From: a virus
DNA length: 33,869 nucleotides
IMG/VR virus record: IMGVR_UViG_3300020472_000089
Coordinates: 1 to 33,869 of that record
Strand: one strand, 5' to 3'
Shown here: piece after piece, positions 1 through 33,869 of the stretch
Numbering within the stretch: the stretch's first letter is position 1
Layout of the letters: each line of letters opens with the position of its first letter
Position numbers and translations under genes: made by a program
The notes under the pieces: generated by a model
Database searches by the model: none
Told to the model about the DNA's origin: nothing
Seen by the model: only the letters and a program-made list of their open reading frames with translations

Positions 1-1247
1 ATTGATTTGAAACCAGTTGCTTTAGCACCGTTAGCGTGCATACCATTCATACCCCACACACTTCTCAGTGATAGGTTGAATGCGTATGGTGATGCAGAGT
101 CAACAGTATCAATTTCTGTCTTAACTGCAATATTAGTACCTACAGCATTACCAGTAGGTTCACTTGACATTTGGTAAGTAAATACGTTACCAGATGCAGA
201 TGTTACAGTAAAGGATCCATTGTATAAACTTGCGTCAACTTCTGACTGTGGACCTGTTGATCCAGTAACACCAGAAATATTAATGTTAACACCAACAGAG
301 AATCCATGATTCCTTGGGTTATCAAATTCATCAACAGTAACAGCAGTTGCAGTGTTACCATTACGTGTAATCTGAAGAACTCTATATTCATCAGAGATCG
401 GACCAACGATTCTATTTTCTTCTACCCTTGCCTGAATTTGGTCAGCAGCAGGATCACCAGATGTATCAGGAATTGTTGCGAATGCTTTTGATACTTTCTG
501 ATAATATATGTCTAAGTCAGTTCTCTCTAATATATTTGGAACAGCAGAATAATCTGCATTAGGAACACTTCCACCAGAAATGAGTGATGATAATGGATTT
601 AAACCATCAGCAAACTCAAAACATGTAAGTTTATGGTGTGAGAACTTAGGTGCAATAGTGTCTGTAGAATCTGGTTTGAAATATACTCCTTCTTCAGCAC
701 CATCAAAGAATGAGAATTGCCAGAAATAAGTACCACCAGTTACTTTGAAAATCGCTGTGCTAGGTGGGACTTGATCTTCTGTATTAATTCCTTTCGCTGC
801 GTAAATCGTCGGATAAGGAATATACTTAGGAATAATTTTAGTACGACGAAGGTCAGTACCCACAACGGAACAACCTCTAGGAACGATGATTCCACCTTCT
901 GAACTATTAAATTTATAAAGGACGTTATTTGGTGATGTCAGATCTAAGTTTGAGTTCTCATCTATAGGTGCAACGTTCGTATATAATACTTCGCCTGGTC
1001 TATTGTCTACGACATACTCAGCAGGATAAAGCATGATACTGAAAGCATCATACTCGTCATTACTTAATCCAACTCTATATGAAAATCTTGCTACTTCTAG
1101 GAATGCCCTTTGTAATGATTTAAAAGGACGCAAAGCAGAGTTACCCCTATTATCGATAGCATCTGAAGCATCGAAATCGTCTGGGTTAACGTAGATAATA
1201 CGTCCCGTGCGGGACGTAATAATATTCTTTAGTCTAGTTAAGGACAT
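1..1247 (-). CDS. Virion structural protein, tail-fibre-like, partial (C-terminus outside window)
   Basis: The frame is open from an ATG at 1247 to the window edge and encodes the first 415 residues. The N-terminus (MSLTRLKNIITSRTGRIIYV) followed by a stretch with NPDDFDASDAIDN and LRPFKSLQRAFLEVARFSYRVG resembles the large cyanomyovirus structural proteins that I recall being annotated as tail-fibre or VrlC-like. The later part is beta-rich with repeated Gly/Ser/Thr loops, as in pectate-lyase-like fibres. A late promoter box (AATAAATA) lies 21 nt upstream and overlaps the stop of the preceding structural gene, which supports late expression. The exact role (fibre, baseplate decoration) is inferred from context. 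Confidence 0.75.
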   Translation of the reverse strand, partial: MSLTRLKNIITSRTGRIIYVNPDDFDASDAIDNRGNSALRPFKSLQRAFLEVARFSYRVGLSNDEYDAFSIMLYPAEYVVDNRPGEVLYTNVAPIDENSNLDLTSPNNVLYKFNSSEGGIIVPRGCSVVGTDLRRTKIIPKYIPYPTIYAAKGINTEDQVPPSTAIFKVTGGTYFWQFSFFDGAEEGVYFKPDSTDTIAPKFSHHKLTCFEFADGLNPLSSLISGGSVPNADYSAVPNILERTDLDIYYQKVSKAFATIPDTSGDPAADQIQARVEENRIVGPISDEYRVLQITRNGNTATAVTVDEFDNPRNHGFSVGVNINISGVTGSTGPQSEVDASLYNGSFTVTSASGNVFTYQMSSEPTGNAVGTNIAVKTEIDTVDSASPYAFNLSLRSVWGMNGMHANGAKATGFKS

Positions 1248-1267
1248 TACCTATTTCGCTTTATAGT

Positions 1268-1275
1268 TATTTATT
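1268..1275 (-). promoter_or_regulatory. T4-type late promoter box AATAAATA
   Basis: AATAAATA lies on the minus strand 21 nt before the ATG at 1247. It fits N[A/C]TAAATA, the box found before most late genes in this window (T4 consensus TATAAATA). It overlaps the TAA stop of the upstream gene. Confidence 0.6.
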
Positions 1276-2758
1276 ATGGAGTTCCAGAACCCTCGACATA
1301 GTTCTTAGTTGGGAAACTACTTGTAGTATCCTCAAATCCTATCAAATTAAATACATTATTTTGAGTTGCACTATTGACGACAACTGTTTCACCTGGACCA
1401 ACAACAACGGATGTTATTCTTTCTACATTATTTGCAGCATTAGGATGACCTTTTGCAAGGTAATGACTAACTTCAAGAGCAGCAGAGGCAACATCAACAG
1501 AAGAAACAGTGCATAAATTTCTATCTGCACCTTCTAATGAGGGAACATCATAGAATGTCTCTGTTCCTGCAAAATCAGGAGAACCTACACCCTTAATAAA
1601 GGTAAGAGTTGTTCCAGTATAGTCACGAACAAAACCATAAGCACCAGCAGTTTGACCACTTACAGTATAAGTTGTACCACTAAAAGTAAATGTATCAGTG
1701 CCGTTAACCCATGTTCCTGTTAGATCGTATGCCCAGAAAGCATTATATGAAAAGTCTGTGCTTGTTATTAATGTTCTATCTGAACCACCATAATTGGCAT
1801 TAGCAGCAGTTCCAGTACCACCATCATAATAGTAATATGCAGCAGTTGGGTTTGCGTTAGCACTCAAGTCATATTGAACATAAGCACCACCAGAACCAGC
1901 AGTTCCATTAGTGGTCTTACCAGTAGTATATTCTGTTCCATCATCAAGACTTCCTGCAACACCATCAGGACCCCATACTCCATTTGCATCAGTAGAGAGT
2001 TTAAAATCTCTACCACTCATGGTAGCATCGGCAACATCAAATCTATATGTTCTATCAGTGAAGACCTGTATGCCGTCATTAACATACATCTTATATACTC
2101 CACCAGCAGTTGTAGTAGAAAAGCAAAATTCGTTATTTGCTGTTCCAACACCACCAGTTGATATAGTTCCAGCACCGTTAGTACCTACGTTAACACTATC
2201 ACCATCTCCAAATTCTGTTCCTGTGCCATTTAAGGTTGATGGTCCTATTTGAAGGATTATCAAGTTGTTTACAGTATCATCAAATACATCATAAACAACA
2301 CCAGTTGTATCATTAGGTGAAGTTCCTTTACTGATTGCGTCTCCTACAGCAAAGTTACCAGCAGTCATTTCTAATGTGACCTGCCTAATTGAAAAAACTT
2401 TAACAAAGAAAGTCGTTAAAGTAGGAATAAGATAAGACTCGAACTTCATAGTCTTTTCTTTATCAGCAGAAGTAAACACTTGACCTGCTGGAACATTAGC
2501 ACTAACAGCTAATGGTGTAGCAGTGTTCAAATCTATCTGATACCTTGAAATTATATCACCCTTATGCAACTTATAAGTTGATGCATCTAGGGTTAATTTT
2601 TGTGAGTAATCTTTTATACCAATGTCAAACGCTGACCCTGTGCCATCGTTTGCTACAGTTAAAACTGTGCTTGCAGAACTATCCACAGGACCAGAATACA
2701 GCACGGTATCCGTATTAGCTGCGGGTTTAGATTGTGCAAGTAATCCTTGAGTTGCCAT
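1274..2758 (-). CDS. Virion structural protein, 494 aa, probable tail fibre or baseplate decoration
   Basis: The protein is almost entirely Gly/Thr/Ser/Asn/Asp-rich beta-type sequence with few charged helices and has no enzymatic motif. Residues around 225-300 contain a segment (TYRFDVADATMSGRDFKLST, then GTEYTTG, NGTAGSGGAYVQY, YYYY) of a kind that I remember recurring in virion proteins of marine T4-like phages. ATG start at 2758, 6 nt after the preceding structural gene, so the two are probably co-transcribed from the promoter at 4127. Virion function is inferred from composition and position among fibre-like genes. Confidence 0.7.
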   Translation of the reverse strand: MATQGLLAQSKPAANTDTVLYSGPVDSSASTVLTVANDGTGSAFDIGIKDYSQKLTLDASTYKLHKGDIISRYQIDLNTATPLAVSANVPAGQVFTSADKEKTMKFESYLIPTLTTFFVKVFSIRQVTLEMTAGNFAVGDAISKGTSPNDTTGVVYDVFDDTVNNLIILQIGPSTLNGTGTEFGDGDSVNVGTNGAGTISTGGVGTANNEFCFSTTTAGGVYKMYVNDGIQVFTDRTYRFDVADATMSGRDFKLSTDANGVWGPDGVAGSLDDGTEYTTGKTTNGTAGSGGAYVQYDLSANANPTAAYYYYDGGTGTAANANYGGSDRTLITSTDFSYNAFWAYDLTGTWVNGTDTFTFSGTTYTVSGQTAGAYGFVRDYTGTTLTFIKGVGSPDFAGTETFYDVPSLEGADRNLCTVSSVDVASAALEVSHYLAKGHPNAANNVERITSVVVGPGETVVVNSATQNNVFNLIGFEDTTSSFPTKNYVEGSGTP

Positions 2759-2764
2759 TTTAAT

Positions 2765-4096
2765 TTAGAATCCTGCGTAGAAAAATTGTTGTAACTTAGT
2801 TCGACCAGTTAAGTGTGAAGCACCTAAACCAGCACCGAATGCAACGTCGTCTAAAGTAACGTTCTCCGTTGAAAGGAGAGTTGCGTCAGCATCAGGGAAC
2901 TTAATTGTCCTATTTGCTGTAATATTATCAGTTGAAAAAGTTACTGCTGCTGATGAGTTCAATAACTGCTGGATCTTTGGTTGAATATAAATCTTATTCT
3001 CCAAAGATTGAGTCGCTAAATCAGTTACTATTGTACTGAATAGAGCACTACCACCACCAGTATTTAGGGCTGTGGTAGGTGGGAACTTCATCTCACTATT
3101 AGTGAGGGTGTTGGAATTATCAACAAGAATACTTATCTTTTTAGTATTATCTGTTTGATCCGCAAATACAATGTTCTCATATATCTTATTCTGTATATTC
3201 TGGTTAGATGCGGTTCCAACTAATTCAATATTTTGATCAGGAACAGTAATAGTTCTATTTGCTGTTATTGCAGCAGTAGAAAACTGTGCCCAAAATGCAT
3301 TAACCTCAGCAGAGGCAGCAAGTTTTGGACTAACAAGTGTCTTCGATAAAACAATCTGTTCTGTTTTTGTATCTAATAATGTAGAAGATGTAGCAGTAGG
3401 TTCAGCAGTAGTTGTTACAGATCCAGCATCAGGTAAGAAGTATGATCTTCTAGTGCCTGAAGTTGTGGGCCAATTTATCTGGAATATTGCTTCCTCAGCA
3501 CCATCAATAAGAACAAAATTATCTTCATCAATCAGAAGAGTTTTATTCGTTAATGTTTGTGTAGTATCAGCACCTACAAGAGTAGTTCCGTTACCTGCTG
3601 TAATCTCAGGTAATGTCATAATTCTGGTATTAGTACCAGTACCAACATTACCTGCTTCAAATCTTATTTTCGGACCTTGAGCATCTTCTAAAAGAAATTG
3701 CTCGTCAGACATCAAAAACTGACCTGTTACTTTAACAGAACCAGTTCCTTTCGGTGCAAAAACTATATCAGCATTGTTAGCGACATCATCAATAGCAGTA
3801 ACATATAATGATACGCTACTATTACCATTATCAATACGAGTCATATACAAACCACCATCACCAAAGGCAATACCTATTTGATCATATGCTGCTTGATATA
3901 GTCCCGAATCTCTATCAAGGTCAAAAGCTAGTCCAGGATCTGTCTTAGTTCCTTGCGCTAGTCCTCTGAATAATTGATTTACTTTTGCTTTTCTGTTAGG
4001 AATCAAAGGGTCAGATACAACTATAGGAAGAACTGCTTCTCCAGATATATTGCTATCTGATATTGTTTCCAGTTGTGAAATCTTCTTGGTTCCCAC
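2765..4096 (-). CDS. Virion structural protein, tail-fibre-like with internal repeats, 443 aa
   Basis: The N-terminus has the KISQL phrase and later TTQTLTNKTLL, both typical of phage fibre proteins. Degenerate repeats are visible: an NKT/ENK phrase (TLTNKTL, NIQNKIYE, SLENKIYIQ) and twice ITANRTI followed by V/F-PD (ITANRTITVPDQ, ITANRTIKFPDA). These suggest repeated beta-structural units of a fibre shaft. The start is a GTG at 4096, with no good Shine-Dalgarno sequence and no nearby ATG. A perfect late promoter TATAAATA lies 31 nt upstream. First of three consecutive fibre-like genes on this strand. Confidence 0.75.
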   Translation of the reverse strand: MGTKKISQLETISDSNISGEAVLPIVVSDPLIPNRKAKVNQLFRGLAQGTKTDPGLAFDLDRDSGLYQAAYDQIGIAFGDGGLYMTRIDNGNSSVSLYVTAIDDVANNADIVFAPKGTGSVKVTGQFLMSDEQFLLEDAQGPKIRFEAGNVGTGTNTRIMTLPEITAGNGTTLVGADTTQTLTNKTLLIDEDNFVLIDGAEEAIFQINWPTTSGTRRSYFLPDAGSVTTTAEPTATSSTLLDTKTEQIVLSKTLVSPKLAASAEVNAFWAQFSTAAITANRTITVPDQNIELVGTASNQNIQNKIYENIVFADQTDNTKKISILVDNSNTLTNSEMKFPPTTALNTGGGSALFSTIVTDLATQSLENKIYIQPKIQQLLNSSAAVTFSTDNITANRTIKFPDADATLLSTENVTLDDVAFGAGLGASHLTGRTKLQQFFYAGF

Positions 4097-4126
4097 GGAA
4101 ATTAATTACACTATTGGCTACGGTTT

Positions 4127-4134
4127 TATTTATA
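4127..4134 (-). promoter_or_regulatory. T4-type late promoter box TATAAATA
   Basis: Exact match to the T4 late promoter, 31 nt before the GTG at 4096. The TAA inside the box is itself the stop codon of the upstream oxygenase gene (4130-4132). Confidence 0.7.
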
Positions 4135-4762
4135 AGGGATCCTGCCCCTGTATTTTGCTATATAGCTCCGCAAACCCTGAATTTGGTGCGTAAATGTGTT
4201 CGATATAACTATCTGATATATGACTACATGTAATATTAAATGCAAGACTATACCTAGTACTATCAAAAGGACATTCTGGATCTACCCAATGTTGACACCA
4301 AGCAGGGAATGCTACCATTAAACCTTTCTTAGGTGAAATAGTAATTCTTCCTCTATTATATTGAGTTGCATATTCCTGATACTGATATGGACAAGCATAT
4401 TCCATAATTTCAGTGATTGGATTTTTAATGATTAAGTCAGGAGAATTTACATCCGCTTCTGGATAAAAAACTATACTTATCCAATGTGTTCCATGAATAT
4501 GAGGTTTAAGAGGTTCCCTAGCATTATTTCTATTTGACCACATCGTTGTAAGTCTAGGTTTTGCTTTACTCATTAATCCATATTCCTTCGCAAATACATG
4601 TATCTTACTGTTAACATAATCTACAATATCACTCAATTCTGGAGTATCTAAACGAAGAGGTAAACCAGGTTCTACAGTTTTGATATACTTAGTTATTTTA
4701 TCGCAATCAACATCAACTATATCAGATGCAATAAAATTTGAAAATAATGGTTCAATAATCAT
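4130..4762 (-). CDS. Putative 2OG-Fe(II) oxygenase-like protein, 210 aa
   Basis: The order of motifs fits the double-stranded beta-helix 2-oxoglutarate/Fe(II) oxygenases common in cyanophages. His88-x-His90 is followed by an ISIVFY strand, then a distal His158 (PAWCQHWV), then Arg170 in TRYSLAFN. The His-x-His pair in place of the usual His-x-Asp is atypical, but resembles the putative 2OG-FeII_Oxy_5 group as I recall it. The start overlaps the stop of the next oxygenase gene by 4 nt (ATGA), so the two are translationally coupled. The substrate is unknown; location beside fibre genes makes modification of virion or host-surface protein possible, but this is inference. Confidence 0.65.
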   Translation of the reverse strand: MIIEPLFSNFIASDIVDVDCDKITKYIKTVEPGLPLRLDTPELSDIVDYVNSKIHVFAKEYGLMSKAKPRLTTMWSNRNNAREPLKPHIHGTHWISIVFYPEADVNSPDLIIKNPITEIMEYACPYQYQEYATQYNRGRITISPKKGLMVAFPAWCQHWVDPECPFDSTRYSLAFNITCSHISDSYIEHIYAPNSGFAELYSKIQGQDPL

Positions 4763-5247
4763 GCGTATTTAATAGCAATAGTGAATCTATGATCCCGTCT
4801 AAAGGTAGTTGCTCTATGTGTGATATTAGCATCAAATGCTACTAACCTATTAGGTTTAGGAACAATACCTCTAATTTCATCATCAACTAAAAACTGTGTC
4901 TCTCCAAGATAGTTCGGTTCCCACTCTAGATTAGGATAATATAGACAAGTTGATCCTGTTTTACCATCTTTATGCCAAAATGGTTGCTCACCAGGTGTAA
5001 AAAGATTTATATACATCCTATAAGGATTATTAAGCACTTCAAACTCTGCTTCTATCTCTCTCTTAAAAATTTCATATACTACATTACCAGTAGGCATGAT
5101 ATCTGATACCATACCCACTGGTGGTAGTCCGTACTCGTCGCATTCACCGTATCTATACTGTGCTCTTTGACAAAATTCAAACAGTTTCCTATGAGTCTTC
5201 TCATCAAAGAAGTCATCAATAATATCGATAGGTTCACTTACTCTCAT
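4759..5247 (-). CDS. 2OG-Fe(II) oxygenase, prolyl-4-hydroxylase-like, 162 aa
   Basis: A complete iron and 2-oxoglutarate binding set is visible: His92-x-Asp94 (WHKDG), distal His144 (ITHRATTFR) and Arg154 in RFTIAIKY. The segment YINLFTPGEQPFWHKDG is typical of phage-encoded P4H-like dioxygenases. These enzymes couple 2-oxoglutarate decarboxylation to hydroxylation of a protein, lipid or nucleic acid substrate, which is not identifiable here. The stop overlaps the start of the next oxygenase gene. No promoter seen; probably read through from gp5 and the small genes upstream. Confidence 0.8.
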   Translation of the reverse strand: MRVSEPIDIIDDFFDEKTHRKLFEFCQRAQYRYGECDEYGLPPVGMVSDIMPTGNVVYEIFKREIEAEFEVLNNPYRMYINLFTPGEQPFWHKDGKTGSTCLYYPNLEWEPNYLGETQFLVDDEIRGIVPKPNRLVAFDANITHRATTFRRDHRFTIAIKYA

Positions 5248-5283
5248 TTTAAAAGTTTTGCCTTTAATACTTTAAGACGCTTT

Positions 5284-5583
5284 TTAGCTTGCTGCAGCAT
5301 CCGAGGTTTTAAGTGACGCTTCGGATCTTTCTTGGAGTGATGCTGCCAATTCGGAACGTTCTTCATTTTCCTTAGTCGCAATATAACTGTTTCTAAACTC
5401 CTCTACAACTTGAAGAACTTCCTCATTTACTGGTGGACCAGATTGCATAACTGGAGATAGTAGAGCAACAGATCCATCTTTCCGTTTGATTTTCCAAACA
5501 GTCCGATTTCTTTCACACATTGTCAAGAGGAAGGGTAGTTGTTCTACCGCTTCCTCTTCAGTTATCTCTTGAAAATCAGTCAT
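5284..5583 (-). CDS. Hypothetical protein, 99 aa
   Basis: Unrecognised acidic protein. The first 65 residues look folded (EEAVEQLPFLLTMCERNRTVWKI, then DGSVALLSP). The tail from about residue 75 is a hydrophilic, Ser/Glu/Ala-rich helix (ERSELAASLQERSEASLKTS). The ATG at 5583 lies inside the end of the preceding gene (8-nt overlap), so translation is coupled. Position between gp5 and the oxygenases suggests late co-expression. Confidence 0.6.
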   Translation of the reverse strand: MTDFQEITEEEAVEQLPFLLTMCERNRTVWKIKRKDGSVALLSPVMQSGPPVNEEVLQVVEEFRNSYIATKENEERSELAASLQERSEASLKTSDAAAS

Positions 5584-5773
5584 GTATAGTCAATAGTTCT
5601 TCTGGTAGATTCTCTTTAATGGTATTGACAGTATCGAAGAAACCTTCTGCACCATCTTCATCCCATTTGAAAGTCACCTTGTCCTCATAACCATCCTCAG
5701 ATAGCAATTTAATTTGCCTCTTTGAAATGTTGATAAAAACATGTTCAAGGTAGAGTTCGTTTGAATCAGCCAT
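5576..5773 (-). CDS. Hypothetical protein, 65 aa
   Basis: Small acidic protein (SEDGYEDKVTFKWDEDGAEGFFDTV, ending EELLTIHD) with no recognised domain. The ATG at 5773 has GAGG 6 nt upstream. It follows gp5 by 34 nt and overlaps the next small gene. Probably a real cyanophage gene given the tight packing and the ribosome binding site; function unknown. Confidence 0.6.
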   Translation of the reverse strand: MADSNELYLEHVFINISKRQIKLLSEDGYEDKVTFKWDEDGAEGFFDTVNTIKENLPEELLTIHD

Positions 5774-5807
5774 GGAGTGCCTCAGTTACTTATGTATAAT
5801 AGCACTA

Positions 5808-8333
5808 TCAATACCCCAGTGTCAAGTTACCTCCACCAGTTTCTGAAGTGGACTCAGAGCTGGACGACGTGTTGATGCCACCATCAGAACTAGAAGTCGT
5901 AGTAGTGGTTGTAGCTACCATGAACGGTGATCCACTACCACTATTCATATTGATTGATCCTCCAAGAGCATCAACCTTAAATATCCCGTTAGTAATTGGT
6001 TCATTATAAAGGGGTGAAGTTGATGCTAAGTTTATTTTCCATTTCTCAAGATCTGATGGATTCAATATAGTTTCACATCCACCCCTAATAACTGTACGTA
6101 ATCCAGTAACCTTCTTAGGTGTCTCACTGGTTTCTATATTAATTAACTGAAGAATATGTGGTGTTACCATCTCTATAGAGTTCTCTGCAGACATAGTAAT
6201 CTCCATACCACTCATAGTCTGCTGATAAGAAGAATTCTCAAATATACTACCAGTAATCCTAGTTGACATAGATGCAAGTTTACATTCTGTTCCCTGCAAC
6301 TCAAATTTAGATCCAACAACATTCATATCAACGTCAGATCCAAACCTCAATGAATGCTTCTGCATGTCAGTGCGTCCTAAAACACCATGCCTATTTCTAG
6401 CAATAGGTGCTCCCTCAGCACTAAAGAAGAAACCTCCACCAACTTCAATATGACAGTTACCATTTATCTTTAATAAGTAATCTCCTTCAATATTACGAAC
6501 ATAATCATTATTAATGATCTTACAGTCATCACCATGAACTTCTTGAGTCAATGTTCCTGCATAAGAAACGTGATCTGCTACTAAAGCACCTGTATCACCC
6601 TCTTTCTCAGTAGATTCAGCAATATATTCAATAACCTTATTCTCTATCTGCATCTCAGTAAGATCTTCATAATCAATTGCTTTTCTTAATTGATCTCTTA
6701 TCTGTTTTTCTGCAAGATGTGCATTATTAAAGGATATAGAACTATGCGTTGTTCCATTTGCCCTCTTAGTAATATGCCCTACACGACCAGGAGTTCCCAG
6801 ATGTAACTCATATGCACCACTAATATAATTCTTAGCAGTTGTCATATTTGGATCTGCCTCTTCAAACATGGAATCATATAATGTAATAGTTGAGGATGGA
6901 TCCTTACCTCTCAACTTATTAATATCATTCAATTCATTCCCAGTACAACGGGTGCATCCAAACAACGGGAACCAACCAATCAAATCTTGACCACCATTAG
7001 TAGTTCTCTTACAGTCACTTGCACGGAATTTAAGCAATATCTTCATCAAACCAGTAAGATTACCACTAGTTGTCTTGAATATATCTGTTGTTAATTCATA
7101 TATACCTATTCCCTTTTCCCATTCCTCTATAATAGTATAACCATTTGTTGCCTTTACAGTCTCCTTAACTGCCTTAACCATATCTCCTACTCCTACAATT
7201 ACCCTACCTGCATCCTCAATTATATCACGGATTATACTGTCAACACTATATTTCACTAAATTAGACTTTTCAGAAATACGTTTTTCTAAAAACCCTGCAA
7301 GGAAGATATCAATAGTCTCCAAATGTGGTTTCTTATAAACCTCAACATTAGCATCTAAGACACATAATGATTTTAATATAGTTTCTGCTGCTTCATGTAT
7401 ACTGTTATAAGAAGCAAATGGTAATCCAGTAGCATCAGACTGAAGTGCTTCAACTTGTAGTTCCTTTGCTAAATTTCCCAATGCTGAACGCATAGAAGAA
7501 ACTACTTGAGCATAAATGACAGTTAAATAATTGTCAATTTTTACAGTCAGATCTTCAAGAATAATATATTTCCCAATAGAAATATCCAAATACTTATTAG
7601 GACCAATTTTAACAAGACTAGAAGAAACATTTGCAAGATCTTCTATCAGATATGATAACTTATACTCTAAACTCTTCCAAGGACCACCAACTCCATTAGC
7701 AGTTGGAAAAGGTTTAGATGGATCTAAAGGTTTGAGTGGATTAACTGAACTTCCTGGAAAATCCTTTGCAGAGACTAGATTCTTAGGAGAACCATCACCA
7801 CCTGGATTTGAAGTTGTCTGACCTGGATAAGCAACAGAGTTGTGAGAACTCTGCCTTAACGGTTGAAGTGGGTTATTAGTATTTCTTTCTGCTGGATGTA
7901 TTGCAGATGGATTAGGTGCTGTGCTAAATCCTGGTCTTTGATCTGTAAAAGCAAACGAAGCATTTCCCATAGTATCGTTTGATTTCTTAACACGCATAAC
8001 ACCAATAACTATTGGCATTTGTGCTGTCTCACCATCCATAAAGAATCCCATGACAATAGCACCTGCTTGTAATTGTCCTGTTGATTCTCCCTGTCCATCA
8101 TTACCAGGTTGACAGGTATGTTGTAGTACTGTTGCCCAAGGTAAAGCTGCAGTTGGAAGGTCTGCTACCGTTCCACCTTGAAAATTTGTGTAATAACCAA
8201 GAATCCGAACTTTTACACGACCCAATTCCATCGGGTCTTCGTTATCCTCGACTTCACCAACCCACCAGAAAAATCCGTCCTTACCGACAAATCCTGTAGT
8301 ATTCTCATTTACAATACCATCAACGAGCTTCAT
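5808..8333 (-). CDS. 5: Baseplate hub / spike protein gp5, apparently without a lysozyme domain, 841 aa
   Basis: Residues about 20-115 form the gp5 N-terminal OB-fold domain (FFWWVGEVEDNEDPMELGRV, then KVRILGYY, PIVIGVMR). Residues about 600-760 are a repetitive beta-helix spike (NDYVRNIEGDYLLKINGNCH, GSDVDMNVVGSKFELQG). The tail is a Thr/Ser-rich low-complexity run. In T4 a lysozyme domain lies between these parts. Here residues about 230-560 are a long, mostly helical stretch with no lysozyme motif that I can recognise, plus a CTRC pair. Late promoter AATAAATA lies 19 nt upstream of the ATG. Located after the gp27-like hub gene, as expected for a hub partner. Confidence 0.85.
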   Translation of the reverse strand: MKLVDGIVNENTTGFVGKDGFFWWVGEVEDNEDPMELGRVKVRILGYYTNFQGGTVADLPTAALPWATVLQHTCQPGNDGQGESTGQLQAGAIVMGFFMDGETAQMPIVIGVMRVKKSNDTMGNASFAFTDQRPGFSTAPNPSAIHPAERNTNNPLQPLRQSSHNSVAYPGQTTSNPGGDGSPKNLVSAKDFPGSSVNPLKPLDPSKPFPTANGVGGPWKSLEYKLSYLIEDLANVSSSLVKIGPNKYLDISIGKYIILEDLTVKIDNYLTVIYAQVVSSMRSALGNLAKELQVEALQSDATGLPFASYNSIHEAAETILKSLCVLDANVEVYKKPHLETIDIFLAGFLEKRISEKSNLVKYSVDSIIRDIIEDAGRVIVGVGDMVKAVKETVKATNGYTIIEEWEKGIGIYELTTDIFKTTSGNLTGLMKILLKFRASDCKRTTNGGQDLIGWFPLFGCTRCTGNELNDINKLRGKDPSSTITLYDSMFEEADPNMTTAKNYISGAYELHLGTPGRVGHITKRANGTTHSSISFNNAHLAEKQIRDQLRKAIDYEDLTEMQIENKVIEYIAESTEKEGDTGALVADHVSYAGTLTQEVHGDDCKIINNDYVRNIEGDYLLKINGNCHIEVGGGFFFSAEGAPIARNRHGVLGRTDMQKHSLRFGSDVDMNVVGSKFELQGTECKLASMSTRITGSIFENSSYQQTMSGMEITMSAENSIEMVTPHILQLINIETSETPKKVTGLRTVIRGGCETILNPSDLEKWKINLASTSPLYNEPITNGIFKVDALGGSINMNSGSGSPFMVATTTTTTSSSDGGINTSSSSESTSETGGGNLTLGY

Positions 8334-8351
8334 TTTTCAAGGCTTTTTTAC

Positions 8352-8359
8352 TATTTATT
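8352..8359 (-). promoter_or_regulatory. T4-type late promoter box AATAAATA for gp5
   Basis: Lies 19 nt before the gp5 ATG. The TAA in the box is the stop codon (8355-8357) of the small gene upstream. Confidence 0.65.
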
Positions 8360-8558
8360 CCTCTAAGGGACTGCCTGTTCTCATTCGTGTATTGCGGTAT
8401 ATAGATTCCGATCTAACTAGCAATTTAGTGAAATATTCCATCTTTCTTGGATGTACTGAAGAAGGATTTTCAGAGATTGCTTGCTTAATGGCGATCATCT
8501 CTATCCATTCAGTATCTGTTAGTTCAGATTGTAGTGCTGTTTGGGACTGATACGTCAT
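8355..8558 (-). CDS. Hypothetical protein, 67 aa
   Basis: Small, mainly helical protein (LTDTEWIEMIAIKQAISENP, then RKMEYFTKLLVRSESIYRNT) of unknown function. ATG at 8558. A perfect TATAAT box lies 32 nt upstream. It sits alone between the CpeT terminator and gp5, and its stop codon is embedded in the gp5 late promoter. Confidence 0.6.
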   Translation of the reverse strand: MTYQSQTALQSELTDTEWIEMIAIKQAISENPSSVHPRKMEYFTKLLVRSESIYRNTRMRTGSPLEE

Positions 8559-8589
8559 TTATTGGATTAAAAGGATTAATACATACTAT

Positions 8590-8595
8590 ATTATA
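8590..8595 (-). promoter_or_regulatory. Possible sigma70-like -10 box TATAAT
   Basis: TATAAT on the minus strand 32 nt before the ATG at 8558 and downstream of the terminator at 8663-8693. No convincing -35 element is visible at 16-18 nt. The rest of the 154-nt gap (8559-8712) holds only this box and the terminator. Confidence 0.35.
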
Positions 8596-8662
8596 TCGAA
8601 ATGCACATAAATGGGCGTTTCTTTAGACTATCTTTCGGTTTACTTAAAAAAACCTAACACAC

Positions 8663-8693
8663 AAAAAATACCCCGAATTTTTTTCAGAGTATT
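8663..8693 (-). terminator. Rho-independent terminator after the CpeT gene
   Basis: On the minus strand an 11-bp stem AATACTCTGAA / TTCGGGGTATT (two G-U pairs) with a 5-nt A loop is followed by a run of T. It lies 20 nt past the CpeT stop. The 3' arm is identical to that of the psbA terminator at 33063-33095. Confidence 0.85.
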
Positions 8694-8712
8694 CTGTGAA
8701 ATGAATTTTGAA

Positions 8713-9165
8713 TTATATACGGACAAATCTATACAGATCGTCACTACCCCACACCATCTTGCCGTCGTTACTCAGTCCTTTGTCTCTTGAAAATAATTTG
8801 TGACCATAGAGACTGATTTCCGATACTACACGGTATCCCTTCTCACCTCTACACTTGTCACTATCCAATTTACCACTCCAGCAATCATCTTGAAATGTGA
8901 AAACCATATCACATTCTTCATGACGTGATAGATCCAATCTAAAGTTCTCCATAATCACTAGATTACGAGAAACAACCTTGATCTTGTGTTTTCTATTACG
9001 GTATGGTTTATCGGGACCATCTACTCTATAAAAATTCTTAGATGTGTACCAATCACTTTCCTTTGACCATATAACCTCAGTTTGTGCAAAAACATGAGGA
9101 TTAGACTGTGCTTGTGCTCTATTAGTCCAATGTCCTAGCAAATACTCATCAAAATCATTCGTCAT
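8713..9165 (-). CDS. cpeT: CpeT/CpcT-like phycobiliprotein lyase
   Basis: The sequence follows the CpeT family closely: LLGHWTNRAQAQSNPHVFAQ near the N-terminus, PYRNRKHKI, VIMENFRLD, CRGEKGYRVVSEISLYG, and a C-terminal DKGLSND...VWGSDDLYRF. Family members attach or chaperone phycobilin chromophores on phycobiliproteins in the host antenna; several cyanophages carry one. At 150 residues it is shorter than many host proteins. Start chosen at the ATG at 9165 (MTNDFDEYLLGHW, GAG just upstream), overlapping the previous stop; an ATG at 9186 is also possible. It is the second gene of a late-promoter operon and is followed by a terminator. Confidence 0.85.
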   Translation of the reverse strand: MTNDFDEYLLGHWTNRAQAQSNPHVFAQTEVIWSKESDWYTSKNFYRVDGPDKPYRNRKHKIKVVSRNLVIMENFRLDLSRHEECDMVFTFQDDCWSGKLDSDKCRGEKGYRVVSEISLYGHKLFSRDKGLSNDGKMVWGSDDLYRFVRI

Positions 9166-9445
9166 ACACTCGGCACTCAAAAGCATCAGGATGATTGTCG
9201 CAATATTGATCTAACTGCTTATCCTGGTGTCTGAGATGATAATCATTGATACCAGTCTCAGGCTCTTCACCCTTATGGTATTCATCATAATTTGCTGTTA
9301 CGTTTTTTAAATCTTCCTCGCTATACTCATGCATACCATGATTAGTGTGTTCTTTATGATCCTTTGGATCAAGATACACTTCATGGTCTAAGTCATGAGA
9401 TCTTTTCGCTTGAGGGTTCTCTCCGAATTCGCTCATAGTTGTCAT
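9155..9445 (-). CDS. Hypothetical hydrophilic His/Asp/Glu-rich protein, 96 aa
   Basis: Strongly charged and His-rich (HDLDHEVYLDPKDHKEHTNH, then EYSEEDLKNVTANYDEYHKG), probably soluble and partly disordered; no family recognised. The many His/Asp/Glu side chains could bind metal, but nothing proves this. It is the first gene of a two-gene unit with the CpeT gene, overlapping it by about 11 nt. Late promoter ACTAAATA lies 21 nt upstream of the ATG at 9445; a second ATG at 9436 is also possible. Confidence 0.6.
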   Translation of the reverse strand: MTTMSEFGENPQAKRSHDLDHEVYLDPKDHKEHTNHGMHEYSEEDLKNVTANYDEYHKGEEPETGINDYHLRHQDKQLDQYCDNHPDAFECRVYDE

Positions 9446-9465
9446 AAGTAGATTTCAACTAGAAT

Positions 9466-9472
9466 TATTTAG
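9466..9472 (-). promoter_or_regulatory. Late promoter box CTAAATA for the CpeT operon
   Basis: CTAAATA (8-mer ACTAAATA) lies 21 nt before the ATG at 9445, directly after the TAA stop of the gp27-like gene. The same variant precedes gp4, gp26 and the gene at 29995-30228 at 21-22 nt. Confidence 0.55.
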
Positions 9473-10849
9473 TTATCTTAGCACAGAATCCTTTAATAGC
9501 TCTAGTTCTGTGTACAAAACCTGACCTGTGGTATTATGCTTAACATTTGCGATTAAATATCTTCCACTATATTTCCTATCAATCTGGGTCTGTCTACCTG
9601 CCTTGTAACTTGCTGGAATTATAACATCAATACCACCACCAGCATACAAATCTAGATTGCCTGGTATTGTTATGGTAAGTTTAATATTCTTTAAGGATTC
9701 AGCCCTCATGTGCTGATATGCCTGTAGATCTACCATCTCCTGATAGTTCGACTGAGGATTCTCAACATACTTTGGATCAAATATTTGATTGGACAAGAAG
9801 TTATACCGTATCCTTCTTGGTATTGCAACCTGCTTTCTAATAGAAGGATCTAACTGAGTTAAGGGACTAACAGTCTTCTTACTATCTAAGTGAGACATCT
9901 TCTTCCATATCCTATCCATATTATAGGTAGGATTATCAGTAGATAGTTCCTTACTCATACCCATCCTAGAAGATCCTATTGTTACTGGATCAAATCCAAC
10001 CGTATAACCTGAGAAATTACCATCTCTCATAGTTTCTAATAGATGTTTCTCTCTAGGAAATACTATACCATTAATAGCATAGGCATCTCCACCAGTACTA
10101 TCAACCTTCTTAGGACTGTAATGATACTTGTAAATCTTAGGTTTACCCTTGATAGCATCCGTCTGCTTATCATATGTCTGCTCATTGATCTCATCAATCA
10201 ACTGATCGATTGACCTGAAATGATACCCCAAAGCATTCTCATAGAATAAGAATCCATTCTGTAATGATCCACCTGACTTAGATTTCCTTACACTCCTTTC
10301 AGACATCCAGTAGATCGCATCGAATGGTCTCCAATTAGGTGCCACAAATGATTGCTTATTGACAGTCTGCTCTAAGAAACACTTCTTATTACTACCCAGA
10401 TATTTTTTATTAGTTAAAAGTTTTTTGATAATCTCAGATGCTTCAGTCTTTCCTTTAAATATGACCTCAGATTGACCAAATACACTGATAGATTCATTAG
10501 TAATAAATTCACCAGAACAACACTCAACCATGAACACATCATTAGTTGGGTTTGATCTAGAACGTGAATGAACACAGAATATTCTAAAATTATATGTCCT
10601 ATCAACAATAGATGACTGGATCTGCAACTTCAATTCTTCAGAACCTGTCATCAGGTTAATGATACCAGCAGAATCTTCAAATATAAATGATGCCTCTATA
10701 GTTGCTTGGTTGACACTCTCTCGTATTTCCCACCCTCTACAGAAATTGTACAGGTTAAACGCTCCTTCTTCGTTTGCTAAACGTTTACCGTCTCTCCAAA
10801 TACTGAGACGATATTCAATTTCACCGACATTGGTCCGTTGTAATACCAT
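9473..10849 (-). CDS. 27: Baseplate hub protein, gp27-like, 458 aa
   Basis: The features suggest a gp27/gpD-type hub. An N-terminal beta domain (FNLYNFCRGWEIRESVNQAT, IEASFIFEDSAGIINLMTG) is followed by the phrase APNWRPFDAIYWMSERSV, which in such hubs lies in the trimerisation region. The C-terminal phrase reads YSGRYLIANVKHNTTGQVLY, then TELELLKDS. Its position between the tape-measure genes and gp5 matches the tail gene order. The ATG at 10849 follows the tape-measure stop by 1 nt with AGGA upstream. Late promoter activity must come from 14035. Assignment rests on recalled motif resemblance and context. Confidence 0.7.
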   Translation of the reverse strand: MVLQRTNVGEIEYRLSIWRDGKRLANEEGAFNLYNFCRGWEIRESVNQATIEASFIFEDSAGIINLMTGSEELKLQIQSSIVDRTYNFRIFCVHSRSRSNPTNDVFMVECCSGEFITNESISVFGQSEVIFKGKTEASEIIKKLLTNKKYLGSNKKCFLEQTVNKQSFVAPNWRPFDAIYWMSERSVRKSKSGGSLQNGFLFYENALGYHFRSIDQLIDEINEQTYDKQTDAIKGKPKIYKYHYSPKKVDSTGGDAYAINGIVFPREKHLLETMRDGNFSGYTVGFDPVTIGSSRMGMSKELSTDNPTYNMDRIWKKMSHLDSKKTVSPLTQLDPSIRKQVAIPRRIRYNFLSNQIFDPKYVENPQSNYQEMVDLQAYQHMRAESLKNIKLTITIPGNLDLYAGGGIDVIIPASYKAGRQTQIDRKYSGRYLIANVKHNTTGQVLYTELELLKDSVLR

Positions 10850-10850
10850 G

Positions 10851-13800
10851 TTATCCTAACTTTAAACCTATAGTACTTTGTAACCTACTTGCATTAAGTG
10901 AGGATTTAGATCCCATGAGACCTCCCATGTTACCACCACCACCTTTTTTAAGTTGTTCAATTGCTGATTGAGCAGCAGCAACGTTTGCTCTTACAGAAGA
11001 GTTATGTGCTTCAACAGCAGCCATAGTCTCTTGAACAAGTCTCCTTGTCCTATCTGTAATATTTTCTCTAGCATATGATCTGTTCTGATATGCTTTCTTC
11101 AATGCATAAGACTCTTTCTTCTGCTGATTTTCATTACCTCCTGTTCCACTTGGACCACCTTTCTTACCAGTATTTAATATACTACCACTTGACCCACTTG
11201 CAGAAGATGCTTGAGTTGCACCACCACCATAAGAAGTATTAAAAACCTGTGACTGTGCTTTATTACTAGATGATTTCTTCGTATCAGTTTCCTTAGTGCT
11301 AACACCTGATCCTGCTAAGCCAGTACCAGGACCACCAAGCTCAGACTTAGCCATCCAATCATTGAAATCATGATTACCTAAAGTGCTAAAGGTATTTCCT
11401 CCAAATTTAATACTAGATGCATTAAAACTAGGAGAATACGCACCACCTTTCTTATAGGTAGTTGAATTCATTAATGCATATGCCTGAGGCTCAGAGAATC
11501 CCTTACCTGTAATCATACCAGACAACCAGTCGTTGTCCATTGCACCTTGCATTGCAGCGTCAGCCTTGTTCATCTGACTAGAACTATACATCTTGTTCCC
11601 TGCACCCAGATTATCAAGTATATCTGATAAACTCTTTGCTCCACCAAGAACAGAAGAACTAGAACCACTATCAACTAAACCTGCTTGATTCATAATGGTC
11701 TTGGCTGCCATTGCCATACCATCAACACCATCTCCACCAGCTTGTTGAATGATTGCTTGCTTCATTCTATTCAAATCACTTTCACTCATACCAATAGCAC
11801 CAGATCCAGCTACCCGTCTGTCACCAAATCCAAAGTGAAGTTTACCTCTCTCTCCACCAGATGATCTTCTATTACCTCCAAAGGTCCATGAACCCCAGTC
11901 ATCATAAGAAATTTCAGTAAGTTTTAAACCCTTTCTATTAGAGAATGATCTATCTGCTAACTGTTTTAGCATAGATTTCTTATCACCTTTACCAAACCAC
12001 TGAACATCAAGTCCTAATCCTTTCTTATGCAATCCATCTTTAGGATTACGTTGCTTACCAGAAGGATCAAATCCACCTCTATTAGGTGGTCCTTTTTTCC
12101 ACTTATTACGTTTGAAATTGGGGTGATTGAAAACAGTATAACCTTGGTTTAAGAACTGGCGACCTGCTGTATTAACTGCCTGTTGTCCACCACCTACTAA
12201 TTTCTGATTTGGTCCTGCAGAACCACCACCACCTCCACCACCACTAGCACCAAGAACATTACCAAGTGCCTGGTTCATTCCACCATCACCAGTAACACCA
12301 CCTAAGATGTTACCCAATAATCCACCAACGCCACCTTGCTGTGACATATTACCAATGACACCCTTCGCTAGGTGTCCAAGTCTCTGACCGAAGGACATCC
12401 CTTCAGTACCTTCACCAAACATGGTATTACCAATACCACCTGCAATACCAAGCCATTTGGATGCTTTACTACCTGGTTTTATAAAGGAACCTGCTATACC
12501 AAGTATATCTTTAAATGTAGCTTTACCACCTTCACCACTACCTCCACCCATTATAGTGCTAAGAGCACCACCTATAGCACTTCCTTTATTACCAAATAAT
12601 GCACCACCTAATTGACCCAATAAGGGTGACTTCATAAATGACCCGAAGGTCGCATGACCATCTTTATAATCTAAACCTAAACTTCCACCTTGAAGCATTG
12701 CACCATAAGATGCTGCATTTGCTACTGGTCCTATACCACTAGTACCTTGACCACCTCCTTTACCACCAAAAAGTCCACTCAGTCCACTGCCCAAGGAACT
12801 CCAGAATCCACCGCCACCACTCTTAGGTTTAGAAGCAGAACCTCCACCAAATGATCCACCTTTACTACCACCACCAAACATTCCACCGATGGCTTTACCA
12901 ATACTACCAAAGAAGAACTGTTTATCTCCTAATCTAGGTAAATCAAATCCATCAGCATGAGCCATTTGCATGTTGGCCATGGTCAACCCAGGATTTGCCT
13001 TGGTTGCAAAGTTATTAAAAGGTATTATATAAGACTCACCAGTATTTTTCTTAGCAACATACTCAGTTCCATGACCAATAAATTCAGGACTACCTTTTCC
13101 AGGTGATGTAGATACAGGATAACCTGAATCAGGACCAGATATCCAACCACCAGTAGCGAATCCTGGTAATGGTCTAGGGCGGTAACCGCCATATGCATAC
13201 TCTTCTTCTTCAAACCCTGAATTAACATTCTTGGCTTTATTAGCGAGGTAAGCTGCACCACCTACAGTAACTACTGCTCCTAATGCCTTACCTTTCCATC
13301 CTCCAGGGAATCTACCTCTAGTCTTTAACCCTCTATGAAACTTAGTTAATGATCTATAGAATAGTTTTAAGACATTCCTAACATCACTAATCAGTGCTTT
13401 AGGATTAGTTAACCATCTAATACCTACAAAGAGACCAGCTAAATTTACAAATGATTTTGCAAACCCAGTTAATCGTTCCCACCAAGTAGCATCCTCTTTC
13501 AATAAATCATAAAGACCATCTAATATCCCAACAACCCTTGACTTAAAGAAGTTAGTGATCCATTTAAATACCTTCGCTAATGTCTCAATGGCATTACGTA
13601 TCTTCTGTTTATTATCTGGATCAGATAACCATTCTAAAGCAGGTCTTATAAGGGCAAATTTAATCAGACCACCAAGTATCTTCAGTAAACCTTCAAAGAA
13701 TTTGGGTGCACCTCTACCAACATAATCATTAATAAATCCAGAGAACGTATTCTTTTCTACTTTAGTATACTTCGGTGTAAATTTCTTTACTCTCTTCTTC

Positions 13801-14012
13801 TCGTCCTCTAACCTCTTAAGTTCTATCTTCTTGATATCTACAACAACAAGACCAATAGAATTAAGAGTTGATCCAAGGTTGTTAAACGCTTGGATAGTCT
13901 TCATTGAATATGAAGCTGCAGATTTATCGGCTGCTCCTGCTGCCGCTGCCTTCTGAATATTAGGAGATATCAGCTTATATGCATTAATTTTACTTTCTTT
14001 TTTAATCGCCAT
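10851..14012 (-). CDS. Tape-measure-like protein B with M15-like and SleB-like hydrolase segments, 1053 aa
   Basis: Residues 1-250 hold helices and hydrophobic segments (GLLKILGGLIKFALIRPALEWLSDPDN, in part). Residues about 365-600 are Gly-rich with repeated hydrophobic patches. Residues about 615-730 resemble a zinc M15/VanY-like peptidase: HPNF (630-633), then His662-x2-Gly-x3-Asp669 (LHKKGLGLD), ending with His726 (KLHFGFG). Residues about 744-850 resemble SleB-type cell wall hydrolases (MAMAAKTIMNQAGLVDSG, then SLSDIL, SSSQMNKADAAMQ). The N-terminal quarter is paralogous to the next gene upstream. This would be a tail-length ruler that also cuts peptidoglycan; all of this is inferred from motifs. 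Late promoter AATAAATA 23 nt upstream. Confidence 0.75.
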   Translation of the reverse strand: MAIKKESKINAYKLISPNIQKAAAAGAADKSAASYSMKTIQAFNNLGSTLNSIGLVVVDIKKIELKRLEDEKKRVKKFTPKYTKVEKNTFSGFINDYVGRGAPKFFEGLLKILGGLIKFALIRPALEWLSDPDNKQKIRNAIETLAKVFKWITNFFKSRVVGILDGLYDLLKEDATWWERLTGFAKSFVNLAGLFVGIRWLTNPKALISDVRNVLKLFYRSLTKFHRGLKTRGRFPGGWKGKALGAVVTVGGAAYLANKAKNVNSGFEEEEYAYGGYRPRPLPGFATGGWISGPDSGYPVSTSPGKGSPEFIGHGTEYVAKKNTGESYIIPFNNFATKANPGLTMANMQMAHADGFDLPRLGDKQFFFGSIGKAIGGMFGGGSKGGSFGGGSASKPKSGGGGFWSSLGSGLSGLFGGKGGGQGTSGIGPVANAASYGAMLQGGSLGLDYKDGHATFGSFMKSPLLGQLGGALFGNKGSAIGGALSTIMGGGSGEGGKATFKDILGIAGSFIKPGSKASKWLGIAGGIGNTMFGEGTEGMSFGQRLGHLAKGVIGNMSQQGGVGGLLGNILGGVTGDGGMNQALGNVLGASGGGGGGGSAGPNQKLVGGGQQAVNTAGRQFLNQGYTVFNHPNFKRNKWKKGPPNRGGFDPSGKQRNPKDGLHKKGLGLDVQWFGKGDKKSMLKQLADRSFSNRKGLKLTEISYDDWGSWTFGGNRRSSGGERGKLHFGFGDRRVAGSGAIGMSESDLNRMKQAIIQQAGGDGVDGMAMAAKTIMNQAGLVDSGSSSSVLGGAKSLSDILDNLGAGNKMYSSSQMNKADAAMQGAMDNDWLSGMITGKGFSEPQAYALMNSTTYKKGGAYSPSFNASSIKFGGNTFSTLGNHDFNDWMAKSELGGPGTGLAGSGVSTKETDTKKSSSNKAQSQVFNTSYGGGATQASSASGSSGSILNTGKKGGPSGTGGNENQQKKESYALKKAYQNRSYARENITDRTRRLVQETMAAVEAHNSSVRANVAAAQSAIEQLKKGGGGNMGGLMGSKSSLNASRLQSTIGLKLG

Positions 14013-14034
14013 TTATGACTGACACCTATCGTAT

Positions 14035-14042
14035 TATTTATT
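14035..14042 (-). promoter_or_regulatory. T4-type late promoter box AATAAATA
   Basis: Lies 23 nt before the ATG at 14012, overlapping the TAA stop of the upstream tape-measure paralogue. It gives the second paralogue and the hub gene their own transcript start. Confidence 0.6.
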
Positions 14043-17000
14043 AAGCTTGCGCTGGTTGTGGCATTGGTACTGGAACAGGTCTTGGTATAGGAACTGGAGT
14101 TTGTATTTCCATCAACCTCTCTAATAACATAGGAACAGGAACGAATTCCAATGAAGATTGCATAGCATATTCCCTAGACAGTCCTCCTCCCTTGTTACTA
14201 AATGTTTTCTGTGTTGATGGTATAACACCAAGAACCATAGGATCAACACCCAGTTCAGCAGCCATCTCTCTCAATCCACCCATCAAAGCACCAGGTCCAC
14301 CAGTGCCCATCATTCCTGTTATGGTTCTAAACAAACCACCCATACCCATATTGTCTGCAATATTACCAAGTAATCCCATTGGAGAGAATCCACCTACACC
14401 AAAGCTATCCAACCCAAATAGTTGTGATAGTCCTGGAACATTAGCAATACCTGGTATCATTCCAATGAGTCCACCAACAGCAGGGAACTTCTTAACGAAG
14501 CCACCAAACTTATTCATTAAACCTTGAACACCTTCAGGTAAGAATGATGTAAGTGATCCTAATGCACCACCTATACCACCCTGCATGAATCCTCCCAGTG
14601 CTTTACCCAGAGGATTATTTTGCATAAATCCACTGACAGAATCAGCAATTCCTCCGAATGTTCCTGGGAACATACCTCCTAAAGCACCTATACCTCCAGT
14701 AATTGCACCAAATATATCACCACTAGCAGCAGCACTAATAGCCTTAATACCAGCAATAAATGGTGCAGCAGGTGGAAATACTATCGGTACAATTGTTCCA
14801 AGAATACTTCCAATCGGTGAATTCATTATTCCACCAACGGCATTACCTATTCCACTAACTACACCACCGATCGCTTTACCTATCCCACTAACTGCTTTAC
14901 TAATACCTTTAAAAATCTTACCAAAGAAGAACTGCTTTGTGTTTAGTCGGGGTAATTGTCTTATTAACTTACCACCAGTTGCCCAACTAAAAGGATTCCA
15001 CCAAGAACCCTTCTTCTTAGCAGGTTCCTCTTTCTTAGTAGTCCCACCTCCAAAATCTATATCAAAAGATCCAGTGTTAGGTATCTCATAATCCTTACCA
15101 AAGATACTTTCATCCTTCTTCCATATATCTGGGTTCTGCCAGATACCACCATCTTTTGGCTTGGTATCAAAAACACTACCAGAATCCCAATCTTTACCAA
15201 GGTCAGGCATCTGATAATCATCACCAAAGACACTCGAATCAATATCCCAAACACTCTTAGGTTTTTCTTCCTTCTTAGGATTCTTGAATACATCTAAGAA
15301 ATCCCACCATTGGTTCTGATATCCGTCTCCTTTATCAGTTCTTACATTAGGAGTGCCATGACGATTCTTCTGTCTATCTGATTTTTCAAAAGGATCTCGA
15401 ACACTCTCATTATATGCAGTACTTGGTTTAGTATCACCTTCATAACCAACTATCCTTCCACGATGATTACGAATTGGTTTTCCTTTAGTAGTTCCAGAAG
15501 TACCATCACCTGCTGTTGCACTCGTAGGATCTCCAGTGGTGTCATTTGCAGTGCCATCACCCTTCACACCCTTCATTTTCGCACCAGTCTCTACTGGTGC
15601 ACTTCCAGCTTCCTGTTTGAAGAATGCTTTATGGAATAACGGGAAAGTATTACCTGTAAGGTTTGCCATCCAGAAGACGTTGGGTATTTCTTTACCCATC
15701 ATCAATCCAAAAGGACCAAGCATAGCCTTCATGGCTAACTTAGCACCACCCCAGATCTTGTTTCTCATTCCAAAACCGAGAGGTGGAATCCAATCAGGTG
15801 GCTCTTTAGGGAAGTCTGGTATCTTAAACTTAGGAATGCCAGCATAGAATCTCTTCCATCCAGAAGAAATCCATGACAACATCTTCGTAGCAGAATGGAA
15901 AAGACCCATCAAGTCTTCTCTTAACTTCTTACCTGCTGCCTTCCATCCATCACCTCGGAACCCAATGTATAATAACTCACCAACATATTCACCACCCATC
16001 ATACCTATGAGTGATCCTATACCTGGTACTGGTATTAGTGTTCCTAATGCACCACCAACAGCAGAACCTACTGTCTTAAATATTGCTTTATCCCAAGGAT
16101 CCCCTGATAATATAGAGAATATACCTGTTAATAATGCACCAAAGATAGGTATCCTACCAAAGGTTTGTTTGAATGCACCTTTAAGTAACTTTAAGTTTGC
16201 TGGACCTAAGAATTTAAGTGCTCCTCTGCCCACACCCCTTTGAAGTCCTTTACTAAGAACTTTACCTGGTTTAACGTTTGGTCCTTTTGGAGATAAACCA
16301 CTCGATTTTGGTGGTGGTTTAAATGCAGATGGTTTCTTATTTGCTAATCTCTTTACTCTCTTGAGTGCTTCCGACTCACTTAATCCTTGTTTAAGAGCAT
16401 CTCGATATACTCTACTACCATTCTTACCATATCTTTTAGCGACGTTTTGGCTAGTCTTTGTTATCTTTTGATGTTTGGGAGTGGGACCACTCTTTCCAGT
16501 TCTACTTGTTTTACCTCGACCTTTACTCTCAGTGTTTCTATTTGGATTATAAAAATCCAAATTTAACATGCTAAGAATAGCATCCATCAATCCAAATGGA
16601 TTAAGAAGTGCTTGTAAACCTACTATCCCTACTAAAAGAGTACCTAACCCTTTTAGTCTACTCCAAAAAGTTCCTTGACCGTTTGTAAGAGCAGTAAACC
16701 CATCTAAAACTCTGGTTACACTACCCTTTGCAAAACCATATAACTTACTAAAAACAAAATGAAGTTTCTCTGCAAATACTTCTATCTTCTTTGTGTTATT
16801 TGGATCAGCAATCCACCCCATTATAAACTTAGTTACATCCCAAGCAACTATGGTGGAAATCCACTTGAAGACACCAAACAACATGCCTTCTAACCCCCCA
16901 AAGAGGGAATTCATTATCTGTTCTATTAGACTCTTCTTCGGTTTCTTCTGTATCTTAGTCTTAAGATTTATACCTTTGCCCAATAGAGCGTTTCTGCGCT

Positions 17001-17253
17001 CCAAATCATCTTCATTTTTCTGATCACGTTCACGTTGCATTCTGCGACGCTCTGCGACCTCTCTCATCTTATCCGTTTTAAGAGATGCTAAAGATATGGC
17101 ATGAATATCTTTAACTAAAGAACCAAGACTACCAATAGTATTACCAAGTCTATTAACAGCTAGCAAATTAGTTCTTGGTCCGTTGGCTGCCAGAGTTGAT
17201 TTGCCGCCACCACCGCCAGGATTAACTAACTTATATGGTTTTATTTTAGCCAC
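14041..17253 (-). CDS. Tape-measure-like protein A, 1070 aa
   Basis: Architecture is typical of tape measures. A charged coiled-coil candidate lies at residues about 60-90 (REVAERRRMQRERDQKNEDD), hydrophobic segments at about 110-230 and 380-430, a linker rich in Lys/Gly/Thr, then an Ala/Gly/hydrophobic region and a Pro-rich tail (VPIPRPVPVPMPQPAQA). It shares with its downstream neighbour the N-terminal KI-YKL phrase, IADPNN/LSDPDN followed by KKI, a VLDGF/ILDGL segment and RL-KQFFFG. The start is GTG at 17253, overlapping the TAA of the frameshift chaperone extension, with no Shine-Dalgarno, so translational coupling is likely. No hydrolase motif seen. Confidence 0.7.
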   Translation of the reverse strand: MAKIKPYKLVNPGGGGGKSTLAANGPRTNLLAVNRLGNTIGSLGSLVKDIHAISLASLKTDKMREVAERRRMQRERDQKNEDDLERRNALLGKGINLKTKIQKKPKKSLIEQIMNSLFGGLEGMLFGVFKWISTIVAWDVTKFIMGWIADPNNTKKIEVFAEKLHFVFSKLYGFAKGSVTRVLDGFTALTNGQGTFWSRLKGLGTLLVGIVGLQALLNPFGLMDAILSMLNLDFYNPNRNTESKGRGKTSRTGKSGPTPKHQKITKTSQNVAKRYGKNGSRVYRDALKQGLSESEALKRVKRLANKKPSAFKPPPKSSGLSPKGPNVKPGKVLSKGLQRGVGRGALKFLGPANLKLLKGAFKQTFGRIPIFGALLTGIFSILSGDPWDKAIFKTVGSAVGGALGTLIPVPGIGSLIGMMGGEYVGELLYIGFRGDGWKAAGKKLREDLMGLFHSATKMLSWISSGWKRFYAGIPKFKIPDFPKEPPDWIPPLGFGMRNKIWGGAKLAMKAMLGPFGLMMGKEIPNVFWMANLTGNTFPLFHKAFFKQEAGSAPVETGAKMKGVKGDGTANDTTGDPTSATAGDGTSGTTKGKPIRNHRGRIVGYEGDTKPSTAYNESVRDPFEKSDRQKNRHGTPNVRTDKGDGYQNQWWDFLDVFKNPKKEEKPKSVWDIDSSVFGDDYQMPDLGKDWDSGSVFDTKPKDGGIWQNPDIWKKDESIFGKDYEIPNTGSFDIDFGGGTTKKEEPAKKKGSWWNPFSWATGGKLIRQLPRLNTKQFFFGKIFKGISKAVSGIGKAIGGVVSGIGNAVGGIMNSPIGSILGTIVPIVFPPAAPFIAGIKAISAAASGDIFGAITGGIGALGGMFPGTFGGIADSVSGFMQNNPLGKALGGFMQGGIGGALGSLTSFLPEGVQGLMNKFGGFVKKFPAVGGLIGMIPGIANVPGLSQLFGLDSFGVGGFSPMGLLGNIADNMGMGGLFRTITGMMGTGGPGALMGGLREMAAELGVDPMVLGVIPSTQKTFSNKGGGLSREYAMQSSLEFVPVPMLLERLMEIQTPVPIPRPVPVPMPQPAQA

Positions 17254-17458
17254 CAGATGCTTGCTGTTGTGCTTGTTGGTCCTTCATTCGCTTCTCTTCT
17301 TCCTTAAGGAAGTCGATTAGCATTTTCACATAAATTTCCTTCTCCCAAGGCATTAGACTTTCAATGTGTTCAATGCTCCACTTATGATGATGGATTAAGG
17401 CGAAATTAGTATCATAATAACTACGAAGATTATTATGAAGAAGGGCTAGCCGAAAAAA
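17246..17458 (-). CDS. -1 frameshift extension of gp26: tail assembly chaperone (T-like) domain
   Basis: Just before the gp26 stop the mRNA reads T TTT TTC (17458-17452), a perfect X XXY YYZ slippery heptamer. A -1 slip continues through 68 more codons to a TAA at 17246-17248. The extension (LIHHHKWSIEHIESLMPWEK, then EIYVKMLIDFLKEEEKRMK and a Gln-rich tail) looks like the T part of lambda-type G/GT chaperones and lies directly before the tape-measure gene, as those do. It has no ATG near its beginning that would explain independent expression of the whole segment. The fusion product would be about 303 residues. Confidence 0.7.
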   Translation of the reverse strand, partial: FFRLALLHNNLRSYYDTNFALIHHHKWSIEHIESLMPWEKEIYVKMLIDFLKEEEKRMKDQQAQQQASGG

Positions 17459-18156
17459 GATGCTAAACCTTCCAATGTAATCTCACTTTCTTTCTTGGTC
17501 TTAGGATTTGTAACCTTTACTTTATGAGATAACTTAGGCATAGTCTCAAAGAAGTCTTGAATATTCTTAAACTGAGCAGAACTCATTTGATCTAAGAACT
17601 CTAGAACTTCTGACTTAGGTAAGTCTGAGCAATCATGTACTTCTTCTGGAGTAGTAATACTGCCAATACAACTAGCTGCCATTTCAAATACTTGATCAAC
17701 CCCTTGCTGTTCATCAGTAAAGTTTGCTTTTACAAAGGTATCCAAACTTGGATATTCCATTGTAACCATTACGGTGTCATCAATTTTGATTTCTTTTTTA
17801 TGCCCCTTTGTTTTTTGGACTTTGATTTCATCTAATGGAATGGAAACTTCCACTTGAGTCTCTTCGTCGTCTGGACAAACAACACCAACATCAACAGATT
17901 CACCAACAGATTTTGTTCTAATCTGAAGAAAGACATATTCGATATCAAATGTCGGTAATGCTTCAACGTTTTTAATATCAGTGCAAGCACCGATAATATC
18001 CTTAATAGCATTTACAATACTATCTTGGTTTCCAGTTTCCGTAGCAATCAATAAAACCTTCTCTTCTTTTACAAGAAATGGTCTATAATTCACAGTTCTA
18101 CCGTCTGACGGTAGTTTCATTTTAAATTTCGGGGTTACTAAGGTAGGTAATGCCAT
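17446..18156 (-). CDS. 26: Baseplate hub assembly protein gp26, 236 aa
   Basis: N-terminus MALPTLVTPKFKMKLPSDGR and following PFLVKEEKVLLIA, then IVNAIKDIIGACTD, match the T4 gp26 baseplate protein family (T4_baseplate). The protein takes part in assembling the central hub; here it also appears to be the zero-frame product of a tail assembly chaperone gene, ending in ASFFG at a slippery TTTTTTC. A late promoter CTAAATA lies 22 nt before the ATG at 18156. The next gene on the transcript is a tape-measure-like gene, which fits the chaperone role. Confidence 0.85.
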   Translation of the reverse strand: MALPTLVTPKFKMKLPSDGRTVNYRPFLVKEEKVLLIATETGNQDSIVNAIKDIIGACTDIKNVEALPTFDIEYVFLQIRTKSVGESVDVGVVCPDDEETQVEVSIPLDEIKVQKTKGHKKEIKIDDTVMVTMEYPSLDTFVKANFTDEQQGVDQVFEMAASCIGSITTPEEVHDCSDLPKSEVLEFLDQMSSAQFKNIQDFFETMPKLSHKVKVTNPKTKKESEITLEGLASFFG

Positions 18157-18177
18157 AATAATTCAATTCAGTACAAT

Positions 18178-18184
18178 TATTTAG
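18178..18184 (-). promoter_or_regulatory. Late promoter box CTAAATA for gp26
   Basis: CTAAATA (8-mer ACTAAATA) 22 nt upstream of the gp26 ATG, in the 35-nt gap after gp54. Confidence 0.55.
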
Positions 18185-18191
18185 TAAGGAT

Positions 18192-19055
18192 CTAGAAGTT
18201 GTATGTTATCCAGTTAGACCTGGCATCATTAATACTTCTGTTACTTGCTTTGCGAGGATCATGTTGAGGATCACCAGGAATATGTGCATCATGTGCACCC
18301 CAGTCATCCCTTTGTGCAACGTAGTATCTATATCTTTCAAAGTAGAATCCTACTGTCATCGTGGCAATTCTAGACTCTTGGTTGTTCAACTGAATTGACC
18401 CTAAGTTGAATGGGAATACATTCCTCAATTCCCACATAGCAACTATTCTATTTCTTTTTACTTGCGAAAATTCTGGTTGTCCTACACCACATTTCCAAAC
18501 CGAATTAGCAATTTGATCTACATCCTGAACTTTAACTATACTACCGCCACCTCTTTCCCACTTAAAAATTCTCACTGTGGGTGCAACATAATTATCATAG
18601 TAATCTACATACTGATCAGCATCATTTCTCGTGAATGCCATCCATCTTTCAAAGATAGTTCTAGTCTTATGATTTGACGGCATCTTAAAGGTCATACTAA
18701 TCTGACTAAAATTAGTACCAGTTGCATACTTATAAGGTGAACCAATCGTAACCAATGACCCTGTTGACAACTGCTTACTAGGTAAGTTAATACTATCACA
18801 GTAATAATCTAGTAATAATGCTTCATCATTAGTGGTCAATGCCCAACCTGGTTCACTGCCAAACATAGAAGGGGTTGAGAAGTGCACCGAGTACATGTTA
18901 GTGTAACTCGGAATATTACCCTGCTTCCGCATGAAGGCAGTAAACTCCTGATAGGAACTATCTCTAGCCTCCTGCTCATTAGGAATATCACTATTAACAT
19001 CTATGACTAGCTGTTTAATAGCATCTGCTATTGATGAAAAAATTGCTCCAAACAT
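18192..19055 (-). CDS. 54: Baseplate tail-tube initiator gp54, 287 aa
   Basis: The sequence has the tail-tube-like fold signature seen in gp54/gp19 proteins. Residues 55-60 read MYSVHF, followed by LLDYYCDSINLPSKQLSTGS and SQISMTFKMPSNHKTRTIFE, then RWMAFTRND. A late segment contains MWELRNVFPFNLGSIQLNNQ. T4 gp54 (320 aa) sits on the gp48 cap of the baseplate and starts polymerisation of the gp19 tube. Its gene abuts gp4 (1-nt overlap) on the same transcript, and gp48, its structural partner, is just across the divergent promoter. Confidence 0.8.
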   Translation of the reverse strand: MFGAIFSSIADAIKQLVIDVNSDIPNEQEARDSSYQEFTAFMRKQGNIPSYTNMYSVHFSTPSMFGSEPGWALTTNDEALLLDYYCDSINLPSKQLSTGSLVTIGSPYKYATGTNFSQISMTFKMPSNHKTRTIFERWMAFTRNDADQYVDYYDNYVAPTVRIFKWERGGGSIVKVQDVDQIANSVWKCGVGQPEFSQVKRNRIVAMWELRNVFPFNLGSIQLNNQESRIATMTVGFYFERYRYYVAQRDDWGAHDAHIPGDPQHDPRKASNRSINDARSNWITYNF

Positions 19056-19474
19056 TATACTTTAAGTTCCTTCTCTGTGATTAACATGAATTGCCACCCA
19101 CGGTCTTTACAATATTCTTTAGCTGCTTTCCATTTGGCACTATTAACACCCCATGTAACAACCTCAGTAATATATGATTTGGTATTTTTCTTCCTTGTTT
19201 TAGGTTCTTGTGTCTGTTTAAAGGGTTTTACCTCAACCATATACTTTTTGCGTCCCACCTTAACATAAAAATCTGGAAAGTATCTATGACGCTTTCCGTC
19301 AACAGGAGAGATATAAGGGACTACAACTTCTTCACTACCCCATTCTGCGACAGACGTTGATCTATCGCACCATATCATGAACTTATATTCCCAAGAAGAT
19401 CTATAAATAATATTATTATAATCACCTTTATATTTTCTGGGGAAGCTAGGACGAAATTTTCCTCGATACCTCAT
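19055..19474 (-). CDS. 4: Head completion protein gp4, nuclease-like, 139 aa
   Basis: Strong resemblance to T4 gp4: MRYRGKFRPSFPRKYKGDYN, IIYRSSWEYKFM, WGSEEVVVPYISPVDGKRHR, YFPDFYV. The TnsA/PD-(D/E)XK-like catalytic set is visible as Glu29, Asp68 and Glu81-x-Lys83 (VEVKPF). In T4 gp4 is a small capsid protein needed for head completion and for joining heads to tails; its nuclease-like core may trim packaged DNA ends. Late promoter CTAAATA lies 22 nt upstream. First gene of the minus-strand tail operon. Confidence 0.88.
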   Translation of the reverse strand: MRYRGKFRPSFPRKYKGDYNNIIYRSSWEYKFMIWCDRSTSVAEWGSEEVVVPYISPVDGKRHRYFPDFYVKVGRKKYMVEVKPFKQTQEPKTRKKNTKSYITEVVTWGVNSAKWKAAKEYCKDRGWQFMLITEKELKV

Positions 19475-19479
19475 AAATA
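19472..19479 (+). promoter_or_regulatory. Late promoter box CATAAATA for gp48-gp53
   Basis: CATAAATA on the plus strand, 31 nt before the TTG start of gp48. Its first three bases are the complement of the gp4 start codon, so it overlaps the divergent gene. Confidence 0.6.
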
Positions 19480-19495
19480 TACATGTATCAAAGAC

Positions 19496-19502
19496 TATTT
19501 AG
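19496..19502 (-). promoter_or_regulatory. Late promoter box CTAAATA for gp4-gp54
   Basis: CTAAATA (8-mer CCTAAATA) 22 nt before the gp4 ATG, in the 36-nt space between the divergent gp4 and gp48 genes. Confidence 0.55.
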
Positions 19503-19510
19503 GCAAAAAG

Positions 19511-20569
19511 TTGACTGTTTATAGATACCCATATAGATTACCCGCAACTAGGTCTCAGCACGGTGGCAAAGCAGCCGATATGCCATCTGATGCTACTGAC
19601 TACTTAATGATTCGTCGTGAAAGATTTAAGTATGATGACCAAAAAGTTCCTGCTTTCTATGACAGAAGCACTCCAGGTAATAGACAAACCATAATTGCAC
19701 ACCCTGACAGGTGTTACATAGCAATACCACCACAAATTACTACTCAGTACAGTCCTGCTTATAGAAGAGCTGACGTTGGTGTTTCTGGTATTGCTGCTCT
19801 AGGATTAATGGGAGATGGTAAAGATTTCTCTCAGATGGCAGACACACTACAAAATGCTGCTAAATCTGCACTACCAGAATTCTCTACTGGTGCTATCCTT
19901 TCAATGATCAACGGTTTTAACCAGTTTGTTGGTCTTCAAGGTCAATTAGATATTAATACTATTCAATCTTTACAAAGTGGTAAGATCTTTAACCCATACA
20001 GTGAACAGATATTCCAAGGTATGAGTTTCAGGACACATAACTTTGCCTTTAAGTTCATGGCAAGGAATGCTAGAGAGTCAGAAGAGATCAAAGCAATCAT
20101 AGATTACATAAAAATAGGAAGTTTACCTAGAATTCAAGCTGGTGACTTCAACCAGAAATTCATCAACAAAAACAAGAAGTTTGATGCTTATGGTAAGACT
20201 AAAGAAAGAGATAAGACTAATATATTCGATCAAGACTGGTTCAAAACTGATGCATTCAGTGGTAACAATGGATATGCCTATCAAAATAGGTTCTTCGAGA
20301 TACCTGACAGATTCCAACTAAGATTTGTTCGTTTTGGAACAGATGTATCACAATTAGGTGGTCTTGAACCTACACAACGAAGAGATTTGATGTTTAAGAT
20401 CTATCCTTCAGTTTGCACAGGTATTAACGTTAACTATACACCAGACAACCAATACGTATCACTTAAAAATCCATCAGAGTGGACAACTGATGTTCCTGCA
20501 GTCGTTATGACAATAACCTTTACAGAAACCAGACTACTCACACAAAAAGACGTTGCAGCAGGATATTAA
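19511..20569 (+). CDS. 48: Baseplate tail-tube cap gp48, 352 aa
   Basis: Recognised as gp48 by PPQITTQYSPAYRRADVGVS, LQNAAKSALPEFSTGAILSM, NPYSEQIFQGMSFRTHNFAF and FKFMARNARESEEIKAIIDY. The last two are the tube-like domain shared with gp54/gp19. gp48 caps the hub and, with gp54, nucleates the tail tube. The only in-frame start near the 5' end is TTG at 19511 (AGG 7 nt upstream); an ATG at 19483 is out of frame. Late promoter CATAAATA upstream. The stop overlaps the gp53 ATG (TAATG). Confidence 0.85.
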   Translation: MTVYRYPYRLPATRSQHGGKAADMPSDATDYLMIRRERFKYDDQKVPAFYDRSTPGNRQTIIAHPDRCYIAIPPQITTQYSPAYRRADVGVSGIAALGLMGDGKDFSQMADTLQNAAKSALPEFSTGAILSMINGFNQFVGLQGQLDINTIQSLQSGKIFNPYSEQIFQGMSFRTHNFAFKFMARNARESEEIKAIIDYIKIGSLPRIQAGDFNQKFINKNKKFDAYGKTKERDKTNIFDQDWFKTDAFSGNNGYAYQNRFFEIPDRFQLRFVRFGTDVSQLGGLEPTQRRDLMFKIYPSVCTGINVNYTPDNQYVSLKNPSEWTTDVPAVVMTITFTETRLLTQKDVAAGY

Positions 20570-21312
20570 TGGCATTCTTTTCATATTTACCAAATGTATA
20601 CGTAGGAGAGGGCATCAGAGATGATGAGGACTTCAAATATCGACTTGTCAAGAATATCTTCCGAAGAGCAAAGACAAGAGCAGATTTAGATCAATATATC
20701 ACCCTACTAGAATCCTATGAAATAGGAGAAGACGAAACACCTTCAAAACTTGCAATAGTATTCTTTAATGACCCATTCCTAGACTGGTTGATCTTAATGG
20801 TCAACAATATTACTGATGTGTACGATCAATGGCCGAAAAACATCGCAGATTTACAAGAATATACAAGAAACAAATATAATAACCCAGATTCCCTTCATCA
20901 CTATGAAACTGTAGAAGCACTCTATAATGGTGAAATATTTTTAGAATCTGGTATACAAGTTAATGATACTTGGAGAACGGTTCTTCCTGATGGAACAACA
21001 TTAGGAGAAACTCAATCAATATATCCAGTAACTAACTACGAGTATGAAGATTACTTAAATGAGAAGAAAAGGATCATAAAATTACCAACTCCTCCTGTAG
21101 TTGAAATGATACTAGCAGAATTTGAAGATTTAATAGCTTACGAACCTCATTCTGAGATAGATGAATTAGGTAACAAACTAAGTCCTTTAAACATGTCATC
21201 CAGATTCCTGAACACAGCAGGATATGTTACTGGTAGTGTTGCTAAGGGTGATAGAGTAGGTAATGTAACTTCTTACGATAACGGACCTAGTTCTCCTACT
21301 ACTCAAGTATAA
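20569..21312 (+). CDS. 53: Baseplate wedge protein gp53, 247 aa
   Basis: N-terminal part matches T4 gp53 (YLPNVYVGEG, YRLVKNIFRR, YEIGEDETPSKLAIVFFNDP, LDWLILMVNNITDVYDQWPK). The T4 protein is 196 residues; this one has a longer C-terminal region with a low-complexity tail (SYDNGPSSPTTQV). gp53 completes the baseplate wedge and joins wedges to the hub. It overlaps the gp48 stop by 1 nt. Its 3' end converges with the tRNA genes of the other strand; only a weak plus-strand terminator (CAGG/CCTG stem before a T run at 21321-21348) can be proposed. Confidence 0.85.
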   Translation: MAFFSYLPNVYVGEGIRDDEDFKYRLVKNIFRRAKTRADLDQYITLLESYEIGEDETPSKLAIVFFNDPFLDWLILMVNNITDVYDQWPKNIADLQEYTRNKYNNPDSLHHYETVEALYNGEIFLESGIQVNDTWRTVLPDGTTLGETQSIYPVTNYEYEDYLNEKKRIIKLPTPPVVEMILAEFEDLIAYEPHSEIDELGNKLSPLNMSSRFLNTAGYVTGSVAKGDRVGNVTSYDNGPSSPTTQV

Positions 21313-21326
21313 AAACCCTACAGGTC

Positions 21327-21356
21327 AAAAAATACCCTGAATTTTTTTCACGGTTT
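21327..21356 (-). terminator. Rho-independent terminator after tRNA-Asp
   Basis: Minus-strand hairpin with 3' arm TTCAGGGTATT followed by T6; the 5' arm pairs imperfectly (two mismatches). Same design and nearly the same 3' arm as the terminators at 8663 and 33063. It ends the purM-tRNA transcript and lies between convergent transcripts. Confidence 0.65.
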
Positions 21357-21383
21357 CCTGGTAAACAAAAGTTGAATTATATA

Positions 21384-21457
21384 CGGGATAGAAGGGACTT
21401 GAACCCTCAACTTCCTGCGTGACAGGCAGGTGCTCTAACCAATTGAACTACTACCCC
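21384..21457 (-). tRNA. tRNA-Asp (anticodon GUC)
   Basis: Cloverleaf folds fully: acceptor GGGGTAG / CTATCCC with discriminator G, D-arm, anticodon stem CCTGC/GCAGG around CTGTCAC (anticodon GTC), and T-loop TTCAAGT closed by GAGGG/CCCTT. CCA is not encoded. Confidence 0.93.
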
Positions 21458-21460
21458 ATA

Positions 21461-21532
21461 TGCCTCCAGTCTGATTTGAACAGACAACCTACGCTTTACA
21501 AAAGCGTTGCTCTACCGTTGAGCTATAGAGGC
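21461..21532 (-). tRNA. tRNA-Thr (anticodon UGU)
   Basis: Acceptor GCCTCTA / TGGAGGC with discriminator A; anticodon stem ACGCT/AGCGT around TTTGTAA gives anticodon TGT; T-arm GTCTG/CAGAC with loop TTCAAAT. Separated from tRNA-Asp by 3 nt and from the preceding coding stop by 1 nt, so it must be processed from the purM transcript. Confidence 0.93.
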
Positions 21533-21533
21533 A

Positions 21534-21731
21534 TCAATAATTTTTAGAGGTTGGTATATTACCACCCTCTTTTAAATGTTTAATGGGGAAGGTTATCATC
21601 TTCTCCCAAGGAGAATAATTGTCAAAAAGAACAGCAGCTTTATTACCACTAATTCTCTGAACGAATCCTATGTATCCTCTGTATATAGAGGTAGGATCTG
21701 TTACTGTAACTGTAGTTCCTGGTAAAATCAT
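21534..21731 (-). CDS. NdhS-like small SH3-fold protein (DUF3252), 65 aa
   Basis: The sequence begins MILPGTTVTVTDPTSIYRGY, then IGFVQRISGNKAAVLFDN and WEKMITFPIKHL. This closely resembles my memory of cyanobacterial NdhS, which starts with M-I-x-P-G-x-T-V-x-V-T, followed by VQR, AAVLFE and WDKLVTFRLSEL. NdhS is the SH3-like, ferredoxin-binding subunit of the photosynthetic NDH-1 complex, at about the same length. The gene lies between purM (12-nt gap) and tRNA-Thr (1-nt gap) on one transcript. A role in tuning host cyclic electron flow would be inference. A generic KOW/SH3 protein is the alternative. Confidence 0.65.
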   Translation of the reverse strand: MILPGTTVTVTDPTSIYRGYIGFVQRISGNKAAVLFDNYSPWEKMITFPIKHLKEGGNIPTSKNY

Positions 21732-21743
21732 TTCTTAGAGGCA

Positions 21744-22652
21744 TCAATGTATGTATCCTATAATACCATCCATTTCTATTTCGGATGGTATTATTATAGC
21801 ATATCCTATGCCCAAATTAAATACTCTCCTCATCTCTTGTTCTTCTACCTCACCTGCCTGTTGAATCTTATTAAAAACAGCAGGACGTTCCCAAGAACTC
21901 CAATCAATCTCTGCTTTCATTCCTTCAGGAATAACCCTAGATATATTTTCTTCTAGTCCACCACCTGTGATGTGTGCCATACCTACGATAGGTATCTCAT
22001 CTAACAATTCCTCTACTTGTTTTGCATAGATCGTAGTAGGAGTAAGTAACTCAGGCATTTCACTTAAGTATATTTTCTGTCTCCATATAAGATTGTTGAT
22101 CAAACTATACCCATTACTATGCACTCCACTACTAGGTAAACCAATAATTTTATCTCCCTTCTTAATAAGCCTACCATCTATAATCTCATTCTTTTCTACA
22201 ATACCAGTACAAAATCCTGCTAGATCAAGATCATCATCATATGTTGGTGGAGGTCCAGGTCTAGGATGTTCAGCAGTTTCACCTCCCAAGAGATCCATCC
22301 CTGATAATTCACATCCCTTAAGAATACCTTCCATAATCTGATCTATGATAGGAGATATCTTACCAGTAGAAATATAATCTAAGAAGTATAGAGGTTTAGC
22401 ACCACATGTAATCACATCGTTGACACACATGGCAACGAGATCAATACCTATAGTGGTAAATTTTCTATTGATCTTCGCTATATTAATTTTAGTACCAACA
22501 CCGTCAGCACCAGATACTAAAACAGGTTCCTCATAACCTGAAGGAACCTGCATCATACCATTGAATCCCCCAATGGCAGGAGCTTTTAATCTTAGTCTGT
22601 CTACAAAAGCATTACCTGCTTCAATGTCAACACCAGATGTTTTATAATCCAT
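21744..22652 (-). CDS. purM: Phosphoribosylformylglycinamidine cyclo-ligase PurM
   Basis: AIR synthetase motifs are clear. The start MDYKTSGVDIEAGN is followed by SGADGVGTK (ATP/phosphate binding), IGIDLVAMCVNDVITCGAKP, LLGGETAEHP, GLPSSGVHSNGYSLIN and HITGGGLEENISR. The enzyme makes aminoimidazole ribotide in purine synthesis, a pathway cyanophages often boost. About 302 residues, against about 345 in E. coli. The ATG at 22652 (TAATG overlap with the upstream stop) gives the usual family N-terminus; a TTG at 22664 would add MARL. It is coupled to a membrane protein gene upstream. Confidence 0.95.
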   Translation of the reverse strand: MDYKTSGVDIEAGNAFVDRLRLKAPAIGGFNGMMQVPSGYEEPVLVSGADGVGTKINIAKINRKFTTIGIDLVAMCVNDVITCGAKPLYFLDYISTGKISPIIDQIMEGILKGCELSGMDLLGGETAEHPRPGPPPTYDDDLDLAGFCTGIVEKNEIIDGRLIKKGDKIIGLPSSGVHSNGYSLINNLIWRQKIYLSEMPELLTPTTIYAKQVEELLDEIPIVGMAHITGGGLEENISRVIPEGMKAEIDWSSWERPAVFNKIQQAGEVEEQEMRRVFNLGIGYAIIIPSEIEMDGIIGYIH

Positions 22653-22939
22653 TAACCTTGCCAAATCATATCAGGCATTGCTTGTTGCCCTGGTCTTAAT
22701 ACGAACAACAGTATAGCATAGCAGACAAACCATATGATATTAAATATCCATGCTTGTCTGTAAAGATACTTACGTATGCCCATAGCACGATTGATCATCT
22801 TCTGATCTTCATAAGTCATTGGTTCTGATGTTGCTAACCTTCTTATGATCTGTTCTATGATCACTGCAATAATTGTTGCTATCACTAAAGGATAGAATAC
22901 AAAGTTTGCAAAGGACATTATCGATATTAAAAAATTCAT
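22652..22939 (-). CDS. Hypothetical membrane protein with two transmembrane segments, 95 aa
   Basis: Hydrophobic segments at about residues 3-29 (ISIMSFANFVFYPLVIATII) and 63-82 (WIFNIIWFVCYAILLFVL) flank a charged middle part containing EPMTYEDQKMINRAMGIRKY. No family recognised. The ATG overlaps the TGA of the micro-protein gene upstream (ATGA), and the stop overlaps the purM ATG (TAATG), so it lies in the middle of a coupled chain. Confidence 0.65.
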   Translation of the reverse strand: MNFLISIMSFANFVFYPLVIATIIAVIIEQIIRRLATSEPMTYEDQKMINRAMGIRKYLYRQAWIFNIIWFVCYAILLFVLRPGQQAMPDMIWQG

Positions 22940-23028
22940 GCGTGGGGGTCGTGTATTTTAAGATAAGAGTAAACTATTGCTACTCCAATAAGAGAGATAC
23001 AAATCAAAGGAAGAATAATGTTAATCAT
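22936..23028 (-). CDS. Micro membrane protein, 30 aa
   Basis: The open frame encodes MINIILPLICISLIGVAIVY followed by SYLKIHDPHA, one transmembrane helix with a short basic/His tail. Its stop overlaps the next ATG as ATGA, and its ATG lies inside the stop region of the 35-residue gene upstream. The unbroken run of coupled overlaps on both sides is the main evidence that it is translated. Function unknown; the size is like single-helix subunits of photosynthetic complexes, but no match is recognised. Confidence 0.55.
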   Translation of the reverse strand: MINIILPLICISLIGVAIVYSYLKIHDPHA

Positions 23029-23128
23029 TTTGGTTGTCTTTAAGATAATCAACTAAAAAATAGAACCATACAATTCCCAAAACCAATATCAGAAAAACTC
23101 TAATGGAACTGGGAGATGTATCGATCAT
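23021..23128 (-). CDS. Micro membrane protein, 35 aa
   Basis: The open frame encodes MIDTSPSSIRVFLILVLGIV followed by WFYFLVDYLKDNQND: short N-terminus, one transmembrane helix, charged tail. The ATG overlaps the TGA of the oxygenase gene upstream (ATGA) and its own TAA lies within the start region of the 30-residue gene. Function unknown. Confidence 0.55.
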   Translation of the reverse strand: MIDTSPSSIRVFLILVLGIVWFYFLVDYLKDNQND

Positions 23129-23670
23129 GTCACTCTAAAAACTATAGTATATCTATATCCGTAGTCATTTTTAGGACCAAATCCTTGGTGCTCTAAGTGT
23201 GATGGAAATACCAACACCCTACCAGGAATATACTCATATTGTATTTTTCCTAGTGCGAATGGATCTTGAATTTGAAACTCTCCACCCCACTCTGCATTCC
23301 AAATAGGATTTGCCATCAACATTATAGTTCTTTGATTACTCTCACCATCAGTATGTAAACTACCATCACAATGCTGGTGCTGAAGATTGATGGAAATGTA
23401 ATCCAAATATAATTCTTCACCCATCTTCTTCTCAATCATCTCAAAGACATCAAAGAATCTCTGAGCATATGGACTTAGAACCGTAACTCTGTTTAAACTC
23501 TCTCTTCTAAAAACTGTTGTACCAAATATCTTATGTGATCCTTTGTCACCATACGGCCAAGTTGACCTGTTAGCAGTGTTACCTGCAGTATACTGAACCT
23601 CATTCTCTAGTGATGCATACAGGTTATGTAGATACCTGTCATCAAAGAGATCATCATAAACTTTGATCAT
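23125..23670 (-). CDS. 2OG-Fe(II) oxygenase, 181 aa
   Basis: The motif set of P4H-like dioxygenases is visible: His106-x-Asp108 (GSLHTDGE), a WGGEFQI strand, PGRVLVFPSHLEHQG with the distal His (158 or 161), and Arg173 in YRYTIVFR. Substrate unknown. It starts inside the stop of the preceding membrane-protein gene (4-nt overlap) and is itself coupled to a micro-protein gene, within an operon of envelope proteins and purM. Confidence 0.85.
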   Translation of the reverse strand: MIKVYDDLFDDRYLHNLYASLENEVQYTAGNTANRSTWPYGDKGSHKIFGTTVFRRESLNRVTVLSPYAQRFFDVFEMIEKKMGEELYLDYISINLQHQHCDGSLHTDGESNQRTIMLMANPIWNAEWGGEFQIQDPFALGKIQYEYIPGRVLVFPSHLEHQGFGPKNDYGYRYTIVFRVT

Positions 23671-23993
23671 ATTCTTGGGATGTAACCTTTGGCTTTGTTT
23701 GCTGTGTCTACGATGAGTGGCATCATATCACGCTCAACCCTATCTATAACGTCATCAATAACGTTAACATCTAAGTCCATGAAGGGTGGTATGATACCAA
23801 GTATTCTCAGAAGACCATCCACAAAGAGAGCAAGACAAATAAATCCAAGGATCATACTAATGATAGTAGCCTTGAAATTATGATCTGCCATAGATGCTTC
23901 ATCTATAGCACGTGCTTCTGCTAAGGCATCAGCGATCATTTGATCTACTTCTGCCTTAGTGTATGATACTCTGCGGATATCTTCTTCTGACAT
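23667..23993 (-). CDS. Hypothetical membrane-anchored protein, 108 aa
   Basis: The N-terminus (residues 1-40) is an acidic helix (TKAEVDQMIADALAEARAID). A transmembrane helix follows at about 43-67 (ATIISMILGFICLALFVDGL). The C-terminus is amphipathic (VIDDVIDRVERDMMPLIVDT). No family recognised. Stop overlaps the oxygenase start. It follows the secreted glycine-zipper gene by 1 nt. Confidence 0.6.
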   Translation of the reverse strand: MSEEDIRRVSYTKAEVDQMIADALAEARAIDEASMADHNFKATIISMILGFICLALFVDGLLRILGIIPPFMDLDVNVIDDVIDRVERDMMPLIVDTANKAKGYIPRI

Positions 23994-23994
23994 A

Positions 23995-24408
23995 TTAACC
24001 TCCGTCTACAGCGCAACCTAATGTTGCTCCTCCTATTATACCAGCGGGGATTGCCCACCATCTATCCTTACCACGTGAACCAAATCCTGCTAGTCCTCCA
24101 CCAAGGAGTGCTCCAGCAACGGTTCCGTCTGAACAATCGTTTGTATCTACATCCTCATACACTGTTACGTGTCTCCTATACGTAGGTCTAGGATGAGGTG
24201 ATATGGATACTGGAGTCTCACAAGGGACTTCGACAGTATCTTTCCATGATTTAACAAATCCAGGAGCGTCCTCTGTACCTGGGACATACTCTTCTCTATA
24301 TTCTGTCCTAAAACAAGTTCTACTTGATGAATAACCTGATTGATACTCACCTGCTAGTGCTGGACTAACAGAACCAAGAGCAACAAGAGCAGCGAGTGCA
24401 ATTTTCAT
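23995..24408 (-). CDS. Secreted glycine-zipper protein, 137 aa
   Basis: A clear signal peptide (MKIALAALVALGSVSPALA, cleavage before G or E) precedes a Cys-containing, polar middle region with paired Arg/Tyr. The C-terminal glycine-zipper stretch (GTVAGALLGGGLAGFGSRGK, then GIIGGATLGC) resembles Rick_17kDa/glycine-zipper-2TM proteins, which sit in or on membranes. Exported to the periplasm or envelope during infection, by inference. Sigma70-like promoter just upstream, after the gp32 terminator, so it starts a new transcript. Confidence 0.7.
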   Translation of the reverse strand: MKIALAALVALGSVSPALAGEYQSGYSSSRTCFRTEYREEYVPGTEDAPGFVKSWKDTVEVPCETPVSISPHPRPTYRRHVTVYEDVDTNDCSDGTVAGALLGGGLAGFGSRGKDRWWAIPAGIIGGATLGCAVDGG

Positions 24409-24431
24409 AATGTTTCTTTTAGTATGATTAT

Positions 24432-24461
24432 ATTATAGCAAAAAGGGGGTTGAATGTAACC
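24432..24461 (-). promoter_or_regulatory. Sigma70-like promoter, -10 TATAAT, for the 24408-to-tRNA operon
   Basis: Perfect TATAAT at 24432-24437, with GTTACA (four of six bases of TTGACA) 17 nt upstream at 24455-24460, inside the loop side of the gp32 terminator. It lies 23 nt before the ATG at 24408. Such a promoter would be read by the host polymerase early in infection. Confidence 0.55.
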
Positions 24462-24464
24462 CCC
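24440..24464 (-). terminator. Rho-independent terminator after gp32
   Basis: Minus-strand stem GGGGGTT / AACCCCC with loop ACATTC, followed by T5, 18 nt after the gp32 stop. Confidence 0.85.
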
Positions 24465-24481
24465 CATGTGCCAGTTATTTA

Positions 24482-25393
24482 TCAGTCCTCCTCGGCTAAA
24501 GATTGAAAGTAAGATAACGTGTCATCTTCAGAAGAGGGTGCTGTAGTAGCAACCTTCTGTCTAAACTCTGTGACCTCCTTACCCCATGATCCTCTACCTT
24601 CAGACTCAGACTCAACTGTCTCCTGATCTACCACTGGACGTGGTGCAGCAGTTGACTTGAGTACCAACTCAAGTCGAGACTTAAGTTGTTCATATGATTT
24701 AAAGTTCTTAGGATCTTCAAACTCAGCTAAAGAGTAACCTTTCTTCCAGATTTCTTCTAGTTGACCATCTTCAAAATCTCCAAGGACTCCTGCAGCAGCG
24801 AACTCTGACTTATCATAGTTCCAATATCCATCTACCTTTCTGATCTTCAGTTTGAAGTCAGCACCCTTCCAGAAATTGAAAGGATCGATAGGTGACTCAT
24901 CTGCGAATGCAGGTTGCATTGCTTCGACTAACTTGTCAAAGATCTTCTTACCATACTTATATAAGAAGACTCTACCTTCGTTCTCTGGGTGTGCAGGGTC
25001 TGACACAACATAGATGTTAGAGTAGTAAGAAAGCTTACGCTTCTGTGCTCTAGCAACTGCTTTGTCTGACTCTTTTCCACTGTTCCAGAGTTCTCTATTA
25101 AGTTCACCAACGGGATCATTATTACCGAGAGTAGTAAGACTATTCTCAATGTACCACTGACCCTGTGGTCCCTTAAACGCATGACTCCATATCTTTGCCC
25201 AAGGCATATCCTCACCATCTGGTGCAGGAAGGAATCTAATGACTGCGTAACCATTACCTGACTTGTCTAACTCAGGTTTCCATAGACGCTCATCTGCGCC
25301 TGTCTGTGTGGGCTGATTCAGTTTTTCTATCTCTTGTGTGAGTCTAGCAAGTGAATTACCAGAACTAGCCTTCTTTAAAGAAGCAAAAGACAT
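24482..25393 (-). CDS. 32: Single-stranded DNA-binding protein gp32, 303 aa
   Basis: T4 gp32 homologue. The N-terminal basic/Ser self-association segment (SFASLKKASSGNSLARLTQE) precedes a DNA-binding core (WKPELDKSGNGYAVIRFLPA, WAKIWSHAFKGPQGQWYIEN, SNIYVVSDPAHPENEGRVFL). An acidic tail (SSEDDTLSYFQSLAEED) recruits other replication proteins. There is no cysteine, so the T4 zinc site is absent. ATG at 25393 chosen because of GGAGAA 8 nt upstream; the longer frame from 25447 lacks a ribosome site and adds unrelated residues. It is followed by a terminator and preceded by a structured leader. Confidence 0.9.
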   Translation of the reverse strand: MSFASLKKASSGNSLARLTQEIEKLNQPTQTGADERLWKPELDKSGNGYAVIRFLPAPDGEDMPWAKIWSHAFKGPQGQWYIENSLTTLGNNDPVGELNRELWNSGKESDKAVARAQKRKLSYYSNIYVVSDPAHPENEGRVFLYKYGKKIFDKLVEAMQPAFADESPIDPFNFWKGADFKLKIRKVDGYWNYDKSEFAAAGVLGDFEDGQLEEIWKKGYSLAEFEDPKNFKSYEQLKSRLELVLKSTAAPRPVVDQETVESESEGRGSWGKEVTEFRQKVATTAPSSEDDTLSYFQSLAEED

Positions 25394-25425
25394 AATCGTA
25401 TTCTCCGTATTGTGTAGTGTATAGG

Positions 25426-25449
25426 TGCTACTGTATGATCGTAGCATAC
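25426..25449 (-). promoter_or_regulatory. Hairpin or pseudoknot-like element in the gp32 leader, possible autoregulatory operator
   Basis: Minus-strand TGCTAC pairs with GTAGCA six bases long around a 9-nt loop. GTATG and CATAC can also pair, overlapping and crossing the first stem. The leader from there to the ribosome site is almost free of G. In T4, gp32 represses its own translation by binding a leader pseudoknot and the unstructured RNA after it, at a similar distance from the start. The function here is inferred; loop lengths are tight for a classical pseudoknot. Confidence 0.4.
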
Positions 25450-25457
25450 TATTTATA
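25450..25457 (-). promoter_or_regulatory. T4-type late promoter box TATAAATA upstream of gp32
   Basis: Exact T4 late box, 56 nt before the gp32 ATG. Its TAA is the stop codon (25453-25455) of the DUF1825 gene. A transcript started 6 nt downstream would lack the 5' arm of the leader stem. Confidence 0.5.
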
Positions 25458-25785
25458 AGGAGTCAAGCTCCTTGTTTCTGGCATCGTTTAGGGTAGATAC
25501 CATAGCATCCATGCACGCTCCAAGGTCTGTGAAACCAAACGCTTGAGACATTGCATTGATCCTTCCCTTCATGTCAGAAGCCTCTGGATCAGTTGATGCT
25601 GCTAGGCATAGTCTAGTGTAAAATATCCTTTGCTTCTCAATCAATTCTTCACAGTCATCTATGTGTGCAAACTTTTGATCCTTAGACATGTGTCCAAGTC
25701 TTCCTGTCATAACTGCTACGTTTTGGTACGTCGTAAATATATCCTGCAGGTTCTCTTGAACCTGCTCCGACTTAAAAAAACTCAC
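25453..25785 (-). CDS. DUF1825 family protein, 110 aa
   Basis: The N-terminus SFFKSEQVQENLQDIFTTYQ and the later segment EELIEKQRIFYTRLCLA match my memory of DUF1825, a small helical family of cyanobacteria and their phages (phrases such as FF-SE-VQ and YRIFxxR). Molecular function unknown. The start is a GTG at 25785 overlapping the gp33 stop (GTGA), so it is coupled to gp33. It occupies the place between gp33 and gp32 where T4 has the helicase loader gene 59; there is no sequence sign that it is gp59. Confidence 0.7.
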   Translation of the reverse strand: MSFFKSEQVQENLQDIFTTYQNVAVMTGRLGHMSKDQKFAHIDDCEELIEKQRIFYTRLCLAASTDPEASDMKGRINAMSQAFGFTDLGACMDAMVSTLNDARNKELDSL

Positions 25786-26042
25786 AATGGTAAGACCCCC
25801 TTTGATGATGCTTTCATATAATTTAAACGCTGTGCTTCATGCTTCAAGCGTTCCTTTAATGGTTTAGAGACTAGTTTAGGAACAGTTTCCAATTCAATTT
25901 CATTCTCTTGACAGTAAGTTACTACTGCCTCAATGTATGTAATTAAACCATCACTCTTCTTTACGAGTCGTTCAATTTCTTGAGAAAACTTAGTAGGTGT
26001 TAGAAAACTGTCGTCAGCAGCCTTGATTTGTTCTTTAGGCAT
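25782..26042 (-). CDS. 33: Late promoter transcription accessory protein gp33-like, 86 aa
   Basis: The sequence FSQEIERLVKKSDGLITYIE, AVVTYCQENEIELETVPKLV and LKERLKHEAQRLNYMK resembles the T4 late-transcription coactivator family (Trans_coact). In T4, gp33 bridges RNA polymerase and the sliding clamp to activate TATAAATA promoters. Those promoters are abundant in this window. ATG at 26042 chosen: it lies in the stop of the exonuclease gene and gives the family-size protein; the open frame continues upstream without family resemblance. Hydrophobic C-terminus (VLPL) could be the clamp-contacting end. Confidence 0.7.
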   Translation of the reverse strand: MPKEQIKAADDSFLTPTKFSQEIERLVKKSDGLITYIEAVVTYCQENEIELETVPKLVSKPLKERLKHEAQRLNYMKASSKGVLPL

Positions 26043-26718
26043 TGGTTTTTCCCCTAACAAAGTCCTCAATGTATGATTTGAGTAGTTGTAAATAGTCATC
26101 AAGATTGTACTTCTGAAAAACTTGAGTAGATCCTTCTTCAGTTGCGATGAGTGTGACAATTTTCTTGACCTCAATACCTGATCGTTCGAGGAACATCGCT
26201 GCGTATGCAGTCTCTTGAACAAAATAATGTTCGATGTAACTCTCTCGTTTTACTTTGGTTGAAGTTTTAAAATCGATTACTGCTAACTCACCGTCAAACT
26301 CACCGATGCAGTCTACACGACCAGCAAGACCAAGATAATGAGAGTAAAGAAAGGTTTCTAAACAATGTATCTTGTTAATTCGATTGAGTTCTGACTTAGC
26401 GGACTGAAACATTCTAACAGATAATGGATTATTTTCCAAGTAACTGTCAAGATTTAAAACACCGTTGATATAATCCTCGGTGATACTATGGAATGCAGTA
26501 CCCCTTTGAGTTGTTCTAGCTGTAATTCGATTAGCCTCTTCTTCACCAATACGTGCTCTCCAAGATTTGAAGAACTCTGCGTTCTTAAACGATGTGATTG
26601 AGGTAATACTCGGATAATATTTATCAGCACCAGGTATGGGGTAGAACCTGACACCATCTTTGCTCACTGCTTCGACCTCAGTAGCATTGAGATCGACATC
26701 AACAAAAGAAAAAGTCAT
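26035..26718 (-). CDS. PD-(D/E)XK exonuclease, MGME1-like, 227 aa
   Basis: A catalytic PD-(D/E)XK core is visible: Asp136 in GRVD, Asp149-x-Lys151 in VIDFKTS, Gln168 in VQETAYA, and the preceding RGTAFHSITEDY helix with His77. The N-terminal YPSITSITSFKNAEFFKSWR is typical of the RecB-like single-strand exonucleases that cyanophages carry and that resemble mitochondrial MGME1. Probably acts in phage DNA processing or host DNA degradation. It abuts phoH upstream and overlaps gp33 downstream, within the replication and transcription block. Confidence 0.82.
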   Translation of the reverse strand: MTFSFVDVDLNATEVEAVSKDGVRFYPIPGADKYYPSITSITSFKNAEFFKSWRARIGEEEANRITARTTQRGTAFHSITEDYINGVLNLDSYLENNPLSVRMFQSAKSELNRINKIHCLETFLYSHYLGLAGRVDCIGEFDGELAVIDFKTSTKVKRESYIEHYFVQETAYAAMFLERSGIEVKKIVTLIATEEGSTQVFQKYNLDDYLQLLKSYIEDFVRGKTNA

Positions 26719-27486
26719 TTAGAAACCTAAATTGTATTTTGAGATTAGATAAGATCTAACTAAACCAGAGCGAACAATATCATCTATACCAAACTCAATA
26801 CAGGTGAAAACATCTTTCATGTTCTCAACTATCTTGATGAAGTCTGATATACCTGAAGTCTCTTTCTCTCTTGTCAAGTCTGTTTGATTAACATCACCAC
26901 AGAACATGATCTTAGAGTCCTCACCTATGCGAGTGATCATTGAATCAAGTTCATGGAAGTTCAAGTTACTGAACTCATCTACAATAACGATAGTGCTATC
27001 AAGAGTAACACCACGAATAAAACTTGTAGACCAGAAATCAATTGTATCTTGCGCTCTGAGGTTGTCATAGAGCATCTCAAACGAGTTGTCATCAGGCATA
27101 CTAAACATATACCTTACCATATTTTTGTATGGTATCTGATAGAGATAGGACTTGTCCTCATGGTCACCTGGTAGGAAACCAATCTCTCTAGTAGGAACTA
27201 ATGACCTTACAATAACTATTTTATCATATGGTGTCGTTACGTCAAGTACTTCTTGCAATGCCAAATATAATGTGATAAATGTTTTACCTGTACCTGCGGC
27301 ACCGTGCAGTAAAACATTCTTACCTTCCTTGTAAGCCTTAAAGACAGATTCTTGGTTATCAGTCAGAGGTTTGATCTCTGCCATGTAACCCTTATCTATA
27401 GGCTTTTTTCTTTTCATTTTCTTGGCACTCATACCATTAGAATGACCATTGCCATTACCGTTAGTTTTCTTTCTTGCTCTTGGCAT
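26719..27486 (-). CDS. phoH: PhoH-like P-loop ATPase, 255 aa
   Basis: After a basic, Asn/Gly-rich N-terminus (residues 1-30) comes a typical PhoH core: LTDNQESVFKAYKEGKNVLL, Walker A GAAGTGKT at 62-69, VRSLVPTREIGFLPGD, Walker B IVIVDE (170-171) and sensor GDVNQTDL. PhoH is one of the most common genes of marine phages; its biochemical role is uncertain (ATPase, possible RNA helicase/endonuclease partner). It immediately precedes the exonuclease gene (stop and next start adjoin). Confidence 0.93.
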   Translation of the reverse strand: MPRARKKTNGNGNGHSNGMSAKKMKRKKPIDKGYMAEIKPLTDNQESVFKAYKEGKNVLLHGAAGTGKTFITLYLALQEVLDVTTPYDKIVIVRSLVPTREIGFLPGDHEDKSYLYQIPYKNMVRYMFSMPDDNSFEMLYDNLRAQDTIDFWSTSFIRGVTLDSTIVIVDEFSNLNFHELDSMITRIGEDSKIMFCGDVNQTDLTREKETSGISDFIKIVENMKDVFTCIEFGIDDIVRSGLVRSYLISKYNLGF

Positions 27487-27489
27487 ATT

Positions 27490-27720
27490 TTAAGTAAACC
27501 TCGATAGGTTTGAACGTGGATGTGCTGCTTGGACTTTAGACATTACTTCTTTAAATCCATCATCAGCTTTAGGTTTGCCATACATATGACCACCTATACC
27601 TGCGTTCCAGTCCTTATCCCAGTCGGGATTGTCCTTTCTCCATTTATCATAATTTGCCATAGTCAGGTTGAGTTCTTTTTTCTCACCTGTGCTTTTATTT
27701 ATTACGGGATATGTTGGCAT
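27490..27720 (-). CDS. FmdB-like small protein lacking zinc cysteines, 76 aa
   Basis: It begins MPTYPVINKSTGEKKELNLT, then MANYDKWRKDNPDWDKDWNA. The MPTY start and DW-x-KDW phrase recall the small FmdB-related proteins of cyanophages, but the usual CxxC zinc ribbon is absent (no cysteine). ATG at 27720 chosen for AGGAGG about 6 nt upstream. It follows ho1 by 2 nt and precedes phoH by 3 nt. Function unknown. Confidence 0.65.
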   Translation of the reverse strand: MPTYPVINKSTGEKKELNLTMANYDKWRKDNPDWDKDWNAGIGGHMYGKPKADDGFKEVMSKVQAAHPRSNLSRFT

Positions 27721-27722
27721 GA

Positions 27723-28397
27723 CTACCTCCTTAAAAATCCTAGAAGAAGTTTCCACAATCCCTTTGTGGAACTTCCTTGTATCTCATCAAACAAATACAT
27801 GTTAAGACGGAATGCATAGTTCGCTTCAGTTATTATAGCATTCTTTTGCTCATTTGTAAGGGGCATCTGATCTAATTGTTTCCGATACCTGTTCTTCCAC
27901 TCCTTAGCATCCTTTATGTGGGGGAAATCATAGAACCATAACCCCTCACCTCTTGGATTATTCAATGCTTTCTCTGCTATACCTCTGAGTATCTTACCAC
28001 CAGATAGGTCACCAATGTACCTAGTATAATGATGTGCTATCAATAGGTATGGATCATCAGTAGCAATCTGATTAATCCTATAGCAATATGTGTTACATGC
28101 TTCAGTAGGTATCTGTAATGATCTCCACTGAGGACCATAATAAAATCTGAGATCTCTCTCCAGTTCATTTACACGTTCAACTTCTGGATAGTATATTGAT
28201 TTAACTAAAGGATCTTTAGTCTCTCTAATACAGTTCTCCATTGTCTGATAGACATAGTAGAAATTAGTAAGGAGTTGACGATACTGTTCAGGATCTACAA
28301 CACCCTTAAGGAATCCAGAAACAAACTTAGTGTTCTCTGCTGCTGAATGAGACTTACTTGTCCCCTCCTTCAATTCTTTTGAAAATAGTTCTACCAT
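27723..28397 (-). CDS. ho1: Heme oxygenase Ho1, 224 aa
   Basis: Heme oxygenase signature: proximal His17 in SKSHSAAENTKFV, distal helix GDLSGGK (127-133), LIAHHYTRYIGD before it and a C-terminal NEAN-type segment (ITEANYAFRLN). The enzyme opens heme to biliverdin IX-alpha, feeding phycobilin synthesis with host ferredoxin as reductant. Many cyanophages pair it with pebS or pcyA; none is seen in this window. The ATG overlaps the thyX stop by 7 nt. Confidence 0.95.
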   Translation of the reverse strand: MVELFSKELKEGTSKSHSAAENTKFVSGFLKGVVDPEQYRQLLTNFYYVYQTMENCIRETKDPLVKSIYYPEVERVNELERDLRFYYGPQWRSLQIPTEACNTYCYRINQIATDDPYLLIAHHYTRYIGDLSGGKILRGIAEKALNNPRGEGLWFYDFPHIKDAKEWKNRYRKQLDQMPLTNEQKNAIITEANYAFRLNMYLFDEIQGSSTKGLWKLLLGFLRR

Positions 28398-29023
28398 TCT
28401 AATGCCTCAGCGATAATAGGAAATTCTGTTGTAAATATATCTCTACATGCTTCTGCAATTTCCATGTGCTCTTTCTGAGTTCCATGTGCAGAGCGTAGAT
28501 CTACGTAGTGTATCCAAGAACGAATACTCCCTGTCATATATAACCGAGTTGGTGTGGACAGTGGCAGTACAAACCGAGCACACTCCTTTGCTATACCAGC
28601 ATGAAGCATACTCTTATAGAGATCTATTCCCGCATCGAAATGTTTTCTCATTTCCTTATTGAATCTTTCAACTGTTGCTGGATCTACATCGTCAATACTA
28701 TTCTGTCTGTTCTTAGTGTCTTGACTACGCAATTCAGGTAGAGGAATATCCTCTCTTATATGAGAGACATCCTGATACCTCTGTGAAAATTCTTGATAAG
28801 TAAACGATCTGTGTCTTAAAATCTGAGCAGCAAGACCACGAGTAGTTTCAATCTCTACTGTCATGTGTGCCTGTTCAAAGACACTCCAATGACCATGATT
28901 GATACAATACTTGAGTAGACCTGCTACTTTAGGATTGTCCTGATTGTCTGGGTTACTAACACGAGCAATGTATCCAATAGTTTGCTCTGCGTCAGGTGTT
29001 TTACTGATTAATTTTACTTTCAT
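28391..29023 (-). CDS. thyX: Flavin-dependent thymidylate synthase ThyX
   Basis: ThyX signature RHR-x7-S is present at residues 70-80 (RHRSFTYQEFSQR). Other family parts are GHWSVFEQAHMTVEIETTRG, ECARFVLPLSTPTRLYMTGS and SWIHYVDLR. It converts dUMP to dTMP with methylene-tetrahydrofolate and FAD, supplying phage DNA synthesis. ATG at 29023 chosen; an in-frame TTG at 29032 would add three residues. The start lies inside the end of the preceding small membrane-protein gene, so translation is coupled. Confidence 0.95.
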   Translation of the reverse strand: MKVKLISKTPDAEQTIGYIARVSNPDNQDNPKVAGLLKYCINHGHWSVFEQAHMTVEIETTRGLAAQILRHRSFTYQEFSQRYQDVSHIREDIPLPELRSQDTKNRQNSIDDVDPATVERFNKEMRKHFDAGIDLYKSMLHAGIAKECARFVLPLSTPTRLYMTGSIRSWIHYVDLRSAHGTQKEHMEIAEACRDIFTTEFPIIAEALEW

Positions 29024-29246
29024 TTTTATCAAAAAGGATACGTGACATAGTGAATAGAGCTAGAGATTGTAGGTAACCTATAGGTGGTAGACCAAATATT
29101 CCAGGAACACACCAGTTCCATAGTTGCCATAGTATAACAGGTTTAAAGATAAAGTTTACTAGAGATCCAACTGCTTCAAGGTTCTCTTGGTTCTTTATCT
29201 CCTCTTCTGTTTTTTCTTTACCACGTTTATCAAAGTAAACAGTCAT
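29001..29246 (-). CDS. Small membrane protein, 81 aa
   Basis: Starts MTVYFDKRGKEKTEEEIKNQ (charged), then two hydrophobic stretches (LVNFIFKPVILWQLWNWCVP and YLQSLALFTMSRILF). No family recognised. ATG at 29246 chosen for the strong AGGAGGGAGGA upstream and the ATGA overlap with the preceding stop. It overlaps the thyX start by 23 nt. Confidence 0.65.
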   Translation of the reverse strand: MTVYFDKRGKEKTEEEIKNQENLEAVGSLVNFIFKPVILWQLWNWCVPGIFGLPPIGYLQSLALFTMSRILFDKNESKINQ

Positions 29247-29524
29247 TCTTCCTCCCTCCTTTTTCTTTTTGGTTTGGGTTTGGGTGTAGATTGAACGTTC
29301 CATTGTGATGGTTTTACCATGCCTCCTGATTGTCTAAACGTCACGAAGTCTTTTTTGTAAGCATCATAATAGTGGTCAAATAAATCTACCTCCTTGGTGG
29401 CAATTGCCAAATCGTATTTTTTCTCACCTTCCTTGTTATACTCTACAAGATAACAAGTGTACGGGAGTTTCCTATCTGCAGCATCTTCAAGCGTGCAGTC
29501 CTCTTTAATAACGGTAACCGTCAT
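29243..29524 (-). CDS. Hypothetical protein with basic tail, 93 aa
   Basis: Folded part MTVTVIKEDCTLEDAADRKL then PYTCYLVEYNKEGEKKYDLA, followed by a Lys/Arg/Pro tail (STPKPKPKRKRREEE), which could bind nucleic acid. The tail-coding DNA doubles as the purine-rich ribosome site of the next gene. The ATG at 29524 overlaps the previous TGA (ATGA); a frame start at 29539 is less likely. Function unknown. Confidence 0.65.
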   Translation of the reverse strand: MTVTVIKEDCTLEDAADRKLPYTCYLVEYNKEGEKKYDLAIATKEVDLFDHYYDAYKKDFVTFRQSGGMVKPSQWNVQSTPKPKPKRKRREEE

Positions 29525-29988
29525 GAACGATTGCCCCATTCAATAGATGGGAATGCTTCTTGAATAACTGCCTTAGTAATACGCTTATACTTAGAGGTCA
29601 TCTGACCATCCTTAACTAAGCATATTAATTCTGCTTCTTCAGCAGATAGACCTTCAAGTAATTGAATAAACATTGACTCACGTTTGAGACCAGACAGACT
29701 ATCCTGTCCACCCTTAACAAAGCGGAACAAACCTCTTGCTTCCTGCTCTAGACGGGTGTGATCCGTTCCTGCGGGTGCATCATTAGGTGTGTAAGGAACA
29801 GAGCCTTCAGGGATCAAAGAGACCACACTGTCATCAAAATTCCAAATCAATAGAGACCTAAGTGCTTGACTATTATGCTGCTTTAACAGCTTAATCTTCT
29901 CAGCTTTGGTCTTAGCATTTGAGACCTTACGTAAGATCTCTGATAGTAGTAACCGTGAGTTACTATTTTCAAGTTGTTGTGTTGCCAT
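29521..29988 (-). CDS. DUF6433-like conserved phage protein, 155 aa
   Basis: The order LLSEILRKVSNAKTKAEKIK, ALRSLLIWNFDDSVVSLIPE, VPYTPNDAPAGTDHTRLEQE, FVKGG and FIQLLEGLSAEEAELICLVK, ending in EAFPSIEWG, matches a protein I recall as conserved in many T4-like marine phages and annotated DUF6433. Mostly helical; function unknown. ATGA overlap with the next gene. Confidence 0.7.
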   Translation of the reverse strand: MATQQLENSNSRLLLSEILRKVSNAKTKAEKIKLLKQHNSQALRSLLIWNFDDSVVSLIPEGSVPYTPNDAPAGTDHTRLEQEARGLFRFVKGGQDSLSGLKRESMFIQLLEGLSAEEAELICLVKDGQMTSKYKRITKAVIQEAFPSIEWGNRS

Positions 29989-29994
29989 AATTAG

Positions 29995-30228
29995 TTAATC
30001 ATCATCATCGGATTCATACTCATTCCAGATGTTGTTCTCTTTACGAATGTAAATTAGTTCGTCATGAATCATGTTGCCATCTTCATCGAACATCTCTGGG
30101 TGTGTAACAGACTTAGCATAGGCAGCGTTTTCGATGTAATCTTCAACGTATCCTTTTGCTAACCATGAGACAGTTATTCCAAGAATAAAAGCACCAATAA
30201 TAGTTAAAACGACTAGTGCAATTTCCAT
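29995..30228 (-). CDS. Membrane-anchored acidic protein, 77 aa
   Basis: N-terminal transmembrane helix at residues 3-25 (IALVVLTIIGAFILGITVSW), then a hydrophilic domain (EDYIENAAYAKSVTHPEMFD) ending in an acidic tail (EYESDDDD). Unknown function. Late promoter ACTAAATA is 22 nt upstream of the ATG and GGAG precedes it, so it may begin a late transcript continuing into the next genes. Confidence 0.65.
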   Translation of the reverse strand: MEIALVVLTIIGAFILGITVSWLAKGYVEDYIENAAYAKSVTHPEMFDEDGNMIHDELIYIRKENNIWNEYESDDDD

Positions 30229-30248
30229 AGGATTCTCCTCAGCTATTT

Positions 30249-30878
30249 TTATTTAGTATTGAAAAAGAAAGTCAATGCTAATCGTGAGTCATCAAAGTCC
30301 TTACCGAAGTAAGTACCAGGAGCATGAGGAACCTTGCCCTCATACACTACTAGTCTGTTGTAGTAGTTATGAATCCGATGAATGGTCTCAAAATGTTGGG
30401 CATTCCATTCGGTCTTTAGGACGTTAAAAGATTCAATGATCCTCTTATCAGAGGTAGCACTAGCATCTTTATAACGTTGCCCAATCTTTGCATTGACTAG
30501 TCTTCTACCAATTAAGGTACCAGACTCTTCTGGACAAGGGTTCTTAGGGTTAAGATAAATCAACCCTGATAATTGGTCAGCATCAGTATGATAGAGACCA
30601 CATTTATGGATACCTGGAACAAGATGATAGTATGCATGAAACATATCTATCTCTAATTCCAAACCCGTTTCAAGTTCAGTGCGAATGTATTGCACTAAAC
30701 CTGAGTCTACCTTGGATCTTATACCAGGATAGGTTGGGTTCCCATCAGTAATAACATTGTCATGTTCTTTCTTAAGAGTTTCTAAACCAAGATCTCTGAC
30801 ACCACCAGCATAAGGAAAGAATATATCCTTAAACCGATAGTTTTTATCAGGTTCACCTCGCTCCCCCTCACCAGACAT
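30249..30878 (-). CDS. 2OG-Fe(II) oxygenase-like protein, 209 aa
   Basis: Iron and 2-oxoglutarate motifs are visible in the C-terminal half: His-x-Asp in GLYHTDADQLSGLIYLNP, distal His in GKVPHAPGTYFGKDFDDSRL and Arg just after. It is the fourth such protein in the window. The start at 30878 has AGGGGGAG 8 nt upstream and lies just past the previous stop. An ATG at 30956 would add 26 residues and overlap the previous gene by 50 nt, and is the alternative. Substrate unknown. Confidence 0.75.
   Translation of the reverse strand: MSGEGERGEPDKNYRFKDIFFPYAGGVRDLGLETLKKEHDNVITDGNPTYPGIRSKVDSGLVQYIRTELETGLELEIDMFHAYYHLVPGIHKCGLYHTDADQLSGLIYLNPKNPCPEESGTLIGRRLVNAKIGQRYKDASATSDKRIIESFNVLKTEWNAQHFETIHRIHNYYNRLVVYEGKVPHAPGTYFGKDFDDSRLALTFFFNTK
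30250..30256 (-). promoter_or_regulatory. Late promoter box CTAAATA
   Basis: CTAAATA (8-mer ACTAAATA) 22 nt before the ATG at 30228; overlaps the TAA stop of the oxygenase gene. Confidence 0.5.
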
Positions 30879-30906
30879 ACGCTGGTCTCCCCCTAATCTA
30901 TTCCAA

Positions 30907-31251
30907 TTAGAGAGAGGATTGATTCGAGGGTCGATTTCTCTCATACTGCCAGGCATCTCTTAATATCCCATGTAAATAATCTCTAATCCTTTTGGCTCTT
31001 GGTTTCCCAAGGTGACCGTATGCTTCTTGGAGTTGTAAGTGATCGGAATCAGTTCCACCTTCAAGGTATGCATCTAAATCAGAGATGGTTAAAGCCAGAG
31101 TAGCAGCAGTAGAAGAATTTATGAACTCTAGTACTAAACCACGGGTTGCTCTGACTTGTGTCAAATAATTATAGCATCTAAATGGAAATTTGTCATCCAT
31201 AAATGCTGCATCGATAGCATGTTCTATCAATTCACATAACTCATCCGTCAT
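30907..31251 (-). CDS. Hypothetical protein, 114 aa
   Basis: Helical, with no recognised family. It contains LCELIEHAIDAAFMDDKFPF, AATLALTISDLDAYLEG and the basic C-terminal helix HLGKPRAKRIRDYLHGILRD. Its ATG overlaps the glutaredoxin stop by 1 nt (TGATG). Located between glutaredoxin and a 2OG oxygenase. Confidence 0.6.
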   Translation of the reverse strand: MTDELCELIEHAIDAAFMDDKFPFRCYNYLTQVRATRGLVLEFINSSTAATLALTISDLDAYLEGGTDSDHLQLQEAYGHLGKPRAKRIRDYLHGILRDAWQYERNRPSNQSSL

Positions 31252-31487
31252 CAGATAATTTTATTTTCTCTCAGGTATTTAACAGTCTCCATACAACCAC
31301 CTAACTTCTCTGCATTCAATAATACTTGTGGAAATGTAGCACCGTCTCCAAACTCGCCGTAGAATGCTTCTCTGGAGTACTGATGATCCAATTTATATTC
31401 CCTATATGACAACGCCTTACCATCTAATACCTGTTTAATCTGCTTACAGTAGGGACAATCCTCTTTGGTGTAGACTGCAAAGTTCAT
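31251..31487 (-). CDS. Glutaredoxin, 78 aa
   Basis: Thioredoxin-fold glutaredoxin with active site Cys11-Pro-Tyr-Cys14 (YTKEDCPYCKQIKQVLDG), the cis-Pro53 loop ATFPQVLL and KLGGCMETVKYL at the end. It uses glutathione to reduce disulfides, for instance of a phage ribonucleotide reductase (T4 nrdC role), which is not in this window. ATG at 31487 with AGGACAGG upstream gives the family length; the frame is open farther upstream, into the terminator, without similarity. Confidence 0.88.
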   Translation of the reverse strand: MNFAVYTKEDCPYCKQIKQVLDGKALSYREYKLDHQYSREAFYGEFGDGATFPQVLLNAEKLGGCMETVKYLRENKII

Positions 31488-31540
31488 ACCTGTCCTCCTG
31501 TTATTCGTACTAACACCGATTAAAATATCCTTCATAGTTT

Positions 31541-31575
31541 TAAAATAAAAAAGGGTGGACAAATGCCCACCCTTT
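31541..31575 (-). terminator. Rho-independent terminator after the secreted beta-barrel-like gene
   Basis: Minus-strand stem AAAGGGTGG / CCACCCTTT with an 8-nt loop, followed by a T-rich tract, beginning 20 nt after the stop at 31596. Confidence 0.9.
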
Positions 31576-31595
31576 ATTTAGTTTATCTGATCGTA

Positions 31596-31982
31596 TCAGA
31601 ATGTGAACTTAGCACCAACCTTGGCACCCCAATTGATCTCGTCGTCGCCATTGCTAGCTTCGTCAGTGATTCCACTGAGTTCACCATAGATTCCAAGAGA
31701 ATCAGTAGCGGCTACAGAAACGCCAACTTTACCAGAGAATTCTGTTTCAGAACCATCTGTTCCGTCAACTGCTTCAAAAGCAGGTCCGATCTGTGCATAG
31801 AAGTCAGCATTCTCAGTTAGAGAACCTTCGTAACCTATGTGAAGATCTGTAGTTGCTGCAGAATAGTCTCCATCAGGATATGAGAGGTTGCTCTCAACGT
31901 TCACGTAAGGACCAGCAAAAGCGGCTCCAGCGAGAAGGAATGGTGATGCTGCTACAGCAGCGATTGTTGATTTGATAGACAT
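31596..31982 (-). CDS. Secreted outer-membrane beta-barrel-like protein, 128 aa
   Basis: A clear signal peptide (MSIKSTIAAVAASPFLLAGA then AFA, cleavage before GPYV) precedes about 105 residues of alternating beta strands (YVNVESNLSYP, DLHIGYEGSLTENADFYAQI, FSGKVGVSVAATDSLGIYGE, WGAKVGAKFTF). It ends in Phe, as outer membrane barrels recognised by BAM do. It resembles small OmpX/porin-like barrels in pattern only; no family named. Monocistronic, with late promoter TATAAATA about 115 nt upstream and a strong terminator. Confidence 0.65.
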   Translation of the reverse strand: MSIKSTIAAVAASPFLLAGAAFAGPYVNVESNLSYPDGDYSAATTDLHIGYEGSLTENADFYAQIGPAFEAVDGTDGSETEFSGKVGVSVAATDSLGIYGELSGITDEASNGDDEINWGAKVGAKFTF

Positions 31983-31997
31983 GATTGTATTTAAATA

Positions 31998-32045
31998 TCT
32001 CGCAAGGAAAAAACCCCACGGATGATAGACCCCTCGACATGGGAT
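31998..32045 (-). terminator. Possible terminator or attenuator in the leader of the beta-barrel-like gene
   Basis: Minus-strand CCCATG pairs with CGTGGG (one G-U) over a 17-nt loop and is followed by GTTTTTT. It lies between the late promoter at 32097 and the ATG at 31982, so it could stop read-through from upstream or attenuate the gene. Weak stem. Confidence 0.3.
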
Positions 32046-32096
32046 CTGTTGACATCTACGCAGGGTTACGATAATTTCGAGTCCTTTGTATGATGG

Positions 32097-32104
32097 TATT
32101 TATA
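32097..32104 (-). promoter_or_regulatory. T4-type late promoter box TATAAATA
   Basis: Exact T4 late box in the non-coding gap between the stop at 32120 and the secreted barrel gene at 31982, with a 115-nt leader. Confidence 0.65.
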
Positions 32105-32119
32105 CTAACAGAAGTTGCA

Positions 32120-32290
32120 TTACTTGTCAAGTGTGCCAGTTTTTGTAGTGTCTACCGTCTTCTTAGTCTGCTTCTTGATCATCTTAGCATACGCTACATC
32201 CTGTTCACTATACCATTCAGGATGTTTCTTCGACATCTTTATTAGTTTCTTGGCTGCTTTCCTGTTTGCTTTCCTTTGTGATTCTTCCAT
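32120..32290 (-). CDS. Small basic protein, 56 aa
   Basis: The open frame from ATG at 32290 encodes a Lys-rich helical protein (MEESQRKANRKAAKKLIKMS, KKHPEWYSEQDVAYAKMIKK). The HPEWYSEQDVAYAKMIKKQ part looks like conserved, folded sequence of small cyanophage proteins. Function unknown; the charge suggests nucleic acid binding. It overlaps the preceding gene by 74 nt in another frame, so one of the two ends could be misassigned. Confidence 0.55.
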   Translation of the reverse strand: MEESQRKANRKAAKKLIKMSKKHPEWYSEQDVAYAKMIKKQTKKTVDTTKTGTLDK

Positions 32291-32474
32291 GTGTTCTTAA
32301 TTCCATAATTTTTTTACCAATATCAATCCTATCTGCACGATATGCATTGGCATCAAATTTGATATCCATGACATCCATTGGGTCTACAATGGAATCGAAT
32401 TCTAAATCTTGATCACCAACTATCTCCCGTAGAGAGGGAGTTAATTGAGCTTTAGGTATCTTTGGGAGTTCCAT
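32217..32474 (-). CDS. Hypothetical protein, 85 aa
   Basis: Acidic N-terminal part (MELPKIPKAQLTPSLREIVG, DSIVDPMDVMDIKFDANAYR) and a polar tail rich in Ser/Glu/Lys (KESKQESSQETNKDVEETS) that overlaps the next gene in another frame. No family recognised. ATG at 32474, 6 nt after the Ycf35-like gene, with TATAAATA immediately upstream. Confidence 0.55.
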   Translation of the reverse strand: MELPKIPKAQLTPSLREIVGDQDLEFDSIVDPMDVMDIKFDANAYRADRIDIGKKIMELRTHGRITKESKQESSQETNKDVEETS

Positions 32475-32480
32475 TAGTAT

Positions 32481-32864
32481 TTATACCCACTTAGTAGCAA
32501 GTATCTCAACAGACCCTTCAGTATTTACTTTACGTTCTAGTACTGTGAACCCTTCTGCATCCATTTCTTTGTTAAGAACTTCTTCTGCATAAGTTTGAGA
32601 TACTTTATTCAAAAATCTCTCTACAGGAATTGGTTTATCCCATGTCTGAAGGTCAGTTACTAATTCATAAGCACTGGATGCTTCATTCCATCTGAATCCT
32701 ATGTCCTTACCAATAGCAAGATGAACTTCTAGTTCTTCATGCTGATGATCTGCAGGGTTCTCTAACTTTTGATTGACTTCTACGTCATAATTAAGCACTT
32801 GGAGTGCCTTCAGTAGAGAATCATGATCTTTAAGTTTGGTCTTGATTGTGCTGAAGTGAGACAT
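32481..32864 (-). CDS. Ycf35-like DUF1257 protein, 127 aa
   Basis: Matches the Ycf35/DUF1257 family of cyanobacteria and red-algal plastids: MSHFSTIKTKLKDHDSLLKA at the start, IGFRWNEASSAYELVTD in the middle and NKVSQTYAEEVLNKEM near the C-terminus. Function unknown. AGGAG lies 6 nt before the ATG. It overlaps the DUF2997 gene by 35 nt; the two families are neighbours in cyanobacteria too, so the phage has probably taken the pair together. Confidence 0.85.
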   Translation of the reverse strand: MSHFSTIKTKLKDHDSLLKALQVLNYDVEVNQKLENPADHQHEELEVHLAIGKDIGFRWNEASSAYELVTDLQTWDKPIPVERFLNKVSQTYAEEVLNKEMDAEGFTVLERKVNTEGSVEILATKWV

Positions 32865-33036
32865 TTTTCTCCTTTGATTTGTAATAGTCTGAAGTCTGTA
32901 CTCGTCGTTCTAAATCTCCGAGTTTCTTTTCAAGGTCTCTAGTAAGGTTCTCACAGACATCACCTGCAACTCCTGTCACTCTTTCCTCAACTGTTCCATC
33001 CTGACGGATAAGATAATGTATCGTTTGTTGTTCCAT
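32830..33036 (-). CDS. DUF2997 family protein, 68 aa
   Basis: The sequence MEQQTIHYLIRQDGTVEERV, TGVAGDVCENLTRDLEKKLG resembles DUF2997 of cyanobacteria (pattern of xIxxDGxVxExVxGxxGxxC, then LT-x2-LE-x2-LG). Family function unknown; partner of the Ycf35-like gene next to it. The ATG at 33036 has no Shine-Dalgarno; CTAAATA ends 5 nt before it. First gene after the psbA terminator. Confidence 0.75.
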   Translation of the reverse strand: MEQQTIHYLIRQDGTVEERVTGVAGDVCENLTRDLEKKLGDLERRVQTSDYYKSKEKNVSLQHNQDQT

Positions 33037-33062
33037 AGTGTTATTTAGAAAACCTATCGCGT

Positions 33063-33095
33063 AAAAAAATACCCCGAATTTTTTTTCGGGGTATT
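33063..33095 (-). terminator. Rho-independent terminator after psbA
   Basis: Perfect 11-bp minus-strand stem AATACCCCGAA / TTCGGGGTATT with an A6 loop, followed by T5 or more, 25 nt after the psbA stop. Confidence 0.95.
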
Positions 33096-33119
33096 ATGGA
33101 ATCAAAAAGTGATTTTGGT

Positions 33120-33869
33120 TTAGCCAATAGCAGGTGCTACCAATGCAACCTCTGTAATCTCAGCGGCTGCTAAGTCAAGAGGGAAATTGTGAGCGTTCCT
33201 TTCATGCATCACTTCCATACCTAGGTTAGCACGGTTAAGTACGTCTGCCCATGTAGGAACAACCTTACCTGTAGAAGATACGATTGATTGGTTGAAGTTA
33301 AATCCATTCAGGTTGAATGCCATTGTGCATATACCCATTGAAGTTAACCAGATACAAACTACAGGGAATGTAGCAAGGAAGAAGTGCAATGAACGAGAGT
33401 TGTTGAATGATGCATACTGGAAAATAAGTCTTCCGAAGTATCCATGTGCAGCAACAATGTTATAGGTCTCTTCTTCTTGACCAAACTTGTAACCATAGTT
33501 CTGAGATTCATTCTCTGTTGTCTCTCTGATTAGAGAAGATGTCACGAGTGAACCATGCATAGCGGAGAACAATGCTCCTCCAAACATACCTGCAACCCCT
33601 GCCATATGGAATGGATGCATCAGTATATTGTGCTCTGCTTGGAACACGAACATAAAGTTAAACGTACCTGATATACCTAATGGCATCCCGTCTGAGAAAG
33701 ATCCCTGACCGAAAGGATACACAAGGAATACAGCGAACGCTGCTGAAACTGGTGCAGAATATGCAACACAGATCCAAGGTCTCATACCTAAGCGGTATGA
33801 TAACTCCCACTGTCTACCCATGTAGGCAGAGATTCCAATAAGGAAGTGGAAGATTACTAACTGATATGG
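33120..33869 (-). CDS. psbA: Photosystem II D1 protein PsbA, partial (N-terminus outside window)
   Basis: This is the C-terminal 249 residues of D1, from Pro111 in standard numbering. Functional residues are all visible: His118, Tyr161, Asp170 ([10 protein letters not shown]), Glu189-His190, His198, His215, and the Mn-cluster ligands His332, Glu333, His337, Asp342, Ala344 ([15 protein letters not shown]). A 15-residue tail beyond Ala344 is for CtpA cleavage. Residue 130 is Gln. The phage copy replaces fast-turning-over host D1 during infection and should be functional. No intron or disruption in this part. Confidence 0.97.

Follow-up and report, generated by a model that had tools for sequence, protein, structure and literature searches.

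The 3′ end of gp26 in a fragment of a T4-like cyanomyovirus, a marine cyanobacterial virus (IMG/VR record IMGVR_UViG_3300020472_000089; the whole stretch of 33,869 nt is termed the window), carries the slippery heptamer T TTT TTC. Judged from sequence comparison, a −1 ribosomal frameshift at this site very probably (probability about 0.93) yields a short and a long tail assembly chaperone. This reading was put forward in a preliminary description of the same DNA, and it is supported by a conserved heptamer, a −1 frame free of stops and a dN/dS of 0.08.

In the proposed mechanism, most ribosomes would stop at TAG and release the short form (gp26, TAC-N, 236 aa), some would slip back one base on the heptamer and produce a 303-aa TAC-NC with a conserved C-terminal domain, gp51, and a downstream RNA hairpin would probably aid the slip. 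If the two forms act like lambda gpG and gpGT, the short one would coat the tape measure protein and the long one would recruit the tube protein. We infer the occurrence and efficiency of slippage, the ratio of the two forms, their binding partners and their chaperone role from the sequence, and the binding to tape measure and tube proteins and the absence from the virion from analogy.

The slip site and its conservation

Profile matches gave the locus order tube, chaperone, tape measure (Table 1), and gp26 is the only PF12322 copy in the contig. The ORF that follows gp26 in transcription order is, on its sequence, a probable, not a proven, tape measure, with weak matches to tape-measure families (phrog_305, 1e-7; phrog_167, 2.9e-4). 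As a separate observation, the tandem large ORFs at 10851-14012 and 14041-17253 match overlapping families labelled endolysin or unknown (phrog_1200, phrog_790 and phrog_2588); the weak tape-measure matches fall on the first-transcribed of the two, and either ORF may be the tape measure.

Table 1. Features of the chaperone locus in the window
Feature	Position	Strand	Evidence
Tail tube protein, directly upstream of gp26	18192..19055	(-)	phrog_45 E=1.8e-56
gp26 / short tail assembly chaperone (TAC-N), 236 aa	17446..18156	(-)	PF12322 E=1.8e-76; phrog_150 E=4.3e-83
Slippery heptamer T TTT TTC	17452..17458	(-)	Sequence reading; U6 heptamer in 160/160 loci
−1 frame extension (TAC-C; gp51 in other listings), 70 codons + stop	17246..17458	(-)	phrog_634 E=1.5e-30; dN/dS 0.081
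Putative stimulatory hairpin, 9 bp, TCATAATAA / TTATTATGA, 13 nt past the heptamer	17412..17438	(-)	−7.2 kcal/mol over 55 nt
Tape-measure-like / 'endolysin' family gene, GTG start	14041..17253	(-)	phrog_790 E=5.7e-144

On the minus strand gp26 ends ...GCA TCT TTT TTC GGC TAG, its stop codon occupying 17448-17446. The −1 frame runs from the heptamer through 70 open codons (68 past the two Phe codons) to a TAA at 17248-17246, just within the next ORF (GTG at 17253-17251; 8-nt overlap), and the gap between gp26 and that ORF is 192 nt. The predicted fusion has 235 + 68 = 303 aa (TAC-NC), with predicted junction peptides ...LASFFRLALLHNNLR in the window and ...LASFFRIALMHADLR in P-SSM4. The preliminary description had placed the gp26 end, TCT TTT TTC GGC TAG, and its heptamer correctly to the base, and sequence reading confirmed the 68-codon −1 frame that it had described as stopping inside the GTG start of the next gene, as well as its fusion of about 303 residues.

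Conservation was analyzed in an initial 90 loci (80 unique), drawn from cultured phages, viral contigs and the window, and in a second set of 80 more distant loci with 34-42% identity to Caulobacter phage Cr30. A script reading found a U6 heptamer in the −1 register, starting 7-16 nt ahead of the stop, in all 160 collected loci, which are mutually related, so that the counts do not represent independent events. The heptamer is mostly TTTTTTC, with TTTTTTT in 24 of the 160 loci and TTTTTTA in one; at other gp26 positions the same heptamers occurred 10 times in 37,250. The preceding codon always ends in T, though it encodes Ser, Asp, Asn, Ala, Thr or Gly. The heptamer is kept down to about 34% protein identity and is also present in cultured phages other than cyanophages, namely, KVP40-like phages, Menderavirus, Rhizobium IC12, Pseudomonas Milchi and Aeromonas P19. 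No stop was found in any locus in the −1 frame between the heptamer and the frame end. Conservation of the heptamer and of the −1 frame, which the preliminary description had proposed to check, was thus borne out by 160 of 160 sites, an absence of stops and a dN/dS of 0.08.

Variant arrangements were seen in some phages. In Ackermannviridae and a similar Vibrio phage (L101, L102 and L104), a −1 extension with an MPWHL motif occurs without the U6 heptamer, and in the two Vibrio phages among them TAATG at the gp26 stop suggests stop-start reinitiation instead. Cr30, Menderavirus BUCT608 and a KVP40-like phage (L008, L099 and L100) carry the heptamer together with a TGATG/TAATG overlap in the −1 frame, and there frameshift and reinitiation could both be operating.

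The extension and T4 gp51

Residues 2-66 of the extension match positions 56-120 of phrog_634, the C-terminal part of gp51 (E=1.5e-30). The preliminary description had left the extension without a known identity; databases already carry it under the name gp51, 'baseplate hub assembly catalyst', though its start varies inconsistently between records. For the window's clade, dN/dS was 0.081 for the extension and 0.114 for gp26, values that are approximate, being pooled over related loci; when the other two frames of this DNA were read, dN/dS exceeded 1 and there were about four stops in every 33 codons. On this evidence the −1 frame is a real gene end. A tblastn search with the 303-aa fusion matched 724 phage records, and among the matches listed the fusion aligned to cyanophage records as two pieces in two frames.

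Most database records present the extension as a separate short gene, gp51, with its own start codon. Many annotate a CDS of about 44-62 codons, and TAATG or TGATG stop-start overlaps are found in some distant relatives. The annotated starts vary among phages, however, lying 5 nt past the gp26 stop in P-SSM4 and 50 nt past it in S-RSM4, and no gene is annotated for the extension in Syn30, ACG-2014e or Aeromonas P19. In the −1 frame upstream of the heptamer, none of the 80 unique loci has an ATG, GTG or TTG; past it, the position of the first such codon varies between codon 3 and codon 35, and in the window it comes only after 33 conserved codons beyond the two Phe. Purifying selection on these codons equals that on the rest (dN/dS 0.077 ahead of the first codon that could serve as a start in the window, 0.084 past it). 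A separate gene would moreover leave the invariant heptamer unexplained, and T4 has the same region fused in frame to a gp26-like domain. A separate gene fails to account for conserved codons that precede any start, and we give it a very small probability. Independent initiation alone, named in the preliminary description as the outcome contrary to its reading, is unlikely with no start ahead of the heptamer in 80 unique loci and variable later ones.

Transcriptional slippage on the T run, in which one extra U rather than the ribosome would change the frame, is likewise highly improbable. In its favour, the run has six Ts in most loci, and 22 of the 80 distant loci have seven; six Ts are, however, short for efficient transcriptional slippage, and the X XXY YYZ pattern with its usual TTC second codon, the fixed register and a structure a few nucleotides downstream fit tRNA slippage.

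The predicted fusion can be compared with the T4 proteins. Both T4 gp26 (208 aa) and T4 gp51 (249 aa) match PF12322 over its full length, and only gp51 runs on into the phrog_634 extension. When the proteins were aligned, T4 gp26 terminated at the slip site and T4 gp51 continued straight across it. T4 gp51 is colinear with the frameshift fusion in a single frame. Genes 26 and 51 of T4 are paralogous and lie on opposite strands as separate genes, where the window has a slip site. One PF12322 gene is present in cyanophages, Cr30, P19 and Milchi, and two in T4; the simplest reading of these sequences is that the T4 lineage swapped the frameshift for two genes. T4 gp51 is required for assembly and is missing from the particle (PMC3004832).

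Structure prediction reached a pLDDT of 41 without an alignment and 85 with 90 sequences. The predicted fold retrieved gp26-family proteins on top in a viral fold library. In a Foldseek search of the PDB, the HK97 chaperone 2ob9 came at rank 2-3 without significance (E 0.8-1.0, TM-score 0.2-0.4), and the predicted fold (pLDDT 85) had no significant match among solved chaperones. Searching solved structures by sequence gave no match.

Relation to described tail assembly chaperones

Vladimirov et al. are said to have found that frameshifting is conserved in several T4-like groups and that the T4 group has two distinct genes, 26 and 51. The reading of a frameshifted T4-like chaperone is right and is already known in kind. 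Later papers credit Vladimirov, Gautam and Davidson (2022, Virology 566:9-15) with identifying T4-like chaperone genes (PMC12846349, PMC10885494), and a 2025 paper cites the study for poly-T −1 frameshift signals in T4-like TAC-N genes (PMC12846349). Compared through these citing papers, the T4-like chaperones of that study belong to the same gene family as the window's (T4 26/51), and no difference in kind was seen.

Frameshifted G/GT chaperones are classical, and T4 was listed as the exception in 2016 (PMC5009743). As in the window, lambda gpG/gpGT are a short and a long chaperone from one gene, produced through a −1 slip at a point directly preceding the tape measure gene (PMC5009743); the window differs in its heptamer, T TTT TTC, and its larger N-terminal protein (236 aa), and no sequence relation between the two was found. 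In Vandenendeviridae and Andersonviridae (phage Adele, PMC12846349), where a conserved poly-T site precedes the tape measure gene, a −1 frameshift like that of the window has been proposed at this site; those phages are of different families and their motif is given as GTTTTT.

Cyanophage gp51 was noted by Sullivan et al. in 2010 to be short, about 20% of normal length, without explanation (PMC3037559). It looked so short because its first 200 residues are gp26. T4 gp51, described in 2010 as essential and of unknown function (PMC3004832), is read here as the long chaperone. Hundreds of marine phage genomes share an annotation error that the frameshift also settles: they name the extension as a separate gp51 or omit it. 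As represented in the papers citing it, the 2022 study of Vladimirov et al. appears to cover these points on annotation, gp51 length and T4 gp51.

RNA structure downstream of the heptamer

The RNA just past the heptamer was folded for 94 non-redundant loci and compared with synonymous-codon controls encoding the same peptide. It was more stable than 95% of controls in 58 of the 94 loci (p<0.05, approximate for each of these related loci; mean z −2.27), against 7-14 of 93-94 loci for control regions taken from within gp26 and from later stretches of the extension. Compensatory changes were seen for the stem GGTCC-ATAT-GGACC and its variants in the sister clade, with 33 cells altered on both sides; 0 of 500 shuffles reached this level, and it was lost when the partner was slid. 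No Rfam element matched the region.

The window's hairpin, with a 9-bp AU-rich stem, was not significant alone against synonymous codons (p=0.095), and had z=−3.6 against dinucleotide shuffles for 68 nt. One compensatory pair change was present in a relative, and covariation across the six sequences of the window's own clade was sparse. By itself, the window hairpin is suggestive.

We lean towards a compact hairpin about 6-13 nt past the heptamer as a conserved frameshift stimulator across Kyanoviridae and relatives, which would differ in sequence between clades and set the short:long chaperone ratio; we infer its effect on frameshifting. The structure might instead control initiation or mRNA stability, for example by hiding an ATG in the sister-clade loop, where the loop region CATATG does hold the first in-frame ATG. 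The window's clade lacks that ATG yet forms a hairpin, and the structure lies roughly as far from the heptamer as a stimulator usually does, which makes such a role rather unlikely. The hairpin is the sole part of the system that was not found described in the literature, and adds a testable element to a frameshift already known in kind.

A Shine-Dalgarno-like stimulator, GAAGG/GAGGG nine bases upstream of the heptamer, was considered and rejected, its anti-SD pairing being no better than under synonymous randomisation (mean z −0.20; 1 of 44 loci at p<0.05). A structure of another type, absent from the window, was noticed by eye in L011, among the window's closest relatives: about 45 nt past the heptamer, a possible H-type pseudoknot is formed by GCCC/GGGC around a CATAATAA/TTATTATG AU stem.
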